From Myxococcales bacterium (lineage in GTDB: Bacteria > Myxococcota_A > Polyangia > Haliangiales > Haliangiaceae), in assembly GCA_016794545.1 (NCBI GenBank), contig JAEUJX010000090.1, forward strand, positions 1 to 53,905: a stretch of DNA of 53,905 nucleotides, written 5' to 3'. The notes under the pieces are model-generated. The model made no database searches, was not told the DNA's origin, and worked only from the letters and a program-made list of their open reading frames with translations. The translations under genes and the position numbers were made by a program. This document shows positions 1-53,905 of this stretch, in pieces; the stretch's first letter is position 1, and every line of letters starts with the position of its first letter.

Positions 1-1
1 G

Positions 2-145
2 GCCCGTGTCGAGCACGCGATCGCACGTCTCAAGAACTGGCGCGTCCTTCGCGACCACCGCCGACGGGGCCGTCATCTCGACGATACGTTCCGCGCCGTC
101 TGCGCCCTCCACAACCTGCAGGTCGAGTTTCGGGACAACCCGTAG
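2..145 (+). pseudogene. C-terminal end of a DDE (IS5/DDE_Tnp_4-like) transposase, cut by the window edge
   Basis: Frame 2 is open from the first base to a TAG at 143-145. It encodes 47 residues with the pattern ARVEHAIARLKNWRVLRDHR, then a basic stretch, then FRAVCALHNLQVEF. The E-x-x-x-x-x-LKNWR block followed by an A-x-LHNL ending is the usual C-terminus of DDE_Tnp_4 / IS5-group transposases, where the conserved Glu is the third catalytic acid. This indicates an insertion sequence, whole or broken, just left of the window. I cannot tell whether the copy is intact, and I found no clear terminal inverted repeat in the roughly 30 bases before the next gene. Confidence 0.7.
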
Positions 146-176
146 GGATCCTGTCGGGATCGTGTAGGTTCGCCGG

Positions 177-782
177 ATGGCGAGCTGGTGGTCGATCACC
201 GTCCCTCCCGAGTTTCAGGACGTCACCGCGCAGGCGATGACCGACCCGGCGTTCCAGGCGTCGCTCGACGAGATCGGGAAGTCGGCCGGCACGGTCGACG
301 CGCAGTTCTGGTCGAGCGAGACCTCGGTCATCCTCGCGCTCGACTCGCGCTTCGGCGACATGCCGAACAGCCTCGCGGTCCTCGAGGGCTTCGAGAACGG
401 CGCGCGCACGTCGACCTACGGCTCGGGCAAGGAGCACTCGTACCGGGTCGACAAGGACGGCTACTTCCTGATCAGCCACCAGCACGCGACCAACTCGGCC
501 GGCGAGGCGATGTGGACGCAGCGGTGGACCGGCCGCGGCACCGACGGCGCGCTCCACAGCCTCGGCGTGGCGTGCACCGGCGACGAGCTGGGCTGCAAGG
601 GCGTGCTCGCGAAGGTGAAGGTCGACCCGAAATCCTTCGTGCTGCAGTCGGACATCCCGGCCACCACGAAGAGCGGGCGCGACGTCGCGTACACGATCGG
701 CTACGCGGTCGGCGGGGCGATGGTGCTCGCGTTCGTGCTCTACGCGCGCGCGAAGGCGCGCCAGCGCTCGCGCGCGGCGTAG
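177..782 (+). CDS. Hypothetical protein with one C-terminal membrane anchor (tandem paralog of the next gene)
   Basis: This is a 201-residue protein with no recognised family. It has no N-terminal signal peptide. A roughly 130-residue soluble part is followed by a hydrophobic segment near residues 168-190 (YTIGYAVGGAMVLAFVLY) and a basic tail, so it is probably tail-anchored or single-pass. The opening motif P-x-F-Q-D-V-T-A-Q-A resembles P-x-G-W-N-D-Y-T-A-Q-A in the next gene, and both end with TM plus Arg/Lys, so the two look like a tandem duplication. The ATG at 177 was chosen because it opens the conserved part. It lies 31 bases after the transposase remnant. Function unknown. Confidence 0.7.
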   Translation: MASWWSITVPPEFQDVTAQAMTDPAFQASLDEIGKSAGTVDAQFWSSETSVILALDSRFGDMPNSLAVLEGFENGARTSTYGSGKEHSYRVDKDGYFLISHQHATNSAGEAMWTQRWTGRGTDGALHSLGVACTGDELGCKGVLAKVKVDPKSFVLQSDIPATTKSGRDVAYTIGYAVGGAMVLAFVLYARAKARQRSRAA

Positions 783-794
783 TACGCTGGAGCA

Positions 795-1448
795 GTGAGG
801 CGCGCGGTAGTCGGAGTCGTGTTGTGTGGGTTGGTCGCGAGCGCCGGAGCAGGCCCCGGACCCGCGATCGTGAAGCTCCCCGAGGGCTGGAACGACTACA
901 CCGCACAGGCGGCGGAGTTGCCTGCGGTCGTCGAGATGAAGCGGCGCGCCGCGCAGGAGAAGACGCACCTCGAAGTTGCCGTCTTCGGCGACCAGACCGG
1001 TGCGGAGCTGACCATCACGTACCTGACCATCAAGGGCGGTGCGCCAACGCGTTCGGTGATCGAGGACATGCTGGAAACGGCTCGATCGAAGCTGCAGGAG
1101 CTGGGGCCGGAGATCTCGTACACCGTGGCTTGGGATCCCAAGCTCGCAATCAGCACGCAGAAGCTGCGTACAGCGGGCTCGATGACGGTGAAGGGGTACG
1201 TCGGGTTCGGCCTGAGCGGGACGCTGCTGTCCGTGTACGTTCGATGCTCGGGCAACGCGACGGCCTGCGATGCCGCCCTCGCGGGTGTTGCGATCGACTG
1301 GACGCGGTTTCATCCGCTCGATAGCCTCGACGAGGTCGGCGACGAGCCGGTCGGCCGGATCGGCAAGATCGTCGGCGGCGTGTCGATGATGGCGCTGTTC
1401 GCCCTGCTCGCGATCAGACGGAGGCGGAAGCTAGCGGCAGCGGGGTAG
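795..1448 (+). CDS. Hypothetical exported protein with C-terminal membrane anchor (paralog of the preceding gene)
   Basis: This is a 217-residue protein starting at GTG 795. An N-terminal signal-like segment (RRAVVGVVLCGLVASAGAG) is followed by an alpha/beta-looking domain with the shared D-Y-T-A-Q-A motif near residue 35. A second hydrophobic helix lies near residues 188-207 before RRRRKL. It sits 12 bases after its paralog and is probably co-transcribed. Unlike the first copy it carries a leader, so the domain should lie outside the cytoplasm. Its last 18 bases overlap the 3' end of the convergent lipoprotein gene. Function unknown. Confidence 0.7.
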   Translation: MRRAVVGVVLCGLVASAGAGPGPAIVKLPEGWNDYTAQAAELPAVVEMKRRAAQEKTHLEVAVFGDQTGAELTITYLTIKGGAPTRSVIEDMLETARSKLQELGPEISYTVAWDPKLAISTQKLRTAGSMTVKGYVGFGLSGTLLSVYVRCSGNATACDAALAGVAIDWTRFHPLDSLDEVGDEPVGRIGKIVGGVSMMALFALLAIRRRRKLAAAG

Positions 1449-2018
1449 CTCGGGGCCCTGATAGAGCGTGGCGCTGGCCGGGTCGAGCTGCGCGGTGCCG
1501 GCGGGCTTCTCGAGGACGATCAGCAAGCGGTCGTACAAGGGGACGATCCCGGCGATCGGCGAGCCCAGCGTGAAGTCACCGGTCTCCTTGCGGGCCTTCG
1601 CGTCGGCGAGGTGGAGCTTCTTGCCCTGGTAGGTGATCACCACGCCGGGCGGGTAGACCTCGAGGCGCATGCCCGGCGCTCCGACCGGGACCTTGGCGCC
1701 AGTCGCGGGATCCTCGAGCGACCACTGCCCCCCGGGATCTCTCCGCGCGACCGTCTTGCCGATGTACTGGTCCTGCTGGACCTGCGGCGGCGCGGTGGCC
1801 GGCATCTGCGCCGGACCGATCACCTTGCCCTCGCGATCGAGGTGGAGGCAGATCCCGCCCCAGCACGCCGTGACCTTGGCGCCGTCGACGGCGACGAGCC
1901 CCGCGCCGGTGTCCGCGACGGTGGCGGGCAGGCAGGACGCGCCCGCCGGAGCGGCGTCCTGCTTCGACGAGCCGCAGCCGACGAGGACGAGCAGGAGCGC
2001 GGCGCGAGCTGTGCTCAT
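1431..2018 (-). CDS. Putative lipoprotein, unknown function
   Basis: This is a 195-residue protein. The start is set at the ATG complementary to 2016-2018 because it yields a classic lipoprotein leader, [17 protein letters not shown], with a lipobox ending in Cys14. The open frame extends further upstream but would bury this leader. The mature part is rich in Gly and Pro and alternates short polar and hydrophobic strands, suggesting a beta-rich fold. No catalytic motif is visible. It is divergent from ftsZ, with about 90 bases between them, and overlaps the convergent gene at its 3' end. Confidence 0.65.
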
Positions 2019-2062
2019 GACGCCCACATGTTCCGTCGAAAAATGCGCGTCCGTCGCGCGTT

Positions 2063-2079
2063 GGCAACAAAAAGTTGCC
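2063..2079. promoter_or_regulatory. Perfect inverted repeat in the lipoprotein/ftsZ divergent intergenic region
   Basis: GGCAAC-AAAAA-GTTGCC forms a 6-bp palindrome with an A5 spacer, centred about 40 bases before the ftsZ start codon. The TTGCCC that ends it could be a -35-like box, 17 bases from a poor TCATAT. It could be an operator for ftsZ or the divergent lipoprotein, or a small hairpin in the leader. No matching copy was noticed elsewhere in the window. Confidence 0.3.
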
Positions 2080-2109
2080 CGTCGGATCGACCCACTTTCA
2101 TATGGGGCC

Positions 2110-3525
<1,416 letters not shown>

Positions 3526-3596
3526 CTCTCGTGCTGCATCACCCGATGCAGGACAGGTGACCGACCAACTCCCTAGGCGCTGCGTCACCCGGCGAC

Positions 3597-3629
3597 ATCG
3601 AGGCCCCACCCGGGGCCTCGATCGTTTTT
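3597..3629 (+). terminator. Rho-independent terminator after ftsZ
   Basis: An 11-bp perfect stem (ATCGAGGCCCC at 3597-3607 with its complement at 3612-3622) closes a 4-base loop. CG and then five T follow at 3625-3629. It lies 70 bases after the ftsZ stop and 17 bases before the next gene, so it should isolate ftsZ from the downstream lipoprotein. Confidence 0.85.
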
Positions 3630-3645
3630 GTGGTAGGACCAACGC

Positions 3646-3900
3646 ATGCGCATCCTCGCTGCCTCGTTCGCCCTGATGATCGGCATCGTCGCGTGCTCCG
3701 GCCCGACGAAGAAGAAGACGGAGATCGGCGCCACCGAGGGCTCCGACAGCGCGAGCGAGACGTGCTGCTGCAAGCACACGCCGATCGCGTCGGACAATGG
3801 TCAGCCGTCGTACGAGGTCGGCAACCGCATGGAGTGCTCGTCGAAGCAGGGCGAGTGCGTGCCCGACGTGCAGTGCGCGCAGGCGCAGCAGCCCGAGTGA
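3646..3900 (+). CDS. Small cysteine-rich lipoprotein
   Basis: This is an 84-residue protein. A leader RILAASFALMIGIVACSG carries a lipobox with Cys at residue 17, so the product should be lipidated. The mature part starts with a Lys-rich tether, then contains CCCKH and further single cysteines near residues 64, 70, 74 and 78. That spacing suggests disulfides or metal binding outside the cytoplasm. No family is recognised. It begins 16 bases after the ftsZ terminator. Confidence 0.65.
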   Translation: MRILAASFALMIGIVACSGPTKKKTEIGATEGSDSASETCCCKHTPIASDNGQPSYEVGNRMECSSKQGECVPDVQCAQAQQPE

Positions 3901-3953
3901 GCGGCGCGGTCAGCCTCGCCGGGCCGCACCGCGAAGCGGCGCGACGGTAGACG

Positions 3954-4703
3954 TCACCAGGTGAAGGACAGGCTCGACTGGAACAGCATCGAGCGGTCCG
4001 TGTAGCGCTCGTTCGGCATCATCGGCGCCGGCCGGCAGCTCGAGCCGCCGCGGCAGATCGCGGCGGTCTCGCTCTCGTGCGGCGCGAACGCCATGCGCCA
4101 GCCGAGGAACCAGCCGATCCGGTGGGGGAAGCCGATCGGCTCCTGGAGCCGGTGATCGATCTCGATCCCGAACCCGCCGATCGCCTCGGGGCGCTTGGTG
4201 TCCTCGGGCACCACGCGCACCGGCTGATCGTGCGTTGGCAGCCACCACTCGTTCCACGCGACGCCCGCCCCGCCCTCGACGTAGAGGCTGAGCAGCGAGT
4301 TCCCGCCGACGATCTTCGGCCCGAGCCGGATCACGTCGAACCGGCCGAGCACCGCGAGCCGGTGCCCCATCCCGAGCTCGAGCGACGACGGACCGCGCTC
4401 CTGGAACTTCAGCACCGTGTACTCGGCATCGACCGCGAGGCGCCCCCAGCGCTGGCCGACCGCGGCCGAGAGACCGACCGCGGTGACATCGACGCGCTCG
4501 CCGGAGATGAAGCCGACCATCGTCCCGAGCCGGGCCGTGGTGCCGTTCGTGACGTGCGGCGCCATCGGGTCCTCGGCGTAGTAGTTGGCCGAGCTTGCGA
4601 GGCCGTCCAGGCGTGCCGGGTCCGCCCATGCCACATGGGTCCCTGTGAATCCCAGGCACACGAGCGCACCGAGCCACAGGGGGATCCGCGATGTCTCCCG
4701 CAT
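3954..4703 (-). CDS. Putative outer-membrane beta-barrel protein
   Basis: This is a 249-residue protein. The start is set at the ATG complementary to 4701-4703 because it gives a signal peptide (RETSRIPLWLGALVCLGF ... HVAWA). The rest alternates short amphipathic strands with loops and ends in SSLSFTW, a C-terminal aromatic residue typical of outer-membrane barrels recognised by BamA. No substrate can be inferred. It lies just downstream of aroE on the same strand, with a gap of about 20 bases, and may be read through from it. Confidence 0.6.
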   Translation of the reverse strand: MRETSRIPLWLGALVCLGFTGTHVAWADPARLDGLASSANYYAEDPMAPHVTNGTTARLGTMVGFISGERVDVTAVGLSAAVGQRWGRLAVDAEYTVLKFQERGPSSLELGMGHRLAVLGRFDVIRLGPKIVGGNSLLSLYVEGGAGVAWNEWWLPTHDQPVRVVPEDTKRPEAIGGFGIEIDHRLQEPIGFPHRIGWFLGWRMAFAPHESETAAICRGGSSCRPAPMMPNERYTDRSMLFQSSLSFTW

Positions 4704-4723
4704 GGGGGCGGACCCGGTGCAGA

Positions 4724-5551
4724 TCACGTACCGGCGAGGCTGGCGTCGAGCGCGGCGCGCATCTCCGCCACCGGGGCCGCCTGGCCCGTCCACACCTGGA
4801 ACGCCCGCGCGCCCTGGTGGACCAGCATCGCCTTGCCGTCGAGCGTGGAATAGCCCGCGGCGGCCGCGCGTTGCAGCAGGATCGGAACGCGGTGATAGAC
4901 CAGCGTCGCCACCAGCGCGCCGCGGGGCAGCGCGTCGAGCGGCAGCGCGTCGTTCCACGCCTGTTCGTCATCCCCACCGAGCCCGACCGGCGTGCAGTCG
5001 ACGACGAGGTCCGCGCGGCCGAGCGACTCGCGCAGCTGCTCGGCCGTCCACGGCCACGCCCGCGCCCACCGCACCTCCTCGGGTCGACGCGCGAACACCT
5101 CCGTCGCGCGCGCCTGCCGGAGCGCGTACGCGACCGCGCGCGCCGAGCCGCCCGCGCCGAGGATCACGCAGCGCTTCCCTCGGAGATCGAAGCCCGCGCT
5201 GACGAGGCCGTCGAAGAAGCCGCCCTCGTCGGTGTTGTGGCCGATCAGGCGCCCGTCCCCGGGGAGCTCGAGGCAGTTCACCGCGCCGATGTCGCGCGCC
5301 GCCGGCGAGAGCTCGTCGCACAGCCCGGCCACGCCGAGCTTGTGCGGGATCGTCACGCTCGCCCCGAGCGCGCGCATCGCGACGAGGCCACGCACGGCCT
5401 CGCGCAGCTCGGCCGGCTCGATGTCGAGCGGGACCATCACCGCGTCGATCCCGCGCGCCGCGAACGCGGCGTTCAACATCGGTGGGCTCTTCGAGTGCGC
5501 GACCGGATGGCCGAGGACGGCGGCGAGGCGGGTGGTTCCGGTGATCGTCAC
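4724..5551 (-). CDS. aroE: Shikimate dehydrogenase
   Basis: This enzyme reduces 3-dehydroshikimate to shikimate with NADPH in aromatic amino acid synthesis. It has 275 residues, the usual length. Visible motifs are GHPVAHSKSP (shikimate binding), VTIPHK with the catalytic Lys, NTDEGGF, the dinucleotide loop LGAGGSARAVAYAL, and the C-terminal LVHQGARAFQVWTG. The GTG start overlaps the xseA stop in a GTGA, so the two are translationally coupled. The coupling of a DNA exonuclease subunit with a shikimate enzyme looks like economy of packing rather than a shared pathway. Confidence 0.95.
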   Translation of the reverse strand: MTITGTTRLAAVLGHPVAHSKSPPMLNAAFAARGIDAVMVPLDIEPAELREAVRGLVAMRALGASVTIPHKLGVAGLCDELSPAARDIGAVNCLELPGDGRLIGHNTDEGGFFDGLVSAGFDLRGKRCVILGAGGSARAVAYALRQARATEVFARRPEEVRWARAWPWTAEQLRESLGRADLVVDCTPVGLGGDDEQAWNDALPLDALPRGALVATLVYHRVPILLQRAAAAGYSTLDGKAMLVHQGARAFQVWTGQAAPVAEMRAALDASLAGT

Positions 5552-6885
5552 GACTTGACCTCCACGTCGACCTCGCCGGTCGCGAACCGCACGTGCAGCG
5601 TGTCGCCCGCGGAGAGCTGAGCGGCGTCGCGGACGATCGCGCCGTCCTTGCTCACCATCGCGAAGCCGCGGTCGAGCACCGCGAGCGGCGACAGCGCGTG
5701 CAGCTGCGCCCCGAGCCGGCCGAGCTCGCGGCCTCCGCTCTCGAGCCGCCGGCGCATCGCGGCCTCCGCGCGCGCGAGCAGCGCGTCGTGCTCGCGCCGC
5801 GCCTTCGCGACGCGACCGCCCGGGTGCTGCGCGAGCAACCGGCGCTGGAGCTCGGCGAGCTGGGCGTAGCGCGCGTTGAGCCGCGCGCGCGGGTGCAGCG
5901 CGGAGAGCCGTTCCTGCAGCTGGTGAAGCTGCGCGCGGAGCAGCGACAGCGAACGCTCGCCGCGGTTGTGCAGCGCGAGCGTCGCGCGGTCGAGGTCCTG
6001 CCGCGCGCGCCCCAGTCGGTGCTGGATCTCGCGATCGAGCCGGCGGCCCTCCTTCACGAGCAGCTCGGCGACGATGTTGCCGTCGGCGACGACGAGCTCG
6101 GCCGCGGCGGTCGGCGTGGACGCGCGCGCGTCCGCCGCGAGATCCGCGAGCGACAGATCGGTCTCGTGGCCGACCGCGCTGATCACCGGCACCGGGCAGC
6201 GCGCGATCGTGCGCACGACGCGCTCGTGGTTGAACGCCGACAGATCCGTTGCGGCGCCGCCACCACGGCCGATGATCAACACATCGACGCCGGCGCGCAC
6301 GACCATCGCCATCCCGTTGACCAGCTGCGCCGGCGCGGTCGGTCCCTGCACGGCGCAGTCGGCGATCAGGATCGGCGTGGGCAGCCGCCGCTGTACGGTG
6401 CGGATGATGTCGTGTACCGCCGCGCCGGTGCGCGACGTGACCACGCCGATCCGTCTGGGGAACGTCGGCAGCGGCCGCTTCTTCTCCAGCGCGAACAGCC
6501 CCTCCGCCGCGAGCTTCGCCTTCAGCTGCTCGAGCGCGAGCGCCTCGGCGCCGAGGCCGGCGGGCTCCGCGAAGTCCGCGTAGAGCTGCATCCGGCCGTC
6601 GCGGTCGTAGACGCCGAGCCGGCCGCGCACGCGCAGCCGCTGGCCCGCCTCGATCCGGAACTTGATGCGCGTGACGTCGCGGCCCCACATCACCGCCGGC
6701 AACACCGCCTCCTTGTCGCGCAGGGCGAAATAGAGGTGGCCGGAGGCCGGCTGTGACACCTGCGTCACCTCTCCCTCGAGCCAGAGGAGGCCGAGCCCGT
6801 CGAGCGCCCGGCCCGCGAGACGGACGATGTCGCCGACGCCCCACGGGCGCTCGCGCGAGCTCGGCGGCCTCTCCGAAGAACCCAC
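5548..6885 (-). CDS. xseA: Exodeoxyribonuclease VII large subunit
   Basis: This is the catalytic subunit of the single-strand-specific exonuclease VII, 445 residues. An N-terminal OB fold (residues about 15-115, including GEVTQVSQPASGHLYFALRD) is followed by the nuclease core with FPRRIGVVTS, GRGGGAATDL and SAVGHETD. A long coiled coil then precedes a C-terminal segment ending in DRGFAMVSKDG and VEVKS. The GTG start lies in the last third of a GC-rich stretch; I saw no better start. The small subunit gene xseB, needed in excess for the holoenzyme, is not adjacent. aroE follows with a GTGA overlap. Confidence 0.95.
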   Translation of the reverse strand: MGSSERPPSSRERPWGVGDIVRLAGRALDGLGLLWLEGEVTQVSQPASGHLYFALRDKEAVLPAVMWGRDVTRIKFRIEAGQRLRVRGRLGVYDRDGRMQLYADFAEPAGLGAEALALEQLKAKLAAEGLFALEKKRPLPTFPRRIGVVTSRTGAAVHDIIRTVQRRLPTPILIADCAVQGPTAPAQLVNGMAMVVRAGVDVLIIGRGGGAATDLSAFNHERVVRTIARCPVPVISAVGHETDLSLADLAADARASTPTAAAELVVADGNIVAELLVKEGRRLDREIQHRLGRARQDLDRATLALHNRGERSLSLLRAQLHQLQERLSALHPRARLNARYAQLAELQRRLLAQHPGGRVAKARREHDALLARAEAAMRRRLESGGRELGRLGAQLHALSPLAVLDRGFAMVSKDGAIVRDAAQLSAGDTLHVRFATGEVDVEVKS

Positions 6886-6996
6886 GGCTCACCGTAACTC
6901 GTCGAGAACACGCTCCGCCAGCCCCGGGGAAAGCCCGAGTCACGGCCCGATCGGCGCAACCGCCGGCCATGGCGCGTTGTCGATCCCCACGATAGG

Positions 6997-8124
6997 ATGC
7001 CGATCGCTTCTGCCATGGCCGAGTCCACGTCAGCCGAGGAACCCGGCGCGCCCGTCGCCAAGGACGCGATCGATCCCGAGCTGGTGAAGCTCGGCCGCCC
7101 CCGCGCGAAGATCGGCGCCATCACCGCCGCCGGCGTGGTGTTCCTCTGCGTGGTGTTCCTGCTGCGCCTGAACGCCGATCGGACGTTCGGCGGGGAGAGC
7201 GAGCCCACCAAGGTCACCGTCGCCCAGATCCTGGCCGGCGAGGTCGGCTCCGACGAGTACGTCACGCTCGACGCCGAGCCGCTGATGTCGCACGCGATCC
7301 GCACCAGCCTGCAGAAGGGCGGCCTCGGCCTCCGCGTCGCTCCGGTCCGCGGCACCGGCGAGCAGCTCTGGCTCGTCCTGCCCGGCAACGGCTGGGAGGC
7401 GCCGACCACGCGCGGGTACACCGGCCGCCTCCGCAAGCTGTCCGCGCTGTCGTTCGCCTCGGCGCTGGACGACTACGCCGAGAGCCACCCGCGCCCGATG
7501 TTCGCGACCGCGGCCGCCGCGCGCACCGCGTTCTCCTCCGGCAAGGTCGTCACGGTCTCCGGCGAGACGCTCGCGATCACCGATGCGGATGCCGTCGCGC
7601 TCGACGTCGTCGATCCGAACACGGCGCTGATCGTCGCCGCGCTCAACGAGCGCCTGCCGAACGCCGAGGGCTGGGCGTCCGCGCTCCGCGCCGCGGGCAT
7701 CACCGCGACGCCGCTGCCCGCGCCCACCGACCAGACCGACCAGCTGCGCTACGAGGTCAAGGGGCCGGCCGCCGTCGCCACGACGACGACGAAGCTCGAG
7801 GCCGCGAGCCTGTGGGCCGCGCGCGTCGAGCCCGTCACGCGCCACTACCAGACCACGTGGGGCGCGCTGAAGGGCGGGAGCGCCGCGGGCTTCACCGTCG
7901 CGCAGGGCGTGACCATCCCGGATGCCGAGATCGATCTCGTCGGGCTCTACATCTCGAAGGAGATCCCCGACGGCGCGTACGCGGTGATCGACGGCGAGAA
8001 GCCGCAGGACTACTGGTACGTGCTCCCGATCTCGATCGGGCTGCTGGTGATCGGCCTCGTGTTCCTGTGGGCGCTCGTCCGGGCGATCAAGCGCGACTTC
8101 CTCCAGACGCCGACGCCCAGCTGA
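6997..8124 (+). CDS. Hypothetical protein with two membrane segments bounding a large extracytoplasmic domain
   Basis: This is a 375-residue protein. TM1 is near residues 40-58 (ITAAGVVFLCVVFLLRL) and TM2 near 345-365 (LPISIGLLVIGLVFLWALV), with about 280 residues between them, probably periplasmic. The C-terminal cytoplasmic tail is about 13 residues. A nearby ATG at 7015 is an alternative start. The gene ends 12 bases before the kinase gene, so the pair may work together, for example as an envelope partner of the kinase; that is only context. No domain family is recognised. Confidence 0.7.
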   Translation: MPIASAMAESTSAEEPGAPVAKDAIDPELVKLGRPRAKIGAITAAGVVFLCVVFLLRLNADRTFGGESEPTKVTVAQILAGEVGSDEYVTLDAEPLMSHAIRTSLQKGGLGLRVAPVRGTGEQLWLVLPGNGWEAPTTRGYTGRLRKLSALSFASALDDYAESHPRPMFATAAAARTAFSSGKVVTVSGETLAITDADAVALDVVDPNTALIVAALNERLPNAEGWASALRAAGITATPLPAPTDQTDQLRYEVKGPAAVATTTTKLEAASLWAARVEPVTRHYQTTWGALKGGSAAGFTVAQGVTIPDAEIDLVGLYISKEIPDGAYAVIDGEKPQDYWYVLPISIGLLVIGLVFLWALVRAIKRDFLQTPTPS

Positions 8125-8136
8125 TACTCTCCGCGC

Positions 8137-11100
8137 GTGGCGGAGGATCCCAAGGCGCCGATGCCCACGATCCGGGGCAAGCCCGGCGACACCTTCGAGG
8201 GCGGCGCGCCGAGCATGCCGACGATGATGCCGGCGACGAGCGGCGCCGCGGCCGCGATCGCGGGCCCGCCACCCGACCTGCCGCGCTACGAGCTCGGCCC
8301 CGAGATCGCGCGCGGCGGTATGGGCCGCGTCGTCGAAGCGACCGACACGCGCCTCGGACGCGTCGTCGCGCTGAAAGAGGGCTTCGCGCGCGACGCCGAC
8401 TCGAACGCGCGGTTCGCACGCGAGACCCGGATCACCGCGCGGCTCGAGCACCCGGGCATCGTGCCGCTCTACGACGCCGGCATCGGACCGAACGGGCAGC
8501 CGTTCTACGTGATGCGCAAGATCAGCGGTCGTCCGCTCGAGAAGTACGTCGCGACCGGCGAGTCGCTCGAGTCGCGGCTCGCGCTGATGCCGCACATGGT
8601 GGCCGCGGCGCACGCGATCGCGCACGCACACGAGCGAGGTATCGTCCACCGGGACATCAAGCCGTCGAACATCCTCGTCGGCGAGCTCGGCGAGACCATC
8701 GTGATCGACTGGGGCCTCGCGAAGGCCATCGACGAGGCCGACGATGTCGCCGGACCGATCCCCGCGCAGGTCGATCTCGACGATCAGCTGAAGACGCGCG
8801 CCGGCATCGTCTACGGGACGCCCGGGTTCATGGCGCCGGAGCAGCTGCGGGGCAAGCCGGTCGATCCGCGCTGCGATGTCTACGCGCTCGGCGCGACGCT
8901 GTACCACCTGCTATCGCGCAAGCCGCCTCACCACGCGGAGACCGCGGACGCGATGATGAAGGCGGCGGTCAACGCACCACCGCGACCGATCGGCGAGCTC
9001 GTCCCCGGCGTGCCGCCCGAGCTGTCGACGATCATCGACAAGGCGCTCGCCCACGATCCGGACGCGCGCTACCAGGATGCGCGCGAGCTCGCCGAGGATC
9101 TGAACCGGTTCGTCTCCGGCCAGCTCGTCGCTTCGCACCACTACACGCCGGGCGAGAAGCTCCGCAGGTTCGTGAAGAAGCACAAGGTGCCCGTCGCCGC
9201 GGTGACGCTGGCGACGGCCGCGCTGATCATCGGCGGCATCATCGCGTACGTGCGCGTGTCGCTCGCGCGCGACCGCGAGGCCGCCGCCGCGGATGTCGCG
9301 CGTCAGGAGAAGGCGGAGGCGGAGAAGGCGCGCGCCGAGGCCGTGAACCGCAACGAGCGGCTCACGCTGTCGGCGGCGTGGACGCACGTCGAGACCAACC
9401 CCACGCTCGCGGTCGCGATGGTGCGGCCGCTCGCCGACAAGCACTGGCGCGAGGTGCGCGCGATCGCCGCGGCCGCGCGCTCGAACGGCGTGGCGTGGAG
9501 CCTGCCGGCCTCCGCCGAGACCGTGTCGCTCGAGATGTCGCGCGACGGCACCTCGGCTCTCGGCGCCGGCACCGACGGCGTGGTCCGGATCTACGACCTC
9601 GCGAAGCGCACCACGCAGACCGTCGCCGAGATGGGCGACAAGGTCATCGCGCGGTTCGGCGACGAGGAGCGCAAGGTCGTGCTGTGGCGGAAGTCGCAGC
9701 TGGTCGTGATCGACCGCGCGGGCAGCGGCCGCCGCGATCTGACGACGCCGACCGAGATCAAGAATCTCGAGATGGTCGGCATCGTCGCCTACTGGACCGA
9801 CGTCAACGGCACGCTGTGGTCGCTCGATCTCGCGGGCACGCAGCCACTCGAGGTCGCGCTCGACGAGCGCATCAGCCACATCGTGCCGTCGCCCGACGGG
9901 AGGTGGCTCGCGCTGTTCGGGGAGAATCACCTCCTGCTCTACGACCGCACCTCGCCTGCCGAGCCCCCGAAGATCGTCGTCACGGGGCGCGCGAAGGGCC
10001 TCGACTGGTCCGCGGACAGCGCGCGGTTCGGCGCACTCGTCGACAGCTCCGGGATCGATGTCCGCGTCGTCCCGAGCCCGCTGATCGAGCGCGAGCTCAC
10101 GGTCGGCGAGCGGTTCTTCGTCGAGTACGGCACGAACCAGATGTTCACGATCGGCCCGACCGGCGTGGCGGTGATGTCGCGCGACATCGCGAAGCCGCGC
10201 CGCCAGCTCGTCGGCACGCCGGTCGGCCTCGCGAAGTCCCGCGGTGACGTGATCCTCGCCGCGACCGAGGAGTCGGTCGCGGTGCTCTCGGACCGCGGGG
10301 ATCACGTCATCCCGGTGCCGGCGGGCCGGCTCCAGAGCATCACGGCGTCGGCGCACTCGCCCTTCGCGCTCGGCACGAGCGACGGCCGCGTCCTCGTGTG
10401 GAACCTCGACGAGCTCGAGCCGCGCCAGGTCGCGCGCAACGCCTCGACCGCGACGCTCGTCGGCGACGACGTGGTCCTCGCGACGTTTTCCGACAGGCCG
10501 GCGAAGTGGATCGATCTCGCGAGCGGCCAGGAGCGCACGCTCGGTTCGTGGCCCGCGATCACCGACGCCGCCAGCGCGCCGGGCGGCCAGTACGCCGCGA
10601 TCGTCGACCTCGCGCACCACGCGAAGCTGATCCCCGCCGGCAAGCCGCCGCTGGACCTCGACGGAGAGGTCGATCTGATCGCGTTCGCGACGTCGCACGA
10701 GCTCGTGCTCGCCACCGCCGCGGGCAAGCTGCAGCTCCACGACGCCGCGAACGGCGGGCGCACGCTGCTCGTCGACAACAAGGCCGGGCTGCTCAGCCTC
10801 CACGTCAGCCGGAGCGAGCCCGCGTGGATCGCGGCGACGTTTCGCGACAAGACGGTGTGGCGCATGCGCGTCGGCGAGGATGCCGAGACCACGAAGCTGC
10901 CGGCGATGCCGAGCCGCGGTCTCCACGTCACGGCCGACGGCGCCGTGCTCTACGCGGTCGGCCCCACGCTGATGATGTGGAAGCCCGACGGGGCGGTCGC
11001 CGCACACGCGACGTTCCCGCAGCCGATCGTCGAGCTCGGCGCGACCGGCGGCCCGTCGCTCGTCGCGTTCACCGAGACCGGCGTCGCGTTCCTGGTCTCG

Positions 11101-11445
11101 CTGACCGCGCCGAACCAGGTCAGCGAGGTCGATCGCGATCTCGGCACGTCCCGGGTCGCGATGGCGGCGGACACCGGGCTGATCGTGAAGGAGGAGCGCG
11201 GCGCGCTGGTCGTCATCGACCCGCTCACCGAGCACAAGCGGTGGACGCTCGCGCAGTCGCCCGGCATGACCTACACGCGCTCGGGGGTCTCCTCGAACGG
11301 TCACCGGGTGCTCGCGCACACCGCGCAGAGCACGCTGGTCTGGACCATCCCGATGCCCGCCGGCCCCGAGGACACCGCGGCGCTGCTGGACCGGATGACG
11401 AACGCGACCACCGGCACGGGCTCGAAGAGCCTCGGCTGGCAGTAA
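8137..11445 (+). CDS. Membrane Ser/Thr protein kinase with C-terminal beta-propeller-like sensor region
   Basis: This is a 1102-residue protein starting at GTG. The Hanks-type kinase domain spans about residues 50-325: glycine loop [11 protein letters not shown]-binding Lys80 in VALK, Glu96, catalytic HRDIKPSN at 171-178, and GFMAPEQ. The metal-binding motif is DWG (191-193) instead of DFG; the Asp is kept, so it should be active. One TM helix spans about 350-371, then a short Ala/Glu coiled coil, then some 700 residues of repeated short strands ([19 protein letters not shown]-type) like WD40 or bacterial propellers. The topology suggests extracytoplasmic sensing coupled to cytoplasmic phosphorylation. 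Substrates unknown. Confidence 0.93.
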
Positions 11446-11446
11446 C

Positions 11447-11463
11447 GGCCGGCAAAGCCGGCC
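11447..11463. repeat. GC hairpin between kinase and cysS genes
   Basis: GGCCGGC-AAA-GCCGGCC is a perfect 7-bp stem immediately after the kinase stop codon and 25 bases before the cysS start. No T-run follows on the plus strand, so it is at most a weak or Rho-assisted terminator or an mRNA-stabilising hairpin. Confidence 0.4.
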
Positions 11464-11488
11464 CCTGCGATGCTACAACCGGAAGGCT

Positions 11489-13003
<1,515 letters not shown>

Positions 13004-13004
13004 C

Positions 13005-13946
13005 ATGGCCGACGACGCCCAGAAGCCCCGTGGTGCGGAGCCCGGGACCGCGCTCCTCCGCCCGATGATCGCGCGCGACCTCGACAAGGCCGGCAAGGGC
13101 CAGCTGGTGTACGTCGGACGCGACGGCGAGGTGAAGGATCCGAAGGGCGTGCGGAACCGCCAGGCCGCCGCGTACGTCGCGTTCGGCGGCATCACGGCCG
13201 CCGGCATCGCGCTCGCGATCGCCAGCGGCTTTCCGCTGCTCATCCCGTTCTACGTCGCGCTCGGCGGCCGGTTCATGGGCACGGTGCGCGCGGTGAAGAA
13301 GGTCAACGAGGCCTCGGTCGCGCTGTCGAACGGCGACGCCGTCGCCGGCCGCACCCTCGCCGAGCCGGTCGCGAAGGCCTGGTGGGCGCCCGGCCGGGTG
13401 CGCGCGCTCGCCGAGCTCCGCGTCGCGATCGCGGACGCGCTCGACGGCAAGGGCGAGCAGGCGCTCGATCGGGTCCGCAAGGCGCGCAGCCGGCTGTCGC
13501 CGCGCCTCATCCAGCACCAGTTCTCCTACTACACGGAGATCAACCTGCTCACGTCGCTCGGCCGCACCAAGGAGGCGCGCATCGTCCTCGAGGCGCGGGG
13601 CCCGGTACCGACGGGCGAGGTGCTCAAGCTGTCGTACTGGATCGCGCAGATGCACCTCGGCGTCGCCGAGGGCAAGCTCGAGATCGACGAGAGCGAGCTC
13701 TACGACCGCATGCGCAAGGGCCTGTCGATGACGGCCGGCCGCGATCTCCTGCTGCTCTGCGCGTGGGCCTACGCGCAGAAGGGCGAGCACGACGAGGCGA
13801 AGTTCGCCTGGCGCCAGGCGCGCGACCGAGAGGGCAGCCACCGCCTCGACGTCGCGATGCCCAAGCTCGCCGAGTGGATGGCGCAGTACGGCAAGGATCA
13901 CCCCGAGCTCGACGAGCCCGAGCCCGAGCCCGAGGAAGACCTCTAA
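13005..13946 (+). CDS. Hypothetical membrane-associated protein with TPR-like helices
   Basis: This is a 313-residue protein. The ATG at 13005 follows the cysS stop by one base; the frame is open further upstream but that lies inside cysS. A hydrophobic segment near residues 62-90 (AAYVAFGGITAAGIALAIASGF then LLIPFYVALGG) is followed by helical Ala/Leu-rich repeats resembling tetratricopeptides, and an acidic Pro-Glu tail. It is probably membrane-anchored and protein-binding. Its TAA stop directly abuts the TAG stop of the convergent HD gene, with no intergenic base. Function unknown. Confidence 0.7.
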   Translation: MADDAQKPRGAEPGTALLRPMIARDLDKAGKGQLVYVGRDGEVKDPKGVRNRQAAAYVAFGGITAAGIALAIASGFPLLIPFYVALGGRFMGTVRAVKKVNEASVALSNGDAVAGRTLAEPVAKAWWAPGRVRALAELRVAIADALDGKGEQALDRVRKARSRLSPRLIQHQFSYYTEINLLTSLGRTKEARIVLEARGPVPTGEVLKLSYWIAQMHLGVAEGKLEIDESELYDRMRKGLSMTAGRDLLLLCAWAYAQKGEHDEAKFAWRQARDREGSHRLDVAMPKLAEWMAQYGKDHPELDEPEPEPEEDL

Positions 13947-15089
13947 CTAGCGGCGGCGCAGCTCGGGATCGTCCGGATCCGCGTCGCGGTGGACGCACGG
14001 ATCGTTCTCGGGATCGTGGCCGCACGCGAGCACGCCCGGGCTCGGATCGTCCGGATCGACACCCTTGTGCGGCCCCTCGTCGTCGTCGGGAGCCTCGAGG
14101 TCGCCTCCGGCCGCGATCAGCGCGTCGCGCTTCTCGGGAGCGAGACCGGGGACGAGGTTCTGCCGCGCGAGATACGCGACGTAGTACGCGTCCTCGCGGC
14201 GCGCCTCGAGCTCGCCGCCTTCGATCGCGGTCTTCAGCGAGCGCATCAGATCGCCGACGAGGCGCGACGGCGGGATCTCGAACGCCTCCATCAGCGCGTT
14301 GCCGACACCGGGTGGCAGCGGGGGGAGCTTCGCGTCCTGCTCGGCGAGGAGCTGCACGCGGTCGGCGAGCGCGCTGATCTGCTCGAGCAGCATCTTGCGG
14401 CGGCCCGGCCGCTTGCTCGTGATATCGGCGCGCGACAGATCGAGCAGGTCCTTCATGTGCGGACCCATCTCGCGATGGAAGCGGCGCACGGCGCTGTCGG
14501 TCCACTGCTCGCTGTACTGGTTCGTGCGCAGGTGGTGCTTCACGAGGAAGCGGATCGTCTGGCGCTCGTCGCGCGCGAAGCCGAACCGGCCGTGGATCTT
14601 GTCGAACATCCGCGCGCCGACCTCGGCGTGTCCGTGGAAGTGGACGCCGTCGGCGGTGTACGTGCGCGTCGGGACCTTGCCGATGTCGTGGAGCAGCGCG
14701 GCCCACCGCACGAGCGGACGACCGACGGTCTGCCGCACCACCTGCTTCGTGTGCGCCCACACGTCCTTGTGCTGGCGTCCCTCCTCCTGCACGAGATCGA
14801 CGGTCGCCGCGAGCTCGGGAAACAACACGTCGAGCGCGCGCGTCGCGCGCAGCCACTCGAGGGCCTGATCGACGTCGCGGCCCATGAGCACGTGCTCGAG
14901 CGCACTCCGCAAGCGTGCCGGCGAAGCGTCCGCCAGCCGGACAGTATGCTCGCCACACACATCGGTGATCGCGTCGGGAGGCCAGCGGCCCGCCTCGTTC
15001 GCGATCGCGCCGGCGATCTCGAGGACGACCACCGGATCGGCCTCGACGAGGCCGCGGACGCGGGCAGCGGCGGTGTCGGCGCCGGACAT
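13947..15089 (-). CDS. HD-domain phosphohydrolase resembling the C-terminal half of CCA-adding enzymes
   Basis: This is a 380-residue protein. The segment GRDVDQALEWLRATRALDVLFPEL (residues about 70-92) followed by His113 and LLHDIGKVPTR (134-141) copies the order seen in bacterial tRNA nucleotidyltransferases with an HD domain. The metal ligands of the HD site (His113, His134-Asp135, and further His in FHGHAEVG) are present. The N-terminal polymerase-beta head (GGxVRD, DxD) is absent: only about 65 residues precede the helical part. It is therefore unlikely to add CCA and more likely acts as a stand-alone phosphodiesterase or nucleotidase. The C-terminal 60 residues are Asp/Pro-rich and look disordered. 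Confidence 0.8.
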   Translation of the reverse strand: MSGADTAAARVRGLVEADPVVVLEIAGAIANEAGRWPPDAITDVCGEHTVRLADASPARLRSALEHVLMGRDVDQALEWLRATRALDVLFPELAATVDLVQEEGRQHKDVWAHTKQVVRQTVGRPLVRWAALLHDIGKVPTRTYTADGVHFHGHAEVGARMFDKIHGRFGFARDERQTIRFLVKHHLRTNQYSEQWTDSAVRRFHREMGPHMKDLLDLSRADITSKRPGRRKMLLEQISALADRVQLLAEQDAKLPPLPPGVGNALMEAFEIPPSRLVGDLMRSLKTAIEGGELEARREDAYYVAYLARQNLVPGLAPEKRDALIAAGGDLEAPDDDEGPHKGVDPDDPSPGVLACGHDPENDPCVHRDADPDDPELRRR

Positions 15090-15106
15090 GGGTCGCGTTA
15101 CCTACC

Positions 15107-15346
15107 ATGGAAACACCGAGGGCATCGTCGACGGAGAGGTTGGTACGCTCCGTGCTCGACGGGCTCGCGCGCATGCAGGGCCGGATCACCGAAAGACAGC
15201 TTCCGCTCGCCGAGCGGTGCTTTCCGGGAATCTCGGAGTTCTACGCGCGCATGCCCGACAAGCCCCTGACTTTCCTCCAGCTCCTGTGGGCTTTCGAGGA
15301 CAGCCGGCGCGCTCGGCCGAAGTGCCGGAAGCATCCTCGCCGCTGA
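15107..15346 (+). CDS. Possible small basic protein between the HD gene and murI
   Basis: This is a 79-residue open frame from ATG 15107. It has a helical, Arg-rich composition, one PDKPLTFLQLLWAFED segment and a basic end. No family is recognised. It starts 17 bases from the divergent HD gene. Third-position GC is lower than in neighbouring genes, which argues against strong coding selection. It may be a real short gene or a chance frame in the murI leader. The rest of the roughly 340-base gap shows nothing else I can name. Confidence 0.3.
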   Translation: METPRASSTERLVRSVLDGLARMQGRITERQLPLAERCFPGISEFYARMPDKPLTFLQLLWAFEDSRRARPKCRKHPRR

Positions 15347-15427
15347 GGCGTTTTGCTGGCGACGTGGCACTAGCTCTGGCAAGTTGAGTTGCCGGCTGTG
15401 ACAGCCCGTCGCACTCCGGAGCAATCG

Positions 15428-16255
15428 ATGGGGCAAGATCGAACACCGACGAAGCGGCACCCGATCGGGGTGTTCGACTCCGGTGTGGGTGGGCTGACCG
15501 TGGTTCGCGCACTGCGCGCCGCGCTTCCCGGCGAGGACATCGTCTACCTCGGGGACACCGCGCGCGTTCCTTATGGAAGTAAGAGCCCGCGCACCGTCGA
15601 GCGCTACTCGCTGACGTGCCAGCAGTTCCTGCTCGACCGCGGCGTGAAGCTCGTGCTGATCGCCTGCAACACCGCCTCGGCGAACGCGCTGCCCGCGCTG
15701 ACCGCGGCGAGCCCGGTGCCGGTGATCGGCGCCGTCGAGCCTGGGGCGTCGAGCGCGCTCGCGGCGACGCGCAACAACCACCTCGGCGTGATCGGCACGC
15801 TCGGCACGATCCGGTCGAGCGCGTACGCGAAGGCGATCGCCGCGCGCGATCCCTCCGCCAAGCTCACCACGCTCGCGTGCCCGCTGCTCGTGCCGCTCGC
15901 GGAGGAGGGCTGGGTCGATGACGACGTCGCGCGCCTGGTCGCCCGGCGCTACCTCGCGCAGCTGTTCGCCGCCGATCCGCAGATCGACACGCTCGTGCTC
16001 GGCTGCACGCACTACCCGCTGCTCAAGGACGTGCTCGGTGCGGTCGCGATCGAGCTCGCCGGTCACCCGGTCGCCGTCGTCGACTCCGCGAGCGCGATGG
16101 CCGAGGCCGCGAAGGAGCAGCTCGGCTCCGGCGCGAACCGACGCAGCCTGGCCGGACGCCTCGACTGCTTCGCGACCGACACGTCACGGCTCGACGAGCT
16201 CGCGCCGCGGTTCCTGGGCGAACCGCTGACGGGCTTCGAGCTCGTCGATCTCTGA
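15428..16255 (+). CDS. murI: Glutamate racemase
   Basis: This enzyme converts L-glutamate to D-glutamate for peptidoglycan precursors. The start ATG 15428 is preceded by GGAG at 15418-15421 with 6-base spacing and gives 275 residues; an upstream TTG at 15389 in the same frame is less likely. The two catalytic cysteines are in ACNTASAN and LGCTHYPLL, and the DSGVGGLTV substrate loop opens the protein. The regular cofactor-independent racemase fold is inferred from these motifs. Confidence 0.96.
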
Positions 16256-16265
16256 CGAGGCGGGC

Positions 16266-16877
16266 TCAGGCGCGCGCGGTGGACTTGAGGCCCTTGGTGC
16301 GGGCCTCCTCTTCCTTGCGGCGCTTCATCACCTCGGTGACGGTGGCCGCCTTCTTCAGCTTGTCCGCGATCGTCTTCTCGTCGACGGGATAGTCCGTGCG
16401 GAACACGAGACCGTCGTCGTAGAGCTGCTCGCGCGCCTCGGTATCCTCGAGGTACTTCGCGACCTTCTTGCCCTTGTAGTCGAGCTTGGGCAGGTTGGGC
16501 ACCTTGCTTTCGAGCCAGGTCATCAGGTCGCCCATGATGTCCTTGCACAGGGTCAGGTGCTCCTCCAGGTCTTCGAACAGCTCGGGGAAGCGCTCCTTGA
16601 ACGCCTGCTCGTCCTCGCCCTTGCCGAGGGCCTTCGCGAGGGCGAGGCGAAGCAGCAGCGCGTCGTCCGCGTAGCTGACGACCGCGTCGTTGCGATCCTG
16701 GATGAAATCATTCGGCGACACGACGTAGACCACCACCCCGGCGGCGACTTCGCGCACCGGGCGGGGCAGGTTCTCGTCGTCCATCGCGTCGAATGCGATC
16801 TTGAGGTCGTGGGGAAGGGACACCAACCAACCGCGCACCAACTCGACGAACTTCGACTCCGCTGCAGCAGTACTCAC
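16266..16877 (-). CDS. YkvA/DUF1232-like protein
   Basis: This is a 203-residue protein if started at the GTG complementary to 16875-16877 (STAAAESKF). An in-frame TTG at 16913 would add 12 residues. Its core VVYVVSPNDFIQDRNDAVVSYADDALLLRLAL matches the YkvA-like DUF1232 pattern (D-x-I-P-D-F-I-x-x-x-G-x-x-D-D) in a looser form. The C-terminal half is charged and helical with a Lys/Glu-rich end. Function unknown. Convergent with murI, separated by 10 bases. Confidence 0.65.
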   Translation of the reverse strand: MSTAAAESKFVELVRGWLVSLPHDLKIAFDAMDDENLPRPVREVAAGVVVYVVSPNDFIQDRNDAVVSYADDALLLRLALAKALGKGEDEQAFKERFPELFEDLEEHLTLCKDIMGDLMTWLESKVPNLPKLDYKGKKVAKYLEDTEAREQLYDDGLVFRTDYPVDEKTIADKLKKAATVTEVMKRRKEEEARTKGLKSTARA

Positions 16878-16890
16878 GAGGATTTGCGTA

Positions 16891-16906
16891 CCCCGCAATC
16901 GCGGGG
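16891..16906. repeat. Short GC hairpin at the 5' end of the DUF1232-like gene
   Basis: CCCCGC-AATC-GCGGGG is a perfect 6-bp stem lying between the two possible starts (GTG 16877, TTG 16913) of the minus-strand gene. If translation begins at 16877 this hairpin is in the leader and could limit ribosome access. Confidence 0.3.
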
Positions 16907-17003
16907 CCTCCAAGAAGCTTCGAAATTGAAGCCCGAAGGGGAGTGAGTACCAACCCCGCCCGCGAATTACAAGCCTGGGCGGCCGTGCTACCCTGGCTCA
17001 GCG

Positions 17004-18821
17004 GTGGCCAAGCGCTCGCCAATCCTCGGTTACAACCACAACGTCCTCTACCGCGGGCTGGTCTTTCACGTCCAGACGGAGGATTCGGGGCTCCTGTCCC
17101 CCCACCTGTTCACGCACCTGTTCCACGGGGGCGTGATCCTCTCCACCCGCAAGCTGGTCTACGACGCCGGCTCCGCCGAGGAGTCGATCAAGGGCTTGAT
17201 GCAGTCCCAGCACAAGATCGTGCTGAAGGACCTCAAGCGCGGCGCCTTCGACGACAAGATCGACCAGTACCTCGCCGGGACGCCCGGCCTGCTGCCGCGG
17301 GCCGCTCCCGCGGGCGCCCCACCGCCGGCCGAGAGCCCCGTCCCCGCGGCGGCCGAGGCCATCCCCGCGGCGGCCGAGGCCGTCCCCGCGGCGGCCGAGG
17401 CCGCGGTGCCGCAGGCCACGGATCGGCTCCCCACCACGCGTACCCCGCGGCCGCAGACCGAGGAGCTCGAGACCCTCGAGCCCGTCGAGCCAATCGAGCT
17501 GCTCGCCGATCGCCCGAGCGAGCCGGTGATCACGATCGAGCACGGCTCCCAGGGCTCGCAGCCCATCGTGCTCCCGCGCGCGGCCACGCCTCCGCCGATC
17601 CCGCAGCGAGCGCAGACGCCGGTCCCGGTCGCGCCCTCGCGCACGGCCACCGCGGAGCGCAAGAGCGCGTCCGGCGTCGTCCGCACGAACCTCCCTCCCG
17701 CGCCGCCGACCGCGGACGAGATCGATCCGCCGACGGATCCCGATGTCGACTCGGGGGCAATCCACGCCGCGCTCGTCGGGCTCTCGCCGAAGAACAGCAC
17801 TGTCGGCTCCGGCGCCGTGAGGGAGCCGATGGCGCAGCTCGACTCGGCGCCCGAGATCTCGATCGGGCTCGACGCCGACGGCCCCGACGCCGCGCGCACG
17901 CGCAGCAAGCACGACACCGACATCGCGATCCCGACCGACCTCGTGACCGATCATCGAGCCGCCACGCTCAGCGACGGGATCCCCGGCGCGATCAACGCGG
18001 CGCCGTCGGGCGCCGTCCGGGGCACCGGCGAGTCGATCCCGCCGCTGCCGCCTCCCCCCGACCGCAAGACCGGCGAGCGGGCTCCTGCCCTCGGCGCCGC
18101 CGCGCTGCCGCCCGCGCGTCCCGTCACGCGCCCGCCGTCGCGCCAGGCGATGACGCCGCCGCCGGTGATGTCGCGCCCGGTCGCCGACTCCGACAGGTCC
18201 GATGCCGTCGAGGTCTACGCGCCGGCGCCGCCGTCGACCGAGGCGCCGCCGGGCGAGCGCGCCGAGCGCCCCGGCCAGTACGCGCAGCACAAGCGCCCGT
18301 CGAGCACCAAGCTCCCCGTCGACGTGATCAAGGGTCCGCCGGATCGCTCGGGGCCCACGGCGATCCCGTCGGGGCTCGGCCGCCCGGTCCGCCAGTCGTC
18401 GGGCATGCCCGCGATCCAGCAGCCGCGCGCGCAGACCCCGTCGTCGCAGCCTCCCACGCAGGCGCGCGCCGGATCCTCTTCGCAGACGCCCGCGGCACCG
18501 CGCGCCGCCGCTCCGTCGCCGGGCACGCAGCCGCGCATGCAGCCGCCGTCGCAGCCGCCCGCACCGCAGCCGAGCCGCACCACCACGCCGTCGCGCGTCT
18601 CGCCCCCGGGCGCGCCCGCCGCGCGCGGCTCGAGCGGCAGCGGCGTCGTGATGACGCGCCCGGCGGTGATCGTCGGAGCACCGGCGAAGCCGTCGAATCC
18701 GCCGCGCGTGCGCAAGGCGCGCGAGGACGAGGGCCGCGGCTTCGGCCAGGGCCTGATCTCGGAGAAGTCCCTCGATGAGGTGATCCTGGCGTACCTGTCC
18801 GAAGACGCCGACGACAAGTAG
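17004..18821 (+). CDS. Protein with conserved N-terminal domain, long Pro/Ala-rich disordered region and short conserved tail
   Basis: This is a 605-residue protein starting at GTG. Residues 1-90 form a compact domain (GYNHNVLYRGLVFHVQTEDSG, then THLFHGGVILSTRKLVY) that I associate with hypothetical proteins in other myxobacteria. About 470 residues of Pro, Ala, Ser and Thr follow, including three near-identical AAEAVPA-type repeats around residues 113-132. The end, GRGFGQGLISEKSLDEVILAYLSED, looks folded again and may be a docking helix. The architecture suggests a tethered adaptor. It is followed after 8 bases by a glutaredoxin gene and is probably co-transcribed. Function unknown. Confidence 0.75.
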   Translation: MAKRSPILGYNHNVLYRGLVFHVQTEDSGLLSPHLFTHLFHGGVILSTRKLVYDAGSAEESIKGLMQSQHKIVLKDLKRGAFDDKIDQYLAGTPGLLPRAAPAGAPPPAESPVPAAAEAIPAAAEAVPAAAEAAVPQATDRLPTTRTPRPQTEELETLEPVEPIELLADRPSEPVITIEHGSQGSQPIVLPRAATPPPIPQRAQTPVPVAPSRTATAERKSASGVVRTNLPPAPPTADEIDPPTDPDVDSGAIHAALVGLSPKNSTVGSGAVREPMAQLDSAPEISIGLDADGPDAARTRSKHDTDIAIPTDLVTDHRAATLSDGIPGAINAAPSGAVRGTGESIPPLPPPPDRKTGERAPALGAAALPPARPVTRPPSRQAMTPPPVMSRPVADSDRSDAVEVYAPAPPSTEAPPGERAERPGQYAQHKRPSSTKLPVDVIKGPPDRSGPTAIPSGLGRPVRQSSGMPAIQQPRAQTPSSQPPTQARAGSSSQTPAAPRAAAPSPGTQPRMQPPSQPPAPQPSRTTTPSRVSPPGAPAARGSSGSGVVMTRPAVIVGAPAKPSNPPRVRKAREDEGRGFGQGLISEKSLDEVILAYLSEDADDK

Positions 18822-18829
18822 CCTTCTCC

Positions 18830-19099
18830 ATGGCTGCTCAGATCAAGATGTACGTTCGCCCGTGGTGCGGCTACTGCACCGCCGCCGAGCGGCTCCTCGA
18901 CGAGAAGGGCGTCGCGTACGAGAAGATCGACGTCAGTGGCGACACCGAGAAGCGGACGTGGCTCGTCGAGGTCACCGGCGGCCGTACGACGGTCCCGCAG
19001 ATCTTCATCGACGGCCGGTCGATCGGCGGCTACGACGAGCTCCGAGCCCTCGATCGGCGCGGCGAGCTCGACCGCCTGATCTGGCGGGATGCGAGCTAG
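18830..19099 (+). CDS. grxC: Glutaredoxin (Grx3-like dithiol)
   Basis: This is an 89-residue thioredoxin-fold oxidoreductase using glutathione. The active site is CGYC at residues 13-16, after KMYVRPW. The cis-proline motif TTVPQIFIDG and GGYDEL complete the glutathione-binding groove. Dithiol class, cytoplasmic. Its TAG stop shares the palindrome CTAG with the stop of the convergent ThrE-like gene. Confidence 0.93.
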   Translation: MAAQIKMYVRPWCGYCTAAERLLDEKGVAYEKIDVSGDTEKRTWLVEVTGGRTTVPQIFIDGRSIGGYDELRALDRRGELDRLIWRDAS

Positions 19100-20316
19100 A
19101 GCGTCCGACGCGGTGACACCACCGCGTTGGCGATGAGCAGGCCGGCGACGATCGCGATCGCGACGACGAACATGGCGAAGACGGTCTCGACGCCCGTCAG
19201 CGTATCGCGCGAGAGCAGTGACGCCATCCCGCGAAAGCCCATGCTGCCCGGCACGAGCAGGAGCATCGCGGGCACCACCACCACCTGCGCCGGCCGCCGG
19301 AGCAGCCGCGCGTACAGATTGCCGAGCACGCCGAGCGCGAACGCGCCGACCATCACGCCCATCTGTGGCCCGAGCCACGTCGTCCCCGCGGCGTTGCCGA
19401 TGTAGCCGACCGCCGACGCCGCGAGGATCCAGCCGAACGCGCGCACCTGCGCCTGCACGACCACCGCGATACCGAGCGCGGAGGCGACCAGCGCGATCCA
19501 GGGTGCCCACGCGGGCAACACCACGGGCACGGCGCGATGGACCTCGACGACCGCGTTCGCCGCGCGCTCGCCGAGCGCGACACCGACGACGAGCTGGAGC
19601 AGCACGATCACCGCGGACATCAGCCGCGCCGTCCCGGCGATCAGGTGGCGCGTCGCGAGCTCGCTCATCGCGGTCGTGAGCGACATGCCGGGCAGGAGGA
19701 GGATCAGCGCCGCGATCGTGACGAGCGACGGCGTCACCGCGTGCCACATCGAGCTCACCACGCCGGCGGCGAACGCGGCGAACGCGGCGCCGACGAGCTC
19801 GAACACGCGCGCCTGATCGGTCGAGCGGCGCGCGTACTGCGCGAGCAGACCGAGCGAGAGCCCGATCGAGCCGGCGACCGCGACGTCCTCGAGCGAGCCG
19901 CCGAAGAACACCGACAGCCCTCCCGCCGACACGCCGTGCATGAGGGTCGAGATCCCGTGACCGAACTGCGGCGGCGCGAGGAAGATCGCCTGCAGCCGAT
20001 CGATGCCGTCGCGCGGCGAGAGCTGCTTGTCGATCACCTGGTCCGCGATCGCGTCGACCTGCTCGAGCTTGCCGAGATCGAGCTCGCTGCCCTCGAGCCG
20101 CATCATTCGCGTCTTCAGCTCGGTCGGCGCGCCGAAGCTCATGATCAGCGCGGTCGGCGAGGTGAACACCTCGGTCTGGAGCCCGAGCCGCTCGCAGCAG
20201 ATCTTGAGCGCCTCCTCCATCCGGTCGGCGGGCGTGCCGTAGCGGTGGAGCGCGCGCCCGAGGGCCAGCACGAAGCCGATCGCGTCATCCACGGCGGCCC
20301 CATACTGCCCAATCAC
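19096..20316 (-). CDS. ThrE-like threonine/serine exporter family membrane protein
   Basis: This is a 406-residue protein. The N-terminal cytoplasmic part has the family pattern LGRALHRYGTPADRMEEAL, then TEVFTSPTALIMSF. About ten hydrophobic helices follow (for example VTIAALILLLPGMSLTTAM and VVVVPAMLLLVPGSMGFRGM), fitting the ThrE plus ThrE_2 halves fused in one chain. The family exports threonine and serine in corynebacteria; the substrate here is inferred only by homology. Its stop codon interlocks with that of grxC in CTAG. Confidence 0.85.
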   Translation of the reverse strand: MIGQYGAAVDDAIGFVLALGRALHRYGTPADRMEEALKICCERLGLQTEVFTSPTALIMSFGAPTELKTRMMRLEGSELDLGKLEQVDAIADQVIDKQLSPRDGIDRLQAIFLAPPQFGHGISTLMHGVSAGGLSVFFGGSLEDVAVAGSIGLSLGLLAQYARRSTDQARVFELVGAAFAAFAAGVVSSMWHAVTPSLVTIAALILLLPGMSLTTAMSELATRHLIAGTARLMSAVIVLLQLVVGVALGERAANAVVEVHRAVPVVLPAWAPWIALVASALGIAVVVQAQVRAFGWILAASAVGYIGNAAGTTWLGPQMGVMVGAFALGVLGNLYARLLRRPAQVVVVPAMLLLVPGSMGFRGMASLLSRDTLTGVETVFAMFVVAIAIVAGLLIANAVVSPRRTL

Positions 20317-20604
20317 CTGCCCGAAAACACGAACGCCCGGGCGGCAACCCAGGCGTCGTTTAATGCAAGTTCAACTAACTAGGAGGCTCGGGGCTTAACT
20401 AGGTATCCGAGCTGACCAGCGCGGCAACGCCGGCGCCCCCGATCAAGCAAGCAGCAGGCCAGTCCTGCGCCTGGTGCCGCAATACCTTGTAACCACGCCC
20501 TTTGCGTGTTACCGAAGGCCTTCGACCCGGCTCTCGCGGCGACCGCGCTAGGACATTCATGTCGCGGCGCTCCGGAGCGGGCGCAACGAATTGCGAAGCT
20601 CTCA
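20317..20604 (+). other. Intergenic leader region upstream of the RNase E/G gene (288 bases)
   Basis: There is no gene in this divergent gap. The start-proximal half is less GC-rich than its surroundings and contains several stop codons. It includes TTAACTAGGTATCC and TTGTAACCACGCCCTTTGCG, but I cannot name a convincing promoter. RNase E genes in other bacteria often have long, structured, autoregulatory leaders, so this may be one; that is inference. Confidence 0.35.
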
Positions 20605-22377
20605 ATGCAAAACATGCTCGTGGTCAACGCCGAGGGGCCCGAGATCCGCGTCGCGGTCGTCGAAGAAGGTTCCCTGGCAGAGTTTTTTGTCGAACGTAAG
20701 CGTGATCGAGGAATCGTCGGAAACATCTATCGCGGCAAGGTGACTCGGGTCCTCCCGGGCATGCAGGCCGCGTTTGTCGATCTCGGCCCCAAGGTCGAGC
20801 GCGCCGCATTCCTGTACGTCGCGGACGTGCTGGGCTCCGGCGACACCGGCAAGCTGTTCGCCGACTCCGACGTCGAGTCCGATGACTCCGGCGACGAAGC
20901 TCCCGAAGGCGCCGCATCGCGCATCGCGCGCTCGCGCAAGCAGCTCTCGAATCGCAAGATCGAGGACCTGCTTCGCCCGGGCGACACCGTGATGTGTCAG
21001 GTCACGAAGGACCCGATCGGCCTCAAGGGCGCACGCGTCACCGGCTACATCTCGCTCCCCGGTCGCTACTCGGTCTTCATGCCGCATGTCGCACAGGTCG
21101 GGGTCTCGAAGCGCATCGGCTCCGACAAGGAGCGCCGCCGCCTCCGCGATCTCGTCAACGAGGTCCGTCCCAAGGGCTCGGGCTTCATCGTGCGCACCGC
21201 CGCCGAGGACGCGAGCGATCAGGAGCTCCGGGACGACGTCGACTTCCTCGCCAGGCTGTGGGGCGAGATCGAGCGCCGCGAAGGCGACTCGCGCGGCGCC
21301 GGCCTGGTCTACGCCGATCTCGACCTCGCGCTCCGCACGGTCCGCGACCTCATGCGCGAAGACACCACCGAGGTGTGCATCGATGACGACGAGCAGTACG
21401 ACCGCGTGAAGAAGTTCACGATGGCGTTCCTCCCGCGGTTCTCCGATCGCATCAAGAAGTACGACTCGCGCCGCCCGATCTTCGACCACTATCACGTCGA
21501 GCCCGCGCTCCGGCAGGCGGTCTCGCGCAAGGTCCCGCTGCGCTCCGGCGGCTCGATCGTGATCGATCAAGGCGAGGCGCTCACCGCGATCGACATCAAC
21601 ACCGGCTCGTTCACCAACACCGGTTCCGGCAACCTCGAGGACACGGTCACGGCCAACAACCTCGAGGCCTGCGAGGAGGTCGCGCGTCAGCTCCGCCTCC
21701 GCAACATCGGCGGCATCATCGTGGTCGACTTCGTCGACATGGACAAGGAGGGCAACCGCCGCAAGGTCTGGGACGCCTTCCAGCTCGCGCTCAAGCGCGA
21801 CCGCTCGCGCACCAACGTCACCAAGATCAGCGAGCTCGGCCTCGTCGAGATGACGCGCAAGCGCACCCGCGAGTCGCTCGTGCAGCTCCTCACCGAGCCC
21901 TGCCCGACCTGCGAGGGCTCCGGCGTCGTCAAGAGCGTCACGACCGTCGCCTACGAGATCCTGCGCGAGGTCCGCCGCTCCGGCACGCTCGTCGACAACG
22001 ACAAGATCGATCTCGAGTGCGCGCCGCGCGTCGCCGAGGTCCTCCAGCGCCAGGAGCGCGACTACCTCGACCACCTCGAAAAGCGCTTCCAGAAGAAGAT
22101 CGAGGTCGTCCCGCAGAAGGGCTGGAAGCCGGACCAGTTCCGCGTCGCCGGCAAGATGTCCACCGAGATCGCGGCGGAGGCCGAGGCCCTCGCCCCGCGT
22201 CCGGCCAGCGCCAACGGCGGCCACTCCCACCGCTCCGGCGGCGGCGGTGACCGCGAGCGCGGCGGCGGTGGTGGTGGTGGTGGTGGTGGTGGTGGTGGTG
22301 GTGGTGGTGGCGGTGACCGCGGCGGGCGCAAGCGCCGTCGTCGCGGCGGCCGCGGTCGCTCCTCGGCCCAGGCCTGA
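20605..22377 (+). CDS. rng: Ribonuclease E/G family endoribonuclease
   Basis: This is a 590-residue enzyme that cleaves single-stranded RNA during mRNA decay and rRNA processing. The start is ATG 20605 (MQNMLVVNAEGPEIRVAV), where the family N-terminus begins; the frame is open further upstream without family resemblance. An S1 RNA-binding domain begins at GNIYRGKVTRVLPGMQAAFVD and is interrupted by an acidic Ser/Asp-rich insert. Catalytic magnesium ligands Asp330 (AIDINTG) and Asp375 (VVDFVDM) are present, as is the zinc link CPTC at 433-436. The tail has 18 consecutive glycines and an Arg-rich end, likely RNA-binding. It lacks the long RNase E scaffold, so it is closer to RNase G in length. 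Confidence 0.95.
   Translation: MQNMLVVNAEGPEIRVAVVEEGSLAEFFVERKRDRGIVGNIYRGKVTRVLPGMQAAFVDLGPKVERAAFLYVADVLGSGDTGKLFADSDVESDDSGDEAPEGAASRIARSRKQLSNRKIEDLLRPGDTVMCQVTKDPIGLKGARVTGYISLPGRYSVFMPHVAQVGVSKRIGSDKERRRLRDLVNEVRPKGSGFIVRTAAEDASDQELRDDVDFLARLWGEIERREGDSRGAGLVYADLDLALRTVRDLMREDTTEVCIDDDEQYDRVKKFTMAFLPRFSDRIKKYDSRRPIFDHYHVEPALRQAVSRKVPLRSGGSIVIDQGEALTAIDINTGSFTNTGSGNLEDTVTANNLEACEEVARQLRLRNIGGIIVVDFVDMDKEGNRRKVWDAFQLALKRDRSRTNVTKISELGLVEMTRKRTRESLVQLLTEPCPTCEGSGVVKSVTTVAYEILREVRRSGTLVDNDKIDLECAPRVAEVLQRQERDYLDHLEKRFQKKIEVVPQKGWKPDQFRVAGKMSTEIAAEAEALAPRPASANGGHSHRSGGGGDRERGGGGGGGGGGGGGGGGGGDRGGRKRRRRGGRGRSSAQA
22267..22310 (+). repeat. (GGT)14 microsatellite coding for polyglycine
   Basis: Fourteen perfect GGT codons plus GG, flanked by GGC codons, encode part of an 18-glycine run in the RNase E/G tail. 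Triplet slippage would change length without breaking the frame. The run links the catalytic part to a terminal Arg-rich segment. Confidence 0.9.
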
Positions 22378-22404
22378 TCACGAGAACGCGCGCGAGGAAG
22401 GATC

Positions 22405-22890
22405 GTGAAGCACCGCACCTTCATCGCGCGCGAGCAGTACAAGGTCTCGTGCGCTCACATGACCGTCTTCCCCGACGGCACCAAGGAGCGCCTGCACGGC
22501 CACAACTACTCCATCGCGCTCGCGCTCGATCTCGATCGCATCGACCTCTCCGCGCTGGTCCCGTTCTCGCCGCTCAAGCAGGCGCTCGGCGAGCTGTGCG
22601 CGGCCTGGAAGGAGCGCGTCCTGCTCGCCGCGCACAACCCGTTCTTCAAGGTCGCCCGCGAGGACGACCTCGAGATCGAGTTCCACCTGTGCGGCGATCA
22701 CTACGTCCTCCCCAAGTCCGACGTGCTGCTCCTGCCGTGCGACAACATCTCCGTCGAGGCCCTCTCGGTCCTCGTCGCGGCGCGCCTGCGCAACGCCATC
22801 GAGAGCCTGTCCCCGCACATCCTCGGCTTCGAGGTCACCGTCGCCGAGTCGCCCGGCCAGGGAGCGACCTGCTCCGTGTCGCTCCGGTGA
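22405..22890 (+). CDS. 6-pyruvoyltetrahydropterin synthase / QueD-like protein
   Basis: This is a 161-residue protein starting at GTG. The zinc ligands His18 (SCAHM), His31 and His33 (HGHNY) and a C-terminal Glu in VAESPGQGATC follow the PTPS/QueD pattern. A Cys at residue 16 lies close to the first His. In queuosine synthesis QueD makes 6-carboxytetrahydropterin; some bacterial members serve folate or biopterin routes. No queC or queE lies nearby, so the pathway is open. It follows the RNase E/G gene by 27 bases and overlaps the next gene by GTGA. Confidence 0.85.
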   Translation: MKHRTFIAREQYKVSCAHMTVFPDGTKERLHGHNYSIALALDLDRIDLSALVPFSPLKQALGELCAAWKERVLLAAHNPFFKVAREDDLEIEFHLCGDHYVLPKSDVLLLPCDNISVEALSVLVAARLRNAIESLSPHILGFEVTVAESPGQGATCSVSLR

Positions 22891-23315
22891 GCGACGTCCC
22901 GTCGCACTCGCCGCTCGTCTCGCCGTCCTGGGAGCCGCGCTTCGTCGTCGAGCACCACGACGCCGAGCCGCTCCGCCACGCCGTCGAGCTCTGGCGCCTC
23001 TGCAACACCTGGTTCCCGCCGGGCGCGCCGATCCGCTACGTCGCGCGCGAGCCCACGCGCCTCCAGATCGCCCACCCCGACTCGTCGCACCTGCCGGCAC
23101 CGCCGTGGACGACGCTCGAGTCGCCGATCGTCGCGGCCGACGTGCCCGCCCTGGTGCACGCATGGCTCCAGACGGCGGCCTATCCCGAGGCGCCCTGGTT
23201 CGACGGCGGCGAGGCGCGCGGCTACTGCGTCTACTGGGCGTACTTCGGCAGCGACGATCCGGCCGCCTACCGCTCGCTCGTGGTGCTCCCGAAGTGGTTC
23301 GAGATCCACAAGTGA
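22887..23315 (+). CDS. Hypothetical protein coupled to the QueD-like gene
   Basis: This is a 142-residue protein. The GTG at 22887 overlaps the preceding stop in GTGA, which sets the start. It is rich in Trp, Pro and His (for example WRLCNTWFPPGAP and ARGYCVYWAYFGSDDPA) and lacks signal peptide or TM. No family is recognised. Coupling suggests joint expression with the pterin enzyme, not necessarily shared function. Confidence 0.65.
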   Translation: MSDVPSHSPLVSPSWEPRFVVEHHDAEPLRHAVELWRLCNTWFPPGAPIRYVAREPTRLQIAHPDSSHLPAPPWTTLESPIVAADVPALVHAWLQTAAYPEAPWFDGGEARGYCVYWAYFGSDDPAAYRSLVVLPKWFEIHK

Positions 23316-23354
23316 CAGGTGCGGCGCCGCTCTGCGAGCGCGTCTTCACGAGGC

Positions 23355-23681
23355 TCACGCGACGGTGCGCGCTCGACCGGAGCGGTGAAGGCGCGCCTGG
23401 GGGAGCTCGCTCGGACGGCGCGCCTCTTTCCCGCGTCGTGTCACCCGCCCGATGACTGTCGCGGCCGCAAGAATGGCCGCTCCGACACCGACTACGCCGA
23501 ACGTGATGTCGACGAGTCGTGACCCGTGATGCTCGGACAGCGCGACCATGAGGCCGGCGAGCCCTGCCACGAACGCCACGCCCGCGATCGCGTGGTCGTA
23601 CGCCACGCGACACGCCATCCAGATCAGCGGCGCTGCGAGGAGCACGAGGATCGCGCCGGTCAGGAACGCGTACGGCGACAC
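23355..23681 (-). CDS. Small membrane protein, three predicted helices
   Basis: This is a 108-residue protein starting at GTG. Hydrophobic segments lie near residues 5-24 (AFLTGAILVLLAAPLIWMA), 29-48 and 57-78, followed by an Arg-rich cytoplasmic tail. No family is recognised. It lies convergent to the preceding gene with a 39-base gap and is 81 bases downstream of the metalloprotease gene on the same strand. Confidence 0.5.
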   Translation of the reverse strand: MSPYAFLTGAILVLLAAPLIWMACRVAYDHAIAGVAFVAGLAGLMVALSEHHGSRLVDITFGVVGVGAAILAAATVIGRVTRRGKEARRPSELPQARLHRSGRARTVA

Positions 23682-23762
23682 ACCTCACTCGTAGTGACCG
23701 GACTCTCGACCCGCAAGCGACGAGGCGCGCACGATCCGGCAACCTACCGCCGGCGGCGCCGG

Positions 23763-26700
23763 TCAGCGCCGAGAGCGGCCGCGCGCCAGCAGCCCGAGCA
23801 CACCGAGCGCGAGCAGCCAGCTGCCTCCCGCCGACCGCTGCGACTGGCAGCAGCCGCCGCCATCCGGCTTCTCCTCGTCCATCTCGTCCTCCGGCATCCC
23901 ACCATCGGGCCCCACCCCGCAGCCGGCGGGATCGGCAACGAGCGTCGGGAACGGCGTGCCCGAGATGCCGGTGAGCGCCACGTCGTCGATCTCCCAGCCC
24001 GCTCCCCCCGTGCCGCCGTCCGTGACGACGCGGAAGCGCAGCTGGAACGTCTGCCCCGCGAGCTGCGTGCCGAGATCCAGCGTGACCGTGTCGGGATCCG
24101 GATACGACGCATTCGTGCGCCCGAACGCCGCGCGGCCGCCGAGCGGATTGTCGGACTGCGTCGTGAGCGTCGCGTTGTACGGGGACGTCGCGACCAGCGT
24201 CGCGATGTCCTCCCACGTCGCGCCGTTGTCCCTCGAGATCTCGAGGACACCGCCGTCGAAGTACTGATTCTGCGAGTACTCGAACGAGAACGCGTGCGAG
24301 AACGTGATCGTCACCGGCATCGCCGCATCGGCGGTGAGCGCCGGCGAGGTGATCGACGAGTCGCCGCGGCTGGCGCCGTCGGCGCCGAACCAGATGCCGT
24401 CGAGCGGCGTCGGGCGCTTCTGCGACCACGCGCTGCCGGAGGCCGGCGTGGTCCAGACCGAGGCCATCGCGTCGAAGGTGTCGGTGGCCGAGCTCGTCGC
24501 GCGATCGTCGGTGTTGATCGCGATGGCGGCGGGCACTTCGATCTTCGTCGTGCAACCGACGTCGCTCGTGACCGTGATGGTGAAGTCCGCGGCCGTCGGC
24601 GCGGTGACCGAGTCAGCGACGGCGACCTCGAACGTGGCCGTGGCGCTGCCGCTGCCGGCGATCGTGCCGAGCATGACGGGCTGCGAGGTGACCGTCACAC
24701 CGGCGGTGGTGGTGGTCAGCGTCGCCACGACATTGGTGAGCGGCTCCGGGCCGGTGTTCGCGATCGGGAGCGTGATGCGCCCGGTCTCGCCCGCATCGAG
24801 GACGAGGTCGCTATCGCAGCGATTCACCGTCGCGAGCTCGGCGGCGCCGAGGACGGCGTTGCCTTTGACCTCGTTGCTCTCGACGATGCCCATGAAGCTC
24901 GAGCTGGTGCGCGGCGCGGAGACGGCGCAGCTACCGAAGCCACGGCGCGCGAACGCGGCCACGAGCGTGTCGTGGTCGGCCTGGCTCGAGGCACGCGCCG
25001 CGGTGAGCAGCGCGTCGCGGATCTCGGTAGGCGTACCGTCGACGGGCGCGAGGAGCAGGCCCGCGACGACGTACGAACGCATCTTGGCGCGAACGTCGTC
25101 GAACGACGTGCCCGCCTGCTGGAGCGCGACGTAGCCCTCCCACAGCATCGAGGCCCAGACTTCGCCCGCGTTGTGCACCTCGGCGTTGGGGCCGGACACC
25201 TGGAACGGGTGGGTGGTGGGCGTCGCGACCCCGTTCGTCATGTGACGGAACGAGAGGTCGTTGATGTCGTGATTGGCGCTGTACGGCGCGCGGCGGATGC
25301 CGAAGTACGCCGCGTCGGCCGAGTAGCTCTGCGTCGAGTAGACGCCGACGGGATAGGCGCTCATCAGATTGTCGCCGGCGCGCGCCGAGACCATCAGCGA
25401 CGTGAAGTCTCCCCAGCCCTCGCTCATCGCGCCGCACGCCGGCGTGGAACACGCGCTGAGGCGGTGGTGGAGATAGTGACCGTACTCGTGCGAGACGACG
25501 CTCGCATCGAGCGTGCCCTCGAGCTCGACGCCGACCTCGCGACGCATCGTCACGTCGAGCGCGCCGGCGGCGACGTCCGCCTTGAGCTGCGTGCCTTCGG
25601 TCTGCAGGATCGAGAGCGTCGGGATCGTGATCGCGGTGGTGATCATCGCGTCGTCCGCGAGACCGGGAGGTGTCGAGCTCGCGGTGTTGTTCGCGAGGAG
25701 GACGCCCACGCCGCCCGCGTTCTGGACGTTGAGCGTCTTCGTCTTGAACGTGCAGCTGCCGCGGTCGACCAGTACGATCTGGCCGGTCATCGCCGGGAGC
25801 GCCGTACAGGCATCCGAGCCTGTCCCCATCCCATCGTCCGCGACGGCGAGCGGTGCCGTCAGCTCGAAGTCCTTCGGCCCGAACGAGGCCGAGCCCGACG
25901 CGGCCGCGCGCGTGCCGAGCGTCAGCGTTCGCGTCTCTTTGCCGCTCCACAGGAACACTTGCATGCGCGGCGACAGGCCGTCGTCGGGCGTCGACATGTT
26001 CGCGTTGTTGCGCGAGCCGCCGAGCGCGTTGTCCTGCGCCTCCGCGTTGATCGCATCGCCTTCGTCACCGCCGCGTCCGTAGTTGGACTCCTGCGCGTTA
26101 CCTGCCGCCTCGGTGAAGCCCCCGTCGTACCAGAAGTCGTGGAGCCAGTTGATCGTGAAGAACAGCGCCGTGATTCCGGCCATCTGCTGCTCGGGGCTCG
26201 CCATCGGCCCGAGCGTCGGGTCGTACGCGCGGTCGAACGTGCGCGCGCCGGTCGTGGTCGCACGGAAGTCGCCGGTCGTCAGACCGTCGGGCGCGTTGAA
26301 GTCGGCGTACGCCGCGACGTTGTTGCCGTACGTCTCCGTGCGATCGGCCGGCAGCCACGGATCGGCGGCGCCACCACCGCTCGGATGATTCAGCCCGTCG
26401 ACGGCGACGAGGGTGCTCGCCGCATACGACGGAAACAGACCATCGGGTTGCCCCGTGGGGTGGGGCGCGCTGTCGACCATCGGACCGTCGAACGGGTGCC
26501 GCTCGCCTGTCGGCTCCGCGAACACGCGATACGTGAACTCCGCATCGACCACGAGGTTGCGCTCGGCGAGCACGCGCCCGTCGTTCGCGATCACCATGCG
26601 GAACGCATCACCGGCCGTCGTCTTCACGGCCTCCGCGCTCGCGTAGGCCTCGACCACCCACGCGGCCGCGAGCGGCGCATCCGGCGAGCGCGACGCCGCG

Positions 26701-27356
26701 TACCAAACCTCGCGCGCGCGCGCGAGCGACAGATCGAGATTGCCCCAGCGCCCCGCGTAGATCGTCGCATCCTTGGTGCGGCGTTTCGCGACGAGTCGCG
26801 CGGCATCCACATCGACGCCGTACTTGCCGCGCAGCGCACGCGCGATCGCGCCGGTCTCGCCGAGCGACCAGCTCGCGCCCTCGCGCGGCGCGCCCGTCGA
26901 GCGCAACAGGCCGCTGGCCGCGACCAGCGTGCCATCGGCGCGCGTCATCACGCGGAGCTCCCCGCCATCGACGGGTACGCCATCGACGAGCTGACGCAGC
27001 CGCGAGACCGTCCCGCCGAGCACCGCGACCTCGCCGACGGTCGCGAGCTGCGGGACGTCGCCGCTGCGCACGCCCCAGCTCGGCGCGAGCCGCGCCACGT
27101 GCTCGCTCGCCGAGCCCGCATGTAGCGCATCGCGCGCCACGAGCAGCCGCGGAATGCCTTCCTCGTCGACCGCGAGCGGCGTGGTGCCGCTCGCGATCGC
27201 GCGCTGTACCGGCGTGACCGCCACGAGCGGAACCGACGCGCGCGTCGTCGACACGGCGCTCTCCGTCGCCTCCTGCCGGTCGTGATCACCACATCCGAGC
27301 AGCGCCGCTGACGCGACGAATGCCCTGCAGAGCCAATCCCGGTTCCCGGTGTTCAT
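23763..27356 (-). CDS. Secreted M36 (fungalysin-type) metalloprotease with PA insert and MYXO-CTERM-like tail
   Basis: This is a 1197-residue protein. The start ATG (27354-27356) gives a leader ending in LLGCG, so it may be lipidated or signal-cleaved. A propeptide of about 350 residues precedes the catalytic domain with the zinc motif HEYGH at 623-627 and the third ligand Glu in MSEGWGDF. A PA domain (GSCTFKTKTLNVQNAGGVGV) is inserted before it. The C-terminal third has beta-sandwich repeats. The tail has an acidic stretch, GGGCCQS, a hydrophobic helix (WLLALGVLGLLARG) and Arg residues, the MYXO-CTERM layout for anchoring and later release. It is predicted to act outside the cell in predation or nutrition. 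Confidence 0.93.
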   Translation of the reverse strand: MNTGNRDWLCRAFVASAALLGCGDHDRQEATESAVSTTRASVPLVAVTPVQRAIASGTTPLAVDEEGIPRLLVARDALHAGSASEHVARLAPSWGVRSGDVPQLATVGEVAVLGGTVSRLRQLVDGVPVDGGELRVMTRADGTLVAASGLLRSTGAPREGASWSLGETGAIARALRGKYGVDVDAARLVAKRRTKDATIYAGRWGNLDLSLARAREVWYAASRSPDAPLAAAWVVEAYASAEAVKTTAGDAFRMVIANDGRVLAERNLVVDAEFTYRVFAEPTGERHPFDGPMVDSAPHPTGQPDGLFPSYAASTLVAVDGLNHPSGGGAADPWLPADRTETYGNNVAAYADFNAPDGLTTGDFRATTTGARTFDRAYDPTLGPMASPEQQMAGITALFFTINWLHDFWYDGGFTEAAGNAQESNYGRGGDEGDAINAEAQDNALGGSRNNANMSTPDDGLSPRMQVFLWSGKETRTLTLGTRAAASGSASFGPKDFELTAPLAVADDGMGTGSDACTALPAMTGQIVLVDRGSCTFKTKTLNVQNAGGVGVLLANNTASSTPPGLADDAMITTAITIPTLSILQTEGTQLKADVAAGALDVTMRREVGVELEGTLDASVVSHEYGHYLHHRLSACSTPACGAMSEGWGDFTSLMVSARAGDNLMSAYPVGVYSTQSYSADAAYFGIRRAPYSANHDINDLSFRHMTNGVATPTTHPFQVSGPNAEVHNAGEVWASMLWEGYVALQQAGTSFDDVRAKMRSYVVAGLLLAPVDGTPTEIRDALLTAARASSQADHDTLVAAFARRGFGSCAVSAPRTSSSFMGIVESNEVKGNAVLGAAELATVNRCDSDLVLDAGETGRITLPIANTGPEPLTNVVATLTTTTAGVTVTSQPVMLGTIAGSGSATATFEVAVADSVTAPTAADFTITVTSDVGCTTKIEVPAAIAINTDDRATSSATDTFDAMASVWTTPASGSAWSQKRPTPLDGIWFGADGASRGDSSITSPALTADAAMPVTITFSHAFSFEYSQNQYFDGGVLEISRDNGATWEDIATLVATSPYNATLTTQSDNPLGGRAAFGRTNASYPDPDTVTLDLGTQLAGQTFQLRFRVVTDGGTGGAGWEIDDVALTGISGTPFPTLVADPAGCGVGPDGGMPEDEMDEEKPDGGGCCQSQRSAGGSWLLALGVLGLLARGRSRR

Positions 27357-27701
27357 GACGGTGCGCACCCTACTCGCGCTGCCAGCAGTCTGACGGATCG
27401 CTCGCACGGGGACCGCTTGCAATACCTCGCAAGAGGTCGACGTCGAGTTCTCTCAGCGATCTCCGCCCGTAAGCGCGCGCACGACGCGACGCGGCGTCAG
27501 CGGGACCGTCGGCGCGACCGACGAGCGACCACCTCTCGCCAGCCCGCGGCGCGCCTGCCCGAAGGGCCACCCGCGCCGCGCGCTGTAGCAGCGGGCTGCG
27601 CCGGCGAAGCGTGCGAGCACGAGGGTCACCCGCGTGACAGCGCCCCCGGCCGGGTGCGTCCGCAGGGCGAGGCTGCCGCGGGTGCGCGGTCGCGCGGAGG
27701 G
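27357..27701. other. Non-coding gap between the two protease genes (345 bases)
   Basis: No convincing gene, RNA or terminator is seen here. Frames that cross it lack start signals and family resemblance. It should contain the promoter of the metalloprotease gene, as the gap is too long for simple read-through, but I cannot identify the boxes. Confidence 0.4.
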
Positions 27702-29543
27702 TCAGCGGCGCAGCGCCAGGCGCGCCAGACCGAGGCACGCGACGGCGTTGACCGCGAGCCAGATCGCCGGGACACCGAAGATCACCGGCATCCACCCGAC
27801 CGTCGTCGCCGGCAGGAGGGCCGCGATGACCAGGTACGCCGCGAAGCCGACCGCGACGCCCGCCGTCGCCACGCGCAAGCGCGGCGCGCCGTAGCCGAGG
27901 GCGAGCAGACCGAACGGGATCAGCGCGCTCATGAACAGCGCGTTGGCCGGCGCCAGGAACACCAGCGCCGACACACCGGCGACGACGCCCGCGATGTAGT
28001 CCGGTCCGATCGACGACGCGAGACCCTTGCGCCGCGCCGACGCGGCGACCGCGCCCGCCATGAGGAGGCCCAGAACGAGCTGGTAGACGCCCGCGCTGCC
28101 GCGGCTCGTGGTGTCGCTCGTGGTGGTCGCCGCCACCTTCGAGCGCGCGAGCTTGACGGCCGCCGGCGCATCCACGATGCCCGCGCCGTACTTCTCGACC
28201 GTGTACTTCTGGTTGGCCGGCTTGCGCGCGCTCTGCTTCAGGATCTTCTCGACCTTGTCGGGATCGGTCACGCCTTCGCCGACGACGAGCGCGGCGACGC
28301 CCGCGGCGTGCGGCGAGGCCATCGACGTGCCCATGTACGACGCGTACTCCTGCTTCGTCGGGTCCTGGATCTTGATCGTGTTCTGGAGGACGCCGCCGTC
28401 GGGGTTGTTGCGGTTGCCCTTGCCATCGGTGGTGTCACCGCCCGGCGCCGCGATGTCGATGTCCTTGCCGTAGTTCGAGTAGAACGTGATGGCCTCGTCG
28501 CCGCGCGTGGCAGAGACGGCGATCGCGCCCGGATACGCCGCCGGGTAGCCGACGCGGCCGCGGCCCTCGTTGCCCGCAGCGCACACGACGGTGACGCCCT
28601 TGCCGTGCGCGTACGCGACGGCCTTCTTGAGCACGGCCGACGGGAACGCACCGCCGAGCGACATGTTGATCACCTTCGCGCCGTTGTCGGCCGCGTAGCG
28701 GATCGCGTCGGCGATGCCACCGACCGAGCCCGAGCCCGAGCCCGAGAGCACCTTGAGCGGCATGATCCTCACGTTGCGCGCGACGCCGGCGACGCCGATG
28801 CCGTTGTTGGTCATCTGCGCGATGGTGCCGGTGACGTGCGAGCCGTGGCCGTGGTCATCGTTCGCGTGCTTGGTGTTCGCGACGAAGTCGAACGGCTTCA
28901 CGAACGTCAGGCCCTTCAGGTCCTCGATCAGCTTGAACTGCTTGTAGTCCTCGTAGGCGACGCCGGTATCGAGCACGGCGACGATGACGCCCTCGCCATC
29001 GGCGAGCTTCCAGGCCTCCTTCATGCCGATCTGATCGAGGTGCCACTGCTTCTTGTAGAGCGGGTCGTTCGGGAAGCCCGGCTCGGTGGCGGTCCCGGGA
29101 GAGGCGACCGAGATCGGCTGCATGTCGAGCGGCGACAGCATCATGTAGCTATCGGGCTCCGCGATCTCGACGTGCGGGTTCTGCTGGAGGCGGGCGATGA
29201 TCGCATCGCGCTTCGCCGGGTCGACGTGCGCGCGGTAGAGCTTGTGGCCCTCGGCGGTGTCGTCGACCAGCACGAGCGTGATGCCGGCCTCGGCCTCGAT
29301 CGCCGCGCGGTCGGCGGCGGAGACGTCGTCCTTCAGGTCGACGAGGATGTCATCGGGATCGGTGTCGGCCGCAGCCAGGCGATCGAGCTGCTCGGTGGCG
29401 ACATCGCCCTGCCCGAGCCCGTCGGCGATCTCGCCGGGCTTGTTGCGGAAGTGCCACCAGAGGAGCACGACCGCGATCAGCACGAGGACCCACAGGAGCT
29501 TCCCGAAATTGCTCCCGCGCTTGGTCTGCGTCTCTTCGTCCAT
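27702..29543 (-). CDS. Membrane-embedded S8 subtilisin-like serine protease
   Basis: This is a 613-residue protein. An N-terminal anchor helix (residues 15-31) has short cytoplasmic residues before it. A propeptide-like domain (about 62-130) is followed by the subtilase core with the catalytic triad Asp192 (AVLDTG), His233 (HGHGSHVTG) and Ser407 (GTSMASPHAAG). After residue 480 come about five hydrophobic helices, unusual for a subtilase, giving a multi-pass C-terminus. The gene follows the double cNMP-binding protein by 18 bases on the same strand, so the two form a likely operon. Confidence 0.93.
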   Translation of the reverse strand: MDEETQTKRGSNFGKLLWVLVLIAVVLLWWHFRNKPGEIADGLGQGDVATEQLDRLAAADTDPDDILVDLKDDVSAADRAAIEAEAGITLVLVDDTAEGHKLYRAHVDPAKRDAIIARLQQNPHVEIAEPDSYMMLSPLDMQPISVASPGTATEPGFPNDPLYKKQWHLDQIGMKEAWKLADGEGVIVAVLDTGVAYEDYKQFKLIEDLKGLTFVKPFDFVANTKHANDDHGHGSHVTGTIAQMTNNGIGVAGVARNVRIMPLKVLSGSGSGSVGGIADAIRYAADNGAKVINMSLGGAFPSAVLKKAVAYAHGKGVTVVCAAGNEGRGRVGYPAAYPGAIAVSATRGDEAITFYSNYGKDIDIAAPGGDTTDGKGNRNNPDGGVLQNTIKIQDPTKQEYASYMGTSMASPHAAGVAALVVGEGVTDPDKVEKILKQSARKPANQKYTVEKYGAGIVDAPAAVKLARSKVAATTTSDTTSRGSAGVYQLVLGLLMAGAVAASARRKGLASSIGPDYIAGVVAGVSALVFLAPANALFMSALIPFGLLALGYGAPRLRVATAGVAVGFAAYLVIAALLPATTVGWMPVIFGVPAIWLAVNAVACLGLARLALRR

Positions 29544-29561
29544 GACGCTCAGTATAGGTCG

Positions 29562-30872
29562 TCAGATCAAGATCCGCTCGTCGGCCGGAGTTTCGTCTTC
29601 GCCCAGCACGAGCTGGTTGTCGATCTCGCGCTCCTCGGCCAAGGCTTCGAGATAGCTCTTGATTTCGGGCATCGAGGCCGCGAGGCGCGCGACGACGTCG
29701 CGCGCGAGGAATAGAACGGTCGAGGCGCGCGTCGCCACGACCGTCGCGGTGGTGCGGGCGTTTCGGAGGAGCGCCATCTCGCCGAACACGTCGCCGGTGC
29801 GCAGACCGCCGAGCGGGACGGTCTGGCCGTCGGACGTGCGGCGCGAGACGTCGAGCTCGCCGGCGAGCACCACGAACAGACCGCGGCCCTCCTCGCCCTC
29901 GTGGATCACGACGGTGCCCGGTGCGACGTCGTGGCTCGTGAAGCGGCGGAGCAGATCGCGCTGCTGCATGCGGTTGAACGGCTTGAACAGCGGTGACGTG
30001 GCCATCAGGTTGCCGAGCAGGCGCTCGCGCGTGAAGCCGTGGAGCGCCTCGGCGACGGCGCCGATCTCGTCGGCCAGCGTGGCAAGCGAGGTGCGGCCGA
30101 CCTCGAGGAGGTCGCAGTCGGTGAGGCATTCCACCGTCGCGGAGCGCGGCTGCGCGGACAGCAGCGCCATCTCGCCGAACACCGCACCCTCACCGAGCTG
30201 CGCGAGATCGGTGGTGCGGCCGAGGCCGTCGGTGGCGAACACGCGAAGCGCCCCACCCGCGACGAAGAAGAACGAGTTCCCGGGCTCGCCCTCCTTGATC
30301 GCCGCGGCACCGGCGGGCAGGCGCTTGAGCAGCAGCGTGGCGAGCACGCGCTTGAACGCGGCCTCCGACATCGTCGACAGCAGCGGGATCGGGTGGAGCG
30401 CGGCCGGGAACTCCTTGAACGCGTCCGTCGCGTGCTCGGCGCGATGGAGCGCCTGCGCGACGATGTCGGGCGGACCGGGCTGGCGCACGTCGGGCACGTT
30501 GATCGCGAGCGAGTCCGGCGGGAGCGCGACGCGCGTCGCGCCCTTTCCGAGCAGCTCGCTCTCCGAGCCGTAGTGCACGACGAGCGACGACGTGAGGTCG
30601 CTCGCGTCGGCGCCGTGCGCTTCGAGCACGCGCGCGCAGACCAGCGCGGCGAGCGGGTGGCCGCTCTTCAGGCAATACCATGCGGTCGCGCGATAGACGT
30701 TCGCGGCGCCCACGTTGCCGAGGGCGAGCGCGCAGTCGGCGAGGCGGATCCGCGCATCGTAGTCGAGCGGCGCCGCGGCGACGATCGCGTCGTACAGACG
30801 GAGCGCCGGCAGGTGCTGGGCCTGGGAGAACAACGTCGCAGCGCTCCGACGGACATCACCCAGCGAGACCAT
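29562..30872 (-). CDS. Double cyclic-nucleotide-binding-domain protein
   Basis: This is a 436-residue cytoplasmic protein. A helical N-terminus with TPR-like spacing (residues 1-90) is followed by two cNMP-binding folds (about 140-265 and 275-400). Each has the glycine-rich FGEMALL phosphate cassette and an R-SATVE or R-TTATV continuation, where the Arg contacts the cyclic phosphate. No HTH is present, so it is not a CRP-type activator. The start ATG at 30870-30872 is preferred; ATG 30890 is in frame. Its position ahead of the subtilase gene suggests ligand-dependent control of that protease or of secretion; inference only. Confidence 0.85.
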   Translation of the reverse strand: MVSLGDVRRSAATLFSQAQHLPALRLYDAIVAAAPLDYDARIRLADCALALGNVGAANVYRATAWYCLKSGHPLAALVCARVLEAHGADASDLTSSLVVHYGSESELLGKGATRVALPPDSLAINVPDVRQPGPPDIVAQALHRAEHATDAFKEFPAALHPIPLLSTMSEAAFKRVLATLLLKRLPAGAAAIKEGEPGNSFFFVAGGALRVFATDGLGRTTDLAQLGEGAVFGEMALLSAQPRSATVECLTDCDLLEVGRTSLATLADEIGAVAEALHGFTRERLLGNLMATSPLFKPFNRMQQRDLLRRFTSHDVAPGTVVIHEGEEGRGLFVVLAGELDVSRRTSDGQTVPLGGLRTGDVFGEMALLRNARTTATVVATRASTVLFLARDVVARLAASMPEIKSYLEALAEEREIDNQLVLGEDETPADERILI

Positions 30873-30918
30873 GGCGCTACGGTACAACATGGCCCTATAT
30901 TCGCGTCGTGGGTGACTC

Positions 30919-32481
30919 GTGAAGAAATGCGCTAGCTGCACCAAGGACCTGCCCGACGCCGCACTGCACTGCGTGTTCTGCGGCGCGAAGCAGCCGCCCG
31001 CACCGGCCACCCAGCCCGCCGCCGCGAAGACCGTGATGGGCTACTCGGGTCCCGAGCTCGACCAGCTGCGCGCGCAGGCCGCCGCCCAGCAGCGCTCCGG
31101 CGCGCCGTCGTCGCCGCCGGTGACCATCCCCGCACCCTCGGCGCCGCCGCCCGCGCAGGCCCACCCGCCGCTGCCGCCCGCCATACAGTTCAACCCGCCG
31201 CGCCCAGCACCGGCGTCGAACCCACCGCCGATGTCGTCGCAGCCGACGGTGATGCCGCCGACGGCAGCGCACACGCCGTTGACCTCCCAGCCGACGGTGA
31301 TGCCGCCGACCGCGCCGCACACGCCGTACGGCGGATCGAATCCCGCGCTCGCGCCCGTCGCCGGTGCCATGGCGCCGACGATGTTCGAGCAGCAGTCGCC
31401 GTTCTCGCCGCCGAAGCCCGCCGGGCCCGCTCCGTCGGGTCCGGTCTCGGCGGGTGCGTTCAACGTCCCGCCGCCCAGCCACGCGACGCTCGCGCAGGCC
31501 GAGGCGAACCGCCTGCCCGTGCCGGGCGCGCAGCCGATGACGCCCCCGGCGCCCGCCGCGTCACCGGCCGCGTCACCGGCCGCGTCGCCGCCGGCCGCGT
31601 CGCCGCCGTACCTCGCGTCGCAGACGGCGGGTCGCGCCGCGCGGCCGGTCGAGCCGTACGCCGGAGCGCTGCGCAAGTGGCTGTTCGTGTGGGGCGGCCT
31701 GTTGCTCGTCGCGTTCGCGATGCCGCTCAGCATCGATCCGCTCGTCGGCCAGTGGGACCTCATCGCGAACGGCGAGGGCGTGCAGAAGCTGCCGCCGCTG
31801 ATCATGGCGGCCGTCGGATTCCTCTGCATCGTGATGGGGCTGATGCCGCTCGGGACGTCGCCGCGCGGCGCGATCACGCTGTTGCTCGGGCTCACCGGGA
31901 TCTTCGTGCCGATGCTGCTGAACGGCATGCCTCCGTGGCAGATGCTGGTCGCGGCCGTCGGCATGGTGCTGATCCCGATGGGCCTCCTCGTGCGGCACGA
32001 GTACCGCGACGCCGCGATGCCGAAGATCCTCATCACCGTCGGTGCGCTGATGTACCTGACGCTGTGGCTCGTCCCCGTCGGTGACGTCATCCCGCTCGTC
32101 GGGCTGTTCGCGGCGCTCGGCGAGGCCGAGGGCGCGCTGAAGCTCGTCGTGATCCTGTTCCTGCTCCAGGTGTTGCTCGTCGTGCTGTCGCTGCTGTGCT
32201 GGCTGCCTGCGCCGGCGAGCGCGGGTGCTCGCCCGATCGCGTGGATGCTGATGCTCTACCCGCTCACCATCTTCACGCTGTTCCTCGTCGCGCTCGGCGA
32301 TCCCGGCAAGCTCGCGGACGCGCCGGGCATGGCGCTCGTCTGGGTATGGGGCGGCGTTGGCGCGCTCGGCGGCGGTGAAGGCTCGCAGCTGATGATGTTC
32401 GCCGGGCTGTCGATGGGCGTCGCGTATCACGTGCTGTCGAGCTACGGCGGCGCGACCGTCATCGGTAAGTCGCTCGAGTGA
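30919..32481 (+). CDS. Zinc-ribbon, Pro-rich, multi-pass membrane protein
   Basis: This is a 520-residue protein starting at GTG. The N-terminus is a zinc ribbon (CASC at 4-7 and CVFC at 18-21), followed by a 200-residue Pro/Ala-rich cytoplasmic tether with SQPTVMPPT repeats. About seven hydrophobic helices then run from residue 252 (LFVWGGLLLVAFAMPLSI) to the end. No transporter motif is seen. It is divergent from the cNMP gene with a 46-base shared promoter region. The stop overlaps the next start (GTGA). Confidence 0.75.
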   Translation: MKKCASCTKDLPDAALHCVFCGAKQPPAPATQPAAAKTVMGYSGPELDQLRAQAAAQQRSGAPSSPPVTIPAPSAPPPAQAHPPLPPAIQFNPPRPAPASNPPPMSSQPTVMPPTAAHTPLTSQPTVMPPTAPHTPYGGSNPALAPVAGAMAPTMFEQQSPFSPPKPAGPAPSGPVSAGAFNVPPPSHATLAQAEANRLPVPGAQPMTPPAPAASPAASPAASPPAASPPYLASQTAGRAARPVEPYAGALRKWLFVWGGLLLVAFAMPLSIDPLVGQWDLIANGEGVQKLPPLIMAAVGFLCIVMGLMPLGTSPRGAITLLLGLTGIFVPMLLNGMPPWQMLVAAVGMVLIPMGLLVRHEYRDAAMPKILITVGALMYLTLWLVPVGDVIPLVGLFAALGEAEGALKLVVILFLLQVLLVVLSLLCWLPAPASAGARPIAWMLMLYPLTIFTLFLVALGDPGKLADAPGMALVWVWGGVGALGGGEGSQLMMFAGLSMGVAYHVLSSYGGATVIGKSLE

Positions 32482-33143
32482 GCGGTCGCGAGCTGTTCGT
32501 GATCGGCCACACTGTCCTCGGGCGGCCGATCGAGGCGATCCGGTTCGACCCGCCGAGCTATGCGAAGCCGCGCCCGACCGCGCTCCTGTTCGGCGCGATC
32601 CACGGCGACGAACCCGCGTCGCAGCTCATGCTCGAGCGCCTCGCCGAGGAGCTGATCGAGCGGCCGCCCGGGCGCGTGACGTGGATCGTCCCGGTGGTGA
32701 ACGTCGACGGCATCCTCGCGGGCACGCGCAACAACGCGAACGACGTCGATCTCAACCGCAACTTCGCGTCGGCGACGTGGGGCACACAGCATCGCCCCGG
32801 CTACAACCCAGGCGCCGCCGCCGAGGACCAGCCCGAGACGCAGGCGCTCGTGAAGCTGATCGACGAGATCCAGCCGCACCGGATCATCACCGTCCACGCG
32901 ACCTACCGCATGGTGAACTGGGACGGCTGCGCCGAGCAGCTCGCCAAGGAGATGTCCGAACGCTGCGGCTATCCGGCGGAGAACGACATGGGCTACCCGA
33001 CGCCCGGCAGCTTCGGCGCGAAGTACGGCGTGGAGAAGGGCCTCGAGGTCATCACGCTCGAGAGCCCGTACCTCATCGCGTGCGAGGAGGCCTGGCTCGA
33101 GACGCGCAGCGCGCTCCGGTGGTGCGTCGACCTCCCCGACTGA
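32478..33143 (+). CDS. M14-family zinc carboxypeptidase, MpaA-like
   Basis: This is a 221-residue protein starting at a GTG that overlaps the preceding stop. The zinc ligands are in GAIHGDE (HxxE) and ITVHA. The substrate-binding NVDLNRNF and catalytic Glu in ITLESP complete the site. Length and motifs match murein peptide amidase A, which cleaves D-glutamyl-meso-diaminopimelate bonds in recycled wall peptides. No signal peptide is seen, consistent with a cytoplasmic recycling enzyme. Coupling to a membrane protein suggests a wall-related operon. Confidence 0.88.
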   Translation: MSGRELFVIGHTVLGRPIEAIRFDPPSYAKPRPTALLFGAIHGDEPASQLMLERLAEELIERPPGRVTWIVPVVNVDGILAGTRNNANDVDLNRNFASATWGTQHRPGYNPGAAAEDQPETQALVKLIDEIQPHRIITVHATYRMVNWDGCAEQLAKEMSERCGYPAENDMGYPTPGSFGAKYGVEKGLEVITLESPYLIACEEAWLETRSALRWCVDLPD

Positions 33144-33168
33144 GCGTGTGCAAAATCGAAGCGACTTC

Positions 33169-33185
33169 GTCCCCGACACGGGGAC
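33169..33185. repeat. Inverted repeat after the M14 peptidase gene
   Basis: GTCCCC-GACAC-GGGGAC is a perfect 6-bp stem 25 bases after the stop, followed by CATCCCCATTTCC. It resembles REP-like dispersed repeats with GGGGAC cores found in many proteobacteria, or a terminator without a real T-run. Only one copy is visible in this window. Confidence 0.4.
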
Positions 33186-33217
33186 CATCCCCATTTCCTC
33201 CTCGGGACTTGCGGCTC

Positions 33218-33236
33218 GTGTGACGACTTGTCACAC
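33218..33236. promoter_or_regulatory. Palindromic operator-like site just before the sigma-54 activator
   Basis: GTGTGAC-GACTT-GTCACAC is a perfect 7-bp inverted repeat ending 12 bases before the activator start codon. It resembles CRP-type half-sites TGTGA and TCACA but with a 7-base rather than 6-base spacer. Placed this close to the start it would block transcription or translation initiation when occupied, so autorepression is plausible. Confidence 0.45.
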
Positions 33237-33248
33237 TGGCGGGCGGGT

Positions 33249-34487
<1,239 letters not shown>

Positions 34488-34550
34488 TCAAAAGTGTCGA
34501 ATAGGGCCCGGTGGGCCTCGCGTTGCCCGCGGTCAACCCAGGAGGGACCG

Positions 34551-35363
34551 ATGGAGCGAATGAGCGAGAAGACGCCGCGCAGCTTGCCCGGCTGGCTGGA
34601 CCTGCGACCCTTGGGCCTGATCGCGCTCGCGATCGCGGCCGTGTGGTGCACGTCGATCGTGATGGGCACCTACAAGGGCATCAAGGTCAAGCCCGAGAAG
34701 AAGACGATCAAGGTGATCGGCTCGGCGAAGAAGCGGATCGTGTCCGATCTGATCGAGTGGCACGGCGTGCTCGAGGCGCGCGCCCCCGATCGCACGAGCG
34801 CCTACAAGCAGCTCCGCGAGCACACCGAGAAGGCCGTCGGATTCCTGACCAGTGCCGGCATCAAGGCCGCGGACATCCAGCCGCAGTCCGCATCGGTCCA
34901 GGAGGAGTTCGACGTCAGCTACGACTACAAGGTGTTCCCCGGCGCGAAGGAACCGACGCGGCTCGAGAAGCGAACGCTCAAGGGCTACGTCACGCGTGCG
35001 GCGATCAGCGTGCGCTCGACCGACGTGCAGACCGTCGAGAAGGCGTCGCGCGAGGTCACCTCGCTGCTCGAGCAAGGCATCTCGATCACCTCCGCGGCAC
35101 CGAGCTACTACTACACGCGGCTCGGCGAGCTGAAGGTCGAGATGCTCGCCGCCGCCGGCAAGGACGCGCGCGCCCGCGCCGACAACATCCTCAAGTCCAC
35201 CGGCGGCCAGGACATCAAGCGGCTCGTCGTCGCGAACATGGGCATCATCAACATCAACCCGGCGAACTCGACGGAGACCTCCAACGAGGGCAACAACGAC
35301 ACCACGAGCTACGAGAAGGACATCATCACGATCGTCCGCGCCGAGTTCGAGCTCGAAGACTGA
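34551..35363 (+). CDS. Membrane-anchored SIMPL (DUF541) domain protein
   Basis: This is a 270-residue protein. ATG 34551 follows an excellent ribosome site (AGGAGGGA). One TM helix lies near residues 21-40 (LGLIALAIAAVWCTSIVMG). The SIMPL-type domain opens with IKVIGSAKKRIVSDLIEWHGVLEARAP and has repeating beta-alpha units to the end. Relatives include YggE, an oxidative-stress-linked periplasmic protein that forms oligomers. 63 bases after the activator, so possibly its target or partner. Confidence 0.85.
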   Translation: MERMSEKTPRSLPGWLDLRPLGLIALAIAAVWCTSIVMGTYKGIKVKPEKKTIKVIGSAKKRIVSDLIEWHGVLEARAPDRTSAYKQLREHTEKAVGFLTSAGIKAADIQPQSASVQEEFDVSYDYKVFPGAKEPTRLEKRTLKGYVTRAAISVRSTDVQTVEKASREVTSLLEQGISITSAAPSYYYTRLGELKVEMLAAAGKDARARADNILKSTGGQDIKRLVVANMGIININPANSTETSNEGNNDTTSYEKDIITIVRAEFELED

Positions 35364-35429
35364 GACTCGCTACGTCGTGTCCGGCCGGACAGTTCGTGAT
35401 GCGCAAGTTGTGCAGAAATTAGGTCGGAC

Positions 35430-36353
35430 CTAATTTCTCAGGGTCTCGACGAGATCGGTGTGCTTCCAGGTGAAGCCGAGCTCGCGGAGGCGCTTGGGGA
35501 CGACGCGGCGGCCCTTGAGGATGTACTCGGCGAGCTCGCCGGCGGCGAGCCTGATCGCGAACGCGGGAACGGGGATCCACGACGGGCGCTTCATCGCCGT
35601 ACCGAGCGCCTTCGCGAGCTCGGCGTTGCGGACGGAGTCGCGCACGAGGTTGATCGGGCCGGTGTAGCGGTCGTCGTGAACGGCGGTCGCGTAGGCCTCG
35701 GCAGCGTCGTCGACGTGGATCCACGGGAACCACTGGCGGCCGGAGCCGATGCGGCCGCCGGCGAACAGCTTGAACGGCGTCTTCATGCGATCGAGCGCCT
35801 CGGCGCCCTCGCCGAGGACGATGCCCGAGCGCATGCGACACACGCGTAGGCCGAGCGCCTCGGCGGCCTGCGCTTCCGCCTCCCAGTCGCGGCACACGCG
35901 CGCGAGGAAGGAGTCGCCGGCGGGGTCGGCCTCGGTGACCTCGTCGTCGTCGAACTCGTCCTTGTCGAGCGCGAACGGGTAGTAGTCGGCCCCGCTCGCG
36001 GTGACGAGCACCTTCGGGCGACGGGCGGCAGGCAGCTTGGCCAGCTGCTCGACGAGCACGCGCGTGGCCTCGACGCGCGAGTCGCGGATCACCTGCTTCT
36101 CGCGCGCGTCCCAGCGCTTCGCGCCGATCGATTGACCGGCGAGGTGGACGATCGCGTCGGCGCCGGCGAGCACCTCGGCCCACGGCCCCGGGTTCTCTAG
36201 GTCGGCCGTGACCGCCGTGATGCCATCGCCGAGCTTCGTTCTCGCGCTGTCGGCGTCACGGGAGAATGCGATGACCTCGTCGCCGCGGGCGCGTAGCTTC
36301 GGAACCAGGTGCGATCCGACGAAGCCGGTCGCGCCGGTGACGATCGTCTTCAT
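35430..36353 (-). CDS. NAD-dependent epimerase/dehydratase family protein, TIGR01777 type
   Basis: This is a 307-residue short-chain dehydrogenase-like protein. An N-terminal TGATGFVGSHL Rossmann motif is followed by LAGQSIGAKRWD, then GADYYPF and LARVCRDWEAEA. The C-terminal GFTWKHTDLVETL is typical of the YfcH/TIGR01777 group. Natural substrate unknown. The ATG overlaps the preceding stop in ATGA. Last gene of a four-gene coupled set starting at gcdH. Confidence 0.9.
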   Translation of the reverse strand: MKTIVTGATGFVGSHLVPKLRARGDEVIAFSRDADSARTKLGDGITAVTADLENPGPWAEVLAGADAIVHLAGQSIGAKRWDAREKQVIRDSRVEATRVLVEQLAKLPAARRPKVLVTASGADYYPFALDKDEFDDDEVTEADPAGDSFLARVCRDWEAEAQAAEALGLRVCRMRSGIVLGEGAEALDRMKTPFKLFAGGRIGSGRQWFPWIHVDDAAEAYATAVHDDRYTGPINLVRDSVRNAELAKALGTAMKRPSWIPVPAFAIRLAAGELAEYILKGRRVVPKRLRELGFTWKHTDLVETLRN

Positions 36354-36823
36354 CCGAGTGCGCCTCGCGCGGCTTCGACGGCGGCATCGACGAGCGACTC
36401 GATCTTCGGAACGCCCTTCCGAGGCGCCTGACGCGTGAACACTCCCCGCGAGTAATCGGTCCACATCCACTGATCCCACTTCGGCCCGACCGCGACGTGC
36501 GCGGACGCCGCGAGCCCGTCGCCGTCCTCCTGCGCGTTCAGGTGCACGACCTGCTCGACGGGAACGACTGCCGCGATCGCCTCGAACCGTCCGTGGATGC
36601 CGTCGCGGAACCACGACCGGTCCTCGTACTCGACGGGAATCACGGCCCACGTCTCGAACCACAACCACGGCTTCGCGGACTGCCGTGCTCCAGCGTCGCT
36701 CAGCGAACGTTCGAAGGTCTCGACGATCTGCACTCGCTCGTCGGCCGAAGGCGTGCGCGCGAACCGCACCTCGAACACGTACATCCGGTCGTCGCAGTCG
36801 CCGAACAAGAACAAGAAGCCCAT
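36350..36823 (-). CDS. Hypothetical protein within the gcdH-thiD operon
   Basis: This is a 157-residue soluble protein. ATG 36823 overlaps the thiD stop (TGATG); a GTG one codon upstream is an alternative. Aromatic-rich content (WLWFETWAVIPVEYEDRSWF, then WDQWMWTDYS) and no signal peptide. No family is recognised. It is coupled at both ends, so it is surely translated with thiD and the epimerase. Confidence 0.7.
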   Translation of the reverse strand: MGFLFLFGDCDDRMYVFEVRFARTPSADERVQIVETFERSLSDAGARQSAKPWLWFETWAVIPVEYEDRSWFRDGIHGRFEAIAAVVPVEQVVHLNAQEDGDGLAASAHVAVGPKWDQWMWTDYSRGVFTRQAPRKGVPKIESLVDAAVEAARGALG

Positions 36824-37626
36824 CACACCACCGCCGGAGCGCCACGGCCCGGGCGAACGGCATGCGCGATCCGCTCCGCGACGAAGCGCTTGGCCTCGCG
36901 GCACGCTCCCGCGAGCGGCAGGCCGTGCGCGAGGTGCACGGCGATCGCGGTCGACAGCGCGCAGCCCGTGCCGTGCACGTCCTCCGTCGCGACGCGCCGG
37001 CCCTTCAGGTACTCGGTCTCGACGCCCTGGCAAAGCACGTCGACCGACTCGTCGCCCGGCAGGTGCCCGCCCTTCACGAGCACGGCGACCTTCCCGACCG
37101 CCGACAGTGCCTTCGCCTGCGTGACCGCGTGCGCGAGGTCGGTGATCCGCGTGCCGGTGAGCCGGCCGAGCTCCTCGGAGTTCGGCGTGATCAGCGTGAG
37201 ATGACGGCCGAGCTCCTCGAGCGCACGCGCGAACAGCTCGGGCCCGAACTGCACGTCGCCCTGCGTGGGCGCCATGACCGGATCCCAGACGACCGGCGCG
37301 CGCGTCAGATCGAGGTGCTCGGCGAGCTCGGAGATCACCGACTGCGAGCCGAGGATGCCGAGCTTGACCGCCTGGACCTCGATGTCGGTGAGCAGCGTCG
37401 AGAGCTGTGCGCCGAACACGTCGCTGTCGACCTCGTGGCAGCCGCGCATCCCGCGCGTGTCCTGCACGGTGAGCGCGGTGACCACGCCGATCGGCCGGCC
37501 GCCGAGCTGCTCGACGACGCGCGTGTCGGCGATGAAGCCCGCACCGCCCGACGGGTCGAGGCCGGAGCACACGAGCACGTTCGGCACGGGCCGCGTCGCG
37601 CCTCCTGCGTCGCGATAGATGCTCAC
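36823..37626 (-). CDS. thiD: Hydroxymethylpyrimidine/phosphomethylpyrimidine kinase
   Basis: This is a 267-residue ribokinase-like enzyme phosphorylating HMP and HMP-P in thiamine synthesis. Visible motifs: GLDPSGGAGFIADTR, VTALTVQDTRG, VKLGILGS, WDPVMAPTQGD, and the anion-hole HGTGCALSTAIA with catalytic Asp nearby. GTG start overlaps the gcdH stop (GTGA). Other thi genes are not nearby, so thiamine synthesis is encoded elsewhere or salvage is used. Confidence 0.93.
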   Translation of the reverse strand: MSIYRDAGGATRPVPNVLVCSGLDPSGGAGFIADTRVVEQLGGRPIGVVTALTVQDTRGMRGCHEVDSDVFGAQLSTLLTDIEVQAVKLGILGSQSVISELAEHLDLTRAPVVWDPVMAPTQGDVQFGPELFARALEELGRHLTLITPNSEELGRLTGTRITDLAHAVTQAKALSAVGKVAVLVKGGHLPGDESVDVLCQGVETEYLKGRRVATEDVHGTGCALSTAIAVHLAHGLPLAGACREAKRFVAERIAHAVRPGRGAPAVV

Positions 37627-38789
37627 GAGTCGAACGCCGCGAGCCCGGTGATCTCCTGACCGACGACGAGCGTGTGGATGTCGTGCGTCCCCTCGTACGT
37701 GTACACGCTCTCGAGGTTCAGCATGTGGCGGCCGCACTGATACTCGTCCGTGACACCGTTCGCGCCGAGGATGTCGCGCGCATCGCGCGCGATGTCGCGG
37801 GACATCGAGACGTTGTTGCGCTTCGCGAGCGAGATCTGCGCGGGCGTGAGCCGGTCGGCCTCCTTGAGGCGGCCCATGCGGAGACACAGCAGCTGCGCCT
37901 TCGTGATCTCGCTGACCATGTCGACGAGCTTGCGCTGGACGAGCTGGTAGCCGGCGATCGGCCTCGAGAACTGCACCCGGTCCTTCGCGTACGACAGCGC
38001 CTCGTCGTAGCAGGCCATCGCCGCACCGACCGCGCCGTAGCAGATGCCGAACCGCGCCTGCGACAGACACGACAGCGGGCCGCGCATGCCGGCGACGCCG
38101 GGGAGGATCGCGTCCTCGCCGACCTCGCAGTCCTCCATGATCAGCTCGCTGGTCACGCTCGCGCGCAGCGACCACTTGCCGTGGATGTCGCGCGCGGTGA
38201 AGCCCTTGCTCTTGGTCGGCACGAGGAAGCCATGGACCTTGCCGTCGAGCTTGGCCCACACGAGCGCGACGTGCGCGACCGAACCGTTCGTGATCCAGCG
38301 CTTCGTGCCGTTCAGCACGAAGCCGCCGCTCGTCTTCTTCGCGGTGGTCAGCATGCCCGTCGGGTTCGAGCCGAAGTCGGGCTCGGTGAGACCGAAGCAC
38401 CCGATCGTGCGCCCCGCCGCCATCTCGGGCAGGTACTTCTGCTTCTGCGCCTCGGAGCCGTACGCCCAGATCGGGTACATCACGAGCGAGCTCTGGACGC
38501 TCGCGAACGAGCGGATGCCCGAGTCGCCGCGCTCGAGCTCCTGGCAGATCAGGCCGTACCCGGTCGGCGAGATGCCGGCGCAGCCATACCCGGTCAGCGA
38601 CGGACCGAGCAGGCCGAGCTCGCCGAACACCGGAACCAGCTCGTGCGGGAACGTCCCCGCCGCCCAGTGCTTGCCGATACCGGGCATCACGCGGGTCGAC
38701 ACCAGCTCGCGCACGGTGTCGCGGACCATGCGCTCCTCGTGGGTGTAGAGCTCGTCGATACCGTAGAAGTCGAGCGCTGCGTACGCCAT
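37623..38789 (-). CDS. gcdH: Acyl-CoA dehydrogenase, glutaryl-CoA dehydrogenase type
   Basis: This is a 388-residue flavoenzyme. The stretch ASVQSSLVMYPIWAYGSEAQ, CFGLTEPDFGSNPTGM and GKWSLRAS closely follow glutaryl-CoA dehydrogenase, which oxidises and decarboxylates glutaryl-CoA to crotonyl-CoA in lysine and tryptophan breakdown. The catalytic base Glu366 (YEGTHDI) and the C-terminus ITGLAAF are conserved. The ATG at 38787-38789 sets the start. It is the first gene of a coupled set with thiD. Confidence 0.92.
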   Translation of the reverse strand: MAYAALDFYGIDELYTHEERMVRDTVRELVSTRVMPGIGKHWAAGTFPHELVPVFGELGLLGPSLTGYGCAGISPTGYGLICQELERGDSGIRSFASVQSSLVMYPIWAYGSEAQKQKYLPEMAAGRTIGCFGLTEPDFGSNPTGMLTTAKKTSGGFVLNGTKRWITNGSVAHVALVWAKLDGKVHGFLVPTKSKGFTARDIHGKWSLRASVTSELIMEDCEVGEDAILPGVAGMRGPLSCLSQARFGICYGAVGAAMACYDEALSYAKDRVQFSRPIAGYQLVQRKLVDMVSEITKAQLLCLRMGRLKEADRLTPAQISLAKRNNVSMSRDIARDARDILGANGVTDEYQCGRHMLNLESVYTYEGTHDIHTLVVGQEITGLAAFDS

Positions 38790-38857
38790 GGCCGGCTGTG
38801 TACCGCAGATCCGGCCCAGAAACTGGCACCGACGACGGCGCCCGTTATCCTCGAGGG

Positions 38858-40924
38858 ATGCGCCGCCTCGCGGTCCTCGTCGTCCTCGCCGGCGGCCTCG
38901 CTCACGCCTCACCGGCGCAGGACCTCGGCGCGGCCTACCGCGCCTACGACGCCAACGACCTCGCGGGCGCCGCAGCCGCGCTCGCCAGGGTGGACGTCAC
39001 CGCCGCGGGTCCCGTCGCAGACTACGTCTGGTGGCTGAAGGGGATGGTGGCGCTGCGCACCGGCGACACCGCCGCGGCCGCGCACTTTCGCGAGGTCGAG
39101 AGCGGCCGGTTCCGCGCCGAGGTCCCGTGGCGGCTGGCCGATGCGGCGTGGGCCGCCGGCGATCGCCCCGGCGCGGCCGCGCAGTACGCGAAGCTGATCG
39201 CCGCCGACAACGCGGGGGACTCCGGCGACGTGGGCACCGCGAAGTTCCGCATCGCGGAGACCAGGGCCGGCAAGGCCGCGATCGCCGCCTACCGCGCCGT
39301 CGTGATCGACCACCCGTCGCATCCGCTCGCCGAGCGCGCCTTGCGGAAGCTCGCCGAGCTGGGCGCACCGGCGCTCACGTACGCGGATCGCATCGCGCGC
39401 GCGAAGAACCTCACCGCGGCGCACCTGTGGGACGAGTCGATCGCGGAGCTCTCGCTGCTGCCCGAGAAGCTGCCGAAGGACCTGAAGCTCCAGCGCGACT
39501 ACTGGAAGGCGACGACGCTGTTCAAGATGCGGCGCCGCTACGGCGAGGCCGGCGTCACGCTGCTCGACATCTACCAGGACATGGGCGGCTCCGCGGCGGA
39601 GGCGATGTTCCACGGCGCGCGCGCGCTGTCCCGCGCCGACAAGGACGACGAGGCGATCCGCTGGTATCGCAAGGTCGTCGAGAAGTACCCGGGTTCGGCG
39701 TGGGCCCAGGAGGCGGCGTACCTCGCCGGCTGGCTCGAGCTGAACCGCGGCAACTACAAGGCCTCGATCGCGCCGCTCGAGGACTCGCTCAAGCGCTATC
39801 CAAGATCGAAGTGGGTCGACGACGCCCTGTGGTCGCTCGGCATGGCGCACTACTTCCTCGGGGAGTGGGACAAGGCCAGGACGCGGCTCGAGGCGCTCGC
39901 GAAGCGCGGCGGCTCGCTCGAGGGCGGCAAGGGCATGTACTGGCTCGCGCGGATCGCGCAGCGCCTGAACAGGACCGACGACGCGGTCGCCGGTTACAGG
40001 GCGACGATCGCGCGGTACCCGTTCTCCTGGTACGCGCTGCTCTCGCACGCGCAGCTCGACGCGCTCGGTAAGGACGTCCCGCCGTTCGGCGTCGCCGATC
40101 CGAAACCGCGCGGCCCCAAGCTCGCGGCCGCCGTCGACGAGAGCCTCGCGAAGGACGACCTGATCCGCCGCGCCGACTTCCTGATCGACGCCGGCATGAC
40201 GGTCGACGCCGGCATCGAGCTCGCGCGCGGCGAGCGCGCGTTCCTGAAGCGCCACGATCGCGGCAAGGCATTCGCGATGCTCCTCGATCGCTATCGCAAG
40301 GCCGGCAACTTCAACCGGCCGTGGATGCTCGCCGTCAGCTACAGCGGCAACGCGCTCGCCGGCCCTCCCGAGGACGACGCGCGCCGCTGGTGGGAGAACG
40401 CGTATCCGCGCGCGTACCGCGAGCTGATCGAGAAGTACCAGGCGCTCGGCAAGAATCCGGACGGCTACCTCTACTCGATCATGCGCAAGGAGAGTGGCTT
40501 CGACGCGCACATCCTGTCGTACGCAGACGCGCAGGGCCTGCTCCAGATGATCCCCGCGACCACCCGGCGCGTCGCGAAGGAGCTCGGCCTCCCGTATGAC
40601 GCCGGCCGGCTCTACGAGCCCCCATACAACATCCAGACCGGGAGCTGGTACATCGGGCGCCTGCTCCAGAAGTTCAAGGGCCAGGTGCCGCTCGGCGCGG
40701 GCTCGTACAACAGCGGCCCGCGCCCGGTCATGCGGTGGATCGACCAGTACGGCGACCGCGAGATCGACGAGCTCGTCGAGCTGGTCCCCTACACGCAGAC
40801 CCGCGAGTACATGAAGAAGGTCACCGAGAACTTCGCGCGCTACCGCTACCTCTACGCCGGCGAGATCTACCAGCAACCGCTGAAGGTCGACCGCGCCTAC
40901 CTCGACGACCGCCTGACCTACTAA
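38858..40924 (+). CDS. slt: Soluble lytic murein transglycosylase, Slt70-like
   Basis: This is a 688-residue exported protein. The start ATG 38858 gives a leader RRLAVLVVLAGGLAHA. An N-terminal superhelix of TPR-like repeats (residues about 20-500) precedes the lysozyme-like domain with catalytic Glu545 (IMRKESGFD), ADAQGLLQMIP, and GAGSYNSGP. It cleaves glycan strands to 1,6-anhydromuropeptides in the periplasm. Divergent from gcdH. Confidence 0.93.
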   Translation: MRRLAVLVVLAGGLAHASPAQDLGAAYRAYDANDLAGAAAALARVDVTAAGPVADYVWWLKGMVALRTGDTAAAAHFREVESGRFRAEVPWRLADAAWAAGDRPGAAAQYAKLIAADNAGDSGDVGTAKFRIAETRAGKAAIAAYRAVVIDHPSHPLAERALRKLAELGAPALTYADRIARAKNLTAAHLWDESIAELSLLPEKLPKDLKLQRDYWKATTLFKMRRRYGEAGVTLLDIYQDMGGSAAEAMFHGARALSRADKDDEAIRWYRKVVEKYPGSAWAQEAAYLAGWLELNRGNYKASIAPLEDSLKRYPRSKWVDDALWSLGMAHYFLGEWDKARTRLEALAKRGGSLEGGKGMYWLARIAQRLNRTDDAVAGYRATIARYPFSWYALLSHAQLDALGKDVPPFGVADPKPRGPKLAAAVDESLAKDDLIRRADFLIDAGMTVDAGIELARGERAFLKRHDRGKAFAMLLDRYRKAGNFNRPWMLAVSYSGNALAGPPEDDARRWWENAYPRAYRELIEKYQALGKNPDGYLYSIMRKESGFDAHILSYADAQGLLQMIPATTRRVAKELGLPYDAGRLYEPPYNIQTGSWYIGRLLQKFKGQVPLGAGSYNSGPRPVMRWIDQYGDREIDELVELVPYTQTREYMKKVTENFARYRYLYAGEIYQQPLKVDRAYLDDRLTY

Positions 40925-40927
40925 GGG

Positions 40928-41193
40928 TGTCCCACAATTCGTGGAACATGTCGGTTCGCCGTCGAGCCGGTCCGACGTGATCTGGCGGAGCCAGTCTCCT
41001 TCGGGGTTGGCGTCGGGGCCATTCCGACGTTCGCCGAGCCACCACCTGCGGTCGGTGATGTGCGCCACCGAGGGAATGGGAAGGATCCCACCGTCGGAGA
41101 TTGCGGCTTACTCGACAGGGCGCCTTGCCGCCCTTGTTCTTCGGTTGTCAGTTCGAGCACCCTCGCACGAGGGTCTGACTGAATTGTGGGACA
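40928..41193. mobile_element. 266-bp element with perfect 13-bp terminal inverted repeats (MITE-like)
   Basis: TGTCCCACAATTC at 40928-40940 is the exact reverse complement of 41181-41193, and AAGG/CCTT just outside extends the pairing. The element begins 3 bases after the slt stop codon. Frames inside are short and show no transposase motif I can identify. Size and ends fit a miniature inverted-repeat element or a deleted insertion sequence. No target-site duplication is obvious. The right end overlaps a possible upstream start of the next gene. Confidence 0.65.
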
Positions 41194-41233
41194 ATCCTTG
41201 GCCGTTTCGTCGCGTATCGGCCACCCTGTGGAC

Positions 41234-41482
41234 ATGGGGCCCGACGACGATCCGCTGGTCGAGGAGCTGGTGCGCTCCCGGCGCGATCGCCAGGTGCTCG
41301 CCGTCGCCGTCGCCATCGGCATCGTGACCTCGGTCGTGCTCGGCCTGGGGGCCGCACTCGGCTCCCTCGGCGGTCACGAGCCGCGCAACCATGGCGCCCT
41401 CGCGTACTTCCTCGTGCCCCTCGTGCTGAGCCTCGCGATCGGCTACGGCCACGACTGGTTGCGCCGGCGCCGAGCCCGCTGA
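41234..41482 (+). CDS. Small two-helix membrane protein
   Basis: This is an 82-residue protein from ATG 41234. An acidic N-terminus is followed by hydrophobic helices near residues 23-43 (VLAVAVAIGIVTSVVLGLG) and 55-72 (ALAYFLVPLVLSLAIGYG), then a basic tail. The frame opens earlier at a GTG inside the right end of the MITE-like element, but that extension is not favoured. Function unknown. Confidence 0.55.
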   Translation: MGPDDDPLVEELVRSRRDRQVLAVAVAIGIVTSVVLGLGAALGSLGGHEPRNHGALAYFLVPLVLSLAIGYGHDWLRRRRAR

Positions 41483-41547
41483 CGGCGGCGCTGTCGGGCG
41501 AGGTGGTCTCGCGTGCCCCCACGCCCCCTCCGCGCTACCCTTCCGTC

Positions 41548-41760
41548 ATGAAGCTGAAGGGCACGATCCGCAAGAACGCTCTCGAGGGCGGGCACTGGAC
41601 GCTGGAGACCGACAAGGGCGAGACGTATCAGCTCGCCGGCAAGCTCGAGGGCTGCAAGGACGGCATGAAGGCCGAGGTCGAGGGGAAGGTGGACAAGGGG
41701 GCGATGGGAATCGGCATGACCGGGCCGCACTTCGAGGTGCAGAAGCTCCACGCTCTCTGA
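41548..41760 (+). CDS. Small beta-rich hypothetical protein (DUF5818/OB-like)
   Basis: This is a 70-residue protein from ATG 41548. The pattern KLKGTIRKNALEGGHWTLET followed by YQLAGK and AEVEGKV resembles small OB-fold proteins annotated as DUF5818, though I am not sure of the family. No signal peptide. It lies 14 bases before the selenoprotein candidate and may be co-transcribed with it. Confidence 0.6.
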   Translation: MKLKGTIRKNALEGGHWTLETDKGETYQLAGKLEGCKDGMKAEVEGKVDKGAMGIGMTGPHFEVQKLHAL

Positions 41761-41774
41761 GACAATCGCCGCCG

Positions 41775-42785
41775 ATGGGCCTGCCGTACTTCGGCTACAC
41801 CGAATCGACCGGCGAGCTGCGCGAGATCTACGAGCGCATGCGCGAGCGCCCGCTGCCGCCCGTGTATCGCCCCGCCCACGGCGGAGTGCCCGGCATCATC
41901 ACAGCGCACTCGCTCGATCCGCAGCTGATCCCGAAGGTGTTCGGGACCTCGACGACCCTCAACGGCGCGGGCCCCCTGTCCTGGCCCGAGCGCGAGCTGG
42001 TGAACACGATCACCTCGCGTCTCAACCAGTGCCTCTATTGAACGGCCTGTCACGCAGAGTTTCTGCGTGTCGCGCTTGATGGTGACGACGCCCTGGCGGC
42101 GGCGGTGGTCCGGGCTCCGCGCGCGCCGCATGGCGATCGGCGCACGCGCGCCCTCGGCGAGATCGCGAGCCTCGTCACCCTCGAACCGTGGACGCTGTCG
42201 CGCGCCTACCACGCCGATTGGCACTCCGCTGGCCTGTCCGACGACGACATCCTCCACGCGATCGTGCTGTCCGCGTTCTTCGGCCACCTGAACCGGATCG
42301 CCGACGCCGTCGCCGTCCCGCTCGACTACCAGGTCCGGCTCTCGCCGCCCCCGACCGATCCGACCGCGCCGCCGCTGCTGCCGTCGCCTGTCGCCGTGAC
42401 CGGGCGCCCCGCCATCGAGCTGTCCCGCCGCCCCGCCACCGCGCAGGCGATCGCCGCGTGGCGGACGTACATCTTCGACCGGGACGCACCGCTCACCCGC
42501 CGCCAGCGCACCGTCCTCGCGCGCTGGGTCTCGCTGTTCCTCGGCGACGGTGGGATCTCCACGCCCGACGACCTCACCGCGAACCCGATCGACGGCGCGC
42601 TCCGCGAGCTCGCCGAGACCATCACGCTCGCGCCGTGGAAGCTCTCCGACGAGACGTTCCGGCCGCTGCGCAAGCACGGCCTCGACGACGCCGCGATCTT
42701 CGACGCATGCGCCGTGACCTCGAGCGCCGGCTTCTTCTCGCGCGTGCAGGTCGCTCTCGCGACGCTGATGCGCGACCGAGCGTGA
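41775..42785 (+). CDS. AhpD-like (carboxymuconolactone decarboxylase family) protein, candidate selenoprotein with in-frame TGA as Sec89
   Basis: This is a 336-residue reading that passes one in-frame TGA at 42039-42041. Residues 67-93 (PLSWPERELVN..., then NQCLY-TGA-TACHAEFL) match the AhpD redox site: Glu74, Cys86, x-x, position 89, x-x-x, His93. These spacings equal Glu118/Cys130/Cys133/His137 of mycobacterial AhpD, so TGA occupies the resolving/peroxidatic Cys position. The frame continues with full family resemblance (LSDDDILHAIVLSAFFGHLNRIADAV), then a second, CxxC-less related domain to residue 336. A SECIS-like hairpin follows the TGA. Ordinary gene callers would split it at 42041 and restart near 42105. 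Predicted role: peroxide or alkylhydroperoxide reduction. Confidence 0.82.
42039..42078 (+). promoter_or_regulatory. Candidate bacterial SECIS element with Sec codon TGA
   Basis: After TGA (42039-42041), CACGCAGA at 42051-42058 pairs perfectly with TCTGCGTG at 42062-42069 around the loop GTT. The apical loop lies 17 bases after TGA and starts with G. Both fit the relaxed bacterial SECIS pattern (UGA to loop roughly 16-37 bases, G in the first two loop positions). Weaker pairs (G-C, T-G, C-G, G-C) extend the lower stem past a T-T mismatch. Confidence 0.75.
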
Positions 42786-42805
42786 CGCGCGCGACGCTGA
42801 TGCGC
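42758..42805 (+). repeat. 16-bp direct repeat spanning the selenoprotein gene end
   Basis: CGCGACGCTGATGCGC occurs at 42758-42773 inside the coding end and again at 42790-42805, just after the stop. The 32-base offset suggests a small local duplication of the 3' tail, creating the present stop or the gap before the convergent gene. Confidence 0.7.
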
Positions 42806-42816
42806 CGCGCGCCGTC

Positions 42817-44676
42817 TCACTTCGGCAGCGTGAACTTCACGTCGGTGCCGTCGGCGAGAGCGGAGTCCGCCGGGCAGGTGACCTTGATGGTCTCGGCCTG
42901 CGCGTCGCTGACGGTGCAGACGACGGTCTTGCCGCCGGCGTTGATCGTGAGGTTGCCATCGGCGCCGACCTTGGTGCCCGGCGGGATCTTGAACGTCGCG
43001 ACCGGGACCGTCGGCTTCTGCACCGTCGCGATCACCTGATCAGCGGTGACCTTGTCGCCGGCCTTCGGCGCCGGGTTCGGCAGCACGAGCTTGCCGTCGA
43101 TCGTGGTCTTCACGATCAGCTTCTCGAGGTCCGCCTGCTTCTTCACGACCGTCGCCTGCTTGTCCTCGACGGGCTTCTTCACGCGGTCGAGCTTGGCCTG
43201 CGCGGCCTTCACACCGGCCTCGTTGTTCTCCTTCTGCTGCGCATCGGAGAGCTCCTTGGTCGCGGCCTCGATCGCCGGCGTCGCCTTGTCGATGTCGGCG
43301 CGCAGCTTGTCGAGCTCCGTGGTCAGCGCCTTCGCGCCGACGAGCGTGGCGATCACGTCGCCGCCCTTGACCTCCTTGTCGGCCGGCTCGATCGACTCGA
43401 GCGCACCCGCCGGAGCCTTGATCTCCTGCGCCGGCGGCGTCTCGAGCGTCACCTTGCCACTCGCCTCGGCGGGCGGCGGCGGCGGCGGAGGCTTCGGCGG
43501 CTCCGGCTTGCTCTGCTCGGTGGCGGCCGGCTTCGCGAGCACGAACCTCCAGAAGAAGTACGCGCCGCCGCCGACCACCGCGAGGATGAGCAGCACGACG
43601 AGCACCGGGCTGATGCCCTGCTTCGGCGCCGGCGGTGCGACGGGCGCCTTCTCGGGCGCGGTCTTCGGCAGCGTGATCGCCTTCTTGTCGGCCGCCTTGT
43701 CCGCGGCCTTGTCGGCCGGCTTCTTGTCGGCCGGCTTCTTGTCGGCCGGCTTCTTGTCGGCCGGCTTCTTGTCGGCCGCCTTGTCCGCGGGCTTCTTGTC
43801 CGCGGCCTTCGCCGCAGCCGCCTTCTCGGCAGCCGCCTTCTCCGCGGCCTTCGCCGCAGCCGCCTTCTCGGCAGCCGCCTGCTCCGCGGCCTTCGCCGCG
43901 GCCGCCTTCTCGGCGCCTCCGTCGAGCTCGTCCTGCAGCTCCTTCGGCACCTCGACGGCGGTCATCACCTTCGACTGGCGCACCGCCTCCTTCACGTCCG
44001 CCGCCTTCACCGGCATGTCGGCCGTGAGATCCATCGACAGGTCCGCCGGAGCCGCGGGCTTCTTGTCCGCCCTCGGCGCGGCCGCACCAGGCGCACCGAG
44101 CGCGAAGTCCTCGGTCGCCGCCGCGGGCTTCTTGCTCGCCGCCGCGCCCGCACCAGGCGCGCCGAGATCGAAGTCGGCCTTCGGCAGCGCCGGCTCGGGG
44201 GCGCGTGCCGCCATGCTGCCCGCATTGCCGAGCTCGACGTCGAGGCCCGACTTCGCGGCAGCCGCCGCACTCGGCTTGCCGACGACGATGCCGCGGCCGA
44301 GCTCCTCGTCGGAGTACGCGGCCGCCCCCACCGTCGTCGCCTCGGCGTCGGGCTTCTTCGCCGCGGCCTTCGCCTCCGGCACGTCCGACAGGCGCGTGGC
44401 GCCGGTCTCGATGAAGCGCAGGTCAGCGAGCGTCGCGATCACCGTCTGCACCTCGCTGGGCGACGGGGTGAGTCCGAGCTCCTCTTGCGCCCACTGGACG
44501 ATGCCGGCGACATCGCGCTGGCCGTCCATCGCGCACGCGAGCGCGTACTCGACCTCGAAGAAGCGGAACATGTGCCCGCTGTCGGGGTCGGCGACGTCGA
44601 TGTAACGCGCGCCCTGCTCGTCGACGACCTCCGCGACGAGATCCTGGCGGAAGACCGGACGCTCGGATGCCTGCAT
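42817..44676 (-). CDS. PqqD-like N-terminus, Lys/Ala-rich tether, one TM, HlyD-like C-terminus
   Basis: This is a 619-residue protein. Residues 1-92 (RPVFRQDLVAEV ... SGHMFRFFEVEYALACAMDG) resemble the PqqD/wHTH-type domain found ahead of some HlyD proteins. A long low-complexity Ala/Lys/Asp stretch, with repeated DKKPA and AAAEKAAAAK units, leads to a TM helix near 355-380 (SPVLVVLLILAVVGGGAYFF). The periplasmic part has a split lipoyl-like fold (EIKAPAGALESIEPAD...GDVIATLV and later TIDGKLVLPNPAPKAGDKV) around a coiled coil, as in membrane fusion proteins. Its ATG overlaps the mglA stop (TGATG), suggesting a motility or secretion link. Confidence 0.78.
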   Translation of the reverse strand: MQASERPVFRQDLVAEVVDEQGARYIDVADPDSGHMFRFFEVEYALACAMDGQRDVAGIVQWAQEELGLTPSPSEVQTVIATLADLRFIETGATRLSDVPEAKAAAKKPDAEATTVGAAAYSDEELGRGIVVGKPSAAAAAKSGLDVELGNAGSMAARAPEPALPKADFDLGAPGAGAAASKKPAAATEDFALGAPGAAAPRADKKPAAPADLSMDLTADMPVKAADVKEAVRQSKVMTAVEVPKELQDELDGGAEKAAAAKAAEQAAAEKAAAAKAAEKAAAEKAAAAKAADKKPADKAADKKPADKKPADKKPADKKPADKAADKAADKKAITLPKTAPEKAPVAPPAPKQGISPVLVVLLILAVVGGGAYFFWRFVLAKPAATEQSKPEPPKPPPPPPPAEASGKVTLETPPAQEIKAPAGALESIEPADKEVKGGDVIATLVGAKALTTELDKLRADIDKATPAIEAATKELSDAQQKENNEAGVKAAQAKLDRVKKPVEDKQATVVKKQADLEKLIVKTTIDGKLVLPNPAPKAGDKVTADQVIATVQKPTVPVATFKIPPGTKVGADGNLTINAGGKTVVCTVSDAQAETIKVTCPADSALADGTDVKFTLPK

Positions 44677-45263
44677 CAGGAGCCCTTTCGCAGCTCGGTG
44701 AGCACGAGCTTGGCGACCGCCTTGAGCGTGTCGAACACGCCGATGCCCTTGGGCGCCACGGCCTCGAAGCTCGGAACCTTCGTCGGGTTCAGCGCTTCTT
44801 CCAGCTCGGCGAGCGGGATCGCGTTCGGCAGGTCGCGCTTGTTGTACTGCACGACGTACGGGAGCTTGTTGAGGTCGTAGCCCTGCTCCTGCAGGTTCGA
44901 CGACAGGTTCTCGAGCGACTCGATGTTCGCTTCCATGCGCTCCATCTGCGAGTCACCGACGTACACCACGCCGTCGACGCCCTTCAGGATCAGCTTGCGG
45001 CTGGCGTCGTAGAACACCTGGCCGGGCACGGTGTAGAGGTGGAAGCGCGTCTTGAACCCGCGGATCTCGCCGAGCGAGAGCGGCAGGAAGTCGAAGAACA
45101 GCGTGCGCTCGGTCTCCGTGGCGAGCGAGATCATCTTGCCCTTCGCCTCGGGATTGGTCTTGTTGTAGATGTACTGGAGATTCGTCGTCTTCCCGCACAG
45201 ACCGGGACCGTAGTAGACGATCTTGCAGTTGATCTCGCGCGACGAGTAGTTGATGAAGCTCAT
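44676..45263 (-). CDS. mglA: MglA-type Ras-like GTPase, gliding/polarity switch
   Basis: This is a 195-residue small GTPase that marks the leading cell pole and controls both motility systems in Myxococcus. From memory the sequence is close to M. xanthus MglA over its whole length: [21 protein letters not shown]-loop GPGLCGKTT (19-27), [26 protein letters not shown], and NKRDLP for guanine recognition. The residues of the switch region look intact. It lies 9 bases after mglB and overlaps the next gene by TGATG. Confidence 0.97.
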
Positions 45264-45272
45264 CGATCGCCC

Positions 45273-45755
45273 CTAATCGTTGAAGAGGTTGTCGATGTCG
45301 TCGTCGGTGATCTCGCTGAACACCGACTGCTGGCCCGCGCCGCTCTGGCTCTTCTTCACCATCACCTCGAGGACTCCCACGAGCTCGGTGGTCGCCTTGC
45401 GGACGCGCAGGCGAACGAGGCCGAGCGAGCTACGGCCGTCGAACAGCACGACCAGGATGACGCGCTGACCGACGATCGAGACGTGGTAGCTGATCTTCTC
45501 GCCCTCGAGGAACTGACCGGCGAACTCCTTCTCGGCGAGGAGTGACGCGATGCCGCCCGTCGCGGCGACGTTACCGGCGGTCAGCGACGACAGCGATGTG
45601 ACATCGAGCTCGTGCACGTCGCCGGCGGACGCCATGGCCTGCCCGTTCTTGTCGATGACGAGCACCGCCTTCGCGTTGGAATCTCGGTGGAGGTTCTCGC
45701 AGATCTGATTGATCTGGTGGAGCTCCTCCTCGTACATGACGAGCTGTTGGATCAT
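45273..45755 (-). CDS. mglB: MglB, Roadblock/LC7 GTPase-activating protein of MglA
   Basis: This is a 160-residue protein. QLVMYEEELHQINQIC opens a Roadblock/LC7 fold; DVTSLSSLTAGNVAATGG and SLGLVRLRVRKA are shared with M. xanthus MglB, as is the acidic end SEITDDDIDNLFND. MglB dimers stimulate GTP hydrolysis by MglA and set the lagging pole. Ribosome site GAGGAG precedes the start at a good distance. The 115-base gap to recR should hold the operon promoter, though no clear boxes are visible. Confidence 0.96.
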   Translation of the reverse strand: MIQQLVMYEEELHQINQICENLHRDSNAKAVLVIDKNGQAMASAGDVHELDVTSLSSLTAGNVAATGGIASLLAEKEFAGQFLEGEKISYHVSIVGQRVILVVLFDGRSSLGLVRLRVRKATTELVGVLEVMVKKSQSGAGQQSVFSEITDDDIDNLFND

Positions 45756-45870
45756 CGCGCTCTGGCTCCTCTTGGCCGGTTCGCACTGCTAGAAGACAGG
45801 CTCCCCGCCGACGAGTCACGGTATCAACGGCCTGGTTTTCGTTCAACCTTTGGGCAGTTATATCGCGCGC

Positions 45871-46476
45871 CTACATGGTCGCCCGGCCCGCGAGAGCCCG
45901 GGCGATGGTCGCCTGATCCGAGTACTCCAGCTCGCCCCCCACCGGTAACCCGGTTGCGATGCGAGAGACCTTGACCCCGAGCGGCTTCAGCGTCCGGGCG
46001 ATGTACATCGCCGTCGCCTCCCCGTCGACGCTCGGGCTGGTCGCGATGATGACCTCCTTGACCGGGGGCACCTCGGCGGTCCCGGCGAGGCGCCGGATGA
46101 GCTCGGCGATCCGGAGGTCATCGGGCCCGATGCCCTCGAGCGGCGAGAGCAGGCCGTGGAGCACGTGGTAGCGGCCCCGGAAGTGGCCGCCGCGATCGAT
46201 CGCGATCAGGTCCGACGGCGACGCGACCACACAGATCGTCTCCGCGTCGCGCCGTGGGTCGGTACACAGCGCGCACGGGTCGGCCTCGGTCAGCGTCATG
46301 CACGAGCTGCACAGCCGGATCTTGTCCGTGACGTCGAGCAGGGCCTGCGCGAGATCCTGGATCTGCTGACGGTTCCCGCGCACCAGGTGGAACGCGAGGC
46401 GCGTGGCGCTCTTCTCGCCGATCCCGGGCAGCCGGGAGAGCTCCTGCACGAGCCGGCGGATCGGGTCAGCGGCCAC
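45871..46476 (-). CDS. recR: Recombination protein RecR
   Basis: This is a 201-residue protein of the RecF/RecO/RecR gap-repair pathway that helps load RecA. Helix-hairpin-helix LSRLPGIGEKSATRLAFHL opens the protein. A zinc site uses Cys56, 59, 68 and 71. The Toprim domain contains VVASPSDLIAI, and VDGEATAMYIA. The order dnaX-ybaB-recR is the classic conserved cluster; ybaB lies 6 bases upstream. Confidence 0.97.
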   Translation of the reverse strand: MAADPIRRLVQELSRLPGIGEKSATRLAFHLVRGNRQQIQDLAQALLDVTDKIRLCSSCMTLTEADPCALCTDPRRDAETICVVASPSDLIAIDRGGHFRGRYHVLHGLLSPLEGIGPDDLRIAELIRRLAGTAEVPPVKEVIIATSPSVDGEATAMYIARTLKPLGVKVSRIATGLPVGGELEYSDQATIARALAGRATM

Positions 46477-46482
46477 GGCGGG

Positions 46483-46822
46483 TCAGAACAGGCCGGGCAT
46501 GCCGGGCATCCCGCCCATGCCGCCCATGCCGCCCATCACCGAGGCCATCTTCTCCTTGCTCGTCTCGCGGACCTTCGTCGCGGCCGCGTTGATCGCCGCG
46601 GTCACGAGATCCTCGAGCATCCCGATGTCGTTCGGATCGACGACGCTCTTGTCGATCTTGACCTTCACGACCTCGAACTGACCGTTGACGGTCGCCGTGA
46701 CGAGCCCGCCGCCGGCGGCGCCATCGCACGTCATCTTCGCGAGCTCCTCCTGGATGCGTTGCACGTCACCCTGGAGCTTCTGCGCCTGCTTCATCAGCGC
46801 GTTGAGATCAGGCATCTTGGGG

Positions 46823-46830
<8 letters not shown>
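46483..46830 (-). CDS. ybaB: YbaB/EbfC nucleoid-associated protein
   Basis: This is a 115-residue DNA-binding dimeric protein. The start ATG 46828-46830 (SNPKMPDLNALMKQAQ) overlaps the dnaX stop by 8 bases; ATG 46815 is an alternative. The family helix QAQKLQGDVQRIQEELAKM and the Gly-Met repeat end (GGMGGMGGMPGMPG) are typical. Confidence 0.92.
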
Positions 46831-48910
<2,080 letters not shown>

Positions 48911-48947
48911 GCGCGGGCCTCGGGCACTATACCCGTGCCCTCCGACG

Positions 48948-49874
48948 CTACAACTGGATGGTCTCGCAGATCTTCTTGGCCTGGACGAGCACGCTGTCGC
49001 GCAGATCCCCGAGCCCCGAGTCCTTGTACGTCGAGCCCCAGCAGATGAGGCGCTTGCCTCCGTACGTCACGACGATGCGAAACGCGCCGCGCCCGTTGCC
49101 GTCCGTGCCCTCGAGGTACCACGCGGCACCGCTCTGCCGATCCGTCCGGATCGCGAGGATCTTGTTGTCGGCGAGGTACTTCCTGTACGCGTCCCGATCC
49201 GCGGGCGCCTTCGGATCCTCGTAGCCGTAGTGGAACTTGAACGTCGCGTTCGAGTTCTTCTCGAACAGCGAGATCGTCCCGGGCTCGACGACATCACGAT
49301 CCCAGTTCGGCTCGAGCGACAGCTTGATCGCCCGCAGCTCCGGCGTCATCGCGAGCGCCGGCTTCACCACCATCGCGACCGCCGAGCCGGCGCCGCTCCC
49401 GGCCTTCGCCGGCTCCGCCTTCGCGGGCTCCGGCTTGGTTGCCATCGTGGGTCCGGACCCGCTCCCGCTCTTCGCCGTGTCGGTCTTCGTGTCGGTCTTC
49501 GTGTCGGTCTTCGTGTCGGTCTTCGTGTCGGTCTTCGCCGCGTCGGTCTTCCCCGCAGCCGAGCCCGCATCGCTCTTCGCCGCGTCGGTCTTCCCCGCGT
49601 CGGTCTTCCCCGCGTCGGTCTTCTCCGCACCCGAGCCCGGCTTGGTCTCTGACTCCGGCTTCGGTGCGTTGCCACTGGCCGTGCGCTGCAGGCCCGAGCC
49701 CGCCGCCTCGGCGCCGGCCGATCCGGAGCCGCCGAGCTCCGCCGACAGCGACGCGGAGAAGCCGCCGGCCGATCCCTTTGCCGGTCCCGACGTCTCGGTC
49801 TCTGCCGGATCGGCCCCGCTCTCCTGCTTGCACGCCGCGGCGAGCGCGGCGCAGAGGATCACGAGGCGAAGCAC
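48948..49874 (-). CDS. Lipoprotein with KTD-repeat tether and small C-terminal domain
   Basis: This is a 308-residue protein from a GTG (49872-49874) giving the leader LRLVILCAALAAACKQ with lipobox Cys. A low-complexity tether of Gly, Ser, Ala and Lys-Thr-Asp repeats reaches about residue 170. The C-terminal part (LRAIKLSLEPNWDRDVVEPG to KKICETIQL) looks folded. Function unknown. It sits between the SRP RNA terminator and dnaX, replacing nothing known in the canonical cluster. Confidence 0.7.
   Translation of the reverse strand: MLRLVILCAALAAACKQESGADPAETETSGPAKGSAGGFSASLSAELGGSGSAGAEAAGSGLQRTASGNAPKPESETKPGSGAEKTDAGKTDAGKTDAAKSDAGSAAGKTDAAKTDTKTDTKTDTKTDTKTDTAKSGSGSGPTMATKPEPAKAEPAKAGSGAGSAVAMVVKPALAMTPELRAIKLSLEPNWDRDVVEPGTISLFEKNSNATFKFHYGYEDPKAPADRDAYRKYLADNKILAIRTDRQSGAAWYLEGTDGNGRGAFRIVVTYGGKRLICWGSTYKDSGLGDLRDSVLVQAKKICETIQL
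49477..49536 (-). repeat. Five perfect 12-bp tandem repeats coding KTDT
   Basis: GTGTCGGTCTTC occurs five times head to tail on the plus strand, reading Lys-Thr-Asp-Thr on the minus strand within the lipoprotein tether. Related imperfect units (KTDA/KTDAG) flank it. In-frame expansion or contraction is expected. Confidence 0.9.
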
Positions 49875-49944
49875 CGCGCGATCATAGCGCCGAAAATCCG
49901 GCTGGCGCACGGACGAACCTCACCGCCGTCCCGCGATCCGGACG

Positions 49945-50012
49945 CCCTCCGGGCCACGCCCTCGGGGCCACACCCTCCGGGCCACGCCTCCGGACCACGC
50001 CTCCGGACCACG
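49945..50012. repeat. Imperfect tandem repeat of 13-14-bp units
   Basis: Five units of CCCTCCGGGCCACG and variants lie at 49945, 49959, 49973, 49987 and 50000, all non-coding, between the lipoprotein start and the SRP RNA terminator. It could arise by slippage. Function, if any, unknown; it overlaps the likely promoter zone of the lipoprotein-dnaX operon. Confidence 0.75.
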
Positions 50013-50032
50013 TCTCCAGCGACAAGGCCCCG

Positions 50033-50072
50033 AAAAAGCTGCGAGCGACGACTCGTTCGAATCGTCGCTCGC
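50033..50072 (-). terminator. Rho-independent terminator after the SRP RNA gene
   Basis: On the minus strand GCGAGCGACGA (50072-50062) pairs perfectly with its complement at 50051-50041 around a 10-base loop. AGC and five T follow at 50037-50033. It lies 7 bases after the SRP RNA end and should close the tRNA/tadA/SRP RNA transcription unit. Confidence 0.88.
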
Positions 50073-50078
50073 GGGAAA

Positions 50079-50163
50079 GGTGGCCCCAGGCACCCGCTAA
50101 TCACGCTACCGTTGCTTCCTTCCGGACCTGGCGGGGTTCACGGATGTCACGTCACCCGGGACC
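50079..50163 (-). ncRNA. ffs: Signal recognition particle RNA, small bacterial 4.5S type
   Basis: The minus strand carries AGGTCCGGAAGGAAGCAAC (50111-50129 region), the conserved domain IV with GGAA tetraloop and the asymmetric loop that binds Ffh. Flanking GGT...ACC ends close the helix with bulges, giving about 85 nt. No Alu domain is present, so it is the short form. Ends are estimated from pairing. Confidence 0.88.
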
Positions 50164-50196
50164 ATAAACTCGGTCACGCATGTGGTCGGGCGGCAG

Positions 50197-50281
<85 letters not shown>

Positions 50282-50347
50282 AGTACGGGGTTCCGTCGGT
50301 ATCGTGCGCGGGAAGCGCGCCCTTCGGGCGCTTCTCGCGGGTAATTG

Positions 50348-50432
50348 CGGAGGAGGAGGGATTTGAACCCCCGGTACCTTGCGGTACATCTGATTTCGAA
50401 TCAGACACCATCGGCCACTCGGACACTCCTCC
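50348..50432 (-). tRNA. tRNA-Ser (anticodon CGA)
   Basis: The acceptor GGAGGAG/CTCCTCC, anticodon arm CTGATT-CGA-AATCAG, a long variable arm and T arm ending CCCTC are visible. Discriminator G. CCA not encoded. Reads UCG. It begins 16 bases after the tadA stop on the same strand. Confidence 0.95.
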
Positions 50433-50448
50433 AGAACTAGCTTGGCGC

Positions 50449-50916
50449 CTACGCCGAGTATGTCGGGCCCGAGCGGAGGCGTTTGAAGAATGCCGACAGC
50501 TCGGCCGCGCACTCGTCGGCGCGGACACCGCTCGTGACCTCGACGCGGTGATTGAGCCGCGGATCGGTGACGAGCTGATACAGCGTGGTGACGGCGCCGG
50601 CCTTCGGGTTCGTGCAGCCGAACACGAGGCGAGCGACGCGTGCGTTGACGATGGCGCCGGCGCACATCGGACACGGCTCCTGCGTGACGTACAGGGTGCC
50701 TTCGACGCGCCACATTCCGAGCTGCTTCGCCGCGGCACGAAGCGCGACGATCTCGGCATGAGCGGTCGGATCGCTGTCCGCCTCGCGCCGGTTGTGACCG
50801 GTCGCGACGAGCGCATCGCCGATGACGATCACACAGCCGACCGGGACATCTCCGGCGGCCCCCGCAACGCGCGCCTCGTCGAGGGCGCGCTGCATCCAGT
50901 GCTCGTCATTCGTCAT
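50449..50916 (-). CDS. tadA: tRNA-specific adenosine deaminase TadA
   Basis: This is a 155-residue zinc deaminase converting A34 of tRNA-Arg(ACG) to inosine. The zinc/catalytic motif HAE (53-55) and PCPMC (Cys82, Cys85) are present, with GHNRRE and FGCTNPKAGA as in TadA. The essential bacterial substrate, tRNA-Arg(ACG), is encoded 5 bases upstream on the same strand. Both flanks carry tRNA genes. Confidence 0.95.
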   Translation of the reverse strand: MTNDEHWMQRALDEARVAGAAGDVPVGCVIVIGDALVATGHNRREADSDPTAHAEIVALRAAAKQLGMWRVEGTLYVTQEPCPMCAGAIVNARVARLVFGCTNPKAGAVTTLYQLVTDPRLNHRVEVTSGVRADECAAELSAFFKRLRSGPTYSA

Positions 50917-50921
50917 GCTGG

Positions 50922-50994
<73 letters not shown>

Positions 50995-51029
50995 TCATTC
51001 GATCGAACAGAAACTCTCGCCGAGTGCGG

Positions 51030-51120
<91 letters not shown>

Positions 51121-51237
51121 AGGCAAAGCCCAGAAGCAAGATCACGAATCAAAACGTACGGAAATCGGGCGGGGACGCCGTCGCGGAGGACGACGTCCCG
51201 CCCATGACCACTTGCGTGACACTATTCGATTATCAAG

Positions 51238-51328
<91 letters not shown>

Positions 51329-51413
51329 AGGCAGCCCCAGAGGCAGGGCGGCAGTATAGGGATCAAGAGACCCTTGTAAAGGACGATCCGGGAAGATCTC
51401 ACCTGGCCAGGAT

Positions 51414-52700
<1,287 letters not shown>

Positions 52701-52781
52701 CTATCTCTGTGTTTCCAGGGGGTTGGGGGCGGACCCTACCGCGCCATTAACCACGCTGGCAAGCTCGGGGTCCAACGAGTC

Positions 52782-53375
52782 GTGGTCAGCGCCGCCGCCA
52801 CCTTGCCCCATGGAGACGTCGCTCTGACGGAGCGGGAGGCGGATCCGGACCGCGAGCTCGCGGAGCGCTTCCGGTCGGGAGAGCGTGGCGCATTCGACCA
52901 GCTCGTCAAGCGCCACCAGCAGGGCATGTACCGGCTCGTCCGCCGCTACGTTCAGTCCGACGCCGACGCCGCGGACGTCTGCCAGCAGGCGTTCGTCCGC
53001 GCGTTCAAGGGCCTCGCGACGTTCCGCGGCGCCGCGAGCGTGCGCAGCTGGATCTACCGGATCGGCATCAACTGCGCGCTGTCGTGGCTGCGCGATCACA
53101 AGCGCGAGCAGCCGGCCGAGATCGCCGAGGACGCGCTCGTCGAGGATCACGCCTCGCCCGCGCGGATCGCCGGCGGCGAGGACGCCGCGCGCCTGCGCAC
53201 GGCGATCGCGAAGCTGCCGCCGAAGCAGAAGCTCGTGCTCGAGCTGCGCGTGTTCGATGACCTCGCGTTCAAGGAGGTCGCCGAGCTCGCCGAGTGCTCC
53301 GAAAACACCGCGAAGGTGAACTTCCACTACGCGGTGAAGAGGCTGCGCGAGCTGCTCGGCTCGGAGGACGCGTGA
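52782..53375 (+). CDS. ECF/RpoE-like sigma-70 family factor
   Basis: This is a 197-residue protein if started at GTG 52782; TTG 52803 is an alternative. Sigma region 2 is QLVKRHQQGMYRLVRRYV...DVCQQAFVRAFKGL...WIYRIGINCAL, and region 4 is LPPKQKLVLELRVFDDLAFKEVAELAECSENTAK. It has no region 1.1 or 3, as expected for ECF sigma factors. Divergent from serS by about 84 bases. Coupled by GTGA to the following anti-sigma-like gene. Confidence 0.92.
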   Translation: MVSAAATLPHGDVALTEREADPDRELAERFRSGERGAFDQLVKRHQQGMYRLVRRYVQSDADAADVCQQAFVRAFKGLATFRGAASVRSWIYRIGINCALSWLRDHKREQPAEIAEDALVEDHASPARIAGGEDAARLRTAIAKLPPKQKLVLELRVFDDLAFKEVAELAECSENTAKVNFHYAVKRLRELLGSEDA

Positions 53376-53905
53376 GCCGCGACGAGTCCGACGACGATCT
53401 GCTCGCCGCGTACCTCGACGGCGTCGCCGAGCTCACGCCCGACGAGCGGCGCCGCGTCGAGGCGCGCCTCGCCGAGGATCCCGCGCTGCGCGACGACGCC
53501 GGCGCGACGCGCGCGCTGCTCGATCAGCTGCGCGACCTGCCCCCGGAAGGCGCAGAGCCCGACTGGCGCGCGCTGGAGCAGGCGATCCGCGCCGAGGTCG
53601 GCGACGACGTCCCGCGCCGCAGCTGGCTCGCGCGCCACCTCGCCTGGATCGCGCCGGGCTTCGCGCTGGCGCTCGCCGCCGCCGTGCTCGCGCTCGTGCT
53701 GCGCACCCCGGAGCCCACGCCGATCGCGCCCGTCGTGCCCGATGCCGGCGTCGCCCGCGCGGTCGCGCCCGGACCCGCCGCCGAGCCAGCCTCCGAGGCC
53801 GACGGCACCGTCGCGCTCTGGCTCGATGGCGCGCCGCTCGAGATCGCGGTTGCCGATGCCGATCGGATCGACGAAGGAGATCTCGCCACCGCCCTCGAGG
53901 TCACC
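53372..53905 (+). CDS. Membrane anti-sigma-like protein (partial, runs off the window)
   Basis: 178 codons are visible from GTG 53372, which overlaps the sigma stop in GTGA. The N-terminus (DDDLLAAYLDGVAELTPDERRRVEARLAED) follows the anti-sigma helical pattern, but the HxxxCxxC zinc motif is absent. One TM helix lies near residues 91-110 (APGFALALAAAVLALVL), then a Pro/Ala-rich extracytoplasmic region. Likely holds the coupled ECF sigma factor at the membrane. The end is outside the window. Confidence 0.8.
   Translation, partial: MSRDESDDDLLAAYLDGVAELTPDERRRVEARLAEDPALRDDAGATRALLDQLRDLPPEGAEPDWRALEQAIRAEVGDDVPRRSWLARHLAWIAPGFALALAAAVLALVLRTPEPTPIAPVVPDAGVARAVAPGPAAEPASEADGTVALWLDGAPLEIAVADADRIDEGDLATALEVT

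Follow-up and report, generated by a model that had tools for sequence, protein, structure and literature searches.

The stretch of DNA analysed here (the window; 53,905 nucleotides, GC content about 0.70) belongs to a draft genome of 8.49 Mb in 780 contigs. Between positions 41775 and 42785 it contains a frame whose only internal stop codon is a TGA, codon 89, within the peptide QCLY-U-TACHAEFLRVA (Table 1). Under standard rules the frame is split into an open reading frame of 88 amino acids (41775-42041) and one of 226 amino acids with a GTG start (42105-42785), and routine annotation would thus give two fragments for what appears to be one conserved selenoprotein gene. The initial annotation, which was made from the sequence alone, had pointed to the single in-frame TGA at 42039 in the context CLY-TGA-TACH and had predicted such a pair of broken genes; both observations held when the frame was re-read. 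The small gene preceding this frame is also found upstream in six other orthologue loci, with 60-89% identity, and the conserved pairing suggests that the two genes are co-transcribed. Its 70-residue product scored 21.5 bits against the Pfam family DUF5818, below the cut-off of 27.

Table 1 Features of the window discussed in the text
Feature	Position	Strand	Remarks
Small upstream gene, 70 aa, weakly DUF5818-like	41548..41760	+	Ends 14 nt before the start of the predicted selenoprotein gene
Predicted selenoprotein gene, two-domain AhpD-like	41775..42785	+	ATG start, 336 codons plus stop; frame and single TGA common to 13 intact orthologues
Domain 1, predicted active AhpD/CMD domain (about residues 36-181)	41880..42319	+	Pfam CMD 43 bits versus 23; PDB profile matches
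Predicted active-site set Glu74, Cys86, Tyr88, Sec89, His93 (AhpD proton-relay set)	41994..42053	+	Invariant in 13 orthologues
In-frame TGA, predicted selenocysteine 89 (CxxU)	42039..42041	+	TGA in 13/13 orthologues; TGC (Cys) there in single-domain Cys paralogues
SECIS-like hairpin CACGCAGA-GUU-UCUGCGUG	42051..42069	+	8 bp; loop GUU at 42059-42061; hardly any synonymous variation from H93 to R98
Domain 2, degenerate AhpD-like repeat without CxxC/U	42375..42782	+	Short LGDGGIS loop (about 42540-42560) probably replaces the active-site helix
Roadblock/LC7-domain protein	45273-45755	-	
Four tRNA-Ser (GGA, CGA, GCT, TGA), tRNA-Arg(ACG), small SRP RNA	50071-51328	-	Cluster

Taken alone, the open frame beyond the TGA is weak evidence, since a run of 247 stop-free codons is only mildly surprising at the local composition (P about 0.07, first-order Markov model), and the selenocysteine (Sec) reading therefore has to be decided by comparison; codon-position GC is equal on either side of the TGA (GC3 0.92 and 0.92). 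Orthologues were searched for at the levels of family, order and phylum, mostly in draft assemblies and with class and phylum sampled. Thirteen intact two-domain genes were obtained (L012, the window gene, and L015, L016, L017, L018, L020-L024 and L052-L054), which share 38-82% identity and span two taxonomic families, as L052-L054 come from another family of the same class; the nearest named relative found is L015, from a metagenome assembly also labelled 'Myxococcales bacterium'. In all thirteen, codon 89 is TGA and the sole internal stop, and the residues directly after it are some of the best conserved in the protein. Comparison with the closest orthologue (L016, 82% identical) gave dN values of 0.12 before the TGA, 0.14 in the rest of domain 1 and 0.10 in domain 2, set against dS values of 0.62, 0.53 and 0.49, respectively; the codons 3' of the TGA are under purifying selection. 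Many distant single-domain relatives likewise have TGA at the corresponding codon and others have TGC (Cys), the paralogues with Cys being L014, L032, L065, L067, L071, L073 and L076. No two-domain form with Cys was found in the sampled class and phylum, and the lineage thus seems committed to Sec in this form, although a Cys version may exist, since class and phylum were represented by samples. A search of plasmids returned single-domain relatives only, with about 30% identity, and a PHROGs scan found nothing. Frame-broken copies occur in two draft assemblies, G001 (L025/L031, on G001:C693) and G401 (L055), and in a further draft assembly, G003 (L026), only a stretch of domain 2 was matched; either decay or assembly errors may account for these copies.

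A SECIS-like hairpin lies immediately 3' of the TGA; with the U of UGA taken as nucleotide 1, its loop opens with a G at nucleotide 21. As this region also encodes the conserved helix HAEFLRV, conservation of the amino acids and of the RNA had to be separated. The alignment contains 49 degenerate columns with an amino acid common to all 13 orthologues, and the codon is invariant in 10 of these; five of the six columns from H93 to R98 are codon-invariant and the sixth has TTT in 12 of 13 sequences, compared to 5 of 43 among the other columns (hypergeometric P about 7e-4). The codons that are kept are rare elsewhere in the orthologue genes, where GCA, TTT and CGT account for 6%, 13% and 8% of their synonyms, respectively. 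All seven core pairs can form in 12 of the 13 orthologues and six in the remaining one, and Cys paralogues retain two to four of the seven. Folding of the single sequence (52 nt from the TGA onwards) was no more stable than that of shuffled sequences (z -0.94), and synonymous resampling of the peptide of the window gene produced 7/7 pairs in 1.7% of the draws; for these reasons the case for the hairpin rests on its conservation. Many CxxU paralogues of the phylum possess a hairpin at the same distance from the TGA, with compensatory changes at pair 17-27 (C-G to G-C) and at pair 15-29 (C-G to U-A), and 33 of 37 Sec sequences have G as the first nucleotide of the loop. In 18 selected sequences, paired cells amounted to 79.2%, a value reached by 1 of 500 shuffles, and the covariation score was 0.176 (7 of 500); counts of double-change pairs and of pair types were not above those of the shuffles. 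In four paralogues (L027, L028, L062 and L075) precisely this stem is not used, and the best-scoring hairpin there places its loop at nucleotide 28-29. An Rfam scan around the TGA gave no family above threshold. A covariance model of the hairpin, which was built with the sequences of the window gene, L029, L072 and L074 and without that of a second CxxU gene of the genome on contig C625, had as its only strong genome-wide matches the window gene and this C625 gene; no further selenoprotein genes emerged from this search, whose model derives from AhpD-type hairpins and would miss other types.

The genome also encodes the machinery for Sec insertion. A tRNA-Sec with the anticodon UCA is located at C399:15018-15113 (74.6 bits versus a cut-off of 47), selA on C770 (E 2e-156) and selD, which is free of internal stops, on C646 (E 2e-96). 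The gene selB was found in two pieces, an N-terminal one truncated by the end of C773 and one of 501 amino acids truncated by the end of C233; we read the two as a single gene cut by a contig break. The conserved TGA, the conserved hairpin and the presence of tRNA-Sec, selA, selB and selD argue that 41775-42785 is very probably one intact selenoprotein gene, a reading that is computational throughout. The initial annotation had made the same assignment and had named the observations that could sustain it. Those of its suggested checks that were run all spoke for the assignment: the tRNA and the sel genes that it had suggested looking for are all present, single-domain relatives have Cys where the window gene has Sec, a conserved hairpin follows the TGA, and the intact orthologues preserve the TGA with no other stops.

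Three readings in which no Sec is inserted at codon 89 have to be weighed against this assignment. A nonsense mutation could have broken an AhpD-like gene in the source genome, and the standard code does read TGA as stop; in addition, copies that are incomplete or frame-broken are present in three relatives. A pseudogene is nevertheless in practice refuted by the TGA that thirteen intact orthologues have in common in the absence of any other stop, and with purifying selection downstream of the TGA and the Sec machinery in the genome we regard it as extremely improbable. Hardly more credible is the production of two proteins, an N-terminal one of 88 residues that ends at a true UGA stop and a C-terminal one of 226 residues made by reinitiation. 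An open frame from the GTG at 42105 exists for the latter, and some termination at the UGA is usual in selenoprotein genes; the split, however, would sever the CxxU active site and sacrifice the invariant HAEFLR helix, whose codons lie between the TGA and 42105, and hardly any part of the protein is better conserved than the residues following the TGA. An organism-wide reassignment of TGA to Trp, Cys or Gly, for which no supporting point was found, can be practically dismissed, because TGA terminates both the upstream gene (41758-41760) and the window gene itself, and the genome contains the sel genes together with a tRNA-Sec whose anticodon is UCA.

The preferred reading, a selenoprotein with Sec at position 89, places this residue in an active site of the AhpD type. 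Domain 1 matched the PDB entries 6k40, 3c1l, 2pfx, 2oyo and 2prr, with E-values down to 1e-23 when a profile was used, and the NCBIfam profile TIGR01926 (peroxidase-related) was matched with 125.8 bits (cut-off 81.8). The spacing E74-x11-C86-x2-U89-x3-H93 equals that of Glu118, Cys130, Cys133 and His137 of AhpD from M. tuberculosis, whose relay residues are Glu118, Cys130, His132, Cys133 and His137 (PMC3141380); the initial annotation had recognised the AhpD catalytic set in the spacing of Glu74, Cys86, Sec89 and His93, and these residues proved invariant in 13/13 orthologues. In contrast to the M. tuberculosis enzyme, Tyr88 takes the place of His132, a replacement also described for PA0269 and Sestrin2 (PMC3141380, PMC4674687). 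An extended CxxUxxC site involving the additional Cys92 was considered and rejected, since several orthologues have Gly or Ala in place of Cys92.

A SelB-bound ribosome most probably reads UGA 89 as selenocysteine under the direction of the hairpin just 3' of it, with selenocysteine supplied by the tRNA-Sec, SelA and SelD of the genome. The following redox cycle is inferred from the invariant residues together with the mechanism of the characterised AhpD. Cys86 and Sec89 would form the redox pair (Cys86-x2-Sec89) of the N-terminal domain, and Glu74, Tyr88 and His93 its proton relay. The substrate attacked by the selenolate of Sec89 would most likely be either a (hydro)peroxide or a disulfide; resolution by Cys86 would give a selenenylsulfide, from which a cellular thiol system would regenerate the enzyme. 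Peroxidase chemistry is slightly favoured by the conservation of the complete proton-relay set Glu/Cys/Tyr/Sec/His and by the subfamily match to the 'peroxidase-related' TIGR01926. A selenoprotein that serves mainly as a thiol-disulfide oxidoreductase or adaptor, or that catalyses another reaction of the CMD fold, is a serious possibility, although one that we rate somewhat below an even chance: AhpD is described as an adaptor for AhpC, in addition to having peroxidase activity of its own (PMC3141380), and the CMD fold also comprises enzymes that are not peroxidases, among them the debrominase Bmp8, which was among the fold matches of a weak structural model of the window protein. The sequence is compatible both with a peroxidase in its own right and with an adaptor that serves a peroxiredoxin in the way AhpD serves AhpC.

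The second domain gave no Pfam match above the cut-off. A profile of domain 2 matched the C-terminal halves of 2oyo (E 1.5e-11), 6k40 (E 1.3e-10) and 2prr (E 1.5e-7), profile-profile comparison of domain 1 with domain 2 gave an E-value of 9e-11, and in a pairwise alignment of the two (Z 6.2) the CxxU stretch lies opposite a gap. The matches to AhpD structures and to domain 1, together with this gap, identify the predicted protein as a fused AhpD-like dimer with a degenerate second half; the lack of a CxxC in the second domain, which the initial annotation had stated, is evident in the alignments of orthologues and domains alike. Domain 2 has probably lost the active-site helix; its likely role is either to stand in for the partner subunit of an AhpD-type dimer or to act in binding or regulation. 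An AlphaFold model computed from two sequences was poor (pLDDT 49); its top fold matches were AhpD-like chains and Sestrin2 was among the matches spanning both halves, which for a model of this quality is only suggestive.

This arrangement recalls the Sestrins, in which Sesn-A is active and Sesn-C degenerate (PMC4674687). Sestrins consist of two fused AhpD-like domains, an active first one and a second one without the active-site helix, and the sequence of the window protein points to the same layout; the initial annotation had not remarked on this domain order. Sestrins differ in having a single Cys and no Sec, and their DDYDY hinge is absent from the C-terminal domain of the window protein, where LGDGGIS is found in its place. 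The full profile matched Sestrin-2 with an E-value of 0.002, over domain 1, and no sequence evidence joining the second domains of Sestrin and window protein was found. According to a 2024 review of Sestrin ancestry, deletion of the C-terminal active-site helix is a key difference of Sestrins from prokaryotic fused AhpD proteins, and the two bacterial fused AhpD proteins with one dead domain discussed there keep the Cys in the C-terminal domain (PMC11429811). It can be proposed tentatively, and with more doubt than confidence, that the window protein represents a Sec-only bacterial family with the domain order of Sestrins, in which the C-terminal helix was deleted and the domain acquired a new task, for example the binding of a ligand or partner. 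A fused AhpD layout with one active and one dead domain provides a bacterial comparison for a possible origin of Sestrins and a testable system for the question of what its second domain gains.

Selenoproteins of the AhpD-like CxxU type and CMD-like selenoproteins were found in data from the Sargasso Sea and the Global Ocean Sampling (PMC1088965, PMC2398784), and a 2026 review places them under TIGR01926, PF02627 and NF041238 (PMC13188914). The initial annotation was thus correct that such proteins had been reported before, and as they form an established family (PMC1088965, PMC13188914), its claim is less novel than it might seem; novelty is limited, and the unusual part is the two-domain architecture. 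With the known members (COG2128/TIGR01926, CMD-like) the window protein shares the CMD/AhpD fold, Sec as the second residue of the CxxU pair and a TIGR01926 score above the cut-off, and it differs from them by the degenerate AhpD domain added C-terminally. A term search of PMC1088965, PMC2398784 and PMC13188914 found no description of such a fused second domain, and a full-text search of the paper collection consulted found none joining Myxococcota with selenoproteins, selenocysteine and SECIS. The family NF041238 (AhpD_rel_CFYUT, 357 aa) resembles the window protein in its two-domain size and in the CxYUT motif within an AhpD domain, and domain 1 matched its C-terminal half (E 1e-18). Over the full length, however, the score of 53.8 bits was far below the cut-off of 175, with the match limited to profile positions 217-339, and the Sec domain of NF041238 is C-terminal (Sec near residue 235), whereas that of the window protein is N-terminal. 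NF041238 occurred in 25 of 189 sampled genomes of the phylum, all outside the class of the window. The peroxidase-related AhpD proteins of the solved structures 2PRR (YP_296737.1), 3C1L, 6K40 and 2OYO have the same catalytic set and their sequences match both halves of the window protein, but they carry Cys instead of Sec and a single such domain per chain.

The second AhpD-like CxxU gene of the same genome, L013, is located on the minus strand at G000:C625:8484-8834 and has the motif CEFUTAAH; in its relatives L029, L072 and L074 the TGA is followed by a hairpin whose loop is GGUC. Many more CxxU AhpD-like genes of the single-domain type, each with an in-frame TGA and together representing several subfamilies, were observed across the phylum (L056-L064, L066, L068-L070, L072, L074, L075 and L077).
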